From NCBI GenBank assembly GCA_028753945.1, contig JAPNXP010000016.1:1892001-1956000 (forward strand): DNA of 64,000 nucleotides, written 5' to 3'. Positions within the stretch are counted from its first letter, which is position 1, and each line of letters starts with the position of its first letter. This DNA is from Hexactinellida sp. DTS-2022. Its lineage: Eukaryota > Porifera > Hexactinellida. The notes under the pieces are model-generated. The model was given only the letters and a program-made list of their open reading frames with translations. It was not told the origin of the DNA and did not search any database. This document shows, piece by piece, positions 1-64,000 of this stretch. The translations under genes were made by a program, and so were the position numbers.

Positions 1-697
1 AATTTCCTCCTCTAGGTGTGTTTCAAGCGCCTGGATTGAATATTGCAGTAATGAGAAGGCATGGCAATAATTGAATATTTTTATTCATTGAAATTTAATA
101 ATCCATTGCAACTGATATAAATTGCATTCAAATTAATTGATATAATAATACAGCTATATAAATATATGTTCTATCTCCATTGCATTAAATTTATGTACTC
201 ACTAAGCTTTAGATTCCTCAAGATTGTTCCCTTAAGAGAGATATTATCCCATAGATATTCTGTTAGAATTTTAAGCCAAAGCCTTTTACTAATTTCTCTA
301 TCAAATTAATTAAATGCTTCGTAATTAAAAATATTTAAGAATATTCAAAATTTGAGTTTTTTAACATTTCGCCAAAGAGTTCGTATAATAATGGGATAAT
401 TATCTGATATTATTTTATTTTATTCAGAGTATATATTTATATTATGAATTTGAATTAATTAAAAGTTAGCAGTACATTTAATGCAGTGATTAAATCAATT
501 GATGAAAAGCTAAGTAAATAGTTAAGCTACCCAATTGCATGATAATTCCATTAAGATGTGACATCAGTTTGATTCGAAATATTTAATTAAATTAATGCTT
601 GTTTACCATTAATAAATCAATTTTACACAAAACAAATAATCTCAGCGGAAACAAGTAATTAATTATTTTGTTTACTAAGGAGTGTATAAATAGATAA
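1..697. other. AT-rich intergenic DNA
   Basis: No open frame of note, RNA gene or structured repeat was recognised here. The stretch ends where the Helitron-like repeat at 698 begins. Confidence 0.5.
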
Positions 698-2440
698 TCT
701 CTATTAAAAGCGCAATTGTTGTGTGTTTGTTTGTTTGTTTGTTTGTGTGTGTGTGTTTGTCCAGAATTAATTGGAAAGACTACGAGTCCCAGAAAGCTGA
801 AAATTTGTGCATAGGGGTAATTTTGTACTGCGACAACGATCTATTGGTTTTCTAAGCGAAATAACGGGATTATGACGTCACGGTTGCAAAAAAAACAGAT
901 ATTTTGTACTAGCTTCCCAATTTTCCTCCGATCTGTAGAAAATTCAAATCATTAGACGTACACTAAATTTCTACACCTGATAGCAGTTCACGAATTCCCA
1001 TTTTACTTCTGATTGTGACACAGTTAATTAATTAGTCCCTGCACTAATCAACCATAAATAGTGTATCGTACCAACACAGGTATAGCAGAGTGCAAGTGTG
1101 TGTTGTGTGTGTGTTTGTCCAGAATTAATAGGAAAGACTACGAGTCCTAGAAAGCTGAAAATTGGCATACAGGGGTAATTTTACACGCTGACAACGATCT
1201 ATTGGTTTTCTAAGCGAAATAACAGGATTATGACGTCATAAACGCACATATTTGGGGATAACTCATTCAGTTTTTATTCGATTCGCCCACAATTTTCGAT
1301 AATAACACAACATGCAATGAGACACACGTATACCAATTTATGGGAATGTGACGTCACGTAGGAACTAATTTGGATTCAGCTCTTACATTTTTGGTTCAAT
1401 CGACAAATAATTTTGTCACATTATAAACAGAATGTATTGCATGTCTCTAGAAATTTTTAAAATTTTCGCACTTAATCTGCGCCAGGCAATAACAAAAATG
1501 TAACATCCTATTGCTGCATCATTGCATATATTGAGGTTTGATGATTTAATCTTCACCTACATTATTTCCGAAATTACATACTTGATTAATCCAGTTTGGC
1601 TTCCATCAGTTTATTTCTATTCGTGATGTATTTAGCTTACGTCAATGACATAAGTATGCATAATATTACTATCAATCTGATTTGTTTGTTAACAGAATGC
1701 GCTTAGAGTCTCTAATGCATTGTTTATTTATTACACCTATATTGGCTTCTATAATAAGACTATCAATGTAACCTAGGATTTCTACTAGAAATGAATTAAG
1801 TTAAGTAATCTAAGATTTTGGTTGCCTAACGATGGGATTTATTATGTTAATTATTGCTATCAATTAAATTAAATAATTCACTAACCCAGCTCCTGCAAAA
1901 TGAATTGTTTATGGTGAGATCTATAAATGTTTATTACTATTAAATCAAATATTTTGCAATTCCTCTTTAAACCATTATTATGGAGAGATTACACCCAGAA
2001 TTAGTAAATTACTTTGCAATACAATTTACTGAAATAATTAATTGCGTATAATTTACCAACCACATGTCTCAATTTAATTGAGCTAACAAGCTAACCTTTA
2101 ATATTCCTGAACGAGCTACCCTTAAGAACTATTGAGCTATTAATTAACTAATAATTAATAACTATTGAGCAATGAGAATAACTTACTCAACATAATTCCC
2201 CAAACAAATTACAGTAATCACAACCCAAAATGAATTTTAGGCACGGGTTATTAAGTCACAGTGTGTAATTCACTAGCCACAGGTGAACTCATTAGTAATA
2301 TTATAGCTTTTTGGGAAGGGAAAGGCCGCGAAGCGGCCGTTAATTGTATCGCGTAGTGCCTAACACGAACAAACAAAAGTCGCGAAGCGACTTTTGTGAG
2401 AGAGTGATCCGTCGCGAAGCGACCGAGACCGAAGGGCTCG
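698..2440 (+). mobile_element. Helitron-like non-autonomous repeat with GCGAAGC mini-hairpins
   Basis: The element starts TCTCTATTAAAAGCGCAATT after an A and ends in CTCG before TT. A (TTTG)n tract follows the head. A second head-like block lies at about 1098-1240. The tail (about 2320-2440) holds three GC hairpins closed by a GAA triloop. The same head and tail recur at 21437-21621, about 50583-51345 and 51346-51907. The A/T insertion context and 3' hairpins resemble Helitrons, but the end is CTCG rather than CTRR, so the class is inferred. There is no coding capacity. Confidence 0.55.
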
Positions 2441-2933
2441 TTAAAATAATCTTAAATTGTAAGTCAATACTGATTCTAAATACATCAGAGTGCAATCTTA
2501 TATCAACAAAGTTCATTAGCACTGATAGGTAACTCAGCAAATTAGAACATTATTATTATTGTAGAATGTGCTTAACATGTGATTCATAACTATTAGCTAT
2601 CCCTTTATGTCCTTGAAATTCTCCCTTGTTATATCACAATTGTAATAAGAGATGGTAGGTGGAGCTAATACCACCGGTGTATGCGGATAGTAGTAATTAA
2701 ATAATGAAATTAATAGTTTTAACTGTACATTCAATATTATTAAATTATATACAAAATTTTATTAAATGTTATATCTAATTATTACATTATAGTAAATATT
2801 GATAATGAGAGTATTATAGGTATAATTATAAAATATCTAAAGTAAGTCCATTCTTAAAAAGAAGATAAATTATTCTATCACATCTCTGAAAGTGTAGCTG
2901 TATTAATGAATAGTTATGAACTGACTAAATAAC
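2441..2933. other. Intergenic DNA
   Basis: AT-rich sequence between a repeat tail and the 3' end of a minus-strand bZIP-like gene. No feature was recognised. Confidence 0.4.
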
Positions 2934-3302
2934 TTATTCTTCAAGCTCTAACTTGAACATTTCTATTTCCATAATTAGCCTTTCCCTTTCTTTTTGCAGA
3001 GCAATCGATCTTTTATTTAATCTGAAATTGCTCACAGCCAATCTCACTTGCTCTTTGCGCCTTAATGATAAGGCACGAGAAATGTCATCTGGATTTCGAA
3101 ATATTTTTCTGATTTGCCTGGGTTTTAGGTGTATTAAATTTGTTCTTGTATATGTGTAGCCCTGATAATATGGTCGATGCATTGATCGGTTTGCTTGATT
3201 AGAAGAATTGCTACTTGTTGAAACTGGCGAATTGGTTTGCGAAAAATAAGGAAATTGCGTATGATGCAGAAGTGGAGGGAAGTTACTGTAATACTGATTC
3301 AT
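2934..3302 (-). CDS. Small bZIP-like protein, family member A (122 aa)
   Basis: This is a short single-exon frame. The ATG at 3302 (MNQYYSNF) is chosen because the longer open frame to 3329 begins with GTG. The N-terminal half is Ser/Asn/Tyr/Pro-rich and low-complexity. The C-terminal 45 residues form a basic segment followed by an acidic/basic coiled coil with heptad positions L102, L109 and F116. It aligns without gaps to the basic and zipper parts of the genes at 7863, 9359 and 22453 (shared pattern RR-x2-Q-[VIL]-[KR]-x2-V-x3-RL), but the bZIP DNA-contact Asn is Ala. A TATA box lies about 45 nt before the ATG. It could be a divergent bZIP regulator or only a coiled-coil protein; DNA binding is inferred. 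Confidence 0.6.
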   Translation of the reverse strand: MNQYYSNFPPLLHHTQFPYFSQTNSPVSTSSNSSNQANRSMHRPYYQGYTYTRTNLIHLKPRQIRKIFRNPDDISRALSLRRKEQVRLAVSNFRLNKRSIALQKERERLIMEIEMFKLELEE

Positions 3303-3344
3303 TTTGTATATAAGTTGTAATACAAACACTCTATTTGTTTCATG

Positions 3345-3352
3345 TATTTATA
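3345..3352 (-). promoter_or_regulatory. TATA box for bZIP-like gene A
   Basis: TATAAATA on the minus strand, 43-50 nt upstream of the ATG at 3302. A start site 30 nt downstream would leave a 5' UTR of under 20 nt. Confidence 0.5.
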
Positions 3353-3874
3353 GGTTTTAAGCATTTAACTTGCGCTGGGTTATTTTTAGAAACTCATCCA
3401 CAACTATGTACGCACTTTCCTGCAATTTAACCATTGATATATCCCCATATCAATTCGAGTAATTTTGTTTATTAGAAAACCCATCCAACTATTGATGTAA
3501 AATTATATATCCCTAAATATCACTGTAGTAATGCCACAATATAACAACAACAACAACAACAATAGTAAGTAAGCTCCAACATATAACAGTTTATTTTCAA
3601 TAGAAAGGAGTGTACATAGTTATTTTTCATAATAGGTAATTAAATTAGTTCATTTTCCCTAGAAGTTATTTATATTGAGTTTAACCTAGCGAATGAACGA
3701 ACCATCTATCCTTAAAAAAATCATCATGAGAACTTTTATAATTTAATCACAATTATGCTTGTATGTTATAACTACTTTGTTGGTTCGAGAGTTATTTTTT
3801 ATAGAAAACATTAAATTAGGGATTTTTGGAAATGTTTTTAAGTACGTAGTTTTAACTTTTAAGATGAGGCTTAA

Positions 3875-4078
3875 TTATTGTATACCAATATGTTCCTTAT
3901 TTAGGAAGGCTATTTCATTTCGTCTCCTTAGTCTCAGCAACTGTACATTGAATTTAACCTGTACCCAACGCCGAGCTTTGAATAGAATCCTGTAATGTTG
4001 TTCATTACGAGCTAGCTTAGCTAGCTGTGATTGAGTCACAGACAATATATTATCTCCATAAAGTTGATCCAATGACAT
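3875..4078 (-). pseudogene. Zipper-deleted copy of the bZIP-like gene at 22453
   Basis: The first 50 or so residues are almost identical to those of the plus-strand gene at 22453, including the start MSLDQL and the basic segment. An in-frame deletion of roughly 14 codons then removes the first two zipper heptads, joining the basic region to NEIAFL, after which the C-terminus diverges. No TATA box is visible in the equivalent upstream position. The loss of dimerisation heptads suggests a pseudogene; a short product that interferes with the full-length one is possible but speculative. Confidence 0.6.
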
Positions 4079-4401
4079 TTTGTGAAGTCAATCTTCAGGT
4101 GAAAGAAAGTTATTTTCATCTCTCAAATCGTTAGTTTTGTACTTCTCCTGTTTTGAATCAATAATTTAGTGACTGTTTTCAGCGGTACTTAGATTTATTA
4201 CACTTTTCTGTTTTCAGAATGGTGAGTTAAACTTCTTTTAGATAGCTGACAATCTTTTCTAAATTCAGAGCATTAAAGGAGCCGCTCTATATATAAATTA
4301 AGGAGCCATAGAAAGAAAGTGCTCCATTTTTTAATTTTTTCCCGTTGCAAGTTATCCTTTTGGTTCATTTGGAATTTTCATTTTACTTCGCTCTTCGCTT
4401 T

Positions 4402-4815
4402 CTAGGTCGCTACACGACGTATGACACTTGTACAACAATCGCTTCGCGATTGTGTGTTGTACTCGGCACTTCGTATTAAGAAGAAAATATTAAAAATTTC
4501 GAGATATTATCATATGTGTTTTATATTATCATGTGACGTAATAAATTGATAATAAGTAATAAGCATATTTGTGTTTTTGGATCAAGAAATGTAAGCACTA
4601 TTTATATACATAATACATTATATTTTACGTTTCTATCTCTTATGGAATGTGAGTTATGAGCAATTTGGTTGATTTTCACAATTTACAAAATGTGCTTTTT
4701 ACGTCATTTCGAACATTTTCTGAGCCAGACCCAAAATATCCCTGTATGGCAAAAATCAGCCTGTTGGTATTGTGGTTACTTCAATCAATTCTGGACCGGA
4801 AAACAATTATACATA
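4402..4815 (-). mobile_element. Helitron-like remnant, minus orientation
   Basis: Read on minus, the unit begins near 4815 with a head related to 8818-9000 and 40976-41200 (TTGATTGAAG, then TTTTTGCCATACAGGG), and ends with a hairpin ATCGC-GAA-GCGAT about 45 bases before CTAG at 4402-4405. The base after CTAG is A rather than T, so a clean Helitron insertion cannot be claimed. Confidence 0.4.
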
Positions 4816-4955
4816 GTATACATATATACTGTATAGTACTACAGACTATTTGTATTTTATTATTAGAGATTATAAAATTTGTAAACAACAACAATGAATA
4901 TCCTTGTTATAAATTAATAAATATCAAATTCATATTCATCACATTTTTTTATATA

Positions 4956-5142
4956 CAGTGGAGCCTCCCATAACGGACACTCCAAATAGCGGACAACCTC
5001 TAAATAACGGACAACCCTCGTGGCACGGATTTATTTATTTAGCATATGTCTAATAGAAAAGCAACCTCTAAATAGCGGACAACCTCTAAATAACGGACAA
5101 CGGTTCCGGTCCCAAGGTGTCCGTTGTTCAGAGGCTCTACTG
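4956..5142. mobile_element. TIR MITE, pogo/Tigger-like (TA target)
   Basis: Terminal inverted repeats CAGTGGAGCCTC and GAGGCTCTACTG are flanked by TA on both sides. The interior carries repeated ATAACGGACA-type motifs. There is no coding capacity. Confidence 0.7.
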
Positions 5143-5332
5143 TATTAGTTTACCCATTGGAAGCTAGTCACTATGTATATTTTTAATATTTATTAATTTC
5201 ATTCACATTTTTGGTTTTGAAAACAACAACAATAAAGAATAATTTGGAAATTTATATATGCCTATTAAAACTTATGGAAGTTATTCTTTATATCAATTAA
5301 AATACGGTTTCTATTCCTCCATCACTTTAATA

Positions 5333-5486
5333 CAGTGGCGGCTCCAGGGGGGCCATGATCCCCCCCCCCTATTTTTAGGCTGCCCCCCCCCCTAGAATAA
5401 CAATGTTGTACAGTGTGCCCCCCCCCTGAAATTCCCCCTGGCCCCCCCCTCAGCTCCCCTACCTGAAAATCCTGGCGCCGCCTCTG
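5333..5486. mobile_element. hAT MITE, C-run-rich
   Basis: Ends CAGTGGCGGCTCCAGG and CCTGGCGCCGCCTCTG are inverted repeats. An 8-bp target duplication CTTTAATA lies at 5325-5332 and 5487-5494. The interior is dominated by C homopolymers. An open frame across it is compositional, not a gene. Confidence 0.85.
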
Positions 5487-5562
5487 CTTTAATACAATCC
5501 GGATAAACAGATAAACACCAATATAGATTTAAAATACACGGGTATACACCTGTTATAAGCAG

Positions 5563-5697
5563 GGAATTATCCAGGAGAGCGAAAAATTGGAATTTTCTCT
5601 TATACCGTAACATTAATTTGTGATTTAGGCGTATGAAAATTGGATGTGACCAGGATTAAGAGCGTATTTACAAATGGCTGTATAATACACTGGTTAA
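5563..5697. repeat. Dispersed repeat shared with FAAH intron 5
   Basis: The segment from GGAATTATCCAGGAG to TATAATACACTGGTTA matches 18195-18388 over most of its length. No terminal structure was resolved. Confidence 0.5.
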
Positions 5698-7116
5698 AAG
5701 CACCTGTTAAAAGTGTTACGGCGGGAATTATGTCTACAATGTGACAGTTTATAGGTACAAAAAAGCATTAAACTATCAAATAATTGTGTATTTTCAACAG
5801 ATAGATTGGGTACAGAAAGCTGGTCCTCCTGAAAAGTGATACGGAGCTTGTCGCATTAGCTGTACCGGATGTGCCGCCCCTGATTAAATATACTAATGCA
5901 TAAATCTACAAAGATATCCGGTAATTACAAAAAAGGAGTGCGCTCCTTTTTTTTAATAGAGCATGAGCGGAAAATTAATGTTCTTTCTAATTTAATGGGA
6001 AAATACAGTTTGATATACTGGAATCTGGAGTCTGGATCAATCTTCTGTATATTTCAAATTAAATAAATTACTTTTTTTATTGCAATTGAAATAAACAAAA
6101 CACTAGATAGTCACAAAATAATTCATTTTGTAACATTTCAACACAATATTAGTAGTATATAAACATCGTTGTCTTAACTGAACTGAATTTGTATTCGGAA
6201 TTTATTCATCAATTTTTAAAATATTCATACGAATAGAGTTCAATAGACTTTGTAATTTGTTATTTTTCAGGAAAACAACTAAAATGCTTAGACCAAATTA
6301 AATAGAATTTTAATTAGTTATAAATTAACCGATAATGGGCTTACAATTGTGTATGAAAGCAAAGGCTAATGTTACTTAATTTCAGATTTTCCCTACTATG
6401 TAAAAGGTAATTCAATAAAAATAGGGTCTTGTGATGAGAAATGTAGGAAAATTTAACTCATTTTTGTTATTCGATTGTGTGAGTTAAATTTTCCTATCGG
6501 ATTAGCATATATTAGAATCAATGTAGTTTAATTGGTTTCGTATTAGAGAAATCTCATATTTCATCAAAATGCGAATCTATTACCAAACCAGTTGGATACT
6601 TATTTTAGCAATTACTATTATAATAGTAGCAACGGAATGCGACTAACCTAGACAAACCACATTGCTCTAAGTAGAATTTATTTGCTTACTCGCTTCACAC
6701 AATTTGGGCCAGTTATATAAAGGAATTGCATATGTATGTCACAAAACCATTTGAAGTTGTTAAAAGTTAAATATTATAGCAAATCTATTTCTTATGGAAT
6801 ATGGAAATGAACATCTGCAAATATTAATGTATAATTAAATTATTATATTAGTATTACTTCCAATTTAAGTTTAAAATCTGTCAATTTGTAACAGCAAATA
6901 TTTAATATAGAGGTTAACTTATTATTGTAATTATTTCCAAAAGTAAGGGTTACGACGCCCATATAATCATTATTTCTCCTCAAATAACTACAAATCAATT
7001 TCCCCACTTTAGGGAGAGACAACCAGGTGAGGTAATTTTTATTGCATAACTTACCAAATATATTATTCCTACTGGCTTAATATTTTGTAATTATATATTA
7101 GATTGGTACACGTATG
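5698..7116. other. Intergenic DNA
   Basis: About 1.4 kb of AT-rich DNA with no supported gene. Stops interrupt every frame and no RNA gene was recognised. Confidence 0.4.
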
Positions 7117-7402
7117 CAGTAGCGGATTAACCATGGCGCACTTGGCGAACATGCGCCAGGCCTATGAATTCTAGGGCCCCCAACAACAACAAATATCAGA
7201 ATTGTCACATAGGCGACAATTATGATATATTATATTTTCATTGATTTGGCATACATTTGAAGCAAAATAATATACAATCTATATTTTAAATTCATGCACG
7301 CGATTTAAATATGTTTTATCTATTCCTACATTATTTTCACTCCCACATGGGGCCGAAAATCCCGCCTTGCGCCAGGGCCCGCTCATAGTTAATCCGGAAC
7401 TG
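7117..7402. mobile_element. hAT MITE
   Basis: Starts CAGTAGCGGATTAACC and ends GTTAATCCGGAACTG. The 8-bp target duplication CACGTATG is exact at 7109-7116 and 7403-7410. Confidence 0.85.
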
Positions 7403-7862
7403 CACGTATGTAAATATAATACAGAAGGTCTACTCCACTTATACATATAGCTGACCAACACATAGCTGACCAACACATATATAGCTGACCAACACATTTT
7501 CAATATAAAAACGAATTTTGATATTACAAGAAATATTTACCAGTGCTGGTAATTACATTGGTTTTGGTGTAGGCCGATATTCCCTAATTTCCTATACAAA
7601 AGATATACAAACCAGTTTGTGAATTAAATATTTGGATTGTTTCCACACATACATATTTCCAACTTTTCACCACTTTATTTCAATAGCTTTTTTATAAATT
7701 ACAATAAGTATACTTCTTAAATTAGCTTAATTATGAACATGCTAAATTTCCCAAATTATATGAAATATCAACTTATTATTGCAATGATTTGTATATACGT
7801 ATTTATAAATTTTACTCTAGTAGAATGTTTATAAAAATATTAATATTTACTCACAAAATTTA

Positions 7863-8237
7863 TTAATTGACATACATATTAATAAATTCATTCATGTTTC
7901 CAATCCGTAATTCTTCAATCTCAATTTCCAACTCTCTCTTTTCCTTTAACAAATATTCCTTCAATTTTCTCAACCTCCAAATGGTCACAGCTTGTTTTAT
8001 TTGAGCCTGTCGGCGAGCTTTTCTTACTCGTGCAAACTCTTTTGAATCTGGGAACATTGCTTTTAATTCAGGAAGCTTGAAGTCTACTAAACTCTCTCTG
8101 GCGAATACTTGTCCATTCATATATATTAGATGATCGTTATTGTAGTCAAATTTGTATTCTTGGGCTCGTATATTCCTTCTGATTCGATTATTCTGCCCAT
8201 AATAACAAAGTATGTTCTGTCCATGTGCGTTATACAT
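7863..8237 (-). CDS. Small bZIP-like protein, family member C (124 aa)
   Basis: A single-exon frame beginning MYNAHGQN at a true ATG. Residues 1-65 are polar and tyrosine-rich with no recognised domain. Residues 70-92 are strongly basic (KARRQAQIK, then WRLRK), and a coiled coil follows with Leu at 96, 103 and 110, in register with the sister genes. The invariant bZIP Asn corresponds to Ala83, so canonical bZIP DNA contacts are lacking. A TATAAATAA element sits about 30 nt upstream of the ATG. The small size, single exon and shared C-terminal module with 2934, 9359 and 22453 indicate one local family; function is unknown. Confidence 0.6.
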   Translation of the reverse strand: MYNAHGQNILCYYGQNNRIRRNIRAQEYKFDYNNDHLIYMNGQVFARESLVDFKLPELKAMFPDSKEFARVRKARRQAQIKQAVTIWRLRKLKEYLLKEKRELEIEIEELRIGNMNEFINMYVN

Positions 8238-8262
8238 TTTAACTTTTTATTCCGAGTCTAGC

Positions 8263-8271
8263 TTATTTATA
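8263..8271 (-). promoter_or_regulatory. TATA box for bZIP-like gene C
   Basis: TATAAATAA on minus, 26-34 nt before the ATG at 8237, leaving almost no room for a 5' UTR unless transcription starts very close to or inside the codon. Confidence 0.5.
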
Positions 8272-8517
8272 CCTAAGTTTACGTAGGATTACGTAGCTAG
8301 TTTCTGAATAATTTCAATTAATTTGATAGAAACTATTGATAAGCGTTAAATAAATTCACTTACAGACTTCTATCTGGTCTGGTAGTTGCAATTCAAAAAT
8401 TTGTCAGCATTATGACTTAGTTGATGAGCCAAAATATAGCTCCCAATATACTGTAGATAGTTCGGCATTAATCTATACTATTCAAACATAAACCTTTATG
8501 TATATACATAGTATATA

Positions 8518-8817
8518 CAGTCAACTCCCGTTATAACGAAGTGCACGGGACCGTAGTTACATTTCGTTATAAGCAGAATTCGTTATGACCAGAGTTCGTT
8601 ATAACCAGAGTTCGTTATAACCAAATTTAAAAAATAGCTTAGAATGCTATATGGGATTATTTATGACTTCGTTATAAGAGGAATTTCGTTATATCCATTT
8701 CGTTGTAAACGAAGTTTTAGTAATGTAATAAGATAGAAGGATTTCCGGACCATTGAACTACTTCGTTATAAGCAGGCACTTCGTTATATCCGACTTGGTT
8801 ATAACGGGAGTTGACTG
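8518..8817. mobile_element. TIR MITE, pogo/Tigger-like (TA target)
   Basis: Ends CAGTCAACTCCCGTTATAAC and GTTATAACGGGAGTTGACTG are perfect inverted repeats flanked by TA. The interior repeats the motif TTCGTTATAACC. It is non-coding. Confidence 0.85.
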
Positions 8818-9195
8818 TATATCTATTAGTTTGTATATTCCGAGTTGATTGAAGAAACTGGACGTTTTCCAAAGTTGAATTTTGGCATACAGGGGTAACT
8901 TTCTATCCCGACAACAAGTTGAAGTTTCCACTCGAAGTTTTCCAAACCTTGCCAAGTTCTGACATCATTCTAACATTTTGATAATCCTAACGATACACTT
9001 AATCGCTCATAACTCACACCCTCTATGGGATAAAATATTTGAAATAGAATGATTAACTTACTCATAATCATTAAAATTTTATATTGTTAAATTTGACTAT
9101 ATCACTACGTATATATGGGATATTATATAAATAATTATTAAACACAAACCTGCGAAGCGGTTGTTGTGTGGTTGTGTTCTTCCGCGTAGCAACCT
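8818..9195 (+). mobile_element. Helitron-like remnant
   Basis: The head (CCGAGTTGATTGAAGAAACT, then TTTTGGCATACAGGGGTAAC) is shared with 40976-41200 and, inverted, with 4615-4815. Near the tail are a GCGAAGC motif and CTAG at about 9190. The classification rests on the shared head and the hairpin tail. Confidence 0.4.
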
Positions 9196-9358
9196 AGCAA
9201 TTTATTAGATATGCCATAAGTTTATTTTGCAGAAAATAAATTATGATTTCAATACAAATAAGCAATCAACTCATTACAAATAAGCAAAATCTAAACTTGT
9301 AATATGCAGATAGCAGTTAACAATTGGGGTAAATTTAGTTAGTCATGAAATCATCAGG

Positions 9359-9622
9359 CTAAAGGCTAGTATTAAAGTTTTGCAATTCTTCAGTTTTTTT
9401 CTTCAATGTTTCAATTTCAATTTTCAGGTTTATAATTTCATTTTTCAGGTTTTGTTTCTTTCTCTTGAGTCGCAACTTCTGCACATTTAACTTGACCTGT
9501 ACTCTTCGCCTCTCTTTCAATAGCTCCAACTTGTGTCCTTCATCCAAAGCTAAGACACACAGTTGAGTTGGGGAATAATCTATTAAACCATTCGGATTTG
9601 ATAGTGATGGGATGCGTGACAT
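9359..9622 (-). CDS. Small bZIP-like protein, family member D (87 aa)
   Basis: A single-exon frame from an ATG at 9622. It has the most bZIP-like layout of the family: basic stretch KERRRVQVKLNVQKLRLKR with N46 and R54 eight residues apart, as in canonical bZIPs, then Leu at 59, 66, 73 and 80 in perfect heptads. The Ala-Ala and Ser/Cys positions of the usual bZIP signature are Lys-Leu and Lys, which would alter base contacts. A TATAAAT lies about 45 nt upstream. It is probably a homodimerising or family-heterodimerising DNA-binding protein; this is inferred from the motif alone. Confidence 0.7.
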   Translation of the reverse strand: MSRIPSLSNPNGLIDYSPTQLCVLALDEGHKLELLKERRRVQVKLNVQKLRLKRKKQNLKNEIINLKIEIETLKKKTEELQNFNTSL

Positions 9623-9666
9623 GGTATGTCTTAAATCTTCATAAAATAATTTATTTAATTGGTGAG

Positions 9667-9673
9667 ATTTATA
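9667..9673 (-). promoter_or_regulatory. TATA box for bZIP-like gene D
   Basis: TATAAAT on minus, about 45 nt before the ATG at 9622. Confidence 0.5.
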
Positions 9674-10436
9674 TTTAGGTTAGTTTTATAGATCAAGAAT
9701 TTTAATGATAAATACACGTTTAATATTTATCTTATTCAGTTATGTTAATTAATATGTAACATTATACTAATGATTAGTTTCTATCTTGTTTTTATTACAA
9801 TTTTTTTTTTGCAACACTTAAATACGTAATATAAAAAATTGTTGTTGCATACTGTTGCGAATATAGTATACTAGTATTCAGTTTAATTGTAAGTATTGAT
9901 GCTCGGAAATTATTTACCTCAATAATTTTTGAAAGAAGGGTTTATTTAGTGTCTGTCCCTTTTTATATACTTATGATGCAAAACACCTTTCAAAACAACA
10001 CATTTGTGAAGTTTATTAATATTATTGAAATATATTATTACAAAAAAGCAACTTACTAAAGTAGTAATCTTTTTCGCCCATTATATTTATCCAAATTCAA
10101 TCTTTACTATCAAACAATGGTAATTAATTGCAGGGAATATCCTAGATGATGTTTCTTTAGAGAGCATGACACAACTAGAAAGTGTAATATAATTAGTTCA
10201 AGTTCTTTTATTACAGGTAATCACTTAGTTGCATGTTGCAGTATACTACTATACGTATTCTGCTCTACTAGTTTCTCCAGCTATTGTATCATCACTTTCC
10301 GGCGATACAAGCAATCCATCTCATTTGGCCGTATACACATCCCGCTTTAGATAGTGTATGGGTGGTTTGTATACGTGGTCAAACCTTTAGACATACAACT
10401 TGATAACGATAAGTTACAATGATAGAAGGTAAAATG
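9674..10436. other. Intergenic DNA
   Basis: AT-rich DNA with T runs between bZIP-like gene D and a hAT MITE. No gene was recognised. Confidence 0.4.
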
Positions 10437-10813
10437 TAGGACTGAAACGAATATTCGAAATGTAACGAACGAACCTTTTTATAAACGAACGAATATTCGA
10501 ATATTCGTTCGTTTGGATGACTAAGCATTAAATCAATTTCAAGACACAAAATACATTGGAAAATAGGTTTTTGTTTATGTTGCAATGGTTTAATAATACA
10601 TAGTTACAAAGTGTATTAGACACAAGTTAGCTAATAATCAGCTAGTTTAGGTAGGAATTTATATTTACGATCTCTCCAAGCTAAACAAAAGTAATGTTGT
10701 TGTCCAAAAGTAGTCAACGAATATCCGTTTTTATCTAATATTCGTCCAAACGAATATTCGTTTATTCATTTCGAACGAATGTTCGAATATTCGGTATATT
10801 CGTTTCAGCCCTA
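10437..10813. mobile_element. hAT MITE
   Basis: Starts TAGGACTGAAACGAATAT and ends with the inverted GTTTCAGCCCTA. The 8-bp target duplication GTAAAATG is exact at 10429-10436 and 10814-10821. The interior is rich in GAATATTCGTTCG motifs. Confidence 0.85.
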
Positions 10814-11099
10814 GTAAAATGTAATTTCAAGCAATTCGGACTAAATAGCCTGATTGTATTACAGGGGTGCTGATATTTTGACATTGTATTCTATTACTTG
10901 AGTTACCATATGTACAATACCCATGTAATCTCATTATTTATTATAGTACGGTTATTATAGTGTCAGGAAGCTTGGGACCCACTGTATCGTACTGCCACTA
11001 CGGCAATTCGTTGGTCCAAGTGGGAGAATTAAGAATATTTATGTATTATACTTTGTGATAAATAATAGTTTAGCTCCGCTCAATTTGTAATCTCAGATT

Positions 11100-12370
11100 A
11101 TGGCTGAGGCTTCCTATTTAAAAGCTAGCACAGCCAAAACAACATTAGCTAATTCTCTAGATAAATACCTGAAGAGTGCTGAAGAGAAGAGAACTGAAAT
11201 TAATTCTACATTCGATGCTCTAATCGAGATAGCGAATACTCGAAGACTAACGTTGCTCTTTGAAGTCGACAATGAGGTAGCTTTAGTTGAAGAGGAAGTG
11301 AAGAAGAGACAAATTGTTTTGGGCCAACTTGAAAATACAGAATTGGATATTGACAAGAATCTATCAGGCAATCAAGTTAGACAGGCTATGACTACAGAAT
11401 TATGCAACCAGATTAATAATGTCAATCTAAACCTTCCTTATTTAAAGCTAAAATGGAGTAATGGATCCACTCGAATTATTAATAACTTTGATTTGATTTG
11501 CCAACTCTTGATATACACGGAATCTCCATTTGAATTAGAGAACAACAACTCACCTATTTGGATATCAGACTTAAAGTGTGGAAATGGAGTCAATGAAATT
11601 ACTGAAGCTAAATCAGTAGCTATTGACCCTATCACTCATAATATTTATTTAGGAGACGCGTCTGGAAAGAAAATACTAATTTTCAACAAACTTGGAGAAC
11701 ATCTGAAATCTCTTGATATCAAGAAAGATCCCTCTTCTATTGGTAGAATGGTTATACACTGTGAATTTATTTACTGTTATATAAACTCTACTTTATTCTG
11801 TACAAAGATCTTCAACTGCATAAAAGCACTGGAGTACAAATAGCAGTAAAATAAACTAGAAGTTTCCTAAGTGGTTTAACTATTTGTAATAAAATAGTGT
11901 ACACATGTGATAAAGTGTCACTACATATTTTGCCCTTTTCAACAGATCTGGTATGGCTTGGTAGGACGGAAATAAAGTCTCCTTATTTGAAGAAGGGGAG
12001 ATTATGGAAATCTGAGGTACGAGACATGGTATCAGCGAATGGGCACTTAGTTATGCTATTGTTATATGCAGAGCTACCTATACAAGCATTTGACATTTCA
12101 GGGTGTCTCTTATGGGGAATGAATCTTGAAAACTACTCCGTTACAGGCGAACAATTCCTATGCGTCGATGCACACTGGAATATTATTATTGTATCTAGCC
12201 AAAACATTCTGTTAAGAGTGTACAACAAGGATGGTAAGAGGATTGGAAAGATAGGACAGATAGGACAAGAGAGAGGAGATGTGTACTATCCCAGGGGAAT
12301 AGCATTGGATGTAGGTGGCAACTTAATAGTGTGTGATTGTAAAAAGAAGTTCCTTTTGCAAGCTTACTAA
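11100..12370 (+). CDS. Coiled-coil plus NHL-repeat protein, two exons, C-terminus short
   Basis: TRIM/NHL-like protein without RING or B-box. Residues 1-120 are a coiled coil of the kind that follows B-boxes; an NHL propeller follows, with repeats such as AKSVAIDPITHNIYLGDASGKK and PRGIALDVGGNLIVCD. The first open frame reaches 11843 but drifts from the family after about 11742; the second runs from a strong acceptor (TTTTCAACAG, exon from 11946). Frame matching needs a phase-1 donor; GT at 11743 and GT at 11761 both fit. The protein stops at 12370 inside a propeller blade, so it is probably truncated. The start is tentative because CTCAG just precedes the ATG and an upstream exon is possible. 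The next gene (13644) is a paralogue. A ligase role is unlikely without RING. Confidence 0.6.
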
Positions 12371-12483
12371 TAGAACTAATTTATTCCAACTTTATTGGAT
12401 TGCGGATTGCCTTTTATTGAGTGTTTTTTTTTCAATAGAATTGTATAAAGTTAATTTTCTTATTATGAACAAAACCCCCCTTA

Positions 12484-12880
12484 ATAAGGTCAATCTAAAC
12501 ATTCCTAACCTTTTCAAACTAAAATGGAGTACGTATGCATCTGTCACTGGAAAATTCGTCCCCGAAAAAATTGGTCCGGGGGACCAAAATTCCATGGAAA
12601 AATGGTCCCGGATCAATTTTTCGGGGGCCCATTTTCTAGTGACAGGCTTATTCATAAAATTTTTTTGACCCAATAAGACGAAAAATCGCCTAGGCTACTA
12701 TTCTAGTAAATACGGCAACTGATAAACACAAACCTCAGAGAGACTAATTTTCCACAGAAGGACCAAATTTCTATGAAAATTTTGGTCCCCCCGGACCAAT
12801 TTTCCAAGGGGACCAAAATTTCCGTGACAGATCCACTCGAATTATCAATAACTTGGATTTAATTTGCCAACTCTTGATAT
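12484..12880 (+). pseudogene. Broken duplicate fragment of the NHL gene, split by a MITE
   Basis: 12484-12540 resembles 11411-11460 (GTCAATCTAAAC, then AAACTAAAATGGAGTA), and 12830-12880 continues the same source (GATCCACTCGAATTATCAAT through CTTGATATACACA). The two halves are separated by the element at 12542-12829. No open frame survives. Confidence 0.75.
12542..12829. mobile_element. MITE with TGTCAC termini
   Basis: Inverted ends TGTCACTGGAAAATT and AAATTTCCGTGACA enclose 288 bp rich in GGGGGACCAAAATT motifs in both orientations. It interrupts a duplicated NHL fragment. A target duplication is not clean, so the superfamily is left open. Confidence 0.7.
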
Positions 12881-12964
12881 ACACAGTCACCACTCAAACC
12901 ACCCAAGGGTTTCTACCCTCCACAGACCTCACGGCCCAGTATTCTACCACTCGCGGTACTCTGA

Positions 12965-13100
12965 CATGGGCGTAGCCAGGGGGGGGGGCCTGGCCAAATT
13001 CTACAATCGATTATAAATTTGTAAAATTTATCTAATAATGCTCCCCCCACCAAATATATATATCCGCCCTCCCAAAGAGTTTGTGGTGGCTACGCCCATG
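12965..13100. mobile_element. hAT-like MITE
   Basis: Ends CATGGGCGTAGCCA and TGGCTACGCCCATG are perfect inverted repeats. ACTCTGA is duplicated at 12958-12964 and 13101-13107. Confidence 0.8.
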
Positions 13101-13107
13101 ACTCTGA

Positions 13108-13643
13108 CCCTGTCCCTGGGTTCCTCTATCTTGGAGCCTAACTCTTGTCAGCTCGCTGCCTGGACATATTTTTACGAAACAGATCCAACACGACCACAGC
13201 ACCTAGACTTCCTGGGAGTAATTAACTTATTGGAGCTATGCCCTATGTCACAATATACCATATAATATCTATTTTATTTCAAATCCCATAGGATATTATA
13301 TCCCGATTACTTTACTACTTCAAATGTACGCGAAATCCCTTAGCGCAAATGTTACTATTTCAAATCTCAAATATTTTCTTGTAAATACTTCGATAGTTAT
13401 AACTTATTAGGTGCTAACTTATATTATTGTGAAGTTTTGCAGATTCGAGTCTATGCCACAATTAGTTTTTTGGCATTTATGGATTGTATAGTTACTTCTA
13501 ATCGCCCCAAAAAATTTCAGAGCAGGATGTTTAATATTTTAAAATACTATACCATTTGAAATTTCAGTATAAATCACTGGACACTTATCCTCTCCATTGA
13601 TTCTGATCGATTCAATGTAATACTAACTCAGTTTCTATGCTAG
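13108..13643. other. Intergenic DNA upstream of the second NHL gene
   Basis: No gene was recognised. TTTCTATGCTAG lies directly before the ATG at 13644 and could be a splice acceptor of a 5' UTR intron. Confidence 0.4.
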
Positions 13644-15080
13644 ATGGCTGGAAAGCAGCAGAACGAGGAAGCAGAGCTGACGGGGCCGCTGGAGCGGATT
13701 AAGATGGAGATACAGAAAGTGTCTGCTTGGAAGTCTGAAATGGAGAGAGAAGAGGAGGCGGCGATGACTGACATAAACAATCGGTATTCCTCTCTCATAT
13801 CAACTCTGGAGCAGCGACGAGATAAACTGATTGGAAACGCGAAAAAGAAATACGCAATGGCTTTCTACGAAGCGGACCAGCAGATTAGCGAGCTGGAGAA
13901 CTGTCTCTCCTCGCACTTAGAACTCAATCAAGAACAGATGGTAGATGTTAAGGACGTATCTTCTGTTTCTCTGCAGTCATTCGAGGGGAAACTGACTGAT
14001 TGGAAACTGAAGCTGAAAGAGTCGGAACAGAAAATAAAATCCTGTTCTCAAGAATTCAGTTTCAATTACAACCTCAGTCGCACTAGTCTAGACAGACACG
14101 AGATGATATGTCTACTGCAGAACACTGGTTCCACTAATGTGGATGTGGGCTGTGCAGTCAAGGAGCACGTGCTCACTGCGGCTAATGCGCATACGCTGCT
14201 TATTGACGTGTGCACTGATGCGAACACTGGGACGTACTTCTTCATGAAGCAGGACCCAGGGCAGTATGTGGAGATAGCTATTTGCTCGTTTGATATGCAA
14301 AAGCTGAGCGTTTTGAATGTTTTCCAGATCGACAGGGCATTCTCAGGCTCATTCTGGCCGCTAGGGAAGAAGAAGCCGACTCCGCATAGCATTGCATTAA
14401 ACTCGCGGCATCTGTTCGTTAGTTTCCCAGTTGAGAATGTCCTGGTTGTACTCACTCGAACAGGCGAGTTTGTAGAGACAATGACCATGGATAAGTGCAA
14501 GAATCCGTTGAGTCTCAGTCAGGTTAAAGGCCTGGCCACTGACGAGGAGGACTACGTACTCATCTGCGACAGCGGGAATGACCGCGTGCTTATTCTAACG
14601 CCGGACCTCAAAACCACATTCCCCATTTCGCACAGTCGCAACTCGCTCCCCTACCTCTGCTCGCCCGAGAAGGTTTCCTCGGCCGGACACCAGAAGATGG
14701 CGGTGCTGCACAAGGGCTACCCCCCGCTGCACGTGTACAACTTCCACGGAGAAGTCATCGCCCTCTTCGGGGGCCTGGGCAGCGGGATGGACCGATTCAT
14801 TCCGCGGAACATCTGTTGGCTCGCTCAGAGACGGGACTCGCCAGAGCTCTTCGTCTGTGTCGGGGACTACGGGCCTCTCCCCGATTACGTCATAGGGTTC
14901 GATCTCAAGGACGGCGTGGTGTATCACTTTGGGAGCGTGGACCCTGACCGGATAGAGGGGGCACCGATACCTCCCGGCTTATCAGTGGACCCCAATGGAC
15001 TCATCTACGTAGCCGTATCAGACAGGAATATTCTCTATGCTATTCGTAACTCCTCTGGGTTTTTTAAAAGTGATAATTGA
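13644..15080 (+). CDS. Coiled-coil plus NHL-propeller protein (478 aa)
   Basis: Complete single-exon frame of clearly higher GC than its surroundings. Residues 1-150 are charged and heptad-like, with the EINxxFxxLxxxLExRRxxLI layout found after B-boxes in TRIM proteins. Residues 165-478 form a beta-propeller with NHL blades, the clearest being VKGLATDEEDYVLICDSGND and PPGLSVDPNGLIYVAVSD. No RING, B-box or membrane segment is present. NHL propellers bind protein or RNA; which applies here cannot be told. It lies tandem to the AT-rich, truncated paralogue at 11100 and shares its domain order. The ATG follows TATGCTAG, so a 5' UTR intron is possible. Confidence 0.8.
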   Translation: MAGKQQNEEAELTGPLERIKMEIQKVSAWKSEMEREEEAAMTDINNRYSSLISTLEQRRDKLIGNAKKKYAMAFYEADQQISELENCLSSHLELNQEQMVDVKDVSSVSLQSFEGKLTDWKLKLKESEQKIKSCSQEFSFNYNLSRTSLDRHEMICLLQNTGSTNVDVGCAVKEHVLTAANAHTLLIDVCTDANTGTYFFMKQDPGQYVEIAICSFDMQKLSVLNVFQIDRAFSGSFWPLGKKKPTPHSIALNSRHLFVSFPVENVLVVLTRTGEFVETMTMDKCKNPLSLSQVKGLATDEEDYVLICDSGNDRVLILTPDLKTTFPISHSRNSLPYLCSPEKVSSAGHQKMAVLHKGYPPLHVYNFHGEVIALFGGLGSGMDRFIPRNICWLAQRRDSPELFVCVGDYGPLPDYVIGFDLKDGVVYHFGSVDPDRIEGAPIPPGLSVDPNGLIYVAVSDRNILYAIRNSSGFFKSDN

Positions 15081-15257
15081 AATTAGAGATTTACCATTTT
15101 CTGCATTATTTTCAGAGTCAGTAGTTTGCATTGAATTCTATTGTATATACAGGAATTTATCAGACATTAGTTATCGAAATGTATTCACCTAACTGCAATC
15201 TAGTTTGATACAAATACACATTGCATGATGCTGTGAGTGAGATATACAAACAGACTA

Positions 15258-15402
15258 CAGTAGAACCTCGTTAGTACGAAAACCAGGGGACCGTCAAAAC
15301 ACGTTCGCCCAATCTCATTTATAATAAAAAGGCTTTGAAGGGAATTGAAATAGTATTCGTATTAACTGGGATTCATTTAACCGTGTTAATGAGGTTCTAC
15401 TA
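15258..15402. mobile_element. Decayed pogo-like MITE
   Basis: CAGTAGAACCTCGTTAGTAC at the left is inverted at the right as TTAATGAGGTTCTACTA, with the terminal G mutated to A. A TA precedes the left end. It is related to 27884-28067. Confidence 0.65.
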
Positions 15403-15473
15403 TGCATTTCTTCACATTGTAACATGTGTATATCTAATGGGATTAATTAACTCTCTACTTTATAGATTGACTG

Positions 15474-18400
15474 ATGGCCTCGAGAACTTCAGACAGTACG
15501 AACTTCCGAGCCATGCGTCGGATCGGCAGCATCGTCACCTTCATATACAGACTCGGTTACATAATACGATTCTTCCACAAGCTGCTGTACCTCCTGAGGT
15601 GCCGGCTGAATGTCCTGAGGGGGCGGGACCCCGTGACTAGGGTCGCCTGGAGCGATAACGATATTCTCAACAGCTCCGCGGTGCGGCTCTCCAGCAGGAT
15701 ACGCAGTCGCGAGCTGACGTCACAGCTGGTCGTACAGACATTCATAGACAGGATTAGAGACGTGAATCCGGTTATCAATGCTGTGGTGGCAGACAACTAC
15801 CAACAGGCCCTACAGAGAGCGAAAGAGGTGAGATAGTGTGCCACGCAACAGGCAAACAAATCGAAATATTCGCCATAAACAATACGGTGAACCTGCGATA
15901 TATTTTCCGACCTTACTTTGTGTCGCATCTCATGGTTTGAAGTATCATGCTTTAGTGCAGCGAATTCCAACCTTTTCAACCGTGGACGCCCATAGCAAAT
16001 ACCAAAGATTCTGTTACTCCCTCCCATTGACCGTAATTCAAACTTTGAGATATTGTCAACCCCAGGTTGGGAACCACTACTTTAGTATATTCTAACAAAG
16101 AACTGTATTTATTATACGCATCTTATGGACCCATTGATTAAAACACCAAATAAGTACAATACCCTCACTAGCGATGTCGCTACATAACTATTGCTGCTTA
16201 GATAGACGCGTACCTGGACGGTCCGACTGCTGCCTTCCCCTCCGATCTCTCCGCTGAGCTCGCCCCGCTGCTGGGGGTACCCTGCTCCATAAAGATGAGC
16301 ATATTCGTAACGGGGATGCTGAATGACGTAGGTGTTAAATACCGCAGGGGCAGAGTTGCCGAGAGAGACGCGGATGTTGTGACCAGACTGAGGAAGGCGG
16401 GAGCTATTCCCCTCGCGGTTACTAACACCTCCGAGTTCTGTCTCTTCTGGGACAGCTGTAACAAGCTGCACGGAGCAACCAAGTATGTGATTGAGTGTTT
16501 TATTTAGTAACTTAGTACTTTTAATTAATTAGCTAGTAACTATCTAGGGTATTATACGACCCTGAATTAGGATATACCGGGTCTTTTGCTACAAAATTGT
16601 ATTCCTTATGGCTTATTATATAGTGTTGTAATTACATAAATTACGGTATCCTATAGCATTCTATACACAATTAGGATATAGTTATAATCCATGGTATGTA
16701 TCCGGTAGCAATCCTTACAACACGCAGCACACGAGTGGCGGGAGCTCCGCTGGGGAGGGCGCGCTGGTCTCGAGTCAGGGGACTCCGTTCGGAATCGGGA
16801 CGGACGGAGGCGGCAGCATCAGGATGCCGGCCTACTTCACAGGCGTGTACGGACACAAGTGCAGCCCCGGACTCGTGTCCAACGAGGGGCAGTTCCCTCG
16901 CATGGACGACGTGCGTATCTCCATAACGACCGGACCGATCTGTCGGTATGTGGAGGATATAGGCCCTGTCATGCGAGCCATCTCGCAGAAGCCGTTTCCA
17001 GACTGGAAAAAGGTTAGCAACTGTCTTTAGTAAGATTGTTATAGTCCAATATTGCCAATCGTAAATTATGTTATTGGTACGCTTAATACCAATTTGTACT
17101 AATAGCAATTTTTCTTTATTAAAAATTAATGTAAATTACATAGTATTCAATCTCAAACAAGCATTTAATGTTAAGTATGTCTCGTAAAACAAGTTCCCTA
17201 TTAACTTTCGTGCAAGTTATAACTGCTTATTCCACCCACTATGCAGGTAGATTTAATGTTAATTATGTCTCTAATATCAAGTTCCCTATTAACTTTCGTG
17301 CAATATATAACTGCTTATTCCACTGTATGTATGCAGGTGGACGCGTCCCGACTAAAGCTGTACTACGTGCTGGATCCGAACATCTCCCTCTCTTCCTCCG
17401 TGGACGCGGCCATCACGGAGCGCACGCTCTCCCTCGTAGACACCCTCAGCGCGGAGTGCGGCATGCAGGTGCGGAGCTACAGTAACAAGCTGTTCCAGTG
17501 GAGTCTCCCAATATGGACAGGCACCAATCTGATGCAAGGAGATCCCTCTGTGGACAAGCAGCTGGCCATCAATGATCCCAATTACACACCTGTGAGTTCA
17601 TGTACAAATTGAACGCTATCTATTTATTACTACGTATTTCGCAACACAACTATCTACTATCACATATTTTCGCTTTAATGCAGTGGTTCTCAAAATTTGT
17701 GTTACGGTCAATGGGATGGGGTCCTTACAATGCTAATATTTGCATTAGGAGTCCACGGTTGAAAAAAGTTGTGAATCGCTGCATTAATTCCTTGGATTTG
17801 AATCACTACATTAATCGGAGCATCAATTGTATAACTAGACACACGCACGCTTAACGTTTCCAATTTACTCATTATCTTTAAATTAGCGTTATGGAATTAA
17901 AAACAGTCTTGAGGTTAAATAATTGTTTAACGCCCCTTAGATAAACTTCGGCTGGGAGTTGTTCAAGAGCTTTTTCTGCGCAGGAGACTTCACTCTCTTC
18001 ACATCGATCCTCGCTCTCTCGCAGAGACGAACAAAGGCTAACTCCAACAGGGGCTTTAACCACAAGATGTACGAAGTCGGACAGAAGCTGAAGAAGGAGC
18101 TGGAGGAGCAGCTGGGGGATGACGGGGTGCTTTTGTTCCCCTCGCACCCAACAACAGCCCCCAGGCATAATATGCCGCAGGCAAGTTATACACAAGGAAT
18201 TATCCAGGAGCGCGAGACGCTCTTTTGGAGCATTATTTTTGAGAAAATTTGAATTTAGGAACGCGAAAATTTGGAATCCTCTCCTATACCGTAACATACT
18301 AACATTAATTTATGATTTAGGCGTATGAAAATTGGATCAGACCAGGATTAGGAGCGTATTTACAAATGGCTGTATAATACACTGGTTATACCCCTGTGCA

Positions 18401-19440
18401 TTAAGCATAGATACAATATGTAATCTTGCAAAACCAACTTTTATGCAATCGAAAAATATTTATTACTGTTTTTTTATTATTATCAAAAAGGTTTTGGCCG
18501 ATATAACGTGAGCCCGTATAACATTAGGCGTTTAATAATGCGAAAATATTTTAATTCGAACTACAGTTGTTTTTATGATGATACGAGTATATGAAACTTA
18601 TCTTAATGAAATCATGGAATTACTTTTTGAAGGGTTTTAGTTAATTCATAATGTGTTATTGCACAAATGTTGTAAATTATTTTTAGATTATTTACCTATG
18701 TGTTTAACAAATAATCAAATTTTAACGTACATAATCTATAAAGTGCTTGATATTATTCTAGTATTACTATGACAGGGGTTAATCTTTCTATTACGAGAAT
18801 AGATTAATTTTAGAATTTGTTTTTGTAAATTGAAAGCTTAGTCTATTCTATCAATTTCTATGTAAGTTAAACTAAAGTTGCTGAGGAAGTATTGTATTGT
18901 AATTTATATTTTATTATAGACTTTTCAATTTCTACAAAATACAATTTTTTATCTTTTTTTTTGTCAATTCATTTCCTATAATATTGAATATGAAAAGTAA
19001 ATACTGTGAAGTCTTTAATACGAACACGGATAAGGCTAAATATACAGTTTAATCCCTAGCTTAAGTAACTCTGGTATATACGAATTTCCGGATAATACGA
19101 ACAAATTTAGTATGTACGAAAGTCTACAGTATTTCCTTTACTACAGTCAGAAAAAGAACATTTACTCTCTTTACTAGTGCCTCATTCGAAATAAACTGCA
19201 TTAATATATCACATTCATTTATTACTGTAATCTACACAGGTAATGCCAACAAACTTCTCATTCACAGCCATTTTCAATGCTATTCTAATGCCTGTGACTC
19301 AAATCCCGCTCGGACTGGCTCCAGACGGTTTGCCTCTGGGTGTACAGTTGGTGGCTAGACAAGGCAATGACCATTTAACGATTGCTCTTGCACAGTACAT
19401 TTCTGAAGTCACTAAAGTAGGTTGGGTTCCTCCTTCATGA
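15474..19440 (+). CDS. Fatty acid amide hydrolase (FAAH2-like), six exons, 544 aa
   Basis: Amidase-signature enzyme expected to hydrolyse fatty acid amides at membranes. Exons: 15474-15827, 16202-16482, 16709-17012, 17337-17591, 17941-18180, 19240-19440; phases close exactly over 1,635 nt. Residues 15-45 are a hydrophobic/basic anchor, as in FAAH2. The Ser-cisSer-Lys triad is complete: K149 in PCSIKM, S224 in SGGSSAGEG and S248 in DGGGSIRMP. Spacings of 75 and 24 equal those of mammalian FAAH (K142/S217/S241). The C-terminus has the expected FPSHPTTAPRHN and GLPLGVQLVARQGNDHLT. Donors are GTGAGA, GTATGT, GTTAGC, GTGAGT and, for intron 5, GCAAGT (a GC-AG intron). Introns are 374, 226, 324, 349 and 1,059 bp, three of them carrying MITEs. 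Exons are GC-rich against AT-rich introns. The start is the first ATG of the open exon; an upstream exon is not excluded. Confidence 0.9.
15958..16079. mobile_element. hAT-like MITE in FAAH intron 1
   Basis: Starts CAGCGAATTCCAACCT and ends AGGTTGGGAACCACTA (inverted, imperfect). The flanking 8-mers CTTTAGTG and CTTTAGTA differ at one base. Confidence 0.65.
17681..17781. mobile_element. hAT-like MITE in FAAH intron 4
   Basis: Starts CAGTGGTTCTCAAAATT and ends AAGTTGTGAATCGCTG. Flanks CTTTAATG and CATTAATT match at six of eight positions, consistent with an old 8-bp duplication. Confidence 0.5.
18181..18182 (+). other. Non-canonical GC splice donor of FAAH intron 5
   Basis: Exon 5 ends CCGCAG and the intron starts GCAAGT, the usual consensus of GC-AG introns. 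The acceptor TCTACACAG at 19239 restores the conserved frame (HNMPQ then VMPTNFSFT). Confidence 0.8.
18195..18388. repeat. Dispersed repeat inside FAAH intron 5
   Basis: Second copy of the repeat at 5563-5697, sharing GGAATTATCCAGGAG, the CCTATACCGTAACAT segment and TGTATAATACACTGGTTA. It begins only about 15 bases after the GC donor. Confidence 0.55.
19004..19139. mobile_element. Decayed TIR MITE in FAAH intron 5
   Basis: CTGTGAAGTCTTTAATACGA at the left resembles the inverse of GTACGAAAGTCTACAG at the right. Internal AATACGAAC motifs are like those of the pogo-like elements. Confidence 0.5.
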
Positions 19441-19700
19441 GATTATGCACATGCGTACATATATGTGTGAGTAGGAATAATTAGGCATTTCATGCAACAT
19501 GTCTAGTAGTATATTTTTATATGTTTATTTATTAGAACATTGAATATTGGTTATCCTTTATATGTACATTTATTTAGAAATGTTAGGAAATTATAAATTA
19601 GCAAATTTGATATTAATCAATTATTCTAGTTCCTTTCTATTGTTAGTAGACACTCGTTACAAATAATGTCTTTTATTGCTAGACAATTCGTTATACTATA

Positions 19701-19863
19701 CAGTTGAAATCGGGGGTTTTTGACAGCGGGATTTTTTTGTCTCTAATCCATGTACAAATCGTTTTAGTATTCGTACAATTCCATTATACAATATTTTTTT
19801 AGCTATCGGTTTTTTTGTCGCCTGGGCAGTGTAATCAAATGGGCAAAAACCCGATTTCAACTG
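19701..19863. mobile_element. TIR MITE with TA target
   Basis: Ends CAGTTGAAATCGGG and CCCGATTTCAACTG are perfect inverted repeats between TA dinucleotides. It abuts the palindrome that follows. Confidence 0.8.
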
Positions 19864-19920
19864 TACTACAATTTGTTTTGGTATACAAACGTTTGTATAC
19901 CAAAACAAATAGTAGTACAG
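19861..19920. repeat. 60-bp near-perfect palindrome
   Basis: The central 40 bp (19871-19910) are perfectly self-complementary around ACGT. Ten more bases on each side match with a single mismatch, and beyond these both arms enter CAGTTGAA, a transposon terminus. Confidence 0.9.
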
Positions 19921-20510
19921 TTGAATATTGTTTTACATTTGTGCTATTTTAATAATGCCAACTTTCCTTTCAGTCACTTAATAGGATCTAACTGGAAGAT
20001 TATGTTAGTGAAATTAATACACCTCGCAAATTCTTAAACGGATATATGTCTCTTGTGTACTATCAATTACGTATCTTTCAATATTATATATTACATTTAA
20101 CGTAATTATATATTTTTGAAAAACTACATTTTCAGTATTAGCATGCAATGATCTATACTTAGGATATTTCAAAATATCTAGAGTGATATAATCTGTAACC
20201 ATTTTTGTTTCTCTACTATTTTTAGACTCGTATCTTATTTCAAGTTAGCAAACACTGCAATTTCCGACCATTGTCTATGTCAATCTAAACCCACTAATTA
20301 TAACAGTGCTCGTAACTTGTTCCAATATTACCAAGCAGAATAATTTAACTATTTTTTTATTATTTTTGCTGGATTTCTTGCTAGAGCAAACTAAGTAGGA
20401 AACGGTTATAACATAAAGCGTCCCCTAAGGAATAGAAAATACTTATTTATGAGTACGTTCTAAACTGGCTATAGCAGAGTTCTACTATACTTCTAGCTTC
20501 TAGTTATAAA

Positions 20511-21404
20511 ATGTTTAATGGTATACAAATAACCGATTGCCATCACCACTTATGGGCACCTGATACTCACTCTTGGTTGCCATCAGTAAAAGAAACCGGT
20601 CACCCGGCTGGACCTCTTAAAGCAGTACAAACCTATCTTCTACCTGATTACTTAGCTGACATTGAACCTTACAATATCACTAAATCTGTGTACGTACAGT
20701 GTCACTATGACGGCTATCCTCCAGACGAAACTAAATGGGTGCAAGCGATAGCGGACTCCCACCCGAGAGGGTTCCCGCACGGAATAGTTAGTTTCTGCGA
20801 CCTCTCTGCTCCTGATGCAGCTGAGATTCTGTCTGCCCATACGAAGTATCCTAATTTGAGAGGCATCAGACAGTTGTTAGACTTCCACCCGGCTAAAAAG
20901 ATTGGAAATGCTTCGCATGATAAATACCTCACGGATCCCAATTGGATAGAGCACTACTCGCTTCTCTCTGCTCACAACCTATCTTACGACTTGATCGTGC
21001 TGCCGCATCAATTCACACGCGCTTATTACGTCATAAAGGGTAACCCCACCGTGCCTGTTGTAGTTGATCATTGCGGAGATTTGTATGAGAGAGACGAGGC
21101 TACTATGAAGCTCTGGCGAGATGGAATGGCTATGTTCGCATCGCTGCCTTATTGTAATATAAAGCTGTCCGGTCTTAAAATGGTTTCCGTTGAGTCTGAT
21201 AAGGAATTCAAAACAATAATACAGGAATTGATCGCTTTGTTTGGTGTAAATAGATGTATGTTTGCTTCTAATTTCCCGGTTGATAAAGTAAATGCCACCT
21301 ATAAGCAACTGATGGATTCTATGAATTTCGCAATTGCTGATTATACGCTGGAAGAGAAGAAGGACTTAATGGCAAACAATGCGAACAAATTCTATAGGCT
21401 ATAA
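20511..21404 (+). CDS. Metal-dependent amidohydrolase, COG3618-type TIM barrel (297 aa)
   Basis: Single-exon enzyme of the amidohydrolase-2 / lactonase-like group. The metal-binding D-x-H-x-H start is seen as DCHHHLW at residues 9-15. Later family motifs are NLRGIRQLLDFHP, the strand VVVDHCGDL and the C-terminal MFASNFPVDK, where many relatives have GSDFPV; the Asp-to-Asn form is known in some of this group. The length is normal for the family. Members hydrolyse small lactones or related ring compounds; the substrate here is unknown. It is intronless, while the neighbouring FAAH gene has five introns, so it could derive from a retrocopy or from bacterial transfer. The start is the first ATG of the frame. 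Confidence 0.85.
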   Translation: MFNGIQITDCHHHLWAPDTHSWLPSVKETGHPAGPLKAVQTYLLPDYLADIEPYNITKSVYVQCHYDGYPPDETKWVQAIADSHPRGFPHGIVSFCDLSAPDAAEILSAHTKYPNLRGIRQLLDFHPAKKIGNASHDKYLTDPNWIEHYSLLSAHNLSYDLIVLPHQFTRAYYVIKGNPTVPVVVDHCGDLYERDEATMKLWRDGMAMFASLPYCNIKLSGLKMVSVESDKEFKTIIQELIALFGVNRCMFASNFPVDKVNATYKQLMDSMNFAIADYTLEEKKDLMANNANKFYRL

Positions 21405-21436
21405 TTACTTGATTTTTATTTTTATTTAGTTACTTA

Positions 21437-21621
21437 TCTATATATTAAAAGCGAATTTGTAGCATTCTTATTAAGGGGACTTTATGAGGATATATTTAAT
21501 ACACCACAGATATATATAATTCTAAATGATTAGTTTCAAGGCGTAGTAAGGCCGCGCAGCGGTCGTCAATTGAGGCGTGAAGCGCCGAACAGTCGCAAAG
21601 CGACCGAGACCGAAGGGCTCG
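21437..21621 (+). mobile_element. Short Helitron-like repeat (185 bp)
   Basis: Starts TCTATATATTAAAAGCGAAT after A and ends CCGAAGGGCTCG before TT, the same termini as 698-2440 and 51346-51907. The tail holds GGCCGCGCAGCGGTC and GTCGCAAAGCGAC hairpins. Confidence 0.65.
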
Positions 21622-22386
21622 TTATTTAGAAATTGTTAACAAATACAAAATATTTAATTGTAGATTTCATAAGAAACAAGATTCCAAATCTGATTGCTTA
21701 ATCATTAGTTAGTTTTAGTAATCAATTGATGTTTGGTGGATTTCACCAAAACTTTTGTAAAAACCGGATAACAAAGACCTGTCGGCATTTCTCCTAAACA
21801 TGAGATGCGTTGCTATTCCCGTTATTATATTATTGTCTTTTTATGTGTATGTATGATAACCGTATTAGCTGCAGATGCTCAGCTATTTCGATTGATTACA
21901 TTTATTAACTGACAATATACTCGGTATAACTCCTTAGATCAAAATACCTGATTTAACGGGAATTCCAGCTTTTAGGACACTATTGTGTGTAATAAAGGAA
22001 AATTGAAATTTTTGTAATAAATAGTTTTTCTATTTCTGAAAGTCCCCGTATTTCACTCAAACTTATGTAATTATTATCCTAAGCAGATCTAGCATATAGC
22101 TTTACTCTTAATATTGTATTGAAAAAACTAATACATCCACAAGGAAATATAACTTATATGCTTACACTAAATAATTTATAATTGTACGTTGAACGTTTTC
22201 TCTCCTAATTCACAGATATTAGGGCAGGAAAATCTACTTTCAGTTCACTTGAATCTACTTTCAGTTTTGGTTAACTCGACCTATCTTCTATTAATATAGT
22301 AACAATGCTATCTTCCATTTTGGTCATTACCCTAAATATACCATTACAAAATAAGCAAACATTACTAATCATAATTTCAATTTGAG
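21622..22386. other. Intergenic DNA upstream of bZIP-like gene E
   Basis: AT-rich sequence with no supported gene. It includes a short direct repeat of CTACTTTCAGTT near 22230-22265. Confidence 0.4.
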
Positions 22387-22393
22387 TATAAAA
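22387..22393 (+). promoter_or_regulatory. TATA box for bZIP-like gene E
   Basis: TATAAAA about 60 nt upstream of the ATG at 22453. Confidence 0.5.
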
Positions 22394-22452
22394 ATGTTTT
22401 TTGTCAAACAAAAATTAACTCACTAAATACAACTGAATTTTACTTCACAAAA

Positions 22453-22689
22453 ATGTCATTGGATCAACTTCATGGAGATAATATATTGTCTGTGACTCCA
22501 TCACAGCTAGCTAAGTTAGCTCGTAATGAACAACACTACAGGATTCTATTCAAAGCCAGACGTAGGGTACAGGTTAAATTCAATGTACAGAAGTTGAGAC
22601 TGAGAAGACAGAGGGAGAAACTACGAAAAGAAAAAGAAATGTTAAACAATGAAATAGCATTTCTGAAGAAACAGCTGGGAGTACACTAA
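22453..22689 (+). CDS. Minimal bZIP-like protein, family member E (78 aa)
   Basis: Single-exon frame that is almost nothing but a bZIP module. Residues 34-52 are the basic region (ARRRVQVKFNVQKLRLRR) with N44 and R52 at the canonical spacing of eight. A coiled coil follows with Leu at 57, 64 and 71. The two Ala and the Ser/Cys between N44 and R52 are replaced by bulky or basic residues. Residues 1-30 match the zipper-deleted copy at 3875 and partly the gene at 9359. A TATA box precedes it. With no activation domain, it would act as a dimeric DNA binder or partner; this is inferred. Confidence 0.7.
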   Translation: MSLDQLHGDNILSVTPSQLAKLARNEQHYRILFKARRRVQVKFNVQKLRLRRQREKLRKEKEMLNNEIAFLKKQLGVH

Positions 22690-23100
22690 ACAAATCTTAA
22701 CTTTTAAATTAATCATTAATATCTAAAAATCTACTTTTATTAATATTAAAATAATTTTATATATAAGAAATAACTTGTATAAAATTATTCATTTGTATTT
22801 GATGTCATTTTCATGATTATACTGGTTTAAAGCAATATTATTATATTCAAAATTTATTTGTAAATGCATAAAAAATATAACTTTGCAAAATGAACAGTGG
22901 AAGTGCCAATTAGAGATGGCTACAAGGAATTCTGTATAAATTATAAATAACATAGTATATTATTTTCATATTCCACTAAATATTATCACAACAGTGCATC
23001 TGGCTCTTCCAGTTTAAATTATTTTGAGGTGTGACCGTATCACCCTCGATTATAACTTATATAGTATGGAGCTGCTATAAGAAGTTAGGAACACCTGTTT

Positions 23101-23881
23101 CATGGCCTACATAATATACGGCCGTGTATGTCACCGAGAAGGCCATTTAAATAGAAGGTCAGTTTATAAATTTAATTCTAGGATAAACTATGCCTCCTAT
23201 TGTTATTATTTGGGTTGTATATGGGGTAATCAACCATTGCGAGTCCAATGGAACCACTTTTTGAGAATCTCAGATTTGTGGTTAAGCTGTTTAGGCGCCA
23301 TTTCATGGTGACGGTAACAATTTATGATAAAATGAAAAAAATTCAAATATCTTAAATTTCATTTTCTCCTACTTTCTAATAATTGTATAATAGGAATACT
23401 CCATAGGGATATATTTCATACCCCAAAGGCTACTAAATCACAAAATGGCGACATTATAAAAAAAATTTAAATTATAAAGCAACCACATGCTAAATTACAA
23501 GTAGTATCCGAGTACAACTTACTATTTTCGTCCATAAAACGTATATAATTGCTGGTTTATACATATTCATATACATTATATATTCGGAAAATGTAAACTA
23601 AGTATATTAGCAAATTATCTTCATTTTCTCGTAGTTCTTTACACTCGAATTGTATATTTTGTATATTTGTGATGTCATCATTAAATGGCGCCTAAACAGC
23701 TTAACCACAAATCTGAGATTCTCAAAAGTTGTTCCATTGGACTCGCAATGGTTGATTACCCCATACACAACCCAAATAATAACAATAAGGGGCATAGTTT
23801 ATCCTAGAATAAATTTATAAACTGGCCTTCTATTTTATTGGCCTTCTCGGTGACATACGGCTGTATATTAAGTAGGCCATG
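23101..23881. mobile_element. Foldback element, first of a tandem pair
   Basis: Long inverted arms of about 210 bp begin CATGGCCTAC and end GTAGGCCATG, each containing GTCACCGAGAAGGCC, GGATAAACTATGCC and TTAGGCGCCATTT. CCTGTT lies before, between and after the two tandem copies, suggesting a target duplication. No open frame codes for a recognisable protein. Confidence 0.8.
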
Positions 23882-23887
23882 CCTGTT

Positions 23888-24676
23888 CATGGCCTACTTA
23901 ATATACGGCTAGATATGTCACCGAGAAGGCCATAAAACGAGAAGGCCAGTTTCAAATTTTCATTTTAGGATAAACTATGCCTTCTATTGTTGTTATTTGG
24001 GTTGTATATGGGGTAATCAACCATTGCGAGTCCATTAGAACCACTTTTGAGAATATCAGATTTGTGGTTAAGCTGTTTAGGCGCAATTTAATGATGACGG
24101 TAACAATTTATGGTAAAATGAAATTTTTTTCAAATATCATAAATTTCAGTTTCTTCCTATTTTCTAATAATTTTATAATAGGAATACTAATATAGGGATA
24201 TATTTCATACCCCAAAGACTACTAAATCACAAAATGGCGACATTTAAAAAAAAATTAAAAATTATTAAGCAACCACATGCTAAAATACAAGTAGTATCCG
24301 AATTAAAACTTACTCTTTTCGTACATAAAACGTTTATAATTGCTGGTTTATATATATTCATTCTCATTATATATTCGGAAAATGTATTCTAAGTATATTA
24401 GCAAATTATTTTCATTTTCTCGCAGTTCTTTAGACTCGAATTTTACATTTTTGTATATTTGTGGTGTCATCATTAAATGGCGCCTAAACAGCTTAACCAC
24501 AAATCTGAGATTCTCAAAAGTGGTTCTAATGAACTCGCAATGGTTGATTACCCCATATACAACCCAAATAACAACAATAGGAGGCATAGTTTATCCTAAA
24601 ATGAAAATTTGAAACTGGCCTTCTCGTTTTATGGCCTTCTCGGTGACATATCTAGCCGTATATTAAGTAGGCCATG
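23888..24676. mobile_element. Foldback element, second of a tandem pair
   Basis: Same structure and close sequence match to 23101-23881 in the same orientation, including the middle segment (ACAAAATGGCGACATT, GCAACCACATGCTAAA). It is separated from the first copy by only CCTGTT. Confidence 0.8.
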
Positions 24677-25941
24677 GCCTGTTATAAATTATATAATAAC
24701 TATACTGGAAACCTCTATTTATTATTTGTTGAAAAAGTATTAGTTATAATATCTTATATTAGACTTTTACTACCAACGATGATCATATAACTGTATCCAT
24801 TGTATTATAACGATCTTCGAATCTATGTCCACTTAAAATCCAGGAGAATCGTTCCTGTATATCGGTACAACTACTACAGTGAAATATTAGCTTGATTTGA
24901 TCACCAAATGGATCATGATATGTTTCCTTGGGAATCACGATCTGATTACTTTTGTTACCTCGTATATTAGGCTTTTAACAATTTTATCATATTCAAGAAA
25001 TATTATAATTAAGCATTTAATCCTGGTTGTGATACCTACTTTTTCGGTTTCCCAATGGGGCATGTATAAGTTTACTGTACATCTTGTTACTTAAACTTAT
25101 TTAGTTTCTAATATTCACGTGCCGCACTTAAGAAAGTAAGAAACCCTAAGTCTAATTTCAATGGGTTTGGATATTAGCAATTATTATTCTGAGTAGTATA
25201 CAAACTACTTAATAAATTGGGTAGATCATCCTTCATTCATTCATTCATTCCAACTTGTGATTCTCCCATAACTTGATAAGATAATTCAAGTGCATGTTTT
25301 ACAAAATATCTACAATACAATAATTCCATTAATTATAAATTATTCCGTCTACCTAACCAATATAGATCCCAATATGTTATATATATTTGAAGTATAAGCA
25401 AGGTTTGTAACTTGTAAGTCCTACTGTAAGACGTGAACCCCGTAGCACGGAACGAACGAGATAACTGTCTAACGGGACAAAATGCATGAAATTCCTGAAA
25501 AGTGAATTTCAATTTTTCTTGCTTTAAATTAATCTTAAGTCAATAAATTAGTTGTCTTTTCTGAATATACAAGTTGTATTTACCCGTTCAATACTAAGGC
25601 TTTAGGATCTTTTGAACCAAACTCGATCAATTTTCCAGGATCGTGATCAATAAAACCAGAATTGCAGATCATAAAATCGGGTTTTCGAGGATCGTCTAGT
25701 GTAGTCGTTCTCAACAGCGGGATCGCCAATTAATAATTTTTATCAGAATCCATATATGGAATCAGTGTTCTTTGGTGTGATCGCAAGGACTTGACAATTG
25801 TAAAATTGGGTCGTGAGAGAAAAGGAGTTGAGTCTCTAGGTTCTTTTTGATTTTTTCATATTTTGTTTACCTATTTTGTAAACAACAGCAATACTTATTC
25901 AATTTATAAATGCCAAATTCGAAATCTGCATACTTGTTTAC
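24677..25941. other. Intergenic DNA with a segment duplicated at 28445
   Basis: About 24700-24870 resembles 28445-28600 (tracts such as ATACTGGAAAC, TCCATTGTATTATAAC and AAATCCAG), i.e. the DNA just upstream of the sugar-transporter gene. A (CATT)n run is at about 25233. No gene was recognised. Confidence 0.45.
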
Positions 25942-26043
25942 CAGAGTGGATCATGGGTTAACATTGGTGACCGTGACCCACCTGACCCATCGTATTTGTC
26001 AGCCAGAATATACGATGGGTCAATGAGTCATGGCTCTGTGACC

Positions 26044-26583
26044 CAGGGTTGGGGTCAATTACATTTGTTCAATTACAATTACGAATCAATTACAAGACAT
26101 GTAAGATTTTCAATTACAATTAATTACAATTGTGTATGTACGAAAATGTTCCAATTACAATTACATTTCAATTTTCCCCCCCCCAATTACAATTAATTAC
26201 AATTACATTGTATGGTTATTAACTTTTACTATCAAAAGAATGACAATCTACTATTTATGAAATATAGTGATCAAATATAGGAGGAGACATTGTAAATGAA
26301 TATTGAATATACTACTTTATTATAACAATCGAAAGTTCTAATTTATATAATTATTTTGACTAGTATACTAGTATGTTTGGCTTCCTTGTTAACGAGGAAT
26401 TAATTGTTTCATTTGTTATTTCACAGTTACATGCATTTTTTAGTATTCACACCATGAAAAACTAAAACGTAATTGAAACGTAATTGAAACGTAATTGAAA
26501 CGTAATTGAACAATTACACCAAATGGTGTAATTGTAATTAATTACCAATTACACAATTATAATTGTAATTGGCCCCAAGCCTG
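26044..26583. mobile_element. hAT MITE, (CAATTA)-rich
   Basis: Starts CAGGGTTGGGGTCAATTACA and ends with the inverse TAATTGGCCCCAAGCCTG. The 8-bp duplication CTGTGACC is exact at 26036-26043 and 26584-26591. The interior is mostly AATTACAATTA and GTAATTGAAAC repeats. Confidence 0.9.
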
Positions 26584-26660
26584 CTGTGACCCATGACCCA
26601 TGACCCATTTGGAATTTCAATGTATTCTTCAGTTAAAATACTAATCACTCATCATCATCA

Positions 26661-27654
26661 TCTATATTATTAAGAGAGCTTGGTCCGTCCGTCCGTCCGT
26701 CCGTCCGTCTGTCCGTCTGTCCGTCTGTCCGTCCGCCCCTGTAACTCTTTGCTACATTACCCGATCCTGACGAAATAAATATCAATCGACCTCGGGAAAT
26801 ATACTGGGTTCAACTAAAAGGTGTTAGTTCCATAATTACACGGCATTTTGTGTTTACGTACTAATGTGCATATATACCTAAGCCTATTGTTAAAGGTATA
26901 ATCCTATTGGCTACTGCTAACTGGCATATTAATCCTATTGGCTACTGCTAACTGGGATATTAATCCTATTGGCTACTGCTAACTGGGATATTAATCCTAT
27001 TGGCTACTGCTAACTGGGATATTAATCCTATTGGCTACTGCTAACTGGGATATTAATCCTATTGGCTACTGCTAACTGGGATATTAATCCTATTGGCTAC
27101 TGCTAACTGGGACACTAATCCTATTGGCTACTGCTAACTGGGATATTAATCCTATTGTGTACTATCAATTGCGGTGCCTAAAATAAATCAATTTGTTATA
27201 TTTACTTAATCATTTACTACATCATGCAACGTAATCCAGTCAGACAGTTCACCCACACACCGTTGCCTGCCGGATTGATAACAACCCTGAATCCTGCAAT
27301 GTAATAAGTCTCCAAGGCAAAACGAATGCAGATTCCAAAATGCATGTTTTCCCCTCGAGGGGCTTACAATAACGTTGTTGGATCCCGCGTTGGTGCCCCG
27401 AGGCAATCCGTTCGTCATAAACCAGGAAGCATAAAAACTACCGCTGATGGCAGAAGCATGGAGGAAGGGATAAGCAGGGAAGAGTGCCATACAGTTTGGT
27501 TAGAAAGCTCGGGAATGGCTCTATGCGACTAATATTGTATATCGGGAAGTATGTACAGCTAAGCTGCAATCCGTAGCATTGTAAGAGGCTATAATTGGGG
27601 ATCGCATCCCAACTGTTTACTAATTCGTCGCAAGGCGACGGGTCACTTGGCTAG
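26661..27654 (+). mobile_element. Non-autonomous Helitron (994 bp)
   Basis: Starts TC after A (TCTATATTATTAAGAGAGC) and ends CTAG before T. Ten bases before CTAG is the hairpin CGTCGC-AAG-GCGACG at 27626-27640. There is no target duplication, and the host arm reads through cleanly when it is removed. It holds a (GTCC)n tract and eight 31-bp tandem repeats. No Rep/helicase is encoded; short frames at 27206-27532 are unrecognised and may be captured sequence. Confidence 0.85.
26900..27157 (+). repeat. 31-bp tandem repeat, about 8.3 copies
   Basis: Unit AATCCTATTGGCTACTGCTA plus ACTGGGATATT, repeated with very few changes inside the Helitron. Confidence 0.95.
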
Positions 27655-27883
27655 TTATTATTATGACAATGATGTGCATTGAAATACTAAACATATTCGA
27701 CATTGCAACAAGTAGGTTTGTTGAGGTAATTTATACTTTTAATCTGTTATTCTTAATGTTACAGTATAGTATATAGATATTTAAAATTGTCTGATGGGTC
27801 AATGGGTCACTCGATGGGTCATGGATCACCAATGTTGACCCATGGTCCACTCTGTTTGTGACCCATTGACCCATCACCAATTA

Positions 27884-28067
27884 CAGTAGAACCTCGTTAA
27901 TACGAACACCAACGGACGGTAAAAATTTGTTCGCTTTATCCAGAGTTCGTATTAACCGGAGTAATACCCATTTAATAGCCACTGTAGGGACCAGATTTTG
28001 TGGAACTATTTGTTCGTCTTATCCGGAAATTCGTATTAACCGTGTTCGTACTAACGAGGTTCTACTG
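27884..28067. mobile_element. pogo/Tigger-like MITE
   Basis: CAGTAGAACCTCGTTAATAC and its inverse GTACTAACGAGGTTCTACTG are flanked by TA. It lies inside the composite foldback element. Confidence 0.85.
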
Positions 28068-28650
28068 TAAATATCTAAATATACTGTCACAGTAACAAAA
28101 CAGTAACAGAATACAACTCAACAAAGCTACTTGTTGCTTTGTCAAATATGTTTAGTGTTTCTATGCACATCAAAATAATAATGATGATGAGTGATTCGTA
28201 TTTTAACAGGAGAATACATTGACATTCCAAATGGGTCATGGGTCATGGAGCCGTGAGTGACCCATCTGACCCATCGACTTAGGTGACCCATCGACCCATG
28301 GTCTACTCTGTTGTTTACCTATAAATAATACCCGTTGGAAGTTAGTCTATATCTCAAATATAAATGTAGTTTATATTCTCCTAGTTCTTTAATACAATCC
28401 GGACAAAGAAAAAGAAACACACAAACACACACAATAATCGAGTTTTAATAATATAGACTGGAAACTGTTCTATTTATTAGTATGAAAAAGTTATAGTATT
28501 GAAAAGTAGTGTATATGTTGAACATATCCACTGTATTATAACCATCTGCGAACCCTAAAGTTTAAATCCAGAAGAAACTTTATCTGTATATATATATATA
28601 TATATATAATTACAAAGGTGCAATAATGTCATAATTGTATATGCATATTT

Positions 28651-30024
28651 ATGAATTATCCGAATCAAATACCAATTAAGCAATGTCCAGCTCTGGGTGC
28701 AGCGATAATTCTGCCCCTGAGCATGTTCCTTAACGGTTACTGGCAAGGATACACTTCCCCTGTCTTGAAGGAATTCCAGCAGTTAGGATACATGGACCCT
28801 TCAACAATTCCCATTTTCAGTGGATGTTCTTTCATCGGAGGGATTCTAGGAATTATATTTGTCGGCTCGTTTGGAAATATTATTGGACGAAAGTTTGCTT
28901 CTCTCATCCTGCTTGTGATAGGTGCAATTGGTTGGATGATGTTAGTAAGTGGGATGCATGCTTTACAGTTAATATTCGGTATAATGGGTGCTGCCATGTG
29001 TGGATCTGGAATGAATCTAGTTTCTGTTATCTACATCAGTGAGTTAGCACACAAGAGCAGAAAGAAGCTATTTTCTCGGTTTATTATGTGCTATCTTCGA
29101 CTTGGAATATTAGGTGCTTATATATTAGGGATTGTGTTGTCGTTTCGTTGGTTGGCTATTGTGCCAATGTGTATAATAGTTTTTCTCGCAACTTACATTT
29201 TTACTTTACCAGAATCTCCTGTGTGGCTTACAATGAAAGGTAAGACACAATGTGCAGAGAGAGTGTACACCCAACTGCATGGAGATTCTTTTGACTCCAG
29301 TTTGGAAGTTGAACAATTGAAAAAACAACTGGTGCAGAAAGAAAGAGGAAAATCAACAATGAAAGTTCGAATTCAAAATTTTTTCACTTTGCCAGTATTT
29401 AAACCAATTTTGAAGATTGTTCTGATCCATCTCATTAAGGAAGCATCTGGACATGAAGCAATGGTGGCTTATGCATCTATTATACTATCACTCAGTGATA
29501 AGATTGATCCCAAATTGATTGAACTGTTTCCTGCCACGTTCCTTTTCCTTGGATCGCTAGGGAGTTTATTTACAAAACGAATAAATCGTAAACTACACAT
29601 GTCAACTACTATGTTGATGATGGCTGTATCCCTTCTCTCTTTAACAATCTACTTTGCACTAACAAGTACAATACTTAATTGTTCTCAACCTAACATTACT
29701 ACCGCAAGTGTGTACGATGCTTACTGTGGTTATTTGGTGATTTGGCCAGCTGTTAGTGTTGCTGTCTATTTGTTTAATTTCTCCTTTGGATGGGCCATGA
29801 TAGTATGGATGTTGTATGGAGAGATATTCCATCCAGATTCCAAAGATGTATCTGCTGCAGCTGCTACTATTTTCAATAATTTCTCCAAAGCAATTATAGT
29901 ATTCACCTTCCCTTTTCTCAGCTCTTTCGTCGGAATGGCATTGCCTTTCGGAATTTATTTTATCTTTGCTTCAACTGGATTTGCGTTGGTAGCTTGTAAC
30001 ATTCTAGTAATCCAAGATAACTAA
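28651..30024 (+). CDS. SLC2-type sugar transporter, MFS (457 aa)
   Basis: Single-exon plasma-membrane transporter of the sugar-porter family, with about twelve hydrophobic segments split 6+6 around a basic loop at residues 193-245. Family motifs are visible but relaxed: GNIIGRK at 75-81 for G-x3-DR-x-GRR (Asp lost), YISELA at 128-133, PESPVWL at 187-193 for PESPRWL, and YGEIFHPDSKD late in the protein. Segments around residues 20-40 and 370-390 have the spacing of GLUT helices 1 and 10. The motif changes suggest a divergent substrate; hexose or polyol transport is the family expectation, not shown here. A (TA)n run lies about 60 bp upstream. The ATG chosen opens the first hydrophobic segment correctly. 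Confidence 0.85.
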   Translation: MNYPNQIPIKQCPALGAAIILPLSMFLNGYWQGYTSPVLKEFQQLGYMDPSTIPIFSGCSFIGGILGIIFVGSFGNIIGRKFASLILLVIGAIGWMMLVSGMHALQLIFGIMGAAMCGSGMNLVSVIYISELAHKSRKKLFSRFIMCYLRLGILGAYILGIVLSFRWLAIVPMCIIVFLATYIFTLPESPVWLTMKGKTQCAERVYTQLHGDSFDSSLEVEQLKKQLVQKERGKSTMKVRIQNFFTLPVFKPILKIVLIHLIKEASGHEAMVAYASIILSLSDKIDPKLIELFPATFLFLGSLGSLFTKRINRKLHMSTTMLMMAVSLLSLTIYFALTSTILNCSQPNITTASVYDAYCGYLVIWPAVSVAVYLFNFSFGWAMIVWMLYGEIFHPDSKDVSAAAATIFNNFSKAIIVFTFPFLSSFVGMALPFGIYFIFASTGFALVACNILVIQDN

Positions 30025-30899
30025 TTCGCATGCTCTTATAGTCTAGCTAAATAATTAAATGTTGCTCAGTTTAGTCATGTATTTTGTCCTAATTATGTAA
30101 TTTTATATTAACTGTCTGTACTTTTTATTACCCTGAACTAATAATAATAATAATTATTATTATTATTATCAGCATAGTTGTTTAGCCTTTCTAACATTTG
30201 GAAGTTAGTATCTACTATCTAGGTTGGTAATCGGACACTTCGTCTACGGACATTGGTATAGTGGACATCTCGTCTAAATATTATGTAATCTAATACTACA
30301 CACAGTATACGGTATATATATATATGTTGCTGTAAAACACCCGCATTATTATTATAGCACCTATATTTTAATTAAGGAGATACAATGGTAGATTTCAACA
30401 AACAAAACTAAATACTATATTTCCTCTATTAGCATTTCCAAATATACTTTGACATGCTAGGTTTCCGAATATTAAAGAAAAATTTGATTCTGAAATTTTT
30501 TTAACCTTTTTGACGTCACTAAAGGTAAAAATCACCGTCAATTTGTACAAAAAAAATCCTCAAGATTTCCGGGTAGTGACCTTTGTATAGCTCGCACATC
30601 TCAAAGGTTATAAGTCGGAGAGAAAAAGACTATCCCTTAAAAATGATCCTTATCAGTTGTACTGTTGTATGACAGTTTAACTACCTTGTATTATTCTAAC
30701 CATGGATATTCCAGCCATGACAGTTTGACTACCAATGACAAGTCTACAACTTTTTTGTATGACTTCCTCAACTTGTAGTTCCTATTGCATTATTAAAAAT
30801 TTCTTTTGAGCAGACGAAATTTATTCACAATAAGAAGACCTGATTGTATGAAACATTTAAAGTACTTTACAGAAATACGTAAGAACAATTTTGTACCTT
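30025..30899. other. Intergenic DNA
   Basis: Contains the AT palindrome at 30139-30168 and a half-element resembling the GGACA-type MITE at about 30225-30280. No gene was recognised. Confidence 0.4.
30139..30168. repeat. Perfect 30-bp (ATA)n/(TAT)n palindrome
   Basis: AATAATAATAATAA meets its own complement, with the centre between 30153 and 30154. It lies about 115 bp after the transporter stop. Confidence 0.85.
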
Positions 30900-32340
30900 T
30901 TAACTGGTTTTAGATTTATCATAGGATCTTTTCATTTTCTTTTGTGCAGTTTCTATATTTTCTTTCGCCTCGCAATAAATATTTTCAATAACGTTCTTTG
31001 AATTAGCCATGAACCTATCCACATCACTTTTCCATTCTATTCCGAAAAAGATAAAAGTTCATCAATACGATCAGGCTTCCCTCGACATTCAGCTTCAATT
31101 GGAAGTCGAGCTTTTCTTCCAAACATTAGTTCAAATGCTGAATATTTTGTAGCATCACGGACATGATTGTTAATTGAAAATGCGACAGATTCCAAGTATT
31201 CTGGCTAGTGTTCCATATGGTTCGTCAGGCTTTTCTTGAGTGATCTAGAAATGATAATTAGCACAATTCAATCGACAATCTGATGCCTATATTAAGAATG
31301 TAACGAATACTAGTGTAAAACTTCTCTCTTTTTTATTGATATGGAAATTCAATAGCTTGTATACATAAATTGTATACAAATTCATAAATTAATATCAATA
31401 TATTAGTTCGTATATAGATACATAATTGCTGAATACTTACTGTTGAACTGATTTATTCGTTGATTCATCTAAACCATTAGTCTGTGGGTGGTAGGGTGCA
31501 GAAAAGCTCAGGCTTGTGTCACATTTTGTATGCAGTTCTTTGTTAATCTATACTATACGTAGGATACATTCGTATAAATGCATGAATTTACTAAGCACAA
31601 TTTCCTTTGAAATAATTTAAAACTCTTATCTGATCATACTATTTTGTGCAAACAGCATTGGGACCAGGCTTGGTTGTTCGTAAATCGGATTATGGAAGTT
31701 TCACTGTAGTTAACATAAAATATTCCTTATTGTAATTTTAAAATTTGAAAATTTTAAGCTTCTAGATAACCAAAATCTTCGGTTTCCCTATGTTCAGGGG
31801 CGGCGCCGCCTCGGGGGGGGGGGGGGAGGGGGGGCAAACGGATGTGCTGGGGGGGGGGGGCGGACATACAGTTGTAATGATAATTCCCGACCTCCTTGCT
31901 TGGGAACGGCCGCTTTTCTTACGTAAACACTGGATTTCCGCCCCCCGCGCCGCCACTGCCTATGTTTCAAATCTACCTATATGTAATATGTTATACTAAT
32001 TCTGCGTTATACGTGAGGGAGAATTCGCGTATTTTACAACTTTGTTATTTATTTGTATTAGTTTATAAAGAACGTGATGATAATTAGAGTCCGAGTGATG
32101 ATAGAATTCATATCCTCACTTCGTCAATAGAAAATGACATGCCAATCAATCGCTTGTGTTTCCTTAGTAAAACTTACTTTGCTGGTAAAAGAAGGATAAT
32201 TATCAGTAATAATTCTAACGGGCGCACCATAATTGCAATATATTGAGAATATTGCAGCAGATACTTCAGTAGCATTCTTTGTTTTAAGTGGACGGGTTGC
32301 AACAAATTTCGTAAAATAATCAGTCATTGTTAGAATATAC
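30900..32340 (-). pseudogene. Intron-bearing gypsy-type integrase gene, inactivated
   Basis: Three exons on minus encode a retroelement integrase core: about 32340-32178 (TDYFTKFVATRPLK, YGAPVRIITDN), 31547-31441 (SFSAPYHPQTNGLDE) and 31244-30900 (FELMFGRKARLP, ending in a basic helix). Donors GTAAGT and acceptors TATAG and TTTCTAG fit the boundaries, and introns are about 630 and 200 bp. Exon 3 has an in-frame stop where relatives have Trp, and a frameshift further on. No reverse transcriptase or LTR was seen. Upstream the frame is cut by the GC-rich insert at 32343. Introns suggest a cellular or Ginger-like integrase gene rather than a recent retrotransposon. Confidence 0.75.
31795..31958. 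mobile_element. hAT MITE with G runs, inside an integrase intron
   Basis: Starts CAGGGGCGGCGCCGCC and ends CGCGCCGCCACTG. The 8-bp duplication CCTATGTT is exact at 31787-31794 and 31959-31966. Related in ends and G/C runs to 5333-5486. Confidence 0.85.
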
Positions 32341-32342
32341 GT

Positions 32343-32580
32343 TTATGTGCCACCTCCTCCGCCACATTCACCACCTCCACCGCCATCCCCATTTGGACTT
32401 ATCACCCCCACCTCCATAGGGCGGTGAGACCCAGGGTCGCAATGACCCCGAGTCCCACCCCAAACCCAATAAGGAGGGCCCTGCGGTTTATCAGCTGCCC
32501 CTCCCCCCGCAGGACCTCTTGTCGGTGGGCCCAAAGTTGGGACCGGGCTACATCTCCTGATACTAAAATATAGTATCATA
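32343..32580. other. GC-rich insert of unknown origin
   Basis: A sharply bounded GC-rich block in AT-rich DNA, breaking the integrase frame. It is C-rich on plus, with CCACCTCC-type repeats, then ends near CTGATACTAAAATATAGTAT. A minus-strand frame of 78 codons is Gly/Pro-rich and not recognised as protein. Confidence 0.5.
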
Positions 32581-33244
32581 AAGGTTTACAGGATATCTCA
32601 ATAAGCTCAAGTGAGTAAAATTACATTTGTACATGCGGCTGTTGCTAATCGCGATCTGTTCAGCCATCTGGAGCAGGTAGATCGCCGCCGCCGCCTCCTC
32701 ATGGCTCGTGAGTAAAGTTATACTCATTGCTAAATGTTGTTGTTATCAAATTGAATTGTAATTGAAAGACACGATGTAAATGTATATATCTCTAAAGAAC
32801 ACACATACTGGAGTAAATAAAAGTTATCCTTTAGCCGGCAAAAAGTATGTTAGTAAAGACACTCATTTTATTGAGAATATATAATAAATAATAAATATAA
32901 TAATAATGTTTACATAAACAAATTTAGATAAATAGATAATTCTAAGATACAAGAAGATTAAAGTTTACAAAAATAGTTGAGTATATTAGAAATTAAATAT
33001 TATAAAGTGAAGATAGACAATTATTCATACATAACAGAAAATTTACGACACTAAGAACAATTACATGTGGGGCATATCCACAAATCATCTTCACCAACAC
33101 AAACTATTAAAACATTGATACTTCTCAAACATTGATTGTGGTGCCAACCATCACATACATCACAACACATCAGTCAACACAAACATCAATATCTTTACTA
33201 ATACTATTACCCGCCTTGTTTAAAATCCCACTTTCTTCACTCCC
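32581..33244. other. Intergenic DNA 3' of the Mutator-like transposase
   Basis: AT-rich with (AATAAT)n near 32880-32910. TTGAGTATATT near 32970 also occurs several times at 35990-36085 beyond the other side of the transposase, so it may be subterminal to the same element. Confidence 0.35.
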
Positions 33245-35030
33245 TCAACATATTTTACCACTCATGTCTATATTCGGTGGCACCTTTGTTGTTTGGGAAA
33301 AGGCCCCGCTCTTATAAGTAGTGGCTCCTCGCTTCCGGGAGCGCTTCGACTGTTTTAGAGACCACCTACGCTTTGTATTTTCAATGCATTTTATACTAGT
33401 TACAATTCTCTCATTATCAAATTCTTTTATTAATTTATCAATTGAAATAAAACTGTTCAATCCTAAATTATTAATTATCCCTTGAAATCCAGCTACCCCC
33501 TCGTTGAAACGAATTATACCTAAACTGCATCCTAATTCCATCAAACTCAAATCGATCGGCTTAGTTTTGCTAATACAATCCCAAATCATCCCATGAAGGT
33601 CTCGTTTAGATTTGAGGTGTTACCACCCTGAACCTTTTCCAAAAATGACAAGGAAAAACAAGGAGCTAAAATTTCTAAAACACGATCCCTACAATCTAAA
33701 CTTATGCACCTGGGATGTTTTGGGATTATATCTCCCAAAGCTACGGCTTTCTGATATTTACAGAATGAATCAACACCCTTCTCACAATATTTATGCATAT
33801 CATTACAATTATCATCATTAGCGGCTAAATGATATATAATTCCCAACAAAGCTTGACGTAATTCAATTAGATCCCCACCTATCATACATTTTACAACAAA
33901 ACCATATAAAGATGTTACCCTATCTATTATGTTATCAGGTAAAAGATTAATTTCATTCGATACATCTATAAAATCGTCATCATCATCCCAATTATCTCTA
34001 CCTTTTTTCAAGTCTCTGAGCGTAGATGGCCTATACAGTTCCCTCACTTTTTTTTCCTGCGACTCAGTTTTGCATTTACTCAATTCATGTTGCGATAGTG
34101 TTTTTTGAGAAGCAATAAACTGTTTTTGTTTTTCTACTAAATGAATTCGAATCCTTATAGTAATATTAAATTCCCCGTAAATATCACTTTCAGCTAATAT
34201 ATTTATACTTTTATCATCACCATCCGCAATTACAGTAGAGTAAATCAATTTCTGTTCAATGGACTTACGAAAAATAACTGGTGGCTAATTTTGATTCTAG
34301 CGCAACCGAACTGTATTTACCATATTCTCGGGCCTGGCAATTCGATTCATGCATTTCTTTCCAAATCTTATATTCTACTAAATCTATTCGTTTTTCCCTT
34401 AGAGCTTGTTGCTTCTCAATACACAACTTACAACTATTACATGCAATTTCATAGCTTAGTACTTTTCCAGTTTCCACGGATATAGCACAAGCAATGCAGT
34501 ATCTAGAAAACCCACCCCCAGATTTCCCCCCCCCCCCTTTTTGATAAGCCCCATCATATGAAACAGTTACTTCTAAAAAATCAGATTCTGCCGTATTGTG
34601 TTTCTCCCTCAGTTCTAATGCAGCCCGGGTACAGCTTGCTTGTGCTACACCCGTAGCAACTTTAGATAAATATGCCTGAGTCTTGTAAAATGCCCTATTA
34701 GACAACGTTGAAGGTAAACCAATGAATGTATTTACCAAATCTAGTCTCGATTTACCAATGCCAGCTAATCTTCCAGCCAAAATTTGTAAAATATTATGGC
34801 CAAACTTTATTGTATTGTCCGTATCAGAAGGGGCACTATTCTGAGGGAGTGTATAAAAAGGAGTCGCTACCAAACACTGATCACAAACAATATAATAATG
34901 CAAGGCCAAACCATTATTGTACGACGTTCGATAGAAAGTCAGCCGACCTTTAATGCAAAACTTACATACTGAAACTTCCGCTAGTGCTCCCTCTAAAATT
35001 CCTATTTCAAAAGTGCATTCCCTTCTACTC
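33245..35030 (-). pseudogene. Mutator-like transposase, frameshifted
   Basis: Three minus-strand blocks in different frames make one protein of the Mutator-like transposase type common in invertebrate genomes: about 35030-34265 (a C-x2-C pair before GLALHYYIVCDQC, then VSYDGAYQKGG and an EIACNSCKLC cysteine cluster), 34248-33586 (IADGDDKS, then GVDSFCKYQKAVALGD) and 33589-33245 (IWDCISK, then ELGCSLGIIRFNEG). Shifts near 34258 and 33588 break it. The VSYDGA and IADGDDKS segments carry Asp residues in positions expected of catalytic acids. It is the body of the element whose leader ORF is at 35392-35712. Confidence 0.75.
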
Positions 35031-35266
35031 TACATAATTTTACATTATCACCCCTAGATTTACCGACAACAAAAACCTCCATCTCCTCAAATGGTGCATC
35101 ATCAAGTACTAGTTTGGAGATTTGTACTAGTTTGGGCAGTTGTAAGCTTCAGGCAACAGAATTTCTTCATGTTCCTGGCTATCTAAAAATGGAATGATCT
35201 CGTTTTGGGTCTCCACAAAAATTCTGGGGACCTTAGCGGACAGCTCAAGAACATCAAGAGACTCCG

Positions 35267-35391
35267 TTACACTTGTTTGGCTGGAGGTTGTGAAACGGGA
35301 ACGTACTCATGAGCTAAGGCCACCTTATCGAGCTTTATGTGTCCACCGAATTTAGGACGCTTTTTAGAGCCAACAACAACTCTACGTTTCA
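35267..35391 (-). pseudogene. N-terminal basic fragment of the same transposon
   Basis: A 40-codon frame starting MKRRVVVGSKKRPKFGG just after the leader ORF's stop, ending at TAA. Lys/Arg-rich starts are typical of these transposases. It is probably the true N-terminus, disconnected by frameshifts. Confidence 0.45.
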
Positions 35392-35712
35392 TTATTTAGG
35401 AGTTACAGAAGCAGTAAATACAAATGTACCTTGCGCTGTCTCGCCAAAATCAAAAGTCTTCGGCACCTCAATATCTTCCTCGGAACTACTAGTAGAGGGA
35501 TCCTTTCGAGGAGGTCCTGGATTCACCTCCACACCACCAACAATCAATAACAGTGTTATTACAGTGGCAACAAGAATTGTGGATATGCCCCACAAAACAT
35601 CCAAAGTCTGTACAAGACTAAAATTTAACTTCTTGGAACTAGAACTGGAAGACAACTTCACTCTTCCATTCCAACCTCCTATCCGGCCTCTCCAGGCCTC
35701 AATGGAAATCAT
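35392..35712 (-). CDS. Transposon leader ORF with 2A-like motif (106 aa)
   Basis: Short minus-strand frame directly upstream of the Mutator-like transposase. Residues 42-58 are a hydrophobic helix, followed at once by GGVEVNPGP (59-67), matching the 2A-like ribosome-skipping motif D-[VI]-E-x-N-P-G-P except for Gly in place of Asp. 2A-like peptides are known at the N-termini of ORFs of several animal transposable elements; here one precedes a DNA-transposon protein. The C-terminal 40 residues are Ser/Glu-rich. The frame ends three bases before the next in-element ATG. The Asp-to-Gly change may weaken skipping. Whether it was once fused to the transposase frame is unclear. Confidence 0.55.
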   Translation of the reverse strand: MISIEAWRGRIGGWNGRVKLSSSSSSKKLNFSLVQTLDVLWGISTILVATVITLLLIVGGVEVNPGPPRKDPSTSSSEEDIEVPKTFDFGETAQGTFVFTASVTPK

Positions 35713-35949
35713 GACTTATTATATAACATAGAGAATTAGAACAAAGAGAAAACAAAAACAAAATAAAAACTAAGAAAATATAAGGAAAGAAATAATGTGA
35801 ATAGAAAGAAAGAATCTAATTTGAAAAGGTTTTGTAAATTATAAGTTTTGAATCAATCAAATGAAGAGAAATGAGGATTATATAGTGATAATAATCTACG
35901 TGTGTGGGCAAATTTGTTTACAAAAATAGAAGTGCCTATTGTAATTGAA

Positions 35950-35978
35950 CGAGCCCTTCGGTCTCGGTCGCTTCGCGA
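35950..35978 (-). repeat. Orphan GCGAAGC repeat tail, minus
   Basis: TCGCGAAGCGACCGAGACCG then AAGGGCTCG before TT on minus, identical to the tails at 2440, 21621 and 51907. No matching head was found nearby. Confidence 0.7.
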
Positions 35979-35983
35979 TAATC

Positions 35984-36090
35984 CAATAAAACTTGAGTAT
36001 ATTTGCAATAATCCAATAAAACTTGAGTATATTTGGAAAAACTTGAGTATATTTACAAATTAGTCGAGTATTGTTGAGTATATTTGGAAT
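35984..36090. repeat. Short tandem array of TTGAGTATATTTG
   Basis: Four to five imperfect copies, two of them preceded by AATAATCCAATAAAAC. Confidence 0.75.
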
Positions 36091-36226
36091 TTTCCCAAAA
36101 TAATAAGATTAAGTTCAGTGGTGTAGAGTATATGAAGTAATTGGAAAGAAGAGTACGGGACAGATGATAATGAAAAATTAGAATATTAATTAATGAGATA
36201 ATTACGTAATAATTTTGTAGGGGGGT

Positions 36227-36335
36227 TTGCAATTGATCAACTCTGAGGATTTTCAATTGATCAACTAAGGTAGGTTGCAATTGATCAACTAAGCTTTGCA
36301 ATTGAACAACAAAGGTGCAATTAGTCAACTGAGGT
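36227..36335. repeat. Tandem array of TTGCAATTGATCAACTAAGG
   Basis: Five diverged units of 19-25 bp, each with CAATTGATCAACT or a close variant. It is non-coding. Confidence 0.8.
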
Positions 36336-36899
36336 AAAGGATACTACTCGAAACGAAGCAGCTGCAAGTTTATTGTCCTACAAAAATATAGAAACGTCCA
36401 TGTATAGAGCAACACGTGAAATTTAACCCACCATTCCACGATCTGCAGCTGAACCCACAAACGTTAGTATGTTGCTAGGAACCCTGACTGTTTATAAAAC
36501 AATTATTGGCGCACGAATACTTTTGGCCAGGCAGTGTACTGTCCAGAAAATTGGGTATCTGGATTTTCCGGTACTGTCCCGTTCCGTCCCGAAAATTAGG
36601 CATACCCAATAAGAGAGGAATATATTCTGTCCTAGCCCACTTCATGCCCGGGTATAATCTGGGCTGCTACACCGGGTCACCCGGTCCAAGCCTGATGTGC
36701 GTGTTTGTACCCATGTCATGTGATCACGGTTTTAATCAGGGTCCATATTAACTTTAAATAATTAGCTGGGAAAATCTAAAAATAATTTTTAGTATGAACT
36801 ATAATTATATAATTACAACAGATTACAGACACTTCAAATGTATGAACAAACAGGCACATCATATATCTATAACACAGTAAAACTAAACTAACTCTCTAG
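36336..36899. other. Intergenic DNA, partly GC-rich
   Basis: 36500-36730 is a GC-richer block with repeated GTACTGTCC/TTCCGTCCC and CCCGG motifs, likely a transposon fragment. No gene was recognised. Confidence 0.35.
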
Positions 36900-39800
36900 T
36901 TATACACTTGATATGACGGGTCCTTTTCTAGGCTTAGGAAGGTTCAAAGGAAGAGCAACTTTTTCTCTCGCAGCGGTATGATACGACACACCTTGTGATG
37001 TGAAAATTGTGTATGTAGGATGTGGCGAGAATACATCTTTCACAAATGGATTCCTGATGGTATATGCAAAGAAGAACACAACACCGATAGGTCCATTCAA
37101 CAGTAGGAATAACCACTCGAAAACTATAGTCAATGTGTTCAGGCGAATGAAATAATTACAGACTGCATTGACAACTAAAAAGAACCAGGGCAGTCCTAGA
37201 ATAGAGATTAGCACTAGAAATTGTACATATAGTGCTCGGTACTGTAAGTAGAAGGCACTACGTGATTCATTAGTTTGTGTGAATGACATTTTATGTGGTT
37301 TGATCCTCCAGCAGAGCTTCATGGTGAGGTAGATTAGAGCTAATACGTTGAGTGCTAACAGTAGCAGAATGGGGCATAGCATACCCCATGTAGAATAGGA
37401 AGGTGGACCACTAGACAAGAAACAAGTCGAATTCCGGACCATGGATTCATATTGGACATAATTATTTGCAATGTCCGGTAATGAAGCGCATAACGTGACA
37501 ATGCAAGGTAACACAGGGAAACCCCATCCAAATAAGAAGTAAAGAATGAAACACCTTAATTGGCCACCAATTTTTTCTTCCCGAAAGAATTGTACCATCA
37601 CAATTCCTATGCAGAGACTCCAAGTAAACACAGCAATCCAAGCGTACTGTGTAACGAGAGAAGCTATGACGCAATAATGGTTGTTCAGTACAGCGTATGG
37701 GAGAATGAATATGAAGACGCTACATCCCAATGTCAATGCTATGGCATAATTGAAATATATCAAGTTAGGCAGACTACAGAAGAATCTCTTCCCAGCAAAG
37801 CAGAAGAGTATTAAGGAAATAGAGAGTGCTAGAAACGACATCGACAACAACACAAAACTGAACATTTTAGAAGCTAGGTTTTCTGCTCGTTCAACTGGAC
37901 GATTGAAACTGACGATTGCCGCGAATGTAGTGAGATGAGTAGTCGCACATACAATGATAGATTCGTTAAAATTAACTAAATTCAGGCCAGTTGTATTGAT
38001 TCCATTCGTATCTTTGAAAGAAATGCATACAGGCGGAACTTTGTCAATGTTTCGGAAACTGTGGGGAAACGAGATGTCAATTGGCTGTACTAGCACAAGA
38101 TTCCCCACGCTGCTTGATTGTGGTAAATGGACATTGAGTGAAATAAATCCAGTTGTACCAGTCTCCTCAATGACTGCTAGGCTCAGGTTGTATGTGATTG
38201 AAGAAATGAAGAAAGATGTTACATTGCCCTGTGTTGCAATCTGATTCAATACAGAAAAAGGGATGTATGCAGTTGGGGAGAGTTGGTTTGAAATTTGAGA
38301 TCTATTTGGAATATTAATATCAGATTCTAGCATTGCCACATCCACACTTTCAAGATAAACTTGTATTCTTTCAGATATTATAATTTTCGGAGCTTGATTT
38401 GCTTGTAGCCCTTGTGATACAGTGTTTATATAGTTTTCAAGCGTAAGAATGAGGGACACGAGTGTTGAGGGGATTTGGCTTGATTCCGTGTTAGTAGAAT
38501 TTGCTGGTCTAATGCGCACTACCTCATTTATAATAGTGGAAGCTAGAGCAATAAGACTGTTGGTTACAGCTTCATCTTGTGCTGTTATTGGATCGATACT
38601 TTCGGTTATTCTTTTAAATTGTTCAATTATATTCATGATCGATTCTATGGTCATTGAATTTGAATTTATTGAATCTATTTGGTTGTTAATATCTGTAATT
38701 AATTCACTTGTAACATTGCTAGGTACTGTAGGAGTAGAATAATATGTATTTGAGATACCATTTGTTGACGGATGTATGCTGGTTATTGTGAAGGCATCTA
38801 GATAAATAACAAAAACACCTAACTTATGCTAATAATATGCATAAGAGTCAGTTTTATACTCTGTCTTCACAAATAAAGCTGTGCGTGCATTGAGTACGGG
38901 CGCTTTGCCAAGTTGCCTTTATGATATAAATAACCTTTTTGCATTCCCAACATTTGAACCCTTGACAGCAATTTCATTCATTAAATGTTATCCCGCTACC
39001 TAACCACACATAATTTCCAATATATAATAGGGTAAAAATCATAGTATTCTCTAAGAATTTAAGCCAAATCTTATTTTTGAATTCAAAAAAGACTGTTTAT
39101 ACATCACTGTATATAATACTATAATATTACTAAGTAATTTGGTATATGTTAATACCCTAATCTGTCTAATGAGTCATGAAGAATCTTTTACATAGTACAA
39201 ATAAATGTTATTACTTTTACTTTTGCACCAGTGATGGACATTGAGGGAGCACACATTTTTGGTAAGCTCACGAGCGCGATCAGGATTTATAGGACGAATG
39301 ACATAATATTAATATAACTAGTATAACTAACTGCAGATAAAACAGGGGGGGGGGTCAATCTTAAGAATACTAACCCATAGGTGACTTCATGGAAAAATAT
39401 ATTTTTAGGGCATACCCCCCCCACCCCCCCTCACGAAGTACCAAGTACTTAACGAATTTATTGCTTTTGGACCCCTACACCCATTCAGTATTTGCCACAA
39501 GTGACACTCTGGAGTTGTCACCTGTGTCAGATTAGCATAAATTGATACGAAGTTAATTACATCTGGTCTCCGAAGTCCTCCTATGAGCATTTTTACCCAA
39601 AACACACTTTTTAAATTTTTTACAATTTTAATTAGTCAGCAATTCTCACCTTTAGGTGTGATAAGATTTAAAAAAATTACCCTTAGTGTAAATTCTTGAT
39701 AATTTGCAGCAAAATTTCGCAATATTGATATTGTTTCGTACCCTCCATGAAGTACCAGGTACTTCATGGATGTACCTTTCAAAATGGGACCCACCACCTG

Positions 39801-40337
39801 GCTATGGGTCAAGTATCTGCCGATTGACCCCCCCTGGATAAAAGTCATGATATAAACCGAGTTAGCAAATAGATATATGCACAACAAAATTACATGAAAT
39901 ATGAAAAAGATAATTCTTTGTATGTGTCTAGAAGTAGACTATAGAGATTTTTTAGTCTAATTCTAAGTATTGAACAAATTACAGTATGAGAAAAATTCTT
40001 GAATTCTTTAAGATCTAAATTTCAGAACTTAACGGATTCTAAGAAGTTCTTGAGAATTCTTAGACTTTCTATTTTTTAAAAACCTTTGGTCTCAATTTGA
40101 CATCATACATAGCTTTATGTTAAGTAGTAAACTCAACTTAATACAAACCCTATGTAACACAGGGTTTGTATTAAGTTGAGTTAATTAATTATCAAATCTC
40201 TCTATTATTAACAAAAATTTTGGTCCCTTGAATGTTCATAGCGAAAAAATTAGTGTACTTTTTAACTTACGAGTCTCACCATTTGATTTCAGACACACTT
40301 CTAGAATGATTACCACCACCAGATGAACATACTTCAT
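36900..40337 (-). CDS. Adhesion GPCR with short N-terminus, two exons (651 aa)
   Basis: Exon 1 (40280-40337) encodes a signal peptide, MKYVHLVVVIILEVCLKS, and ends in phase 1 at GTGAGA. Exon 2 (36900-38797) starts after TTATTTATCTAG. The extracellular part is Ser/Thr/Asn-rich, then a GAIN-like region. The GPS-like element VCATTHLTTF keeps the H-L-T cleavage triad (H307-T309) but lacks the usual Trp residues and two of four Cys. Seven membrane helices follow, with the family B2 signature GWGFP in helix 4 and the extracellular Cys pair. Cell-surface receptor, probably self-cleaved; ligand unknown. Nearly identical in the 7TM to the gene at 54356, with the same intron position. The intron (1.48 kb) holds a MITE. 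Confidence 0.9.
39343..39836. mobile_element. hAT-like MITE in the GPCR intron
   Basis: Starts CAGGGGGGGGGGTCAATC and ends GATTGACCCCCCCTG. GATAAAA is duplicated at 39336-39342 and 39837-39843. It contains two pairs of GTACTT/CCATGAAG hairpins. Confidence 0.8.
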
Positions 40338-40378
40338 AGTTGAATGTTAATATTTTAATCAAACTATTTCCCCCCGCT

Positions 40379-40386
40379 ATTATATA
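40379..40386 (-). promoter_or_regulatory. TATA-like box for the first adhesion GPCR
   Basis: CTATATAATAGC on minus about 45 nt before the ATG at 40337. It lies next to a TTCACG motif also present beside the TATA box of the paralogue at 61551. Confidence 0.5.
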
Positions 40387-42253
40387 GAGTTCACGACATT
40401 GTGCTTTCCTGTCTGCTAGTCCCCCAAAGCCTAAGTTTTATGTAACCATATCATGTGTTTGGTGACGTAGTCTTTTTCACTATATGTGTATTTAGAAGAA
40501 AATCTAAGTTATTAAGTTAATGATCTATTAATTAAATAATAATTTAACATCCTCCCTGTGTTGACAAAATTGTGTCCTATTAGAGCATTGATTTTACTTT
40601 CATCATAATTTAATTTAATAATGTTTACGTAGTAGATCTGATTATTGAAACTAAAGCAAGTATTATTATATAATTACTGCTTCCTAATCCTAGTAAGTGG
40701 CATCTTGCTGCATTAAAATCTAATCTAATCATCGTATCCTCCCGTATTTAGATATTAATTATGTTATACTATAAATGGATATCATTGTTACTTTTCTCGT
40801 TGGTACACTATGTATATTTTTTCTTCGAATTATATATTTGAGCTTAATTTGAAACTTACTAGTTAGGCTGTAATATCTAACTAATTCATGATTGAGGTCA
40901 TAGGCGGCGGACCGGGTTACAGGTAAAACTACATTTAGGGGGCTAAGTCCCCCTAAAGTTCACAAACCTATGTGTATATATGTGTATATTGGTTTGTATG
41001 TTCCGAGTTGATTGAAGAAACTGGACGGTTTCCAAATCTGATTTTTGGCATATATGGGGAACTTTTGGCCCCCGCCAACAAGTTGAGGTTTCCACTAGAA
41101 ATTTCGCACACCTCGCCAAGTTATGACGTCATTGTCACATTTCGAGAAGCATGAAAATTAACTTAATCGCACATAATTCGCGTCCTCTGAAAGATAAAAA
41201 TCTTATAAAAATTACTAGAACTTGCACATTAATGATGCGGACACGTTGGTCACACCAGATCACCAATATGCTACTCATTATTGCATAATTACGTAATCAT
41301 TAATAAAATTCAGCTAACTAGTTTGTTAATCCTATCCATAGAGAGAGAGACATTACCAACGTAAGAATTTCGATAAAATAATCAATGACTTTACGGCTAT
41401 GAAATCAAGAAGGTTATTTAAACAAATGTTGAATTTATTAAACAGTAGGTAAATAATATCTCACGCATGTGCAGGGGGCGGAATTATTACGTTTCGCCCA
41501 AGGCGTAATTTTGTAACGGTAGGTCACTGCAACGAATGTTCGTGATAAAGGGCATTCAAGATAGCAACAATGTTTTTTACAAATTCTATTAGTAACACGA
41601 GGGAAATTAAAAATTCGTTCGAGTAAGCGGATGTCAACTGTATTCACTTATTAGAAACAAATTTGATATTCAAAGTGAGATAGCCCGTCTATTAGCTAGA
41701 ATACATATCTTGCTAATAGAGATTTGATTTGAAATTGATTCGTTTACATGAACTTTTTAATGACTAATCATTGCTATTAAAAATTATTATTACTATGCTC
41801 TAATTCAACATTGAATAAATTACAGTTTAGAAGTTTTTAGTGGTGTAGTTATCGTAAAGTGAGGTTCTCCAATTAGCAAGATATTTAAAATTCATACTAG
41901 ACTTCCGATTAGTCGAACTTTACTGTACGTACTATTTCTAATCATTAATATAACTGTTTTGATTAAATTTAATGAAGCATACCAATACAAAAGAGTAAAA
42001 ATTAGGGGATGAACAATATGCAAATCATTACTAAAGAGTTAATAATAGAACAATTACAGCATAACCTGGGGACAAGTATGAATTATTTACAAACTACTGA
42101 AAATAAATGAAAAACAAAAATTAATTAAAAGGAAATCACTGAGTTCCAACACATACTGAAGTATTAACTAAGATTACTGTTAAATGTTGCAACGCCTAAG
42201 ATTGTGAGTTTAGAGGTTGCAGACGACACACAAATAGTTCAACAGAAAAGGGG
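40387..42253. other. Intergenic DNA with repeat fragments
   Basis: 40976-41200 is a Helitron-like head related to 8818-9000 (CCGAGTTGATTGAAGAAACT, ATTTTTGGCATATA). 41860-41930 holds a decayed MITE end (AGTGAGGTTCTCCAATTAG). No gene was recognised. Confidence 0.4.
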
Positions 42254-45200
42254 TTATTTTATCTTCTGAGGAGACTTCAAGCTGTTGACGCTCCTCAGTA
42301 TCTCGTTTTGGTCCTGTAATTCCTTGATGATTATCCGGAGTTGATCATCTTGACCCTCGTTCTCATTAGCGATGCATCGCGCTACATTTTGAGGGAAGAA
42401 GATAGTCTCGTCATCTTTCAGTTTCTCGAACACAAATCCCTCAATAGCAGTGTGGTCACATGGATCGATGCTATCTAAATACAAGAAAAAGCTTAAATAA
42501 TCCCACATGTTATGCTCATTATTCACATGATTCCGGAATCCAGTGCCCTTGCGGTCGAAGACATAGTTTTCCAAGCCACAAATGAAACAATAATTTTTCA
42601 TATCTTTTTCTTGTTCACTCTTCTCGTCTCTTAGCTGAGAGAATGTGTCCACAATGATACCGAAAACAATGTTCAACAAAATTGTATTCACAACAATGAA
42701 GAAGAGTAGGTCGTATATAATGCGGTCCAATTCACCAGTGAAACTCATTGACCTCTGTGGAATGAATTGGCCTATTGTATCAAGGAGACCCCAACGACCA
42801 ATCGTGACAAAGCATTCATAAAGAGTATGGCAGAAGATATAGGCTTCGCTATCTGGGTTTATCGTTGATTGTGCCTGTATGGAGAATAGTGCAAAACCAA
42901 TTACACCGAAAATGTATAAAATGATGCAACCGAAAAAGGCTACGAAAATGAGCGATTTCCCATTTTTAGTGACAGCTAGTAATACACGTCGAAGTATATC
43001 ACTCAATTCCAACACGTACAATAAACAGATAGGATAAAGATATCCACGTAAGGGCAGTGAAAGTAATGAAGAGAGGAAAATAATGCACATAAATGCAACC
43101 TTGGATCCAAAAATGTTAATTTTTAAGTATTTGGTACCCTTTGGATCTTCCCATTTGAACTTATATTTCAAAGTCGTATGATAACTGATGGATCTAATGC
43201 GATGGAATATATCCGGGATGTAAAAGTTTTTCCAATTAACGATGAAGAATAGAATCAGAAGATCGAGTGCCATAATGAGGTGAATGGCTCCAATTGGGGA
43301 GAAAACGTAATTGTACCAAAATGGGACAATAGGATAAAGGGGAAGAGTTAAGGTTGAGTTTGGAGTTTGTTCATTGCAGTCATAAGTTACGATGCCATTA
43401 ACTTCGGTTGTGGTAACACTGCCACAGGGTGTGTACCATGTCGCTAATAGAAATAGATTAACAACGAAAGTCCAAAATAGGAATAGTCCTTGTCTGAATG
43501 ACTGAAATTTGATGTATTCCTTAATAAACTTATTGTCGCGTAATTTTTTAGAGTAATCTTCTGTCTCTTTAACAGCCTTGAACCATTCTAAGAAATCTCT
43601 GAGTTTGTCCTCTGGAGATTGTCGATTGATTCCCCATTTCACAGCTTCTACTACGTCGTTAGACGCTGAATTGCTGCATTTAAACCGAACCTTATTCAGA
43701 ATGGTTTTTTTATCGTCAGTTTCATATACAATTTCGATAGAGCGTGTATTCTTTTCACAATGAACCCAGGCCTTATTGGCTTTGGAGTTTGTTTCCACAT
43801 CTGGTGCTTTTGCTAAACGATCTTGGTCTGTTTTCGAAACTGTATCAAAATCTTTAGAGTGTAGAATAAAATGATAGAGTTGAAACATGTAATCTTCAGC
43901 AGTTGTTCGAACTTTCTGATCCTGGCATTCTTTTCCAAATTTTATTTCATGAAGACGCCCTAATACACAGTGTATACTATCAATATTGATCAAATTGTAT
44001 AGATCTTTCGCCAAATCCTTTGTTCCCATGCTAGTTTCTTCCATAATACTTTTAAGAAACAAAATCATTGACTTGTACAAAGCTACTTCTTGTTCCACTT
44101 CAATACCTTTTTGAACTGGGCCTTGGAAAATATGATTGACAACATCGATTATTCTAGCATCGAATGCTTCCATTTTATTCGAATAGTTCCCATCAATGAA
44201 TTCAATAATTGTGCTAAAAACTTCCGTGACCAAACTTATGTTATATTTGGTAATCTCTGTATAGACATCCTTCAAGAAATTCACTGCTTTGGAGATAATG
44301 TTGATATTTTCTCCACCGTTGTCTTGTTTACGGAGATAATTTTGCATGAATTTGCAATGACCATCACACATAAGCCCCAACAGCTTAACTGCAACTTCAA
44401 TCTTTCTCAATCTGTTCTTCTTTGTTATTTTCTCTGTTAACATTTTTTCTTCCAATAATTTGTTTTCCTTAGATCGTAGTTCTTCCGTAGTAATAGTAAA
44501 AATATTCTCTTGGCCATTTTTTTTCGATGACATTAACTCCACCCCCTCGTTACAAAATAGTAGATCATTTTCCGTAATATCATTTGTGATATTATTATCG
44601 AGTAGATCATTATCCGTAGGAACTTGGATGTTATTATCGACCACCAAAGTATCTAAATATCCCCTCATTTTCTCAAAACAAAGTATATTCTTGTCTACTT
44701 GAATCTTTAGTTTCCGATTTTCTTTTATAGTACTTCCCCCATTGTACAAAATTGCACTCATTCTTTCTAAAAACTTTCCTTCACTCGAATCTGCAAGGCA
44801 CCGCAACTTTTCTTGTATAGTTACATTTCCTCCGTAAAGCATGTCGATGAGTAGTGCAATACTCTGGAATGAAACAGGCTTACAAGGATGACTGGTCAAC
44901 GTTAACACAATTGATGTAGTTTTATACAAGTTTGCGATATCATTCTGAATTTTCACTACCTTTTTCAATTGACTATGGTACTCTTTCAGGTTTTGTGTTT
45001 TCAAATCATCATCAATGTGTCTGATTTCGTTAAGAATCGCTCCACGCAATAATTGTAATGATTTTAAGTCAAGGCTTTCTTGTTTAACTTTCTCTCTTTC
45101 ATCCATTTCATAGTAGTTTTCATAGGAGTATTCAAGTTGTTTGACGATACTTATGAACAGTTTATCATTATCCACACTACAACCATCTTTTGTGTGTTCG

Positions 45201-48200
45201 AAGAACAATCCCAAATGTATTTGAAATGCTGGACCGAGGGGCATCGAATCAAGAGCGGGATAATTGCCCGATTCATCGAGAAATATGGAATATTTTTCTT
45301 TGCTTGGAGCTTCAATTTGAACTTTAGCAGTATTTTCTCCCCAGTAAGCTCTTCGCATATGTTTTGCGTAATTGTTGAATTGTTCATTCAGCAAAATTTC
45401 TCCTTTGTACTTTCGATTGTATTCAACTAATGAGTGAGGAACGAAATTCTCTTCATCATCTACCAACCTTCTCAATTCAATGAGTTTTTCATTGTCTACT
45501 CTGTTACTTCTTTGTTTTGAGAGAACATTCTTGATAGCATCATTAGTTAGAATTGATAATGGTGCTGTGTACAAAAGTCTAGCTTGGTTTTTCGTTTCGA
45601 TAAATGGTTGAAACATTATTGCCAGATCGATGAGGTTATTGCAAATATTCATTGTTGTGTTGATATTTCTTTTTTTAGACTCGCCATCATCTTCTGTATC
45701 AATTGAAAAGTAACGTGTGTAGAATACAATGATTATTGGAAGGATACCCTTCAAAAGATAATCACATATCGATTCAAATGAATAGATATCTTCATGGGGC
45801 GTGGTGAGTTGTAATTTCGGCTTCAATAATGTTTCATCTTCATTGATATTTGCTTGTCTGAAATTATAGCGGTCTTGATTCGAAAGAACTGTTACGAGTG
45901 TAATGAAATTTTCTAATAAGGCATTGGATTTCATTAGAAAGGGCCAAAATTGTGGTTCATTTTGGATACTAATATCATACATTGTTGGCATTTTATCTGT
46001 ATTCAGATACACCCAGTTGAAGAATGAGGCAAATTGAAACTTTCGTGAATATGGTATATCTGTATTATTCAGAATATCCAAAAGTTCATAGACTGATATC
46101 ATGGACTGGCACACAGATTCATGGTGTTGATTCTCTCCTTCACAAAGGGAGGCCATCAAATCGAAAGTAGAGAGCATTACTTCCAATTGCATTAACTCTT
46201 CCTCATTAAGATCGTTTGATGTAAGTAATCTATTTCTCAAATCCATTTTATGATTACTAGCACCTAGGAACATGTCGATATCGTTGGGTTTATTTTGCAT
46301 GAAGCTTTTCATAATTTGTATTTGATTAATGTGAACCGGAAGGTCGATTTCCTCGACTTTTGCGATTGCTTTTAGAATTTCAATGATTGGAGCTATATTC
46401 TGTGATAATAGGTTTTCTTCTGGCTTCATTAATGAACAGATTAATCTAATTTCTTTAGGTTTGATGTTCATCACAATTACCTCTGCACCAGTAAATATTT
46501 GTGTAATGAGATTTCCAAGCTCTACTGGAGCTAGTTTAAATAGGTATTCCGAAGCTAATATCTCAAGGCGGTTGTACAATCTATTCTGTATCTGTAGGTT
46601 ATCCTTGGCTAAATGTTGGAGTAAGGTGCAAGACACTGCCGCTAGTTCTCTGATGTCATCCTTTCCTACAGTACTGGTTGTTACAGTACCACACTCTTCT
46701 TGAAATTTCTCCAATATGTTCAAAACATCCTCAAAAAGTCCAAAGTTAAAGAAAATCTTTTGGTTTTGTCGATGTGGTCTTGTTGGATATTCGGAGAGTC
46801 TGCAAGCCCTTATACATTCTTTTAATATTCCAATTAATTCAACGCGTTTATTGGGGTTGGTAAATGAGGATTTGAGTAGTCGACGGAATCTAGGAAGTTT
46901 TTTTTCAAAACTTTTGAACAATTCAACTGAAGACTGATTAGTTAGTGCTTGAGCTTGGATAGCTTTCATGAAGAGGTCATTTTCAGTACTGTACTTGACA
47001 TTCAATAAATGGAGAGCTCTCACAGACAGTTCACGATCTTTATATCGTGTGAGATCCAATAGAATCGATTGAAATGAGTCAGTTCCTTCGTTTTTCTCGT
47101 ATTCATATGATGTAGTTGCGATTATTCTGCTATTTAAATGATTTCTTAATTTATGTGTCAAGTCTATCTTGTCTAAGAGCACTTTTTCACTATGAAGATC
47201 ATTTAAGTGATGGGCAAGACTGTGACCATGTTCAAAGATTGTTCTTCTATTACTCGTGTCTTCAAACTGTTCTCTAAATTCTCGATAGCAGGACAGCATC
47301 AGCTTTAACCTTCGATGCTTTCGAAGGTTCATGAATAATTCGAAAACACGTAGACATTTTTTCTTGATATCAATTATAGGGGCGTTACTTTCATTTTTCT
47401 GATATCTTCCTTCAGTGATAAATGTTTCATTAATCGATTGGTCGTCATTTGGTATAATTTTATTTGATGAGGATCTGTCGTTAAGCCCATTAAGGATGCG
47501 TAATAATGGACATAAGATATTATTGATATCTTTTAGGTATTTATAATACCCGAACTTTACAAATAATAATAATACATCGAGGACTGATGCAGTGAATCGG
47601 TTCATATGTATGAATTCTTGATGACAATTGATTTTTAAATGTTCGAAATAGTCTTTCAACCAATATTTTATTTTCTCAAAATGCGCATTCCATTCTCCAC
47701 TTAAAGCGACTATTTTTGATTCGCTATCATGTTCTTCAATAAATTCCTTACATTCATCAAAAATGAATGTTAGTGTTAGATTCTCCAGGATTGGCCTATT
47801 AGATCCCACATCAATATACATTGTTGAAAGGAGCTCTGCAAACTTTCTCCTTATCTTGGGGTGGATATGCTCATCTGTCATACCTGAAAATATAATCTCG
47901 AATGGAAATTTATTCGTTAGCATAGTTATAGCTTCTTTATTGTTCCCCTTACATAAGTTAGAAAGGAAATCCAATTGGCCCATGAGGAAGTCAATAGATT
48001 GTATATTAATTGATTGGTCGCTAGCTGATAATTCAATGGATTGGTCGCTAACTGATAATTCAATTGAATCGTCGATTGGTACATATTCTGATAGAGGTTT
48101 ATAGTGTTTTCCATCTGTTAATGGTGAAGTGGCAATGAGCTTAGGATATTCTTCATCAGATTTGTCTAATCTCATGTTAAACATAAAATCTTCTACAGGA

Positions 48201-50242
48201 CTCTCCGACAGTCGTTTGGCAAGAGTTAATTGGTTATTTTGGAATTGACTCTTATTTGTGACACACATAACGCCGAAATAATAAAAGATTTGAGGGATTT
48301 TGCAAACAGCTAATTCGTTAAATAACTTCTCAGTAAGTTCTTGAAAACGTTTGCTTAAACCTTTTATGATCGTATTGTTATCACGAATCAGTTCAATAAG
48401 CGTTTGTTCAGCATTTATGCCAAGCCCAAATTGGTCTTTGAAACTATCAATGTATTTAGCTGTGTAATTCTCGTTTTTTCGACTATGCCCCGTTAGATAT
48501 GCTTCAATAACGGTATATACCATAAGTGTCGTGCTTTTGCGTATTAAATAATCTTTTGATTCTGCTTCCCTACCTCTTTTTCTTCTGAATCTCTTCTGTA
48601 TTTCCATCAGAAGTTCTATGATCCCAAGATTCCGGAGAAGTTTCTGTCTATTTTTCATATCTTTTGGATTCGGTGCGTTTTGCATCCAGTTTGCTAATGA
48701 GTTGAGAGATTGTTCAATTTCTCTTGTTATCTTGGGACGATCATATGTCACAAGATAGTCTTTGATGACAGATATGTATCCCATGGCATAGTGGAAATAT
48801 TCCAAGAGTTGTTCATCAACCATTTCCAGTTTATACGCGTCATGAAATCCCTTTGAAAGTTCCAGGTTTATTTGATAACAGCTGGCATCATCCCATTTAA
48901 TTCCCCTCGTCACCAATTGCTCCGCATCTGGAAATTTTCCCTGAAATTCTTCTTTGGTCCCCTTAACCCATGTTTTAGTTGCTGGGTGATAAAGTCGTGC
49001 GCAGTTTCCGAACTTGATCAACTCATCTTTCAACTTTCCCCTACCTTTATCAATGAAAGGAGTGAAATGGAATTGTGTCCTTTCACCTGAAATGTCATCA
49101 GCCAGATTAATGAGCTTCATTTGGCACTCGTCATCGATTGCTTCTATAGAAAGATACCTTTGAGTCAACATGTGTTTGATACGACAGGGTTCACCATACT
49201 TCAATACATCTCCGGATATAGGAGATTTAGTATTTTCAACCTGCCAATAGGTGATTGCGGAAGTTGAAGGTGCTTTCAGATTTCCTAGCATCATTTTTCT
49301 CGCTCGCAGGTGTACTTCGTCTGTTATCACCTCTTTTCCTTGATCCCATCCCGGACCCGGTGCTACCACGTAGCATTGCACCTGAAGATGGTAGAGTCTG
49401 ATGACTGAACCACCTCGTATGTTGTTCACATCATCGTTTTCATTGTTCAATCTGATATGGGAGTAAATTGTGAATATGGAATCTTCAGCAGAAGCATTGA
49501 TCTCTTTGCCTTCAAAGAATGAGTCGCTTTTTTTAATTTCGCTATAGTGAAGATATTGTTGACATTTCACATTTTCAAGTATAATTTCATCCTCGATGCG
49601 AACTTTGTCACCAATTGCGCGTACTTTGTATTTTGGTGATATTTTGAACTGGACATGCTCTCCGTTAGTATCGAATATGGAAACTTTGAGAAGAGTTCTA
49701 TCAACAATGCTAGTTTGGCTATCACTGACTCCAAGATATTTCCCTGAATAGTAATGTTGTAGTTGGATTACTTTTCCATATGTTATTTTCATTCCTAGAT
49801 GCTTTTTGTGGCGGTTTCTGTTTTTTTCAGCTTCATCTTTAGCTTCACTTTCAAATTTGGAGAGAGTTTCATCTTCTGCCTTCGAGATTCTCATTTTATT
49901 TTTATATGATATTAGCTCTTTTTCAGCAATGCACAGATTTGGGTACAACACACGGAACGCAGACATATGCAAATCGGGTAGAGGATTAGCATTTTCTCCG
50001 TAGGAAAAATCGTCTAGTTTAACAATCTGATGGAACGGACTGCTTATGTAGGAATTTACCATTTGGATTAATTTGTTCGCTCCTACTTTTCCAACTAGGT
50101 AGATGCTGTCACCGTAACGAAGTGACTCCTGATAATGTGTTGAAAGTGATCTTTGGGATTGATCAATCTCGCTCTCGATATCTATGACTGAGTTTGTAGG
50201 AACCCGATCAGCTAGTTCCGACGAACTATGTATATTTAACAT
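42254..50242 (-). CDS. IP3-receptor-like channel, single exon (2662 aa)
   Basis: Start taken at ATG 50242; the codon before it is TTG. Order: N-terminal trefoil from LRYGDSIYLV (about 40-110), MIR-type trefoil region (about 150-450), RIH/armadillo region, long middle part, channel domain (about 2220-2545), then CFICGLENYVFD with C2552, C2555, H2572 and H2577, the zinc-binding linker typical of IP3 receptors, and EHNMWDYL. Length is normal for the family. In the ligand core, K534, R537, R588 and K589 match human K508, R511, R568 and K569, but the T267-G268-R269 loop reads R-K-M. The filter GGGVGD is replaced by GLLDTIGQF at about 2485-2493 (DNA 42764-42790). The normal products release calcium from the ER; conduction by this one is doubtful. 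Intact over 8 kb, so under selection or very young. Confidence 0.92.
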   Translation of the reverse strand: MLNIHSSSELADRVPTNSVIDIESEIDQSQRSLSTHYQESLRYGDSIYLVGKVGANKLIQMVNSYISSPFHQIVKLDDFSYGENANPLPDLHMSAFRVLYPNLCIAEKELISYKNKMRISKAEDETLSKFESEAKDEAEKNRNRHKKHLGMKITYGKVIQLQHYYSGKYLGVSDSQTSIVDRTLLKVSIFDTNGEHVQFKISPKYKVRAIGDKVRIEDEIILENVKCQQYLHYSEIKKSDSFFEGKEINASAEDSIFTIYSHIRLNNENDDVNNIRGGSVIRLYHLQVQCYVVAPGPGWDQGKEVITDEVHLRARKMMLGNLKAPSTSAITYWQVENTKSPISGDVLKYGEPCRIKHMLTQRYLSIEAIDDECQMKLINLADDISGERTQFHFTPFIDKGRGKLKDELIKFGNCARLYHPATKTWVKGTKEEFQGKFPDAEQLVTRGIKWDDASCYQINLELSKGFHDAYKLEMVDEQLLEYFHYAMGYISVIKDYLVTYDRPKITREIEQSLNSLANWMQNAPNPKDMKNRQKLLRNLGIIELLMEIQKRFRRKRGREAESKDYLIRKSTTLMVYTVIEAYLTGHSRKNENYTAKYIDSFKDQFGLGINAEQTLIELIRDNNTIIKGLSKRFQELTEKLFNELAVCKIPQIFYYFGVMCVTNKSQFQNNQLTLAKRLSESPVEDFMFNMRLDKSDEEYPKLIATSPLTDGKHYKPLSEYVPIDDSIELSVSDQSIELSASDQSINIQSIDFLMGQLDFLSNLCKGNNKEAITMLTNKFPFEIIFSGMTDEHIHPKIRRKFAELLSTMYIDVGSNRPILENLTLTFIFDECKEFIEEHDSESKIVALSGEWNAHFEKIKYWLKDYFEHLKINCHQEFIHMNRFTASVLDVLLLFVKFGYYKYLKDINNILCPLLRILNGLNDRSSSNKIIPNDDQSINETFITEGRYQKNESNAPIIDIKKKCLRVFELFMNLRKHRRLKLMLSCYREFREQFEDTSNRRTIFEHGHSLAHHLNDLHSEKVLLDKIDLTHKLRNHLNSRIIATTSYEYEKNEGTDSFQSILLDLTRYKDRELSVRALHLLNVKYSTENDLFMKAIQAQALTNQSSVELFKSFEKKLPRFRRLLKSSFTNPNKRVELIGILKECIRACRLSEYPTRPHRQNQKIFFNFGLFEDVLNILEKFQEECGTVTTSTVGKDDIRELAAVSCTLLQHLAKDNLQIQNRLYNRLEILASEYLFKLAPVELGNLITQIFTGAEVIVMNIKPKEIRLICSLMKPEENLLSQNIAPIIEILKAIAKVEEIDLPVHINQIQIMKSFMQNKPNDIDMFLGASNHKMDLRNRLLTSNDLNEEELMQLEVMLSTFDLMASLCEGENQHHESVCQSMISVYELLDILNNTDIPYSRKFQFASFFNWVYLNTDKMPTMYDISIQNEPQFWPFLMKSNALLENFITLVTVLSNQDRYNFRQANINEDETLLKPKLQLTTPHEDIYSFESICDYLLKGILPIIIVFYTRYFSIDTEDDGESKKRNINTTMNICNNLIDLAIMFQPFIETKNQARLLYTAPLSILTNDAIKNVLSKQRSNRVDNEKLIELRRLVDDEENFVPHSLVEYNRKYKGEILLNEQFNNYAKHMRRAYWGENTAKVQIEAPSKEKYSIFLDESGNYPALDSMPLGPAFQIHLGLFFEHTKDGCSVDNDKLFISIVKQLEYSYENYYEMDEREKVKQESLDLKSLQLLRGAILNEIRHIDDDLKTQNLKEYHSQLKKVVKIQNDIANLYKTTSIVLTLTSHPCKPVSFQSIALLIDMLYGGNVTIQEKLRCLADSSEGKFLERMSAILYNGGSTIKENRKLKIQVDKNILCFEKMRGYLDTLVVDNNIQVPTDNDLLDNNITNDITENDLLFCNEGVELMSSKKNGQENIFTITTEELRSKENKLLEEKMLTEKITKKNRLRKIEVAVKLLGLMCDGHCKFMQNYLRKQDNGGENINIISKAVNFLKDVYTEITKYNISLVTEVFSTIIEFIDGNYSNKMEAFDARIIDVVNHIFQGPVQKGIEVEQEVALYKSMILFLKSIMEETSMGTKDLAKDLYNLINIDSIHCVLGRLHEIKFGKECQDQKVRTTAEDYMFQLYHFILHSKDFDTVSKTDQDRLAKAPDVETNSKANKAWVHCEKNTRSIEIVYETDDKKTILNKVRFKCSNSASNDVVEAVKWGINRQSPEDKLRDFLEWFKAVKETEDYSKKLRDNKFIKEYIKFQSFRQGLFLFWTFVVNLFLLATWYTPCGSVTTTEVNGIVTYDCNEQTPNSTLTLPLYPIVPFWYNYVFSPIGAIHLIMALDLLILFFIVNWKNFYIPDIFHRIRSISYHTTLKYKFKWEDPKGTKYLKINIFGSKVAFMCIIFLSSLLSLPLRGYLYPICLLYVLELSDILRRVLLAVTKNGKSLIFVAFFGCIILYIFGVIGFALFSIQAQSTINPDSEAYIFCHTLYECFVTIGRWGLLDTIGQFIPQRSMSFTGELDRIIYDLLFFIVVNTILLNIVFGIIVDTFSQLRDEKSEQEKDMKNYCFICGLENYVFDRKGTGFRNHVNNEHNMWDYLSFFLYLDSIDPCDHTAIEGFVFEKLKDDETIFFPQNVARCIANENEGQDDQLRIIIKELQDQNEILRSVNSLKSPQKIK

Positions 50243-50582
50243 CAAGATTTATTTTCTTCTTTCTCGTTAAAAGCTTGCTAATTAATTTTAAAAATAAATT
50301 GATTAATCTTTTTATACGTAATTTATATACGTAGTGTATAAATTCGCAATCATGTAATATATTCTTGGCAACTATTTATGCGTTAGTGTTTATGCGTTAA
50401 TTAACGATAAAATTTTGCATATTTGACCCTAGATTTCCATTAATTACAATGATATTTGTGGAGCAGTTAAATTTAAGGTCAAATACAATAAATATAATTT
50501 ACTGAATTTTGTGGCAATGAAAGCTTACAATCTAGGCTAAAATACAATCTAGATATCTGATATCAATTCACCTTTAAAGTAT

Positions 50583-51345
50583 CAATCTTTTGTGTTTGTG
50601 TATTTGTTTGTTTGTTTGTCCAGAATTAATTGGGAGGACTACGAGTCCTAGAAAGCTGAAAATTGGTATGCAGGGGTAATTTTGTACTGCGACAACGATC
50701 TATTGGTTTTTGAAACAAAATAACGGGTTTATGACGTCACAGTTTCGAAAAACAGATATTTTGTACTAGCTTGCAAATTTTGCTCCGATCTGTAGAAAAT
50801 CAAAGCATTAGACGTACACTAAATTTCTACACCTGATAGCAGTTCACGAATTCCAATTTTTCTTCTGATTGTGACACAGTTAATTAATTAGTCCCTGCAC
50901 TAATCAACCATAAATAGTGTATCGTACCAACACAGGTATAGCAAAGTGCAAGTGTAATAATCCAGTTTTAGCCAATTAAATTCGAGTGTTTGTTAGTATG
51001 GATTAGTAGATTTCATCAATTAGTATAAATAGATTGTGCATAATAGAAATATTTTCTGAGGCTCCAATTTGATTGATTGAAAATAAATTCATTTAACCAA
51101 TCAATCATTTGTCTATTCTATTGCCTGTTTTTCTTTTAGTATTATTTTGATTCGAGCTTTCTTATCGTGCAACTGAAATTTATTGAGCTATTAAAACTCA
51201 TTATTAATGTGATTGCTTTTTGGGGAGGGAAAGGCCGCGAAGCGGCCGTTAATTGTATCGCGAAGTGTCTAACACGAACGAACAAAAGTCGCGAAGCGAC
51301 TTTTGTGAGAGAGTGATCCGTCGCGAAGCGACCGAGACTCGTCTA
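50583..51345 (+). mobile_element. Helitron-like repeat, copy of 698-2440 ends
   Basis: The head matches 740-1098 closely (CCAGAATTAATTGG through CAACACAGGTATAGCA). The tail with GGCCGCGAAGCGGCC and two GTCGCGAAGCGAC hairpins matches 2310-2425. The last bases are shortened to CGAGACTCG. Confidence 0.65.
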
Positions 51346-51907
51346 TCTATATATTAATAGCGCAATTGTTGTGTGTTTGTCCGGAATTAATTGGAAAGAT
51401 TACGAGTCCCAGAAAACTGAAAATTTGTTTACAAGGGTAATTTTGTACTGCGACAACGATCTATTGGTTTTTGAAGAGAAATATTAACATTTTAAGGTGA
51501 CAAAATATGTTAGCCAATTAATTTCGAGGGTTTGTTAGTATGGATTAGCTATACTTCATTCAATTAGTATAAATAGACTGTGCATAATAGAAAGATTTTC
51601 TGAGGCTGCAATTTGATTGATTGAAATAAATTCATTTAACCAATCAATAATTTGTCTATTCTATTGCCTGTTTTTGTTTTAGTATTATTTGGATTCGAGC
51701 TATCCTTATCGTGCAACTGAATTTATTGAGCTACTAATGGGAGGATTTGAATTTCCCAAACAAATTACATTGTGTAGCATTATAATACACCACAAAGATG
51801 TATAATTCTAATTGATTAGTTTCAAGGCGTAGTAAGGCCGCGCAGCGGTCGTCAATTGAGGCGTGAAGCGCCGAACCGTCGCAAAGCGACCGAGACCGAA
51901 GGGCTCG
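51346..51907 (+). mobile_element. Helitron-like repeat (562 bp)
   Basis: Starts TCTATATATTAATAGCGC after A and ends CCGAAGGGCTCG before TT. The tail is near-identical to that of 21437-21621. It sits head-to-tail directly behind the previous copy. Confidence 0.7.
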
Positions 51908-53724
51908 TTTAATTAATTTTCGAATGATTTAAACTATATCAAAGACAAAAATCAAATTACCAAGAGATTCGTGTGATTTTTCAATGTATTTTACATGGAA
52001 AATACATTCCTTGATGGGTTACCTTTCAAAATATTCATAAAGGGTTATAATTTTAATAGTTTCATTTGATATGCAAAAAGAAATTTATATCTGCATACTT
52101 CACCTTAGGCTTAGACCGACGTACAATACATTTTTTTTGCGCCACCTTATTACAATGTATAGTACAGTAATTGGTAAGTATTATGCGTATAAAATAATTT
52201 TAATTAATTATAAAGTAAATTATTAATAATGAGTATAAATTAATAATATTTACCAGTTTTTTCCCGAATTTGTTAACTGATTTTCTTCAAGTAATGATAA
52301 AAACAACAGATTTTGAATTATGATTCACAATGGAGAAACAGTTATTTATAGTTTTATGCCAATATTAACTCAGTATCTATGTTTGTTAATTTTTGCAACA
52401 TAATATTAAATAAGTTTATCAATCATGATTCATGAAGATTTTTTAAATGATACAGTGTGCAGTTAAAACTTCGCATTGTAAATCATGTCTGTTATTACTG
52501 TGCCGCTATTACGTAGTGGGCCAGTATCGAAATCACTGCCTTTATTATTAAACTATTCCGACTACTACTAATTTTGACTGAATGCTGGACCTCATAGACA
52601 ATTAACAATGTACAATAATTATCGTATTTATTCTTTAGTTGAATAATAGATCCCTATTTGACTTGAGCTACTATTTGCTATTTGAAGAAATACGTATCAT
52701 CCATGAATATATTTACCTCCCCTCACGTGCTTATATTTAGCATTTATTAGCAATTATTTGGGGGCGGCTATTATTAAGTTTTCAAGAATAATTTTCACCG
52801 AAATTTTCAGTCTCGCAAGCTTGGCGACGGATCATATAAGTCATACCCACTTTCAATTTATTTACAGTATAACATTACCTTTTTTATAACTTGAACATCT
52901 AAGAATTTGTTATGATAACAAACCAAACAGCTTGCACGTTATTTAATCATATTCACTGTATCAATTATGTGGCTCTGTAGTGTAGTCCAAATTGGTTTAA
53001 CAACCACTTGTAACTAAATCTTTGAATAATTTTAGACTACATGAATGATTTCATTAATTATTTAAGCTTACATCACAATTAAAACTAAATAATGAATTTT
53101 AGTACTAATACTTCTCAGTATTTCTATAAATAAATATAATCTTCACACATTTGTTGCTCAATTTCTTTATGTTTAATACGTATGCAATTTAAGCAGTCAA
53201 ATATTGATGAAATTAAGATATATTAATGAATAATATTAACCATATCCATTAACAAGTTAATGATTATATTAACTGTATCGACGAACCAGGCTCAATCGAG
53301 GCAACTAGAGTTTTGTTGAAGAGTAAATTTTACTAATGATAAGTTATGACCTGTTGTGGGTTGGATTTACAATAAATTAAATTCCTACACATAAGGGCTG
53401 CACCAGTTACTGACAGTTGGGTTATTTTAGTTTCTGATTTAGGGTTTAATCTAGGCGCGTGCTACACTCCTGGAGCCGCTTAAATTTGAAAGGAAATTTT
53501 TCTTATATTCAAGAGATCCACACGCGATTAGAATGGGCCCGGCTGGATCTCGACGGTCCTGATTACAATATTGGATGCACTGTAGAAAAATCTAAAAGTG
53601 CAGGATTTCTTTTGGAGGCACTATATTTTGGTGGTTGGCCCCTAATGCCTCAGTAAGAAATGCTCTCTTCACAACTGTAATCTTAGATTTTTTTCTCCCC
53701 TTGAGCAGAATATAATTTAGCACA
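51908..53724. other. Intergenic DNA
   Basis: About 1.8 kb of AT-rich DNA without a supported gene or clear repeat. A 65-codon frame at 53459 resembles nothing known. Confidence 0.4.
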
Positions 53725-53843
53725 GTGTTTCTCAACGTGGGCGATAAAACGATAAGGGACAATATAATACAAACAGAGAGGGGCGATGGGAACTGACGCT
53801 ATTCGCTAAGGGGGGCGGCTGAGTGGAAAAGATTGAGAAACTA
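53725..53843. mobile_element. Decayed hAT-like MITE
   Basis: CAGTGTTTCTCAACGTGGG at the left and GATTGAGAAACTAG at the right are inverted. The target duplication is not clear. Confidence 0.4.
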
Positions 53844-53899
53844 GAGAAATGCACATTTATTGTGTAGTTTTATACATTATTAAGATTATGCTAATTCAG

Positions 53900-54184
53900 C
53901 AGAGGCGTCGGAAGGAATATAAAAGTGGGGCGGCCATAATTTAATTTTAACAGAGTTAGTGAGCGACCAAAACGGGCCTGGCAATGGGTGACCGCTAGGC
54001 CGCTCCACTTTTCGTCATAAGTAAATTATTTGTTCCTAAGAAAGTGGTTCGACGAAGAGTAGAAATTGATCTGAGGTGGCCGAGGAGGCGAGGACATCCT
54101 CAGCCAATATGCTGTATTTTTTAATTTCAACAAAAAAGTGGGGCGGCCATGGCCGCCCCAGCCGCTGCAGCTCCGACGCCTATG
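53900..54184. mobile_element. hAT-like MITE
   Basis: Starts CAGAGGCGTCGGAAGG and ends CTCCGACGCCTATG, with GTGGGGCGGCCAT and ATGGCCGCCCC as an inner inverted pair. TTCAG is repeated at both flanks. Confidence 0.65.
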
Positions 54185-54355
54185 TTCAGGGTCAACTTTT
54201 AATTATAAATAGATTAGGAGAAAAGATTTGAAGCACAATCAATAGCTCCTATAAACAAATCGAAAGTGTATCCGTATGTTAATGAAAAATAAAGGGAACA
54301 AAACATGCATATCATTTTATGTTAAAAATACTGTATTAAATTCACAAAACTTGAG

Positions 54356-57300
54356 TTAGACAATTGAATTGATGGGGGCTTTCCTAGCCTTAGGAAGGTT
54401 CGAAGGAAGAGAAAATCGCTTTTCTCTCGCAGCGCTATGATACGACGCAGCTTGTTGTGATGTGAAAATTGTGTATGTAGGTTCTGACGAGAATAAATCT
54501 TTCACAAATGGATTCCTGATGGTATATGCAAAAAAGAACACAACACCGATAGGTCCATTCAACAGTAGGAATAACCACTCCATAAATATAGTCAATGTGC
54601 TCTGGGGTATGAAAAAATTACAGACTGCATTGACAATTAAAATGAACCAGGGCAGTCCTAGAATAGAGATTAGCACTAGAAATTGTACATATAGTGTTCG
54701 GTACTGTAAATAGAAGGCACTACGTGATTCATTAGTTTGTGTGAATGACATTTTATGTGGTTTGATCCTCAAACAGAGTTTCATGGTGAGGTAGATTAGA
54801 GCTAATACGTTGAGTGCTAACAGTAGCAGAATGGGGCATAGCATACCCCATGTAGAATAGGAAGGTGGACCACTAGACAAGAAACAAGTCGAATTTCGGA
54901 CCATGGATTCATATTGGACATAATTATTTGCAATGTCCGGTAATGCAGCGCATAACGTAACAATGCAAGGTAACACAGGGAAACCCCATCCAAATAAGAA
55001 GTAAAGAATGAAACATCTTAATTGGCCACCGATTCTTTCTTCCCGAAAGAATTGTACCATCACAATTCCTATGCAGAAACTCCAAGTAAACACAGCAATC
55101 CAAGCGTACTGTGTAACGAGAGAAGCTATGACGCAATAATAGTTGTTCAGCACAGCGTATGGGAGAATGAATATGAAGACGCCACATCCCAATGTCAATG
55201 CTATGGCATAATTGAAATATATCAAGTTAGGCAGACTACAGAAGAATCTCTTCCCAGCAAAGCAGAAGAGTATTAAGGAAATAGAGAGTGCTAGAAACGA
55301 CATCGACAATAATACAAAACTAAACATTTTAGAAGCTAGGTTTTCTGCTCGTTCAACTGGACGATTGAAACTGACGATTGCCGCGAATGTAGTGAGATGA
55401 GTAGTCGCACATACAATGATAGATTCGTTAAAATTAACCAATACCAGTCCAGTTGTATTGATTCCATTCGTGTCTTTGAAAGAAATGCATACAGGCGGCA
55501 CTTTGTCAATGTTTCGGAAACTGTGGGGAAATGAGATCTCAATTGGCTGTACTAGTACAAGATTCCCCACGCTGCTTGATTGTGGTAAATGGAAATTGAG
55601 TGAAATAAATCCAGTTGTACCAGTCTCCTCAATGACTGCTAGGCTCAGGTTGTAGGTGATTGAAGAAATGAAGAAAGAAGTTACATTGCCCTGTGTTGCA
55701 ATCTGATTCAATACAGAAAAAGGGATTTGTGTAGTTGGGGAGAGTTGGTTTGAAATTTGAGATCTATTCGGGATACTAATATCAGATTCTAGCATTGCCA
55801 CATTCACACTTTCAATATAAACTTGTATTCTTTCAGATATTATAATTTTCGGAGCTTGCATTGCTTGTAGCCCTTGTGATACAGTATTTATATAGTTTTC
55901 AAACGTAAGAATGAGGGACACGAGTGATGAGGGGATTTGGCTTGATTCCATGTCAGTAGAATTTGCTGGTCTAACGCGCACTACATCATTTATAATAGTG
56001 GAAGCTAGAGCAATAAGACTGTTGGTTACAGCTTCATCTTGGGCTGTTATTGGATCGATACTATTGATAATTCTCTCAAATTGTTCAATTATATTCATGA
56101 TCGAATCATTGGTGATTGAAATTGAATTTATGAATTCGATTTGGTTACTAATATCTGTAATTACTTGACTTATATTATTGCTTGGAATACTCGTTGTTAG
56201 ATTGGTAATGTTTGGGATACTCGTTGTTAGATTCGTAATGTTTGGAATACTCGTTGTTGGTAGATTCGTAATGTTTGGAATACTCGTTGTTGGTAGATTC
56301 GTAATGTTTGGAATACTCGTTGTTGTTAGATTGGTAATGATTGGGATACTCGTTGTTGGTAGATTGGTAATGTTTGGGATACTCGCGCTCGATGTTGTTA
56401 GATTCGTAATGCTTGGGATATTCGTTGTTGGTAGATTCGTAATGTTTGGAATACTCGTTGTTGGTAGATTCGTAATGCTTGGAATACTCGTTGTTGGTAG
56501 ATTGGTAATGCTTGGAATACTCGTTGTTGGTAGATTCGTAATGCTTGGAATATTCGTTGTTGTTAGATTCGTAATGCTTGGAATACTCGTTGTTGGTAGA
56601 TTGGTAATGTTTGGAATATTCGTTGTTGGTAGATTGGTGATGCTTGGAATACTCGTTGTTGGTAGATTGGTAATGCTTGGGATACTCGTTGTTGGTAGAT
56701 TCGTAATGTTTGGAATATTCGTTGTTGGTAGATTGGTAATGCTTGGAATATTCGTTGTTGGTAGATTGGTAATGTTTGGGATACTCGTTGTTGGTAGATT
56801 CGTAATGTTTGGAATATTCGTTGTTGGTAGATTGGTAATGCTTGGAATACTCGTTGTTGGTAGATTCGTAATGCTTGGAATACTCGTTGTTGGTAGATTC
56901 GTAATGTTTGGAATATTCGTTGTTGGTAGATTGGTAATGCTTGGAATATTCGTTGTTGGTAGATTGGTAATGTTTGGAATATTCGTTGTTGGTAGATTCG
57001 TAATGTTTGGAAAACTCGTTGTTGGTAGATTCATAATGCTTGGAATACTCGTTGTTGGTAGATTCGTAATGTTTGGAATATTCGTTGTTGGTAGATTCGT
57101 AATGTTTGGAATATTCGTTGTTGTTAGATCGGTAATGTTTGGAATATTCGTTGTTGGTAGATTGGTAATGCTTGGAATACTCGTTGTTGGTAGATTGGTA
57201 ATGCTTGGAATATTCGTTGTTGGTAGATTCGTAATGTTTGGAATATTCGTTGTTGGTAGATTCGTAATGTTTGGAATACTCGTTGTTGGTAGATTCGTAA

Positions 57301-60300
57301 TGTTTGGAATATTCGTTGTTGGTAGATTGGTAATGTTTGGAATATTCGTTGTTGGTAGATTGGTAATGCTTGGAATACTCGTTGTTGGTAGATTGGTAAT
57401 GCTTGGAATATTCGTTGTTGGTAGATTCGTAATGTTTGGAATATTCGTTGTTGGTAGATTCGTAATGTTTGGAATACTCGTTGTTGGTAGATTCGTAATG
57501 TTTGGTATACTCGTTGTTGGTAGATTCGTAATGTTTGGAATACTCGTTGTTGTTAGATTCGTAATGCTTGGAATATTCGTTGTTGGTAGATTCGTAATGT
57601 TTGGTATACTCGTTGTTGGTAGATTCGTAATGTTTGGAATATTCGTTGTTGGTAGATTCGTAATGTTTGGAATACTCGTTGTTGGTAGATTCGTAATGTT
57701 TGGAATACTCGTTGTTGTTAGATTCGTAATGTTTGGAATATTCGTTGTTGGTAGATTCGTAATGTTTGGAAAACTCGTTGTTGGTAGATTCATAATGCTT
57801 GGAATACTCGTTGTTGGTAGATTCGTAATGTTTGGAATACTCGTTGTTGGTAGATTCGTAATGTTTGGAATATTCGTTGTTGGTAGATTCGTAATGTTTG
57901 GAATACTCGTTGTTGGTAGATTCGTAATGTTTGGAATATTCGTTGTTGGTAGATTCGTAATGTTTGGAATATTCGTTGTTGGTAGATTCGTAATGTTTGG
58001 AATATTCGTTGTTGGTAGATTCGTAATGTTTGGAAAACTCGTTGTTGGTAGATTCATAATGCTTGGAATACTCGTTGTTGGTAGATTCGTAATGTTTGGA
58101 ATATTCGTTGTTGGTAGATTCGTAATGTTTGGTATACTCGTTGTTGGTAGATTCGTAATGTTTGGAATATTCGTTGTTGGTAGATTCGTAATGTTTGGAA
58201 TACTCGTTGTTGGTAGATTCGTAATGTTTGGAATACTCGTTGTTGTTAGATTCGTAATGTTTGGAATATTCGTTGTTGGTAGATTCGTAATGTTTGGAAA
58301 ACTCGTTGTTGGTAGATTCATAATGCTTGGAATACTCGTTGTTGGTAGATTCGTAATGTTTGGAATATTCGTTGTTGGTAGATTGGTAATGCTTGGAATA
58401 TTCGTTGTTGGTAGATTGGTAATGTTTGGAATATTCGTTGTTGGTAGATTGGTGATGCTTGGAATACTCGTTGTTGGTAGATTGGTAATGCTTGGGATAC
58501 TCGTTGTTGGTAGATTCGTAATGTTTGGAATATTCGTTGTTGGTAGATTGGTAATGCTTGGAATATTCGTTGTTGGTAGATTGGTAATGTTTGGGATACT
58601 CGTTGTTGGTAGATTCGTAATGTTTGGAATATTCGTTGTTGGTAGATTGGTAATGCTTGGAATACTCGTTGTTGGTAGATTCGTAATGCTTGGAATACTC
58701 GTTGTTGGTAGATTCGTAATGTTTGGAATATTCGTTGTTGGTAGATTGGTAATGCTTGGAATATTCGTTGTTGGTAGATTGGTAATGTTTGGAATATTCG
58801 TTGTTGGTAGATTCGTAATGTTTGGAAAACTCGTTGTTGGTAGATTCATAATGCTTGGAATACTCGTTGTTGGTAGATTCGTAATGTTTGGAATATTCGT
58901 TGTTGGTAGATTCGTAATGTTTGGAATATTCGTTGTTGTTAGATCGGTAATGTTTGGAATATTCGTTGTTGGTAGATTGGTAATGCTTGGAATACTCGTT
59001 GTTGGTAGATTGGTAATGCTTGGAATATTCGTTGTTGGTAGATTCGTAATGTTTGGAATATTCGTTGTTGGTAGATTCGTAATGTTTGGAATACTCGTTG
59101 TTGGTAGATTCGTAATGTTTGGAATATTCGTTGTTGGTAGATTGGTAATGTTTGGAATATTCGTTGTTGGTAGATTGGTAATGCTTGGAATACTCGTTGT
59201 TGGTAGATTGGTAATGCTTGGAATATTCGTTGTTGGTAGATTCGTAATGTTTGGAATATTCGTTGTTGGTAGATTCGTAATGTTTGGAATACTCGTTGTT
59301 GGTAGATTCGTAATGTTTGGTATACTCGTTGTTGGTAGATTCGTAATGTTTGGAATACTCGTTGTTGTTAGATTCGTAATGCTTGGAATATTCGTTGTTG
59401 GTAGATTCGTAATGTTTGGTATACTCGTTGTTGGTAGATTCGTAATGTTTGGAATATTCGTTGTTGGTAGATTCGTAATGTTTGGAATACTCGTTGTTGG
59501 TAGATTCGTAATGTTTGGAATACTCGTTGTTGTTAGATTCGTAATGTTTGGAATATTCGTTGTTGGTAGATTCGTAATGTTTGGAAAACTCGTTGTTGGT
59601 AGATTCATAATGCTTGGAATACTCGTTGTTGGTAGATTCGTAATGTTTGGAATACTCGTTGTTGGTAGATTCGTAATGTTTGGAATATTCGTTGTTGGTA
59701 GATTCGTAATGTTTGGAATACTCGTTGTTGGTAGATTCGTAATGTTTGGAATATTCGTTGTTGGTAGATTCGTAATGTTTGGAATATTCGTTGTTGGTAG
59801 ATTCGTAATGTTTGGAATATTCGTTGTTGGTAGATTCGTAATGTTTGGAAAACTCGTTGTTGGTAGATTCATAATGCTTGGAATACTCGTTGTTGGTAGA
59901 TTCGTAATGTTTGGAATATTCGTTGTTGGTAGATTCGTAATGTTTGGTATACTCGTTGTTGGTAGATTCGTAATGTTTGGAATATTCGTTGTTGGTAGAT
60001 TCGTAATGTTTGGAATACTCGTTGTTGGTAGATTCGTAATGTTTGGAATACTCGTTGTTGTTAGATTCGTAATGTTTGGAATATTCGTTGTTGGTAGATT
60101 CGTAATGTTTGGAAAACTCGTTGTTGGTAGATTCATAATGCTTGGAATACTCGTTGTTGGTAGATTCGTAATGTTTGGAATATTCGTTGTTGGTAGATTG
60201 GTAATGCTTGGAATATTCGTTGTTGGTAGATTGGTAATGTTTGGAATATTCGTTGTTGGTAGATTGGTAATGCTTGGAATACTCGTTGTTGGTAGATTGG

Positions 60301-61514
60301 TAATGCTTGGGATATTCGTTGTTGGTAGATTGGTAATGCTTGGAATACTCGTTGTTGGTAGATTCATAATGCTTGGAATACTCGTTGTTGGTAGATTCGT
60401 AATGTTTGGGATACTCGTTGTTGGTAGATTCGTAATGTTTGGAATATTCGTTGTTGTTAGATCGGTAATGTTTGGAATATTCGTTGTTGGTAGATTCGTA
60501 ATGTTTGGAATATTCGTTGTTGGTAGATTCGTAATGTTTGGAATATTCGTTGTTGGTAGATTGGTAATGTTTGGAAAACTCGTTGTTGGTAGATTCGTAA
60601 TGTTTGGAATACTCGTTGTTGGTAGATTCGTAATCCTTGGAATACTCGTTGTTGGTAGATTGGTAATGCTTGGGATACTCGTTGTTGGTAGATTCATTGT
60701 GTTTGAGATATTAATCGTTGCCGAACTTGTCGTGTTTGATGTGAGGCCATCTAAAAAAAATATCATACTTACAGTACCTGAGCAATGAGCATATGTTGAG
60801 TCATAGGGCGATGTTTCAGTAGATATATATAATATCCCGCTTCAAATACTTGGGGTTGGGAGGGGGGGGCAATTACTAAGCCATTCAATTATAATACTAG
60901 TTGCAATACTTGTTTTATTTCTACTATTCATCTGAAGTTTAGTTATTCTAACGTTAATTATCGCGAAAATATGCTGAAAATCATTCAATTTAATCATGTG
61001 AAATTTAATTAACTCTTACTTCATCGTTCGATATGAGCAAACATATCGGTAACACGGTGTGACCAATTAATGGACATGTTTTATTAATTATCTTGTGTGC
61101 GGATTATGTGCAGGGGCGGCATACCCGTACGGCTGGTGCGTCGAGCTCCGTACCACTTTTCAGGATGGCCAGCTTTGCTGTACCACCTCTATCTGTTCTA
61201 ATTTAAACAATTCACTGATAATTTAATGATTTAATGATCGGCGGGCCACATTCAAGTAGTGTAAAATTCTCCGCCGTACCACTTTTCGAAAGGCTTAATT
61301 GTTAATTGTTTTCACGCTTTTGAAAATGTGAGAAGTGGGAAATTTCGAGTGGAAAGCTTTTTGGAATTTGTTCAGTTACTTCAATCAACTCGGAACTTTC
61401 AAACAAATGTACATATATATAGCCTTATTAATTGTATCGATGAGTCTTACCAGTTGATTGCAGGCACACTTCAAGGATGATTACCACTACCAGATAAATA
61501 TACTTTAACTTCAT
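54356..61514 (-). CDS. Adhesion GPCR with giant repetitive mucin-like stalk, two exons (2152 aa)
   Basis: Exon 1 (61451-61514) encodes signal peptide MKLKYIYLVVVIILEVCLQS and ends in phase 1 at GTAAGA. Exon 2 (54356-60750) starts after TTTTTTTTAG. About 1,500 residues follow, made of 11-residue units LPTT[NS]IP[NS]ITN; those reading PNIT contain an N-glycosylation sequon and all are Thr/Pro-rich. Then come the same GAIN-like region, GPS-like VCATTHLTTF and 7TM as the gene at 36900, with GWGFP. Expected on the cell surface with a long glycosylated stalk; ligand unknown. The two receptors share the phase-1 intron, signal exon and promoter motifs, so they are duplicates. The stalk array is absent from the first and must have expanded or been lost after duplication. 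Confidence 0.92.
56180..60710. repeat. 33-bp coding minisatellite with 1,815-bp higher-order repeat
   Basis: About 137 units of 33 bp (plus strand AATACTCGTTGTTGGTAGAT then TCGTAATGTTTGG). Marker variants recur at exactly 1,815 bp = 55 units: the AAAACTCG unit at 57011 and 58826, and at 57770 and 59585; the GGTGATG unit at 56631 and 58446. The correspondence runs from about 56530 to 60310, i.e. two copies plus the start of a third. Confidence 0.95.
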
Positions 61515-61550
61515 TTAGTTTTATATTAGACTGTCAAGACTTTTTTCCTT

Positions 61551-61557
61551 TTTTATA
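61551..61557 (-). promoter_or_regulatory. TATA box for the second adhesion GPCR
   Basis: CGCTATAAAAAAGG on minus, about 40 nt before the ATG at 61514, preceded by GCCGTGAACG. The first receptor has GTCGTGAACT in the same place. Confidence 0.6.
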
Positions 61558-61965
61558 GCGTTCACGGCAATTTATGTTTGCTGTTTGCTTGTTTCCAAAT
61601 AAATCTTAGAAATTATGTCTACGTGTTATACTTTTTCAAGTTCACCTATTTTCTTATCATATCCTTTCTGTTTTGAGGAAATTGTGTGCATCGATTTTAA
61701 ATCTAATCAGAATTTACTCAAATAATGGCAACGTAAGTAAAATCTCTGTTGCGTGATTAGTATGTAAGTAATAATTTATTTAAATTAGTAATATTTTAAT
61801 ATTTTATTATCCTAGCCCAAACAATTGAATTAGTTATATTATATTATACGTACTTCCTAGCCCAAACAGTTGAGAGTTTAATTAAATTCATGAATATTAT
61901 CAGCTCCTTGTAATTCGCTGGTTTTACTGCTTTGTTTACTCTTTTGTTTTCTAAAGTAGAACTCG

Positions 61966-63180
61966 ATGGCGACAATTCCTGATGAATATGGTGATGTCAT
62001 AATAAATTTGGAGAACTGTAGAATACCTAAAGAGAGACTGGAACTAACTCCCTCAATGCGAGACGGACTCGATTACAAGATTGAGCATCAATTGAGAATT
62101 CTCTGTTGTGAGAACCTACAGTACTCGGGGCTGTTACTAAAACTTCCCCAAGTAGCCATGGCTAATGCTCAGGTGTTGTTCCAGCGATATTACTTCTCAA
62201 AGTCATTCGTAGTGTACGACTTCCAGCACGTGTCCATAGCCTGTCTCTATCTGGCCAGCAAGATAGAGGAGTGCTACCGGAAGCTGAGGGACATTATCAA
62301 CGTGTTCCACTACGTCACACAGAAGAAGAGTGGCCTCATTCCGGAGCCGCTAGACTACGTAGGAGAGCATTATTTCCAAGTGAAGAATGAGGTCATCAAG
62401 ATGGAGCGACGCATCCTGAAAGAGCTAGGGTTCTGTGTCCACGTGAAACACCCACACAAGATTATAGTCGTGTATCTGAGATTCCTAGAGATGGACCAGA
62501 ACAGAGCTTTCGTTCAGCGCGCATGGAACAATATGAACGACAGTCTACGCACTACTGTATTCCTGCGCTACTCGCCCGAGACAATAGCCGCGGCCTGTAT
62601 CTTCCTAGCCGCGAGAGTTCTCAGCATCCCGCTGCCCAAGAGCCCCGGCTGGTGGGAGGTGTTTGGGTGCTGCATCGAGGAAATAGAAGCCATCAGTCTG
62701 TCCATCCTGGAGCTGTACCAGACCCGGCTGCCCTCCACGGAGGAAATGAAGCAGGAGGTCAGCAGGGCGCGGGAGGCTCTCGACGAGAAGAAGAGCAGCG
62801 AGAAACACCACGTGACAGACTCCAGCAACAACTCCCCCTACCCGCACTCCCCCCGACACACTCAGACAGCGCAGAGAACTCAGAACTCCAGCGACAACCC
62901 GACCCGGGCATCCACTGCCAAGCGGCTGCTCGGGGACACAGAGGGTAAGTACGAGAGAGCCAAGTACAAGCGCTCCCCCGAGTCCAGCCCCTCCTCGGGC
63001 CCTCACCACAAGTACAAGCGGAGAAGCAGTCCCCTCTCGCGACAAAGACGCAGCCGATCTAAGTCCTCCTCGAGCTCCTCCCCGGACGGCAGGTACCGCT
63101 CCTCCAGCCAGGAGAGAGTCCACAGGGGCAGCAGAGCGCGCAGGAGCGGGAAGCCCAAGAGAGATCACTACAAGAATTAA
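61966..63180 (+). CDS. CCNL1: Cyclin L (404 aa), single coding exon
   Basis: Nuclear cyclin that partners CDK11-type kinases and acts in pre-mRNA splicing and transcription. Residues 28-150 form the first cyclin fold with hallmark segments PSMRDGLD, LKLPQVAMANAQVLFQRYYFSKSF and LASKIEECYRKLRDIINVFH. Residues 160-260 form the second fold (ETIAAACIFLAARVL, PGWWEVF). From about 320 the tail is Arg/Ser-rich, as in the long cyclin L isoform. Length is shorter than vertebrate CCNL1 (about 525). GC-rich and intronless in the coding part, unlike vertebrate orthologues. ATGGCAAC followed by GTAAGT at 61733, and TTTTCTAAAG before the start, suggest a 5' UTR intron. AATAAA occurs at about 63234. L1 against L2 is not resolvable. 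Confidence 0.93.
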   Translation: MATIPDEYGDVIINLENCRIPKERLELTPSMRDGLDYKIEHQLRILCCENLQYSGLLLKLPQVAMANAQVLFQRYYFSKSFVVYDFQHVSIACLYLASKIEECYRKLRDIINVFHYVTQKKSGLIPEPLDYVGEHYFQVKNEVIKMERRILKELGFCVHVKHPHKIIVVYLRFLEMDQNRAFVQRAWNNMNDSLRTTVFLRYSPETIAAACIFLAARVLSIPLPKSPGWWEVFGCCIEEIEAISLSILELYQTRLPSTEEMKQEVSRAREALDEKKSSEKHHVTDSSNNSPYPHSPRHTQTAQRTQNSSDNPTRASTAKRLLGDTEGKYERAKYKRSPESSPSSGPHHKYKRRSSPLSRQRRSRSKSSSSSSPDGRYRSSSQERVHRGSRARRSGKPKRDHYKN

Positions 63181-63253
63181 ACTAGATATTTAGTACCCAT
63201 TGTTGTATGAATTATTAATTAGTCTCATTGTTAATAAATAAAATGGGTCTGAC

Positions 63254-63438
63254 CAGGGTTTTATCCAGGCGTATGCGACGCGCCTTCAGGCGCGTAATTT
63301 AAAAAGAAAACTTTTCTAGGCGCGTGAAAATCAAGAGTTGCTCCCATAGACGTAATACAAATTGATCATTTTAGGCGCGTGTGATCGAGCTCAATCTTAA
63401 TCTAGGCGCGCGGGAAATTTTGCCTGGATGAAAGCCTG
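63254..63438. mobile_element. hAT MITE
   Basis: Starts CAGGGTTTTATCCAGGC and ends GCCTGGATGAAAGCCTG. The 8-bp duplication GGTCTGAC is exact at 63246-63253 and 63439-63446. The interior has four AGGCGCGT-type motifs. It lies just after the cyclin L polyadenylation signal. Confidence 0.9.
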
Positions 63439-63770
63439 GGTCTGACACAAACACAGTACCTCTAATGATAACTGTGTGCGGAAATTCAATGGAGGTTATT
63501 TGTCATGAATTTGATTTCAAAGAGATTCTGTTTTACACGGAATTATTAGTCTTTCAGCCATAACGATACAATTATTATTTGAAAGCTTATTTAAATTTGT
63601 ATCCACGGTTCCTTTGAGTAATTATTGTTCTCGATGGGATTATGTTTCATTTGTATAATTGTATCTATAGTTAATAAGTTGGTTTAGTAAGATTATTATT
63701 CTAATCTTTAGGTTCACATGAAAATATTTACATTTTAATTTGTAAAAATATTTAATTCTTACTTATTCGT

Positions 63771-63865
63771 TCCCCAGTAGCTCAGTCGGTTAGAGCGTCG
63801 TACTTATATGCAGTATTGGCGTGCTGAGAAATGCGAAGGTCGAGAGTTCGAGACTCTCCTGGGGA
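63771..63865 (+). tRNA. tRNA-Ile(UAU) with 22-nt intron
   Basis: Acceptor TCCCCAG/CTGGGGA, D stem GCTC/GAGC, anticodon stem TCGTA/TGCGA, T stem GAGAG/CTCTC with TTCGAGA loop. The anticodon TAT is at 63805-63807. The intron at 63809-63830 lies after position 37, the canonical site, and tRNA-Ile(UAU) is one of the few animal tRNAs that regularly has one. A TTTTT Pol III terminator is at 63872-63876. Confidence 0.93.
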
Positions 63866-64000
63866 ATATGCTTTTTGGTTACTTTTTGGGATTTATTGTC
63901 ACATTTCAAGTCCAGTTGCGGAATAATAAACTCGACTTGGGGCCTGAGGCTAAATGCTTTGGGGCCCTCTCATTTATTCGAAATATACGCACTTGAACAG

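Follow-up and report, generated by a model that had tools for sequence, protein, structure and literature searches.

The window, a stretch of 64,000 nucleotides from contig JAPNXP010000016.1 of the glass sponge Hexactinellida sp. DTS-2022, contains on its minus strand a gene for a protein resembling IP3 receptors (IP3Rs; Table 1). The gene is a single-exon, uninterrupted frame at positions 42254-50245 that encodes 2662 residues from the ATG; its translation P0001 has 2663 residues counted from a leading TTG, with the ATG one codon later. The open frame bears out the sequence-only reading, an earlier reading made from the letters alone, which had described an intact 2662-residue protein. An hmmscan search against Pfam identifies Ins145_P3_rec (93.3 bits, cut-off 23), MIR (50.7 bits, cut-off 25.6), RIH_assoc (PF08454, 65.5 bits), and Ion_trans (38.8 bits). 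RIH (PF01365) is not listed by hmmscan for the window protein or for its paralogue C8a and scores 48.3 bits in the paralogue C18; in the genome search it is detected at the window locus at 40.9 and 31.9 bits. Hydropathy analysis of the window protein reveals S1, S2, S3, S5, and S6, and an extra weak peak at residues 1491-1509.

Comparison with solved structures places the window protein closest to ITPR2 (247.8 bits, as against 164.9 bits for the top ryanodine receptor, RyR), with IP3R scores exceeding RyR scores at both the N-terminal and the C-terminal ends and with 39% identity to ITPR2 from the pore to the C-terminal region. Features of a RyR are lacking: the protein has 2662 residues versus about 5000, and contig C8, on which it is encoded, has no SPRY match. 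The window protein and animal IP3Rs (ITPR1-3 and C15, an IP3R gene of the same genome) are alike in domain order (Ins145_P3_rec, MIR, RIH, RIH_assoc, Ion_trans), in length (about 2660 residues), and in the zinc linker and S6 gate. They differ in that the window protein is without GGGVGD, has an altered beta-trefoil IP3 loop, and is encoded by an intronless gene, whereas C15 is split. A single-sequence AlphaFold model of the channel domain (mean pLDDT 43.5, pTM 0.22) was too poor to use and was discarded.

Table 1. Features of the IP3R-like gene, in positions of the window
Feature	Position	Strand	Basis
IP3R-like gene, single exon, ATG to stop, 2662 aa	42254..50242	-	open frame; two intact paralogues
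RARKMML (RTTGRQS in IP3R1), beta-trefoil half of IP3 pocket; T267 to R, R269 to M; then three-residue insertion, S274 aligned to P	49286..49306	-	alignments
KNRQKLLR and HSRKNENY, ARM1 half of IP3 pocket; K508, R511, R568, K569 kept; R504 to K, Y567 to S	48464..48655	-	alignments
MCDGHCKF and IIEFIDG, E1978- and E2042-equivalents (D and E), RIH_assoc region	44189..44371	-	by eye; numbering provisional
S1 to S5 region; peaks at residues 2254-2272, 2319-2337, 2375-2397, 2433-2451; no separate S4 peak	42893..43486	-	hydropathy
Pore helix FCHTLYECF	42809..42835	-	phmmer alignment, motif reading
GLLDTIGQF in place of GGGVGD filter; residues 2486-2494 of P0001	42764..42790	-	phmmer, MAFFT, motif search
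S6, IIYDLLFF to NIVFGIIVDTF; D2570- and F2586-equivalents kept, I2590-equivalent is V	42641..42721	-	pore alignment
Zinc-finger linker CFICG to EHNMW, kept	42503..42589	-	phmmer alignment
DHTAIEG, T2654-equivalent of Ca2+ activation site	42437..42457	-	by eye; numbering provisional

Our alignments confirm that the GGGVGD filter is replaced in the window protein. Specifically, phmmer aligns GLLDT--IGQF with GLRNGGGVGDV of ITPR2 (PDB chain 12ad_A) across a two-residue gap, MAFFT places the same two-column gap at the filter, and a motif search finds no occurrence of GG[GA][VIL] or G[GA][GA]xx[DE] anywhere in the window protein or its two paralogues. The sequence-only reading had placed this replacement, about two residues shorter than the filter, at 42760-42800, a range correct to a few bases, and had named a normal GGGVGD elsewhere in the protein, or an assembly error, as grounds for abandoning it; the motif search excludes the former, and the latter is very unlikely, given that C8a reads RWGLLDTIAQF and C18 reads RWGLIETVAVI at the same place. 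The match to the ITPR2 chain extends through YDLLFF, NIVFGIIVDTF, CFICGLE, and EHNMW, in agreement with the earlier description of the following helix, zinc linker, and EHNMW as kept.

In the gapped pore alignment (residues given for the window protein/C8a/C18), R2544 is replaced by L/L/I, S2545 by D/D/E, and D2551 by Q/Q/V, and G2546 and G2547 are deleted; an alignment of the loop made by eye without the gap has D/D/E at S2545 as before and I/I/L, again not acidic, at D2551. At the gate, F2586 is kept, and V occupies the position of I2590, as it does in C15. The ungapped counterpart of GGGVGD, TIGQFI, is identical to TVAVIL of C18 at 1 of 6 positions, as against 92 of 119 other S5-S6 positions (Fisher p 0.004), although the S6 hexamer VVNTIL is equally low (1 of 6) and the hexamer comparison is that of one sequence pair. 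The flanking segments RWGL, PQR, and DRIIYDLLFF are kept between the C8 and C18 proteins.

A search of the genome assembly (112.4 Mb, 18 contigs) reveals at least seven release-channel loci, the same seven being retrieved with the window pore (at least 8 matches), RIH_assoc (at least 8), RIH (at least 11), and the C15 pore (at least 9) as queries; several loci give two matches. Ins145_P3_rec as sole query retrieves five of the seven and misses C15 and C11. Three of the loci are intronless, filter-less IP3R-like genes: the window gene, C8a, and C18. C8a lies 49 kb from the window gene on the same contig and the opposite strand, and its protein is 81% identical to the window protein (92% over the last 382 residues). 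Over its whole length the C18 protein is 51% identical to the window protein; identity rises to 62% within the channel part and to 74% within S5-P-S6. The filter site reads LLDTIGQF in the window protein, LLDTIAQF in C8a, and LIETVAVI in C18.

The other four loci comprise two IP3Rs and two RyR-type genes. C15 is an IP3R with GGGIGD, the canonical receptor that the sequence-only reading had proposed to seek in the same genome, and C11 (C11:1157096) is an IP3R with DGGIGD, having Asp at the G2546 position; both are split by introns, with no 250-residue frame in the 33 kb and 23 kb stretches examined. C10 (C10:857577) is a RyR with GGGVSD, whose pore scores 269 bits to RyR3 and 137 bits to IP3R1. 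C13 (C13:40884-41567) is RyR-like, and its filter reads GGTLNL, with the equivalents of R2544, D2551, and D2570 lost. SPRY gives 11 matches in the genome, four in C10 and C13 and the others elsewhere, none on C8. C13 resembles the window gene in having lost the filter and the equivalents of R2544 and D2551, but differs from it in being a RyR by its SPRY domains and tree branch and in its replacement sequence; since that sequence differs, C13 probably lost its filter independently, as a second such case in this genome. The filter is therefore lacking in four of the seven loci found (one a RyR), and exact GGG[VI]GD is present in one of the seven; the earlier description of a loss in a single protein was right about the loss and too narrow in its scope. 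Pattern searches of bacterial/archaeal and viral collections, which were not meant to include animals, gave 42 and 5 matches, respectively, none of them confirmed by tblastn.

The three-gene lineage is maintained with intact frames, and the C8 pair is under purifying selection. The C8 pair has dS 0.24, dN 0.107, and dN/dS 0.44 over 2624 codons; dN/dS is 0.15 in S5-P-S6 (11 synonymous and 6 replacement changes) and 0.79 in the 38-codon pore loop, the latter from only four changes (three replacement, one synonymous), with one replacement in the filter-site hexamer. That the three genes are decaying retrocopies or an assembly artefact is very improbable. They are intronless where C15 and C11 are split, and the dN/dS of 0.44, like the pore-loop value on its four changes, is fairly high, as retrocopies would lead one to expect; but a glass sponge is described in the cited part of PMC10282587 as having many genes of a single exon, and each of the three loci holds its own intact frame of about 8 kb, with a shared motif. 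Moreover, both C8 frames are free of stops, whereas neutral simulation yields 61 on average at distance 0.24 (500 runs, none below 43) and 32 on average at distance 0.107 (300 runs, none below 17); on these grounds a pseudogene was rejected. The 15 whole-codon indel runs between the C8 copies were discounted, as a protein alignment can reveal no other kind.

Synonymous divergence between the C8 copies is uneven. Fourfold sites differ at 0 of 59 positions in codons 2251-2400 and at 13 of 39 in codons 451-600, a pattern suggestive of gene conversion in part of the channel region. Because of this unevenness, the 92% identity between the two copies there is not independent evidence of pore conservation, and the argument for it is carried by the comparison with C18, in which synonymous sites are saturated or nearly so: over the whole gene they are saturated, and the sole finite value, 0.08 for S5-P-S6 (dS 2.25), is unreliable.

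The window protein retains part of the IP3 pocket. Read by eye and with provisional numbering, its Ca2+ activation site would have D at the position of E1978, E at that of E2042, and T at that of T2654, while N1981 and Q2045 differ. This site and nine IP3 contact residues were taken from PMC9663519. Four of the nine IP3 contacts are identical (K508, R511, R568, and K569), and these four belong to the ARM1 half of the pocket; K stands in for R504, and the residues at T267, R269, S274, and Y567 have changed. R269W is described as lowering IP3 binding in IP3R1 (cited passage of PMC7939385), and, because of this and the four changed contacts, ligand sensing can be proposed only with reserve.

We favour, tentatively and at a little short of an even chance, a reading in which the three IP3R-type genes, all intronless and lying on C8 (two) and C18 (one), form a maintained lineage whose protein conducts Ca2+ poorly or not at all and acts as a gate-moving scaffold or regulator. 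The protein would sit in the ER membrane as a tetramer, may still respond, perhaps weakly, to ligands from the cytosol (Ca2+ as well as IP3 or a related phosphate), would pass little or no Ca2+, and would serve not as a release channel but in buffering, in ER contacts, or in damping canonical receptors. What assembly and gate movement require looks intact (hydrophobic segments, gate, and zinc linker), and part of the ligand site remains; the ion-selecting part is not the known one, as the filter motif is absent in all three paralogues. Poor or absent conduction is favoured because the replaced stretch is poorly conserved and because, in mammals, one substitution at such a position is enough to kill the pore: in the passages cited, D2551A of IP3R1 is pore-dead and G2546A abolishes Ca2+ flux (PMC8149723), and G2498S of IP3R2 likely has a dead pore (PMC7939385). 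The sequence-only reading had suggested a non-conducting, differently selective, or regulatory subunit; its premise, an intact protein with the filter lost, stands and now extends to a lineage under purifying selection, and the proposed function agrees with the published mutants and may hold. We hold the favoured reading as a whole less firmly because only four of the nine IP3 contacts are identical.

Some observations point the other way. An acid persists at the position of S2545, one of those that line the published filter, and the loop may therefore be rebuilt and not dead; S5-P-S6 is conserved with C18 well above the overall identity, and the gate positions, which a non-conductor could do without, are kept. 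It is thus possible, if on balance improbable, that the protein is a conducting channel whose acidic ring lies at the position of S2545 (GL[LI][DE]T) instead of D2551 and whose selectivity is altered, for example, to favour monovalent ions. All three paralogues have D/D/E at the S2545 position and none has an acid at the D2551 position, and RWGL, PQR, and DRIIYDLLFF are common to C8 and C18. In the cited portion of PMC8149723, the side chains of S2545 and D2551 define the filter, and D2551E gives monovalent preference. The same portion describes R2544, which is lost here, as the partner of D2570; moreover, ETVAVIL of C18 is hydrophobic and without Gly, and the replacement hexamer shows low conservation.

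It appears unlikely that the protein joins the canonical IP3R of C15 or C11 in mixed tetramers, as a subunit with a dominant-negative or tuning effect. A canonical IP3R exists in the same genome, and mammalian IP3Rs are described in the cited sections of PMC7939385 as heterotetramerizing, with 2:2 assemblies of wild type and filter mutant partly functional and binding-deficient subunits dominant-negative. However, identity to C15 and C11 reaches only 33-38% from the pore to the C-terminal region, and tblastn with the three proteins (E 0.01) gives no match outside the channel region in the C15 and C11 stretches examined; co-assembly is doubtful for these two reasons.

In a short, unrooted tree of nine pore to C-terminal sequences, the three filter-less genes share a long branch, of 1.26 substitutions per site, placed between the IP3R group (support 55) and the RyR group (support 100). 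A tree of this kind would be compatible both with a fast-evolving IP3R and with a third class of ER release channel-type proteins in animals, distinct from IP3Rs and RyRs. That the genes form such a class, with a loop of its own (RWGL[LI][DE]T...PQR) whose acidic ring at the position of S2545 gives a new selectivity, is rather unlikely and is offered as speculation.

Partial precedents exist outside animals. Capsaspora owczarzaki, a close relative of animals, reportedly has a second IP3R paralogue, IP3R-B, that is unresponsive to IP3; it resembles the window gene in being a second IP3R paralogue and differs from it in the site of the defect, which is said to lie in ligand binding and not in the filter. 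In metazoan IP3Rs and RyRs, GGG[VI]GD is described as conserved (cited passages of PMC3213138 and PMC7399828), and oomycete IP3R homologues retain GGGIGD or GGGLG(G/S) (PMC7399828, same passages). The passages of PMC3213138 on Paramecium give three CRC channels with the full filter and others with its core or variants. CRC groups III, V, and VI are, like the window protein, six-TM proteins of IP3R/RyR type with variant filters: CRC-VI has practically no similarity to the filter, and CRC-V has a shortened distance from the pore to TMD6. Unlike the window protein they belong to a ciliate, and CRC-III is without the central RIH domain; the comparison is by description only (PMC3213138). Among the papers listed in searches of the open-access literature, none describes an IP3R or RyR lineage of animals that lacks the filter, which is a weak negative.

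The glass sponge syncytium carries action potentials that are suggested, in the part of PMC10280926 cited, to be calcium-driven, which makes its unusual release channels interesting for physiology. An animal lineage maintained without the filter would constitute a natural experiment, pointing either to selected jobs beyond Ca2+ conduction or to an alternative construction of the pore.

TGF-beta, the fibrillar collagen domain (COLFI), and nuclear receptor zinc fingers, none of them known outside animals, are matched in the genome four, two, and two times, respectively. In this it resembles published glass sponge genomes, which are described in the cited part of PMC10280926 as small, without Wnt, and with TGF-beta and ryanodine receptors present; our Wnt search of the genome gave no match, and its control likewise gave none. 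Among 32 papain-family matches, six were read, and in none of these is the active-site Cys replaced by Ser, the mark of silicatein. Within the window, the minus strand encodes, at 36900-38654 and 54356-60766, two seven-TM-like proteins that closely resemble each other and bear a GPS-like motif; they appear by eye to be adhesion GPCRs, have no Pfam match, and one of them carries a very long stalk of NIPNITNLPTT repeats. The minus strand also carries a fragment of a Mutator-like transposase at 34268-34909 (PF20700, 76.9 bits) and, at 35392-35712, a short frame with VEVNPGP, which by eye resembles a 2A-type peptide.
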